This document shows, in pieces, positions 1 to 15,020 of a stretch of DNA of 15,020 bases. The stretch's first letter is position 1. The number at the start of each line of letters is the position of its first letter. The translations under genes and the position numbers were made by a program. Where the stretch lies: the NCBI GenBank assembly GCA_002900555.1, contig MUGD01000044.1, positions 1 through 15,020 of the forward strand. The letters run 5' to 3'. Origin of the DNA: Thermoplasmata archaeon M9B2D. Lineage in GTDB: Archaea; Thermoplasmatota; E2; DHVEG-1. Under the pieces are notes generated by a model that saw only the letters and a program-made list of their open reading frames with translations, made no database searches and was not told the origin of the DNA.

Positions 1-857
1 TTCTTTTGGAGGTCCATGTACTGGGTTTGTAACGTCTCTTTTTGTTCTTCGAATTTCTTTTGCTCGGTCTCATAGGATTCGATTTGTTTGGTGACCTCAA
101 GGATTTGGGATTCGATTTCCTGTTTTTTCTTCGTGGCAATCATCGCTTTTGTCTCATAGAGTTTATCTTTGAGCTCCTTGTATCGGTACGCCGCATCCCG
201 GTCTTTCTTCAGTTGGCGTATTTGACTGGTAATCTCATTTAAGATGATGTCGATTCGCTCGAGGTTCTTTTCTACATCCCCACGTTCTTTCTCCGCTTTC
301 TCGATATCCTCATCAAACGTGCTTATGCCTGCGATGCCATCGATGATCCTCCTTCGATCGATAGACCCCATTTCGACAAGGTTGGTGACATCTCCTTGCT
401 TGACGATGTTATAGCCTTCCCCGGAGATCCGTGCATGGGTCAAAAGCTCGATAAACTCTGTAAACGAGGCAGCACGGTCGTTTATGTAGAAATAGCTGTA
501 ATAGTTATCTGGGTTGTCCTTCAAGGGAGCTCGTTTGATCATCCTTGTAAGGACTACCTCATCGGAGGCGATCGGCATCTTACGCTCTGTGTTGTCAAAG
601 ACCAAGGATACCTTGCAGTGCTTTGAGGGATTCTTGCGATTTTTCCCACCGTTGAAGATAAGATCAGTGAGACGGCCAGCACGCATGACCTTTGAGCTTT
701 TTGGGCCAAGCACAAAAAGGATTGCATCAACGATATTACTTTTCCCGGAGCCGTTTGGTCCTGTTATCGCAGTAAATCCAGGGTAAAAGGGTACAGTTAA
801 TTTATGTCCAAAGGACTTAAAATTCTCCATCTCAACTTGTTTAAGGTACACAGTCAT
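1..857 (-). CDS. smc: Chromosome segregation ATPase SMC, N-terminal part (runs off window)
   Basis: SMC proteins form the core of condensin-like complexes that organise and segregate chromosomes in the cytoplasm. Reading leftward from an ATG at 855-857, 285 codons stay open to the window edge. The N-terminal ATPase lobe is clear: a start of the type YLKQVEMENFKSFG, Walker A GPNGSGKS at residues 33-40, a Q-loop in NIVKQGDV with Gln154, and a following stretch ending in IDGIAGISTFD that leads into a charged heptad-rich coiled coil from about residue 185. Full-length archaeal SMC is about 1,150-1,200 residues, so the hinge, second coiled coil and the signature/Walker B lobe lie outside the window. 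Rad50 is the main alternative, but it lacks this FKSFG start and GxxDLIFNGG pattern. The start is preceded by a weak GGAAAGGG. The gene is divergent from everything downstream. Confidence 0.95.
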   Translation of the reverse strand, partial: MTVYLKQVEMENFKSFGHKLTVPFYPGFTAITGPNGSGKSNIVDAILFVLGPKSSKVMRAGRLTDLIFNGGKNRKNPSKHCKVSLVFDNTERKMPIASDEVVLTRMIKRAPLKDNPDNYYSYFYINDRAASFTEFIELLTHARISGEGYNIVKQGDVTNLVEMGSIDRRRIIDGIAGISTFDEDIEKAEKERGDVEKNLERIDIILNEITSQIRQLKKDRDAAYRYKELKDKLYETKAMIATKKKQEIESQILEVTKQIESYETEQKKFEEQKETLQTQYMDLQK

Positions 858-931
858 CCCTTTCCACTATGAAGCACGTCCGCTCCTACAGTACGAATTG
901 CGGCATCCCATTAAGGAGAAACGGAAAACTG

Positions 932-940
932 TATATAAAA
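932..940 (-). promoter_or_regulatory. Probable TATA box for smc
   Basis: On the minus strand this reads TTTTATATA, a good archaeal TATA element. It lies about 75 bases before the smc start codon, giving a predicted leader of roughly 50 bases. No other comparable element lies closer to the gene. Position and base content are the only evidence. Confidence 0.4.
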
Positions 941-998
941 TTTTGGAGATGGCATTGCTCAATTAGCACATTTTTATAAAATGGCATGGATAGTTGAC

Positions 999-1028
999 CT
1001 ATCACCTTCTCCTGAAGGTTACTGATAG
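999..1028. repeat. Imperfect palindrome just upstream of a TATA box
   Basis: Outer arms CTATCA (999-1004) and TGATAG (1023-1028) enclose inner arms CCTTC (1005-1009) and GAAGG (1014-1018) with a TCCT loop and a four-base bulge on the right side. It ends ten bases before the TATA box at 1038, a place where archaeal activators or repressors often bind. It could equally be a hairpin at the end of an unseen transcript. Confidence 0.35.
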
Positions 1029-1037
1029 AATAGGGGG

Positions 1038-1045
1038 TATAAATA
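1038..1045 (+). promoter_or_regulatory. TATA box of a short transcript
   Basis: TATAAATA preceded by a run of five G. A start about 26 bases downstream of the box centre would fall near 1068-1072, a few bases before the long hairpin at 1079-1128. Together with the terminator at 1435-1474 this predicts a transcript of roughly 400 bases. Confidence 0.45.
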
Positions 1046-1078
1046 CTATACTTTTACTCGTCGTTTTTTCTGGTATTG

Positions 1079-1128
1079 ATACGGAAAGAAGTACCTGCTT
1101 GGGGTAGCAGGTACATTCTTTGTCGTAT
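1079..1128 (+). ncRNA. Long hairpin at the 5' end of a predicted transcript
   Basis: The left arm consists of ATACG (1079-1083), AAAGAA (1085-1090) and GTACCTGC (1091-1098). The right arm is GCAGGTAC (1107-1114), TTCTTT (1116-1121) and CGTAT (1124-1128). All 19 pairs are Watson-Crick, broken only by one bulged A (1115) and a 1x2 internal loop. The eight-base loop is TTGGGGTA. There is no T tract after it, so it is not a standard terminator. It lies directly after the predicted start of transcription and could be a structured leader, a stabilising 5' hairpin or part of an RNA gene. It matches no RNA family that I recognise. Confidence 0.5.
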
Positions 1129-1228
1129 TTCAGGGACTCACTTTATAACAAAATAAAAGGTGAATCAAGACGATTAGGGGGGAATACCTACATGAGAGAA
1201 AAAGAACGGCAAAAAAGGAGGTGAAATA

Positions 1229-1369
1229 ATGCCATTAAAACGATGTATTAAAGGAATTCATAAAACATATATGCACTACAATCGTAAAGAAGAGCCCTAT
1301 AAAGACCTGCACGGGAAAAACATACTACCGTTATTACCTTTATACTTGCGATTGTGGAAACGAACATAA
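1229..1369 (+). CDS. Possible small protein (46 aa) behind a strong ribosome-binding site
   Basis: Not recognised. An ATG at 1229 follows GGAGGTGA (1218-1224) with ideal spacing and opens 46 codons, MPLKRCIKGIHKTYMHY and onward, ending at TAA 1367-1369. An 11-codon frame at 1192-1224 (MREKERQKRR) has its own G-rich site and ends on the TGA of that GGAGGTGA, suggesting a leader peptide or coupled translation. From about 1290 the next frame over reads KTYYRYYLYTCDCGNEHK, which looks more protein-like and carries a C-x-C-G knuckle; it runs to TAA 1401-1403. One frame change would join the two, so this may be a decayed or frameshifted gene of about 57 residues. A terminator-like hairpin follows at 1435. 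Whether any of it is translated is uncertain. Confidence 0.25.
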   Translation: MPLKRCIKGIHKTYMHYNRKEEPYKDLHGKNILPLLPLYLRLWKRT

Positions 1370-1434
1370 GCTTGATAGAAAACGAAATGTCTGGCTTTAT
1401 TAATGGGAGTCGATAAGACATATGGTGAAAGGAA

Positions 1435-1474
1435 GCCCGCGATACTCGCAAAGCGTGGGCCCCCGATTTTTTTT
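1435..1474 (+). terminator. Terminator-like hairpin with T8 tract
   Basis: GCCCGCG (1435-1441) pairs with CGTGGGC (1454-1460), seven pairs including one G-T, around a 12-base loop. CCCCGA and eight T (1467-1474) follow. This closes the predicted transcript that starts near 1070. Confidence 0.55.
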
Positions 1475-1621
1475 AAATAAATAAAATATTTTTCGGCAGC
1501 AATTAGAGAGAGGTACTACTAATTTTTTTATAGTATCATCCTCCCGTCGAATGTCGGGTATGCGAAGAAGATGAGAGTAATTCTTGTTCTTCCTTTCTTA
1601 GTTTTAATGGGAATAAATGTA

Positions 1622-1629
1622 TTTATATG
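1622..1629 (+). promoter_or_regulatory. Probable TATA box for the first beta-helix gene
   Basis: TTTATATG lies 46 bases before the ATG at 1668, predicting a leader of about 15-20 bases that would contain the GGGTAGGA ribosome-binding site at 1654-1661. Confidence 0.4.
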
Positions 1630-1667
1630 AGGACCACGTTATTTAATCTATACGGGTAGGAAAACCG

Positions 1668-3071
1668 ATGAAGAAACACATCATCTCATTACTGGTTTTA
1701 CTCTTGTTGGTGTCGAGTTCTTTGGTGGGTGTTTCAAATCCGATAACATCCTTGGATTCTGGGAATCATTCACCTATACGGATTATTGGGAATGAACAGT
1801 TCACAGAGGAAAATGGTGTCACAGGTGGAAGTGGAACTGCGGATGACCCTTACATTATTGAGAACTGGGTGATTGTTAGTGATGGGTCAGCATCCCAGGG
1901 TATCTTCATCAATAATACTGATGCTTACTTCATTATCAGGAATTGCACTATCAGTGGTTTTCAGCATCCAACTGACTATCGACAAGGAATCACATTAGCT
2001 GAGGTAACCAATGGAGTAATACAAGATACAAAGGTCAATGAAAGTGCAACAGGTATCGACCTTCGATATTCGGCAGAAAATAAGATACAGAATTGTACCT
2101 GTTCTGATTCCTACGATGATGCCTCAGGATATGGTATCTATATTTTTCATTCGATAAACACTACTATCATTGGTTGTAAATGCTATAACTTGAGGTGGGG
2201 CATTCACGCCTCAGAATCATCAAGGATTATTTTACAGAAAACAGAGTGTTATGATAATTTAAACGCTGGATTTATTTCCCTTGATGTTCCTGCTACACAT
2301 TTTCTCATTGAGGATTCTACATTCTTTAACAATGGATGGGGTGGCATCGACCTTAGTGGTGTGTCTGCGCCCTATCCATCAGGTACTATCATTCGAAACT
2401 GTTCTTTTTATTCTAATGGTCTTGAACCTGTGGAAAACCTATACTACAACGGTTTATCCATTCGGCGTTTTCGGAATACCACTATTGAAAATTGTACCTT
2501 TCAGCAGAATGGATATGGGTTAGCACTTTGGGATAGAGTAAAGAATATTATCATAAGAAATTGTAGTTTCCTTTATAATGAACAGGAAGGATTAGATATT
2601 GCTGGGGAGTTTATGTTCTTCACGTTTGCTCCAAATACCGAGATATCGTATTGTGATTTTATTGGGAATAAAGAGGGTGGATTATTGTTATATGCAACTC
2701 GGGGGACCAGGGTGCATCATTGCTGGTTTATGAACAATTCAAAAAATGGAGTGGTAGTTGCTTTTTGTTCTGCACAACTTACTTCGAATAACTTCGTGAA
2801 CAATGGGATAGAATATACTGATGAGAATGGTTCGTGTGGAGCATGTCTTTGGGCTTCCTCTACTGATATCCGTAATAATTATTGGGGGAATCCTGAAGGT
2901 CCGAGTGTCTCCCTTTTGGTCAGGTCTAATAATCATACTGCTAAATTAATACCTATACGAGTCATTGATGATAGTGACACTATTCTATTTCAAGGAGTGT
3001 TTGGAAGACTTGTTTCTCGTTTTCGTCCCTGGCTATCTGAACCTGTTCCTAATGCTGGTAGACAAACATAA
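1668..3071 (+). CDS. Secreted NosD-like parallel beta-helix protein
   Basis: Predicted surface or secreted protein; substrate unknown. Residues 1-24 are a Sec-type signal peptide (MKKH, then a Leu/Val/Ser-rich core). After a GGSGTADDPYIIENW entry motif at residues 53-67, about 340 residues form right-handed beta-helix coils of the PbH1/NosD type, seen as repeated units such as IIRNCTI, IIRNCSF, TIENCTF. Cysteine recurs at the same place in these coils (C93, C143, C170, C194, C245, C276, C299, C329, C352), which would stack as a ladder. The helix closes at NNYWGNPEGPS (403-413), the usual end signature of these proteins. No membrane anchor is visible in the C-terminal tail. Family members bind or cleave polysaccharides or serve as scaffolds; carbohydrate activity cannot be assigned here. 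The start is supported by GGGTAGGA nine bases upstream. Confidence 0.85.
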   Translation: MKKHIISLLVLLLLVSSSLVGVSNPITSLDSGNHSPIRIIGNEQFTEENGVTGGSGTADDPYIIENWVIVSDGSASQGIFINNTDAYFIIRNCTISGFQHPTDYRQGITLAEVTNGVIQDTKVNESATGIDLRYSAENKIQNCTCSDSYDDASGYGIYIFHSINTTIIGCKCYNLRWGIHASESSRIILQKTECYDNLNAGFISLDVPATHFLIEDSTFFNNGWGGIDLSGVSAPYPSGTIIRNCSFYSNGLEPVENLYYNGLSIRRFRNTTIENCTFQQNGYGLALWDRVKNIIIRNCSFLYNEQEGLDIAGEFMFFTFAPNTEISYCDFIGNKEGGLLLYATRGTRVHHCWFMNNSKNGVVVAFCSAQLTSNNFVNNGIEYTDENGSCGACLWASSTDIRNNYWGNPEGPSVSLLVRSNNHTAKLIPIRVIDDSDTILFQGVFGRLVSRFRPWLSEPVPNAGRQT

Positions 3072-3102
3072 TACAGCACTTCGGTTCAACGATGAAATAA
3101 AC

Positions 3103-3111
3103 TTATTTATA
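3103..3111 (+). promoter_or_regulatory. Probable TATA box for the second beta-helix gene
   Basis: TTATTTATA lies about 45 bases before the ATG at 3154, leaving room for the AGGAAAG ribosome-binding site (3144-3150) in the leader. A second A/T element, TTATAAAATA at 3123-3132, would give a leaderless message and is less consistent with that site. Confidence 0.35.
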
Positions 3112-3153
3112 GGAGAACATCCTTATAAAATATGAATAGGGGCAGGAAAGAGT

Positions 3154-4098
3154 ATGGATAAGAAACCTCTCATTATGAAATGGTTGGCGGTTGGAATCAT
3201 CCTTTTGTTCGTTGGAACCTATATCATTCCAGCGATAGCACAAACAACTGAGAAATCTCAATCAATATCCCGAGGGACCTGGTTGTATGTTGGTGGGAGT
3301 GGACCCGGGAACTACACAAGGATTCAGGATGCGATTGATAACGCAAGTGATGGGGATACCGTTTTTGTGTATGATGATTCCTCGCCATATTATCAAAAAG
3401 TGAGAATTAAAAAGAGTATAAATCTAATAGGAGAAAACTGTGAGACAACCTTTATTGATGGTAATCATAGTGGAGATGTTGTTGCAATAAGTATATCATC
3501 TGTTAATCTTAGTGGCTTTACTATTCGAAATAGTGGTGAGTACCCCTCAATTTGCGCAGGTATCCAACTATTTACTGGTCTTGGTGATATAACAATTTTT
3601 GATAATATACTTTCCAATAATTATCAAGGAATAGATAATTATGCTAATTCCCGTATTCATATCTATAATAATATTTTCTCAGAAAATTCAAAAGGCGTAG
3701 ATTTCTTCTACGGCAAGAGTTGCTCTGTGCATAATAATCTTTTTTTGAATAATTCCTATGGTATTACAGCACTTGGTGCTTTAGGAGATTCAAATATTAT
3801 CTTTAGTAATGAATTTCGAGACAATGATATTGGGATAAACTTTTTCCGTTATCAAAAAGCAGAAATATATCGTAATAATTTTATCAAGAATGCCAAACAC
3901 GCTTATTTTGTAAATGACCAAGGTTTCATTATTAATGCTTATGATAAACAAACTTGGTATCGTAATTATTGGGATGATTGCAGTAACCTAATTGTTAAAG
4001 TTATAGTGGGAGAAGGAAGAAATTGGATTAAGTATAAAATCTATGACTTTGATTGGTTCCCAGCACATAAACCCTATGACATTGGAGTACAATGGTAA
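3154..4098 (+). CDS. Secreted NosD-like beta-helix protein
   Basis: Predicted exported protein of 314 residues. Residues 8-30 (IMKWLAVGIILLFVG, ending at AIAQ) form an export signal that is nearly the same in the next gene. The entry motif VGGSGPGNYTRIQDAIDNAS (46-65) followed by DGDTVFVYDD is the hallmark start of archaeal NosD-like beta-helices and recurs in the minus-strand protein at 9138-10727. About eight coils follow, rich in NN turns (IYNNIF, VHNNLF, IYRNNF), closing at RNYWDD (270-275). The tail FDWFPAHKPYDI is a recurring ending in such proteins. It is shorter than the first beta-helix protein and lacks PKD or Ig-like domains. Codon use is markedly A/T-rich compared with the ABC transporter genes. 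Its stop overlaps the start of the next gene, so the two are probably translated from one message. Function is not known. Confidence 0.85.
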   Translation: MDKKPLIMKWLAVGIILLFVGTYIIPAIAQTTEKSQSISRGTWLYVGGSGPGNYTRIQDAIDNASDGDTVFVYDDSSPYYQKVRIKKSINLIGENCETTFIDGNHSGDVVAISISSVNLSGFTIRNSGEYPSICAGIQLFTGLGDITIFDNILSNNYQGIDNYANSRIHIYNNIFSENSKGVDFFYGKSCSVHNNLFLNNSYGITALGALGDSNIIFSNEFRDNDIGINFFRYQKAEIYRNNFIKNAKHAYFVNDQGFIINAYDKQTWYRNYWDDCSNLIVKVIVGEGRNWIKYKIYDFDWFPAHKPYDIGVQW

Positions 4099-5036
4099 AA
4101 GAAACTTGGATTATGAAAGGTTTAGTTGTTATTGTTATCTTCTTATTCATCGGTGTTGCAGTCGCACCAAGCATCAACCAGAATATTGTCAAAGCATCCA
4201 ATGATGATGACCTTGTCGAAGTCACTTCGCAAGCCTGTGGCATCAAAGGATATGAGGATACCACGGTGAAACTCACCAGAGAACAATACCAGAATCTCGA
4301 GCAGTATTTTGTTGAGTTCAGAGCACGGTTGAACCAGACATCAACAAGAGAGGAGGCAGTCCCATTGTTCAAGGATGCAGTGGTGGAGTTGGACAAGTAT
4401 GGGTTGTTGCCGAAGGGGATGAGTGTTGAACAGTTTCAACGAATAATAACTGGATTATTTCAGGATAAAAAGTTCACGAAACTTCAGGAGAAATTAGCAC
4501 AATTCTTGCCATCTGCGGATAATAATAGCAATTCTTTTTGTCTGGTTGCAGGTTCTACTACGAAGTCTGTGATAGTTCCACCTGGAATGATTCTTATGGG
4601 TGGAGTATTGTTGAGTTTCAATGCATTAGCCATTATTATATTTGGGATTGCCAGAACGTTGGGCTTTAATTTTTCATTTGCACTCTTTATATCAGAGGGT
4701 ATTTTCGGTGTTTTAGCAGCAGCCACTCTCTTGAGTTATTTTCTTCCTTTTGCATTATTTGGTGTAATAACGTTGGGTGGTTGGACTTGGCATTATGAAC
4801 CATATTATCCGATTTTTCATCCTTCTTCTGGGTGGGTTCAGAGTTACGGTATTCAAAAAAATAAGAAATGGGAAGGGCAATTATACGGGCAATTTTTTAT
4901 GGTTCCATTCATTGAATCGGCAGCGTATGCTGGTATCATTGGATTTACAGGTATTAAAATAATAGCTCGTGATAGTTGTCATTATATAGGTTCTGCTCTT
5001 TGGATTAAGATAGGTCCAGAACATCCAGAAGAATAA
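4092..5036 (+). CDS. Exported or membrane-associated protein of unknown function
   Basis: Not recognised by function. The ATG at 4092 overlaps the previous stop by seven bases, pointing to translational coupling. Residues 7-30 form a signal or anchor segment (IMKGLVVIVIFLFIG, to SINQ) closely like that of the upstream gene. Residues 55-140 are a predicted helical, charged segment containing KLTREQYQNLEQYF and YGLLPKGMSVEQ. Residues 160-230 contain two or three hydrophobic spans, so this is likely a membrane protein. The C-terminal region has W/Y-rich motifs, EGQLYGQF (261-268), GFTGIKI (284-290) and IGSALWIKIG (299-308), and looks beta-rich. C49, C150 and C296 are the only cysteines. The arrangement suggests a lineage-specific surface protein working beside the beta-helix protein, but nothing shows an enzymatic site. 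Confidence 0.8.
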   Translation: MVKETWIMKGLVVIVIFLFIGVAVAPSINQNIVKASNDDDLVEVTSQACGIKGYEDTTVKLTREQYQNLEQYFVEFRARLNQTSTREEAVPLFKDAVVELDKYGLLPKGMSVEQFQRIITGLFQDKKFTKLQEKLAQFLPSADNNSNSFCLVAGSTTKSVIVPPGMILMGGVLLSFNALAIIIFGIARTLGFNFSFALFISEGIFGVLAAATLLSYFLPFALFGVITLGGWTWHYEPYYPIFHPSSGWVQSYGIQKNKKWEGQLYGQFFMVPFIESAAYAGIIGFTGIKIIARDSCHYIGSALWIKIGPEHPEE

Positions 5037-5093
5037 GACACCATCTGAACTTGTCGAAATGATGCCCTGAGGACAAATTTATCTTAATTTTAG

Positions 5094-5279
5094 GTAAAGA
5101 CCTATAATATTTCTCTAAAAGTCTTGAAAAATAAGGCTTATAAGAGTCTCGTAGAGAATCGTAAGGCTCCGAAGATGACCATCCGTAAAAACAGGCTTGA
5201 ATTACGCCCATTGGCGTTAAAAGACCCTCGGGGTAATAGGTCGAGCCGATTAGACCTTTTTTCGTCTCAGAAGGCTTAA
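5094..5279 (+). other. Open, basic reading frame with RNA-like hairpins in a gap between genes
   Basis: The gap 5037-5395 has no recognised gene. Within it, 62 codons are open from 5094 to the TAA at 5277. A TTG at 5124 or an ATG at 5175 could start it, and the product would be Lys/Arg-rich (NKAYKSL, NRKAPKMTIRK, LKDPRGNRSSRLDLF). No ribosome-binding site is evident. The same DNA holds hairpins: TCTC-GTA-GAGA at 5147-5157 with flanking GA/TC pairs, ACGCC/GGCGT at 5204-5217, and AGGTC/GACCT at 5238-5257 running into T6. AGGCT occurs at 5134, 5164, 5193 and 5272. It could be a small basic protein, an RNA gene or a dispersed repeat; I cannot tell which. Confidence 0.25.
5238..5262 (+). terminator. 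Possible terminator (short stem plus T6)
   Basis: AGGTC (5238-5242) pairs with GACCT (5253-5257) around a ten-base loop and ends in six T (5257-5262). The stem is short, so support is moderate to weak. It could end the message of the unknown-function gene at 4092-5036, about 200 bases upstream, or a separate small RNA. Confidence 0.3.
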
Positions 5280-5332
5280 AAAAAGCGTATAAAGGATTTC
5301 ATACTATCTACGGGTAAAAAAGGAAGATATAC

Positions 5333-5340
5333 TATATAAA
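5333..5340 (+). promoter_or_regulatory. TATA box for the small membrane protein gene
   Basis: TATATAAA lies 56 bases before the ATG at 5396. Transcription would start near 5362, giving a leader of about 35 bases. Confidence 0.5.
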
Positions 5341-5395
5341 CGCGACCCATCAACTAAAATACTAGTTCTAAATTACACTATGAAAGAGCAAGAAT

Positions 5396-5656
5396 ATGCG
5401 AAGAAGTATCGTGATCACCGGAATCATCATTTGCGTGCTTGGCGCTTTTATTGGGATACTGAGCGCTGTGGTGTATCCAGATACATTGAAGCAATATGTG
5501 GCATCTGACGTGATCGATTTGATTGGCCTTGTATCGCTTCTTGGTTTTTTTTCGTTCTTCGTTGGAATCCTACTTTCGATTATTGGGGCGGTGTTAAAGA
5601 AGAAAAAACCCAAGAAAAATAAAATGCTTCCCTATTCGCGATATTTTGATCCTTAA
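5396..5656 (+). CDS. Small two-helix membrane protein
   Basis: Not recognised. The 86-residue product has two hydrophobic spans, about residues 5-27 (IVITGIIICVLGAFIGILSA) and 41-67 (IGLVSLLGFFSFFVGILL), separated by a short polar loop with VYPDTLKQYVASD. A strongly basic tail (KKKKPKKNK) follows the second span. With MRR at the N-terminus, both ends would lie in the cytoplasm by the positive-inside rule. It resembles many small archaeal inner-membrane proteins, with no catalytic motif. The start is chosen for its place after the TATA box at 5333; the ribosome-binding site is weak (GAGCAAG). An alternative ATG at 5380 is in another frame and stops soon. It is a single-gene unit with its own promoter. 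Confidence 0.7.
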   Translation: MRRSIVITGIIICVLGAFIGILSAVVYPDTLKQYVASDVIDLIGLVSLLGFFSFFVGILLSIIGAVLKKKKPKKNKMLPYSRYFDP

Positions 5657-5966
5657 AACCCTTGTATAAAAGTATGATTCACTTGGTTTCTGATATTATT
5701 TTTTATCGACGTACCTAACATCCCCATTACGCTTATTTAGTGGTACTATCCATACCCTAAATATTTATGTAAACCGTATCGCAAATGTAATCTCATCCGC
5801 ATCAACGTGTCACGTATTTATTTGAAGTTTTTCTCCAAAGGACATTACGAAATCAAACTGGGACAGCAGAGTATTTCAGACAAGTTCGATATCAAATCTG
5901 ATAGGTTTATTAAGTTACAGGAAATATACAGCCGCGATTGGACAATACCTAAAATGGTGATGGAGT
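5657..5966. other. Intergenic region before the ABC transporter
   Basis: About 310 bases without a supported gene. It contains a T-rich stretch near 5696-5704 after the membrane protein gene, which may help end that message, and a TATA-like TTTATGTAAA at 5764-5773 that is the best promoter candidate for the transporter genes, implying a leader of about 170 bases. A GTG-initiated frame from 5807 crosses into the transporter gene in another frame and is probably spurious. Confidence 0.35.
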
Positions 5967-6893
5967 ATGATATCCTGCGTTGGATTAACAAAGACGTTTG
6001 GTTCGATTACCGCGATTCAGGATTTTACCTTGGAGATACCAGATGGGTGTGTCTTCGGTTTGCTTGGTCCCAACGGTGCAGGGAAAACCACTACCATGCG
6101 GATGCTTTCATGCCTTATCCAGCCAACATCCGGCAAGGCCCATATCGACTCCTATGACATTGGTAACAAAGCTGACGTGCAGAAAATCCGCAGAATGATT
6201 GGTTTGCTCCCGGAGGTACCTGGCCTGTATGAGACTCTTGGGGCGTACAAGAACCTTGATTTCTACGGTCAGTTCTACGGTGTGCCAAAACAAAGACGAG
6301 AAGAGTCGATTAAAACGACGCTTACCAATCTTGGCCTTTGGGACCGACGGAACGAACCAGTCGGCGGGTTTTCCAAGGGGATGAAACAGAAAATCGCGAT
6401 TGCACGGGCGTTAACCCACGACCCGAAATATATCTTCCTTGACGAACCAACCGCAAGTCTTGACCCGGCAGCAGCAAAACTTGTCCGTGAATACATCCTT
6501 AATTTGAAAAAACAGGGAAACACGATTCTGATCAACACCCACAATCTTTCAGAGGCAGAGCGGATCTGCGACACTGTCGCGGTAGTGAAAAACAAAATCG
6601 TTAAGGTCGGACGTCCCAAGGAGCTTGCCCGAGGGCTGTTTGCCCGGACCGTCAGCATCACGCTTCAAAAGATCCCGTCGTCATTACTTGCAGAGATATC
6701 GTCTCTTCGCTACGTCTCAGAAGCACAGGTCAACGGCAATCAGCTGGTTTTACGTGTGAAAGACCCTGAGCAGGACAACCCTCAAGTGATTTCCTGGTTG
6801 ATCCAGAAAGGACTGCAGGTACAGTTTGTCTCCGAGGAGGAATATTCATTAGAAGACGTATATCTAAAACTCATTGAAGGGGAGGGTCGGTAA
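5967..6893 (+). CDS. ABC-2 type transporter, ATP-binding subunit
   Basis: Cytoplasmic ATPase that drives an ABC-2 exporter of the CcmA/NatA/DrrA type; substrate unknown. All core motifs are present: Walker A GPNGAGKT (34-41), a Q-loop region with LLPEVPGLYETL where Glu83 takes the usual Gln place, as is common in this subfamily, the signature GFSKGMKQK (134-142), Walker B YIFLDEP (155-161) followed by the D-loop SLD (164-166), and the H-loop His192 in INTHNL. A C-terminal regulatory extension of about 90 residues follows, giving the normal length of about 300. The start is fixed by GGTGAT (5956-5961) five bases before ATG and by a stop in frame just upstream. Its stop shares one base with the permease start (TAATG), so the two form an operon and a complex. 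Confidence 0.93.
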   Translation: MISCVGLTKTFGSITAIQDFTLEIPDGCVFGLLGPNGAGKTTTMRMLSCLIQPTSGKAHIDSYDIGNKADVQKIRRMIGLLPEVPGLYETLGAYKNLDFYGQFYGVPKQRREESIKTTLTNLGLWDRRNEPVGGFSKGMKQKIAIARALTHDPKYIFLDEPTASLDPAAAKLVREYILNLKKQGNTILINTHNLSEAERICDTVAVVKNKIVKVGRPKELARGLFARTVSITLQKIPSSLLAEISSLRYVSEAQVNGNQLVLRVKDPEQDNPQVISWLIQKGLQVQFVSEEEYSLEDVYLKLIEGEGR

Positions 6894-7966
6894 TGCAGTG
6901 GAGAAACGCGTGGATAGTAATGCGAAAGGACCTTGCTGAGTTTCGGAAGCAGAAACTTGTCATCGGGTCAATCGTTGCCATGCCCATCATCCTTGGTGTT
7001 GTCATGCCGCTTGCGACCTTTGTTCCGATAATAACCATGATACCGCAAAATGAATCATGGGATATCCCCGGACTTGTTGAACTAGGAAGTCTGCCTGATG
7101 ATTTTTCTGTCCCAAGGACGAATAACACGATTGAAGAGCGCGTGTTTACTGCGGTAGTTTTTCAGCATACGACCCTAAGAAACGTAAATCTTTCCAATTG
7201 CATCATCATCTCCTGTGTCCTTGAGGACGTCACCGTCAGGGATTCAACAATCACAAACAGCTCACTGGACGGAGCATATCTTGAGAACGTCACCGTGGTT
7301 CTTTCTGAGGGCATCAGGCTTGATGGCCGCTCGATCCTTTCGGTGTCATCAAACCTTTTTTTCATACGAACAAAGCCATCGGAGATACATCAGGTGCTCC
7401 CGATGATGTTTAACATGATGCTGATGATCTTTATCATCGTGCCTGCGACGCTTCCAACAATCATTGCCACCTACAGTATTGTTGGAGAGAAGAACAACCG
7501 TAGTTTGGAGCCGTTGCTGGCGACGCCGACAACCGATGGCGAGTTGCTTGCAGGAAAGATTTTCTCCTCATTTGCCCCTTCGATGGGATCGACGTTTCTC
7601 GCGTTTTGCTTAGGTGTTGTATTGCTCGATGTCTTACTGCTTCCACAGGTCGACTATCCGCTGATGCCGAATCTCACCTGGATTTTATCGATTGTGCTCC
7701 TGGCGCCAACCACGTGTCTGATGAGTGTTCTTGCCTGCGTCCTGGTCTCCTCAAAGGTCAGTGACGTTCGGGCCGCTCAACAGCTTGGTGGGTTTGTTGT
7801 CATGCCTGTTGTCGTGCTAATGATTGGTGTCATGTCTGGATTTCTCTTCCTTTCACCGCTCACGGTGGTGACGTTCGCTGGTCTGTATGGATGTCTGGAC
7901 ATCGGATTGTTTTATTTTGTCAGAGCGGTATTTAACAGGGAGAAAATCCTGACGACCTGGAAGTAA
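6893..7966 (+). CDS. ABC-2 type transporter permease with a pentapeptide-repeat insert
   Basis: Membrane partner of the ATPase just upstream. A first membrane span lies at about residues 22-50. A large soluble loop of about 115 residues follows, then four to five spans (about 172-197, 222-250, 260-286, 299-321, 323-345). The ABC-2 family motif GEKNNRSLEPLLATPTTDGE (198-217) is present after the second span, confirming the family. The soluble loop, expected outside the cell, contains a regular five-residue repeat at 83-137 with Leu, Ile, Val or Phe at every fifth position (85 to 135) and small residues two places before. I know of no typical ABC-2 permease with such a domain. Length (357) is slightly below the usual 370-400 for this type. 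GGGGAGGG lies just before the start codon. The substrate could be a lipid, glycan, peptide or ion; context slightly favours surface material. Confidence 0.9.
   Translation: MQWRNAWIVMRKDLAEFRKQKLVIGSIVAMPIILGVVMPLATFVPIITMIPQNESWDIPGLVELGSLPDDFSVPRTNNTIEERVFTAVVFQHTTLRNVNLSNCIIISCVLEDVTVRDSTITNSSLDGAYLENVTVVLSEGIRLDGRSILSVSSNLFFIRTKPSEIHQVLPMMFNMMLMIFIIVPATLPTIIATYSIVGEKNNRSLEPLLATPTTDGELLAGKIFSSFAPSMGSTFLAFCLGVVLLDVLLLPQVDYPLMPNLTWILSIVLLAPTTCLMSVLACVLVSSKVSDVRAAQQLGGFVVMPVVVLMIGVMSGFLFLSPLTVVTFAGLYGCLDIGLFYFVRAVFNREKILTTWK
7139..7303 (+). other. Pentapeptide-repeat segment encoded within the permease
   Basis: Eleven consecutive five-residue units cover residues 83-137. Central residues are F85, F90, L95, L100, I105, L110, V115, I120, L125, L130, V135. 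The residue two before each is V, T, V, C, C, V, S, S, A, V from the second unit on, the small residues expected inside a right-handed quadrilateral beta-helix. The register is lost after 137. Confidence 0.7.
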
Positions 7967-7967
7967 G

Positions 7968-7995
7968 AAAAAAAACATGGGGTAGTGGTTACCCC
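7968..7995 (-). terminator. Terminator of the sulfotransferase gene, with the stop codon at its loop
   Basis: GGGGTA (7979-7984) pairs with TACCCC (7990-7995) around a five-base loop. On the minus strand the hairpin is followed, after three bases, by eight T (7968-7975). The TAA stop of the sulfotransferase (7989-7991) lies at the loop edge. The ABC permease stops at 7966 on the other strand, so the element also separates two converging messages. Confidence 0.6.
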
Positions 7996-9113
7996 TCGTA
8001 GCCAAATGTCTTTAACGCAAATCCCCAGGTGTTCTTAATTTTTTCTTGTATCTCATCAGTGAGCGTGTACGTATCGGTTCGTATGTTTTTTTGTGAGCGG
8101 AGGTACGTCTGGAATGCTGGTTTCGCATCCTGGTATCCCTGCAAGGAGAACGAGTCGTAGATGGTCTGAAGGGTGGTGAGGGGGTTGCTAATGAATTCCT
8201 CATACCGGACTTCAACAAGGTTTCCTTTTGGGATATATTCTCGTTCTCGTATATATTTTTGAAGCATAGTTTTATACAGGTTCATCATGCTTGATTCGAT
8301 GATCTCTATTGTTGGTGGTTTTTGGATGCAGAAACGAGGGATGGTGGTCTTCATAAACTTCATCATGGAGAAGTACAGGTCGTAAGGGTTTCGATACAAA
8401 AAAATGAATTTTGCCTCAGGGAACATGTCTAGTAATATCTTTATCTTCCCGGTGTTGTCCTGGTTTTTCAACACCAGTTGTTTGCCGTCCTCATACAACG
8501 TAATCTTCTTAAGGATATACAGATAAAATTCTTTCCAGTCCTCTATAGTCCTCTGTGGGACGTGCTCCATGCAGACAAAGTTGTTGTAGAACTCCATGTT
8601 TTTTGGGAAACACCATCCATGATAGTAGGAATAGGGGGAGAACGCTCCAAGCGCGTATTGATCTTCCTGTGGGTATTCTGCGTCCATGGCCACGTCGTCC
8701 ATGGGTCGTTTTTTTGGGATGCTTTTGGCGACGAGGGGTTTGAAGAGTTTTTCATATCCTAAAAAAACCGATGGGAGGTATGCTTGAAAGGTGGTGAAAA
8801 ACCCAAGGTTTTTATCATGGGAAAGGAGGTTGTGAAGATATGTGGTACCGCTCCTCCAATGGCCTATGATGAACACCGGGGGTTTGGTGATGGTGGTTTT
8901 CCTGGTTTGTGTATCGAACTGGAGTCGTTCTTTGATATAAAACGGCAGCATAATCGTACTTAAGAAGAGCGAATACATTGTTCTTGGCAGGTATTGTGCA
9001 TCGATGTTGAATCTATTTTGGGTGAGAAGATACAGGAAGTTAGGGAGGATATAGCCCGGTAGCGGAGTGTGTTTCACACAGAGTGCAAGTTTCCGTTCAG
9101 CGTCAGCATCCAT
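7989..9113 (-). CDS. PAPS-dependent sulfotransferase (Sulfotransferase_3-like)
   Basis: Predicted cytoplasmic enzyme that moves a sulfo group from PAPS to a hydroxyl or amine of an acceptor not identified here. The 5'-phosphosulfate loop is GHWRSGTT (84-91) after PPVFII, and the 3'-phosphate site is FIFLYRNPYDLYFSMMKF (236-253) with Arg241 and Ser249. RPMDDVAMDAEYPQEDQYAL (136-155) and VRYEEFISNP (302-311) match the usual family pattern. The 374-residue length is normal for this group. No signal peptide is present; hydrophobic residues at 45-60 suggest possible membrane contact. The start is supported by a TATA-like TTTAAATAA about 25 bases upstream, implying a leaderless message. Related human and bacterial proteins act on carbohydrates or lipids. 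A probable second copy lies at the right end of the window. Confidence 0.9.
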   Translation of the reverse strand: MDADAERKLALCVKHTPLPGYILPNFLYLLTQNRFNIDAQYLPRTMYSLFLSTIMLPFYIKERLQFDTQTRKTTITKPPVFIIGHWRSGTTYLHNLLSHDKNLGFFTTFQAYLPSVFLGYEKLFKPLVAKSIPKKRPMDDVAMDAEYPQEDQYALGAFSPYSYYHGWCFPKNMEFYNNFVCMEHVPQRTIEDWKEFYLYILKKITLYEDGKQLVLKNQDNTGKIKILLDMFPEAKFIFLYRNPYDLYFSMMKFMKTTIPRFCIQKPPTIEIIESSMMNLYKTMLQKYIREREYIPKGNLVEVRYEEFISNPLTTLQTIYDSFSLQGYQDAKPAFQTYLRSQKNIRTDTYTLTDEIQEKIKNTWGFALKTFGYEG

Positions 9114-9137
9114 AGGGGTAGGATATTCGAAGCTTCC

Positions 9138-9146
9138 TTATTTAAA
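9138..9146 (-). promoter_or_regulatory. TATA box of the sulfotransferase gene, inside the end of the upstream gene
   Basis: TTTAAATAA on the minus strand lies about 25-30 bases before the ATG at 9113, so transcription would begin at or within a few bases of the start codon. The same nine bases encode the last Phe-Lys and stop of the beta-helix/PKD protein. Confidence 0.5.
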
Positions 9147-10727
9147 CGTTCTGAAGGAACAGGGTCCATGCTGAAAAAGGATCAGGAGAAGCGGGAATGC
9201 AAAAAAAAATTTTTCTATGATTTTTATGAACAGCGGATGAATCGCCATGGTTTTTGGTATGGTGACTTCTAACGTCCCCCAATCACTCTCCAACCCATAC
9301 GTATCTTTGGCTTTGGCTTTCACGGTGTATATCCCTTTTGACATAAAGGCGTGCGTGATTGTCAGTGTGTCTCCTGATATGATTGGTCCAAGCCAGCTGC
9401 TCTGTGTTCCGTCCCCCCAGTCAATGTAGTACGACAGGTTGTCATTATCTGGGTCTATTGCTGTAAGGCTGTAGGTGTATTCCACCTTTGGTTTTCCCTG
9501 TGAAGGACCGGTGATTGTCGGTGAATACGGTTGATTATTTGATGATTCACCTACTGTAAATGTCCATGTCTCTGATTGGTTTGTATATTCACCATCATCT
9601 GCGATTGCATACCAGCAATATACCGTGTTGTTCACTAGATTGTCCCATGTAAATGAAGCTGCTGTAAAACTTAGTATATTATACACAGTGCCGATGACAC
9701 TGTTGTCTGATGCATCATAGAAGGTTACATCCATGGCCTCTTCTCCAGGGTCTACAACATGCACGGAAAGAACAGCGTTGGTTGGTACGCCTGTTTCATG
9801 ATTTCGTGGGTACTGATTTGAAGGTGCATAGGGCGGCTCGTTCCAGAATGTCATTAATGGATAGTAATCTTTATTCGTTCCACCTGGTATACTGTACGGT
9901 GTATCTCCGATACCATCACCGTTGATATCAGATCCAGTATAATCATCCCAATAGTTACCGCCTGATGGATAGCCATCATCCCAGACGTTTGCGCATGTAT
10001 CTTTTGCGTTTTGGTCGTTTACATAAAAATTGTTGTGATAGAAATTGTTGTTGTTTGAAGATTGCGTCGCTTCTATGCCATAGATATGGTCTTTTATGGT
10101 ATTTCCATGTATCGTGTTTGTTGTTGAGGAATGAAGGAAAATCCCCTCCAAACTGGTTTGGATTATGTTTGCTGATATGTGGATTTGTGAACTGTTCACT
10201 GGGTTTATCCCCTCAAAGTCATTGTTTTTGATAATGTTACTTGAGATAATTCCCTGTGACGTACTTAACAGACCTATTCCTTCCCAGTTGTCAATGATTG
10301 TATTTTCTGTAACGGCGAAAAAGGAGGAATAGGCTAGGTAGATTCCTATTTTTCCTTTCTGTATTGTGAACCGCATAATAGTAACGTTATTCGCCTGGAC
10401 TCTGATGATATTGTTCGCGTAATTTCCTTGGATAATTGTGTGTTCGCGGGTTTCACCGATGAGGTTTATTTGCTTGTTTATGAAAAGATATTCCTGATAT
10501 ATCCCGCGGTAGACAAAGATCGTATCGTGATTGCTTGCGTTGTCAATGGCATCTTGTATTTTTGTATAGTTTTCGGGCCCGGTTCCACCTACACACAAGG
10601 TCTGTGAGAAATACAAAGGATGGAGTGTCCTATCATCAGTTCGTTGAGTCGCGGTTGTTAGAGGAACCAGAGTTATTATTATAAATATAATTATTATTTT
10701 TATACATATATTTTTTATGAGCCTCAT
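9138..10727 (-). CDS. Secreted beta-helix (NosD-like) and PKD-domain surface protein
   Basis: Predicted cell-surface protein of 529 residues. An ATG at 10727 is preferred over a TTG at 10742 because GGGGGA lies eight bases before it. Counted from that ATG, residues 1-27 are an Ile-rich signal peptide, VGGTGPENYTKIQDAIDNAS (46-65) opens a NosD-type beta-helix running to NYWDDYTGSDINGDGIGDTPY (about 258-278, with acidic residues that may bind calcium), an Ig/fibronectin-III-like domain spans about 297-393, and a PKD domain spans about 398-490 (IDWGDGTQSSW; GIYTVKAKAKDTYG). A short aromatic and basic tail follows (FIKIIEKFFFAFPLLLILFQ), possibly a membrane-associated sorting tail. It is larger than the two plus-strand beta-helix proteins and shares their entry motif. 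PKD domains usually mediate binding to other proteins or glycans; the ligand is unknown. Confidence 0.88.
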   Translation of the reverse strand: MRLIKNICIKIIIIFIIITLVPLTTATQRTDDRTLHPLYFSQTLCVGGTGPENYTKIQDAIDNASNHDTIFVYRGIYQEYLFINKQINLIGETREHTIIQGNYANNIIRVQANNVTIMRFTIQKGKIGIYLAYSSFFAVTENTIIDNWEGIGLLSTSQGIISSNIIKNNDFEGINPVNSSQIHISANIIQTSLEGIFLHSSTTNTIHGNTIKDHIYGIEATQSSNNNNFYHNNFYVNDQNAKDTCANVWDDGYPSGGNYWDDYTGSDINGDGIGDTPYSIPGGTNKDYYPLMTFWNEPPYAPSNQYPRNHETGVPTNAVLSVHVVDPGEEAMDVTFYDASDNSVIGTVYNILSFTAASFTWDNLVNNTVYCWYAIADDGEYTNQSETWTFTVGESSNNQPYSPTITGPSQGKPKVEYTYSLTAIDPDNDNLSYYIDWGDGTQSSWLGPIISGDTLTITHAFMSKGIYTVKAKAKDTYGLESDWGTLEVTIPKTMAIHPLFIKIIEKFFFAFPLLLILFQHGPCSFRTFK

Positions 10728-10751
10728 TCGGTGGTCCCCCAAGATTAAAAT

Positions 10752-10785
10752 AAAAAAAATAGAGAAGAATCCGATTAGGATTCTT
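10752..10785 (-). terminator. Terminator of the small secreted protein gene, with the stop codon in its loop
   Basis: AAGAATCC (10765-10772) and GGATTCTT (10778-10785) form a perfect eight-pair stem around a five-base loop. On the minus strand the stem leads into CTCTA and eight T (10752-10759). The loop contains the TAA stop (10775-10777) of the gene. It separates this gene from the beta-helix/PKD gene that begins only about 48 bases downstream. Confidence 0.6.
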
Positions 10786-11236
10786 GTACTGTCCCTAGAG
10801 CATACCTGGTCAGATGATCTTCATCGGTAAAGACCAACGATATCGCTCTGAATTCACTGCTGGTCTGGTTAATCTTATATAACCCAATGAACTGGCCTGC
10901 TTCTTCTACTCCAGTTACATTGTATTGTCCAAGGAAAAATCTATAGATGATGTATCCGTTAAATGCACCTGATACATTCGCATCGGTCATTTCCCATATT
11001 CCAGCGATAGTACCAAATGAACTCATCCCTATATTATAGGTTCCAGAGATGTTCCCTAAGATGTTATAACCGGTTTCATTTTTCTCAGCGAACACACCGC
11101 TAAATGTGCCATTGCCCCGTGAGAGCGTCCGTGGTTGCAACAAAGAGTTTTTCACACCAACTGATGGAGCCGCGGTCATCATCGGCATGCACGCCACTAG
11201 AGCACATATTCCTATTACAATTAATGTCTTTTTCAT
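10775..11236 (-). CDS. Small secreted protein of unknown function, beta-rich
   Basis: Not assigned a function. The ATG at 11236 follows AGGAGGTC (11243-11250), a near-ideal ribosome-binding site, and is preferred over a TTG seven codons upstream. Residues 1-23 are a signal peptide (MKKTLIVIGICALVACMPMM, then TAAP). The mature part, about 130 residues, repeats short glycine-aromatic units such as GTFSGVF, GNISGTYNI, GTIAGIW, SGAFNGYI, FLGQYNVTG and QFIGLYKIN, which suggests a repetitive beta-sheet or beta-solenoid. It has no Cys in the mature part and no catalytic motif. Similar small exported proteins are, to my knowledge, frequent in Thermoplasmata-type genomes as paralogues. Its own promoter and terminator make it a single-gene unit. 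Confidence 0.8.
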   Translation of the reverse strand: MKKTLIVIGICALVACMPMMTAAPSVGVKNSLLQPRTLSRGNGTFSGVFAEKNETGYNILGNISGTYNIGMSSFGTIAGIWEMTDANVSGAFNGYIIYRFFLGQYNVTGVEEAGQFIGLYKINQTSSEFRAISLVFTDEDHLTRYALGTVQES

Positions 11237-11274
11237 TTTGTTGACCTCCTTTGCCAATTACATACATCAATATT

Positions 11275-11282
11275 ATTTAAAT
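11275..11282 (-). promoter_or_regulatory. TATA box of the small secreted protein gene
   Basis: ATTTAAAT lies about 40 bases before the ATG at 11236, giving a leader of about 15-20 bases that just contains the AGGAGGTC site. Confidence 0.45.
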
Positions 11283-11588
11283 ATTACTATGTTGAAGGCT
11301 TTATCCTAAGGAATGTAACGATTTCAAATGAGAATTCTTTATCCCTCCCTACGAGATTTCTAAATGAGTTGTAACTTCATTTGAAAACATTCATTTTTCA
11401 CAGCTCGCAATAGGGTATAAAAGAAAAATATTGTATGTCAATCTCTTTTAAAGGTTACAGAAGAAGAACAAAGAACATCCACATATACGTCATCACCAGG
11501 GTATAATAGACTCCTTGAAAAGATTCCTTTTCTTCTTTCTTTTTCATGCGGGATTGTAAAGAAAATCGGCAGAGATTTGGGAAAAAAG

Positions 11589-11597
11589 TTTTTATAC
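11589..11597 (+). promoter_or_regulatory. TATA box of the arylsulfotransferase-like gene
   Basis: TTTTTATAC about 40 bases before the ATG at 11632. The predicted leader would contain AAAGGAAG (11618-11625) as ribosome-binding site. Confidence 0.45.
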
Positions 11598-11631
11598 CGA
11601 ATATATGTTAAATATCTAAAGGAAGCAGACT

Positions 11632-13389
11632 ATGGATAAAATACATTTCTTCAGCGCATTGCATTTGAGATACCGACGTAACTTACGCATGATAGGCGTG
11701 TTTGTTTTTTTTCTCGTACTAGCTGCGTCTGGTGCAATCCTATCAGCATCTGAAACGGTGAATCATTCTCCTCAGTCCTCACTGCTGTTTTCCGAGGGTC
11801 AGTTTCTCTACTCACCGATGTGGACTACAACCACCTACCTTAGGGAAAGTGATGGATCGATTAATTCGACCTGGCAAAGCAGCTATTTCCCTGGTGTCGC
11901 GGTCTGGTGGCTTGGTGAAGGGACAATTCTCCGGACGATACGAGTCGGTTCAGGTTCCTTCCCTGCTGCAGGGGCAGGGGGTGGTGTTCAGAAAGCACTG
12001 CAGGATGGTACTATCGTCTGGGACTTCCGATACAATACCGATGGTCATATGAGTCATCATGATATGAAGGCCCTTCCAAATGGCAATGTCCTATTAATCG
12101 CCTGGGAGATAAAATCACGTACTGATGTAATCAACGCAGGACGGAACCCTAGTTATGTTTCCTTCTCAGGATTGTGTCCCGACCATATCGTGGAAGTGCA
12201 GCCGACAGGACCGACCAGTGGGACGATTGTCTGGGAATGGCATGTCTGGGATCATCTCATCCAGGATTATGACCCGATCAAGGCAAATTATGGGGTGGTC
12301 GGGGATCACCCGGAGCTTGTTGATGTGAATTATGTACCGTCAACCAACATAGATTGGATGCATACCAACTCTGTTGATTATAACGAGGAGTTTGACCAGA
12401 TCCTCATCAGCGTCCACAATTTTAATGAAATATGGGTCATTGACCATAGTACAACAACTGCAGAAGCGGCAGGTCATACCGGTGGAAACAGTGGGAAAGG
12501 CGGGGATCTTCTGTACCGCTGGGGGAATCCTGCTGCGTATCGACGAGGGACTCTTAGTGATAAAAAACTGTTTTTTCAACATGATACCACATGGATTAAA
12601 TCGGGATGTCCCGGTGAAGGCAACATCCTGGTTTTTAACAACGGCGGGAGCCGCCAGTATTCAACTGTTGATGAAATCACCCCGCCGGTGAACGAAAACG
12701 GGGAGTACTACCTTGCGGTAGGGTCTGCGTATGGACCTACGGCACTAAGTTGGACGTATAGCCCCCAACCAAGTTTTTTCGCAAGCCATCTCTCTGGCGC
12801 CCAACGGCTTTCTGACGGCAACACCCTGATCTGCAATGGGGAAACCGGGAAGGTGTTTGAGGTGACTTCCCAGGGGACAACCGTCTGGCAATATAATACC
12901 GGGGGACAAGTGTTCAAAGTCGTCTACATCCCCTTTGAAGAGCAGCAACCGCCAGAGCCAAACACCCCAGACCTAGACGCCTCAGGGAGCCTGACGTGGA
13001 CCAAGGTTGAGCCAGGGGCGACCGTTATGGGGAGTTTTGAAGTGAGAAACATCGGGGATAACGGGTCCTTGTTGAATTGGACGGTCAACACCTCATCGAT
13101 CACATGGGGCACCTGGTCCTTTAATCCAGAGTCATGGAATCATCTCACCCCAGACGAAGGATCAATGACCGTGCAGGTGTATGTGGTAGCTCCAGAGCAG
13201 GGAGACACGCTCTTTGAGGCGTTCCTGCGTGTTGAGAACAAAAACAACACCAATGATTTTGCATTAATCCCGGTTAGTCTTACGACACCCGTACACAGCA
13301 GTCCCTGGTGGACGATGGTGTATCAATTTCTGGTACGGTTTTTTCAACAGCAGCCGTTCTTAAAAACACTCTTGAACATATTTTTCTAA
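11632..13389 (+). CDS. Exported arylsulfotransferase-like (ASST) beta-propeller protein
   Basis: Predicted extracellular protein of 585 residues. Residues 18-40 form a signal or N-terminal anchor. About residues 60-435 match the arylsulfotransferase propeller pattern: HHDMKALPNGNVLLI (142-156), MHTNSVDYN (243-251), DQILISVHNFNEIWVID (255-271), FFQHD (314-318), and SGAQRLSDGNTLICNGETG (388-406) followed by VFEVTSQGTTVWQY. In known bacterial ASST enzymes a histidine carries sulfate between phenols without PAPS; His142, His143, His244 and His317 are candidates, but which one is catalytic cannot be told here, and some relatives may be inactive. Residues 446-550 form a CARDB- or Ig-like domain, and the last 27 residues are aromatic and amphipathic. 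The second domain and tail are not found in classical AssT. Neighbouring sulfotransferases make a sulfate link plausible. Confidence 0.82.
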   Translation: MDKIHFFSALHLRYRRNLRMIGVFVFFLVLAASGAILSASETVNHSPQSSLLFSEGQFLYSPMWTTTTYLRESDGSINSTWQSSYFPGVAVWWLGEGTILRTIRVGSGSFPAAGAGGGVQKALQDGTIVWDFRYNTDGHMSHHDMKALPNGNVLLIAWEIKSRTDVINAGRNPSYVSFSGLCPDHIVEVQPTGPTSGTIVWEWHVWDHLIQDYDPIKANYGVVGDHPELVDVNYVPSTNIDWMHTNSVDYNEEFDQILISVHNFNEIWVIDHSTTTAEAAGHTGGNSGKGGDLLYRWGNPAAYRRGTLSDKKLFFQHDTTWIKSGCPGEGNILVFNNGGSRQYSTVDEITPPVNENGEYYLAVGSAYGPTALSWTYSPQPSFFASHLSGAQRLSDGNTLICNGETGKVFEVTSQGTTVWQYNTGGQVFKVVYIPFEEQQPPEPNTPDLDASGSLTWTKVEPGATVMGSFEVRNIGDNGSLLNWTVNTSSITWGTWSFNPESWNHLTPDEGSMTVQVYVVAPEQGDTLFEAFLRVENKNNTNDFALIPVSLTTPVHSSPWWTMVYQFLVRFFQQQPFLKTLLNIFF

Positions 13390-13400
13390 CACCCCTTTAG

Positions 13401-13595
13401 CCTTCTCTTTGGCAAACCATGATGTTGAGATGTACGTGATCTGCAAGTGGTTGGAAAAAACTGCCAAGATTCATTGCTACCGGTGGAATGAAAGTAGGAA
13501 GAATGTTTATTAAGAATATGGAGCTATTTGGGTTGGAACAAATCGAGGTTGGATCGGAGGTAGAAGTATCTCGCTTTCTGAGTCTGGCTCTTTGA
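13401..13595 (+). pseudogene. Possible decayed small gene
   Basis: Not recognised. One frame reads through this stretch with a single TGA at 13437-13439: PSLWQTMMLRCT, stop, then SASGWKKLPRFIATGGMKVG and FGLEQIEVGSEVEVSRFLSL to a TGA at 13593-13595. The part after the stop could alternatively be a 35-residue protein from the ATG at 13488, its stop overlapping the TTG start of the next gene. The residues look protein-like, but the piece is short and the opposite strand is open too. Confidence 0.2.
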
Positions 13596-14806
13596 ATCAG
13601 GACGTATCTGAGACACCGAATACGAAAAAGAACAGTCGTACAGACGGTCTGCGTCTCCAAAAGGTAAAAACCTTGCAGGATTTAAAGGTTTTTTACCAAG
13701 TTCCGTTTCACCTGTACCAAGACAACCTGTATTGGGTTGCTCCTTTCTGGCGTGAGATCCATGGCTTTTTTAAAAAAAACAACGTGTTTTGGTCCCATGC
13801 GGAAGCAGAGTTGTTCATCCTTTGGGACCATGAGACGGCTGTGGGCCGGATAGCTGCTATCATCGACCATGCGTACTGTGAAACGATGGAAAAACAGATA
13901 GGGTTTTTTGGTTTTTTTGAATGTATCAATGATTATACTGCAGCCTCTGTGCTATTTCAGGCTGCCGAGGACTGGCTTGTCTGTAAAGGGATGCGCATCA
14001 TTCAAGGTCCAATCGATGGTCGTATTGACATGGGGTGTGGTTTTCTGTATGATGGGTTTGATGTTCGACCAACGATTCTTTCTACGTATACACCCGCGTA
14101 CTATATTTCTCATGCAGAGCGGTTTGGTCTACGAAAATCCAGGGATCTGTTCTCATACCATATTGATCTTACCGCACCACTGCCTAAGCACCTGGAAGAA
14201 AAATCGCGACAGTGCATCGTACAGGGAGTGCAGGTTCGCAGGTTCAACCGGCTGCGGAGTAGACGGGAGCTTTCTTGGTGGGTTGATCTGTTTCTGCAGA
14301 CCTTCTCAGGTCATTGGGGGTTTGTGCCGGTATCAAAGGAGGAGGTGCGGACGCGTTTTGGCGTCAAGCAAATCCGCTGGTTTGTCGATTCATCGTTGTT
14401 TTTGGTTGCCGAATGGAACAGGCAGCCGGTCGCATACCTCTGGGCAACACCTGATTATAACCAGGTGTTCCAGAAGATGCATGGGCAGCTAGGCCCATTC
14501 CAGCTACTTCGGTTTTTGCTGACGAAAAAAACCATTAACACAGGGAAGTTACATCTCATCGGTATTAAAGGAGAGTTCCGAAACAAAAACATCGGGTCGT
14601 TGTTGAACTATCAAGTGTTAGTCGAGATGAAGAATCGCGGGTATGTCGGCGCTGAGGTTGGATGGATCGATGAACAGAATACGGCTGCTCATATCACGAT
14701 TGCACTGACCGAAGCACGGTTGTCTAAGAAACACCGAGTGTTTGAGAAGGATCTTGCGGAGAACGTCGCACAAAAAGATGGCAGGAGGGAAAAACCCATT
14801 GACTAA
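13592..14806 (+). CDS. GNAT-like acyltransferase
   Basis: Cytoplasmic enzyme predicted to transfer an acyl group from a CoA donor; acceptor unknown. The 404-residue product matches the pattern of the YghO-like GNAT relatives: FYQVPFHLYQDNLYWVAP (34-51), ELFILWDHETAVGRIAAIID (73-92) as the first core strands, FGFFECINDYTAASVLFQAA (106-125), and MRIIQGPIDGRIDMGCG (134-150). A likely CoA-binding loop is IKGEFRNKNIGSLLNY (325-340). The end HRVFEK (381-386) fits the recurring Y/F-EK of the family. The start is uncertain: TTG at 13592 is the only start codon in frame before the conserved N-terminus, and no clear ribosome-binding site is present. It overlaps the downstream sulfotransferase by eight bases, pointing to one operon and perhaps one pathway acting on the same molecule. 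Confidence 0.8.
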   Translation: MNQDVSETPNTKKNSRTDGLRLQKVKTLQDLKVFYQVPFHLYQDNLYWVAPFWREIHGFFKKNNVFWSHAEAELFILWDHETAVGRIAAIIDHAYCETMEKQIGFFGFFECINDYTAASVLFQAAEDWLVCKGMRIIQGPIDGRIDMGCGFLYDGFDVRPTILSTYTPAYYISHAERFGLRKSRDLFSYHIDLTAPLPKHLEEKSRQCIVQGVQVRRFNRLRSRRELSWWVDLFLQTFSGHWGFVPVSKEEVRTRFGVKQIRWFVDSSLFLVAEWNRQPVAYLWATPDYNQVFQKMHGQLGPFQLLRFLLTKKTINTGKLHLIGIKGEFRNKNIGSLLNYQVLVEMKNRGYVGAEVGWIDEQNTAAHITIALTEARLSKKHRVFEKDLAENVAQKDGRREKPID

Positions 14807-15020
14807 ACAACCAGTGCAGAAACAAAAACAACCAACCCAGCATCCCTTGTTTGGAATATCAACACGACACTGGATTGCTCTTGTGAAACAAAATAAGGGG
14901 ATTGACCAGCGGTTTTTGCATCGAGCATTGTTTATCACCTTGACGTCGCTTTGTACCGCACCAGTGCGAATGGTTTTTAAAATCAAGTACGATAAAAAAA
15001 TCAACCGTCAAAACCTTTCG
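14799..15020 (+). CDS. Probable second sulfotransferase, N-terminal part (runs off window)
   Basis: Only 74 codons are visible. A TTG at 14799 is chosen because GGAGGG (14784-14789) lies at the right distance; an in-frame ATG at 14778 would overlap the GNAT-like gene by 29 bases and lacks such a site. The visible part has a Gln/Lys-rich head, then HPLFGISTRHWIALVKQNKG and IDQRFLHRALFITLTSL followed by TAPVRMVFKIKY. It parallels residues 18-60 of the minus-strand sulfotransferase (a short hydrophobic helix, a QN-x-x-ID-x-x-x-L-x-R step, and a second hydrophobic stretch), where the PAPS loop follows about 25 residues later. The catalytic motifs would lie past the window edge, so the call rests on N-terminal similarity and the operon with the GNAT-like gene. 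Confidence 0.6.
   Translation, partial: MTKQPVQKQKQPTQHPLFGISTRHWIALVKQNKGIDQRFLHRALFITLTSLCTAPVRMVFKIKYDKKINRQNLS

Follow-up and report, generated by a model that had tools for sequence, protein, structure and literature searches.

The window analysed here, a stretch of 15,020 nucleotides from Thermoplasmata archaeon M9B2D, raises the question of what a run of pentapeptide repeats does in the first loop of an ABC-2 permease, and into what shape it folds. ABC-2 exporters and pentapeptide repeats are each known kinds of protein, and pentapeptide helices on outer loops are known from SV2. Our best explanation, with a probability of about 0.6, is a homodimeric type V exporter that carries on its membrane helices 1 and 2 an outer column built of three-pentapeptide coils.

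The exporter gene pair and its pentapeptide repeat

The transporter is encoded by an ATPase gene and a permease gene that overlap by one base (TAATG), where the TAA stop of the former meets the ATG of the latter (Table 1). Residues 228–302 of the ATPase form a DrrA-type C-terminal domain above the Pfam cut-off, and the permease exceeds the cut-offs for ABC2_membrane_2, _3, and _4. Two hallmarks of a type V ABC exporter, an ABC-2 permease domain and a cognate ATPase encoded alongside, are present, and from the sequences we infer a homodimeric exporter of two ATPases and two permeases. Among the closest permeases is that of Thermoplasmatales archaeon SM1-50 (87% identical); the best protein match (95%) is named Thermoplasmatales archaeon.

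Table 1. Positions of the features discussed; coordinates are those of the window unless a locus is named.
Feature	Position	Strand	Remarks
ABC ATPase, 308 aa	5967..6893	+	PF00005 102.3 bits; PF13732 32.4 bits, cut-off 27.4
ABC-2 permease, 357 aa	6893..7966	+	PF12679 44.8 bits, cut-off 27.2
Membrane helix 1, residues 21–49	6953..7039	+	Helix in predicted model
Outer domain, residues 51–163, between membrane helices 1 and 2	7043..7381	+	Domain-only model
Eleven pentapeptide units, residues 83–137	7139..7303	+	Predicted three-sided right-handed beta-helix, 15 residues per coil
C-terminal helix strands and link to membrane helix 2, residues 138–157	7304..7363	+	Strands 139–151 and 154–157
ABC-2 core, five further membrane helices	7382..7963	+	Contains conserved GEKNNRSLEPLLATP, residues 198–212
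Three NosD/beta-helix surface proteins	1668–3071, 3154–4098, 9138–10742		
Sulfotransferase	7989–9113	-	PF13469
Arylsulfotransferase	11632–13389	+	PF05935
FtsX-type pentapeptide permeases	L076:1341–4961, L077:217–3825, L078:58–3636, L079:213–3827		

In the permease model, a helix (residues 21–49) is followed by strands (62–157) and a second helix (164–205), so that the repeat lies between the first membrane span and the ABC-2 core, as the earlier note had placed it. The N-terminus is basic, with six Lys or Arg among 21 residues, and the conserved GEKNNRSLEPLLATP segment is one that we take to be the cytoplasmic coupling region, from general knowledge of ABC-2 permeases. By helix order the loop is opposite both; the domain is thus predicted, by sequence, to lie on the outward side of the membrane. 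Five sequons are found in the window loop (N53, N77, N99, N122, and N132), and the loops of relatives average 5.4 against 2.2 expected. Since the rest of the protein is also enriched (1.7 vs 0.7), the sequons speak weakly for the outer location; the outer domain is probably N-glycosylated.

Large hydrophobic residues occupy all 11 "i" positions of the permease repeat (85, 90, and onward to 135). Of the variance in hydropathy, 41% follows from the five-residue register (p = 0.0002, the lowest value that 5000 shuffles allow). The top eight 55-residue segments for five-periodicity in the whole permease all begin at residues 76–85. Among the 276 sequences no shorter than 325 aa, a length cut that excludes insert-less ones (L035, long because of a wrong start, was removed by name), the i cells are hydrophobic in 2994 of 3036 cases, with at least 10 of 11 kept in every sequence. 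The i−2 cells hold A, S, T, C, V, or G in 2687 of 3036 cases, mostly S, C, T, and V; position i+2 is mostly Asn (39%) and Asp (14%), and the core of the domain is dominated by I, V, and L. The register also reaches p ≤ 0.0004 in each of the 27 insert-bearing homologue rows. Collectively, the translation, the hydropathy test, and the cell counts bear out the eleven in-register units and the small residues two places before each hydrophobic one that the earlier note had described; the periodicity, whose loss in orthologues would have spoken against its reading, is kept by all 276 long relatives and all 27 rows.

The profile searches that the note had proposed gave a divided answer. For the isolated window loop, PF00805 exceeds its cut-off (24.9 vs 20.2 bits), but for the whole permease it falls narrowly short (19.8 bits); PF13599 is below its own, and among 10 relatives scanned PF00805 is sub-threshold or absent. 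The profile similarity of the domain reaches E 1e-11 to AlbG/McbG-like proteins and 2e-9 to MfpA. With this similarity to known members and eleven contiguous units, where at least eight mark a pentapeptide protein, the domain has these two features of that family.

To place the domain in its phylum, 389 Thermoplasmatota genomes were scanned. A match was present in 70 and an insert-bearing gene in 27, namely 10 of grade A (window-like; one broken), 15 of grade B, and 2 of grade D; grades B and D share 24–40% identity over aligned columns and retain the register of the repeat block. The homologue set leaves out L006–L010 (copies of L001–L005), L044 (truncated), and L015 with L055, which are one grade-A permease gene of genome G241 broken into open frames of 216 and 124 aa. 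Its 48 rows comprise 27 with the insert and 21 without, so that orthologues of both kinds, which the earlier note had suggested looking for, exist. Insert-free permeases are mostly 244–274 aa, with a helix 1–2 loop of usually a dozen or so residues, and on trees of the core and of the ATPase the insert trait has to change three times, with one change forced by starred branches, a pattern compatible with one origin or several. Because a same-family ATPase match occurs at every locus listed and insert-free relatives exist, the insert is an optional outer domain of a common two-gene exporter.

Conservation within the domain bears on whether it is a passive spacer or shield, which would keep the exporter mouth clear of the cell surface layer while touching neither substrate nor partner. 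Such a role would suit the outward i+1 positions, which vary more than any others (up to 3.6 bits of entropy), and the optional presence of the domain, both permease kinds being found in genomes G297 and G289. However, the register and the cap region are strongly kept. In an alignment of the window with the best 120 of 2268 relatives (121 rows, 59–95% identity), C108, G140, G145, and F157 are invariant and C103 is kept in 119 rows; residues 138–157 are the most conserved part of the loop in alignments of both 121 and 96 sequences. A further protein search passed 1308 relatives. Moreover, position i−1 is less variable on one three-fold face than on the other two (2.19 vs 2.72 and 3.02 bits, values that carry no significance figure). 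We therefore regard a purely passive spacer as unlikely.

Three sides or four

For the outer domain alone, AlphaFold2 predicts a beta-helix with a pLDDT of 91.5 and a pTM of 0.84. This confident fold supports the view of the earlier note that a genuine pentapeptide-repeat domain is present on the outer loop of an ABC-2 permease. The note had further expected a square helix, and here the evidence points elsewhere. Foldseek ranked SV2 first, yet its superpositions at E ≤ 0.001 gave TM scores of 0.20–0.34 with an rmsd near 10, because, as VIA shows, about five chain residues of the solved pentapeptide proteins must be skipped per coil. On MfpA, 73 consecutive model residues span 93 chain residues (three entries, rmsd 2.1–2.4); on SV2A, 78 span 97; and on 2g0y, 84 span 107. 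Since MfpA is right-handed, the superposition points indirectly to the same hand in the modelled domain. Twenty times the aligned length over the chain span, calculated for 13 pentapeptide or SV2 rows of VIA, yields 11.8–16.1 residues per coil, the lower values arising because the chains carry insertions or extra skipped stretches. The predicted fold accordingly departs from the quadrilateral with four repeats (20 residues) per coil. The best structural match in VIA is to a bactofilin (80 residues over 90), a three-sided helix; no bactofilin family appears in the Pfam listing at E ≤ 10. A search of a viral structure library gave no informative match, tblastn of the loop against phage records gave none, and Rfam gave none at gathering.

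Covariation offers a reading of the coil length that is separate from the model. In a simple autocorrelation of the repeat-column profile, lags 15 and 20 could not be told apart (p 0.45 and 0.38). Mutual information in 159 sequences averaged 0.024 at lag 15, 0.022 at lag 16, and 0.014 at lag 20, with the top single pair at lag 20. Mean-field coupling in the 276 relatives placed the strongest long-range coupling at lag 15 across settings, and lag 15 exceeded lag 20 in 40 of 40 bootstraps. One column-shuffled run retained a slight excess at distance 3 (p 0.044), and null alignments were therefore generated by simulation along trees. Against these, lag 15 stood at z 3.45 (0/100) and z 3.55 (0/300), and lag 20 at z −0.12 and −0.17. 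Most of the lag-15 signal comes from the i+2 corner position (z 3.72; pairs 97–112, 117–132, and 122–137). The B and D rows alone gave z 3.00 (0/150), and the A rows alone gave z 0.82 (28/150, not significant); therefore, the grade of the window does not by itself show the lag-15 signal.

As a positive control, the same script was run on soluble pentapeptide proteins of 131 aa that form a conserved family in this phylum (the query and 110 of the 117 strong rows). This family peaked at lag 20 (z 9.09, 0/60), with lag 15 at z 1.05; lags 10 and 18 were also at 0/60, and the effective size was only 14.5 sequences. Since the control peaks at 20 and the permease family at 15, the method responds to coil length and returns a different value for each family. 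The control family itself (L068:1432–1824 and 110 relatives, L080–L189) consists of proteins of about 131–150 aa with a tryptophan-rich conserved tail, and soluble proteins of this type account for 117 strongly matching rows in the scan of 389 genomes.

These results must be weighed against an ordinary four-sided helix like those of MfpA, Qnr, and SV2 luminal domain 4, which would mean that both AlphaFold2 and the covariation mislead. The precedents lean that way. According to the available text of the reviews, pentapeptide proteins are defined by four repeats per coil, the solved ones are all four-sided, and a triangular helix proposed in 1998 was proved wrong once structures came (2021 review). 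The sequence profiles match four-sided proteins, SV2 leads the Foldseek ranking, and the A rows give no lag-15 signal of their own. In contrast, the SV2 superpositions are poor, about five residues per coil must be skipped, and lag 20 is flat here (z −0.17) where the control family stands at z 9.09; on this balance the four-sided helix seems improbable. Taken together, the residue skips, the lag-15 covariation, and the control family at lag 20 make the domain look three-sided. We consider it rather probable that the domain is, as modelled, a naturally occurring pentapeptide helix, unknotted and three-sided, in which each coil takes 15 residues and each face one pentapeptide, serving as the outer domain of a widespread archaeal ABC-2 exporter family.

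Neighbouring genes and related systems

The earlier note had further suggested that the column contacts the surface beta-helix proteins encoded nearby, which the genomes do not support. A NosD-like gene of one blast cluster lies near the transporter in three of the six loci with long flanks. The nine nearest genomes searched contain 21–85 NosD matches each and seven insert-less genomes contain 0–2, whereas the insert-bearing genomes G252, G305, and G289 contain only 1–2. Docking on neighbouring NosD-like proteins was therefore rejected as the main reading, the association being conserved neither in neighbourhood clustering nor in genome counts. A NosDFY-like machine, with a NosY-like core and a separate NosD-like beta-helix protein docked on the pentapeptide column, is very unlikely, since a NosD-like neighbour is lacking in half of the long loci, the three insert-bearing genomes just named have few NosD matches, and the ABCH, ABCA, and ABCG cores score about equal to NosY. 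Unlike in NosDFY, the helix lies within the permease itself and is built of pentapeptides.

Homologues of the sulfotransferase, the arylsulfotransferase, or both occur near the transporter in L001–L004, L011, L012, and L015/L055 and are missing from the flanks examined at the other insert-bearing loci. From these neighbours of the closest relatives, the substrate is possibly a sulfated (surface) molecule; because the genes are confined to those loci, we do not build on this reading. The window also encodes, at 4092–5036 (+), a protein of 314 aa that by eye starts like a signal peptide and crosses the membrane several times; no Pfam match was found for it at E ≤ 0.01.

The permease domain shares with the pentapeptide proteins (PF00805/PF13599; MfpA, Qnr, AlbG, and HetL) the tandem units, the large hydrophobic i, the small i−2, and, by superposition, the right hand. 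Unlike MfpA, Qnr, AlbG, and HetL, it is predicted to have three rather than four repeats per coil and is part of a membrane transporter. Its Asn/Asp preference is at i+2, whereas the published consensus, in the text accessible to us, has D/N at i−1.

The earlier note knew of no described case, which holds in part. SV2 has an MFS fold. In the accessible parts of two papers, luminal domain 4 of SV2A/B/C (PF23894) is a pentapeptide helix that a transporter-like protein carries on an outer loop (PMC8145042, PMC4885069), so that such a helix has been described, though not on an ABC transporter. As far as these texts go, SV2 differs from the ABC permease as a 12-span protein of vertebrate synaptic vesicles, and its helix is four-sided. 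The window loop falls outside PF23894 (20.5 bits, cut-off 29; best of 10 relatives 24.9 bits).

A further case comes from the same phylum, where FtsX-type (type VII) ABC permeases also have pentapeptides in a soluble domain. These proteins (1193–1207 aa) carry it between membrane parts, with FtsX and PF00805 above cut-off in four of four tested; that of L076 is flanked by ABC ATPase genes on both sides, and at least 16 genomes have an open frame of 1200–1240 aa containing a PF00805 match. They differ in permease fold and in their canonical A(D/N)Lxx repeats, and represent a separate acquisition. Long pentapeptide proteins are further encoded at L056, L057, L058, L069, L072, and L073, some of which, by eye, begin like lipoproteins, with an N-terminus that ends in a GC pair; surface pentapeptide proteins thus seem common in the phylum.

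Among type V cores with a large outer domain, NatAB, LnrLMN, and YhaQP of Bacillus subtilis (hybrid type V/VI) offer a parallel; in the text available, however, the outer domains predicted for these exporters take the form of five-stranded sheets accompanied by helices or a coiled coil rather than of beta-helices (PMC11466899). The Knotted Solenoid (9RDS) is a triangular fold as well, and its closest relatives are pentapeptide proteins (PMC13123833). As described in the accessible text, it is knotted, comes from Brevundimonas-type bacteria, and is not a transporter domain, whereas the permease domain keeps strict five-residue steps. Our search of the open-licence literature, with subscription papers outside its scope, found no paper on a pentapeptide repeat in an extracellular loop or domain of an ABC transporter permease. 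On a triangular form of the pentapeptide repeat, two of the papers found deal with the fold itself (PMC8145042, PMC13123833). As far as searched, the location of a pentapeptide helix on an ABC transporter and the three-pentapeptide coil are both new.

Proposed role and significance

Computation establishes the repeat and its conservation, location, and optional presence, together with the predicted fold and the 15-residue covariation; judging from sequence, the domain most likely serves a putative type V exporter as a rigid outer column that is probably glycosylated. In the mechanism that we propose, the first outer loop of each permease would form a right-handed beta-helix of about five coils, each of three pentapeptides (15 residues). 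The hydrophobic i and small i−2 residues would lie inside, the Asn/Asp-rich corners would probably be N-glycosylated, and the base would be tied to membrane helices 1 and 2. The outer domains of ABCA-type, NatB-type, and LptFG-like transporters sit at the same place, that of ABCA being large and lying between the first two helices. Anchored to this helix pair, a thin and stiff column would follow its motion and might thus move with it in the ATP cycle. The column may shape or guard the exit of the exporter, or hold at that site the molecule being exported or an outer partner.

If the three-sided fold is true, the same repeat grammar would close with three units, and the step length would not fix the number of sides. 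The family would then allow a direct test of what sets that number, with its I, V, and L core and its Asn/Asp at i+2, and a three-sided pentapeptide helix would be a slimmer scaffold for design. Among type V ABC exporters, the pentapeptide helix would be a new type of outer domain, and because insert-free relatives exist and two genomes hold both forms, comparisons or domain swaps inside the family could test its role.
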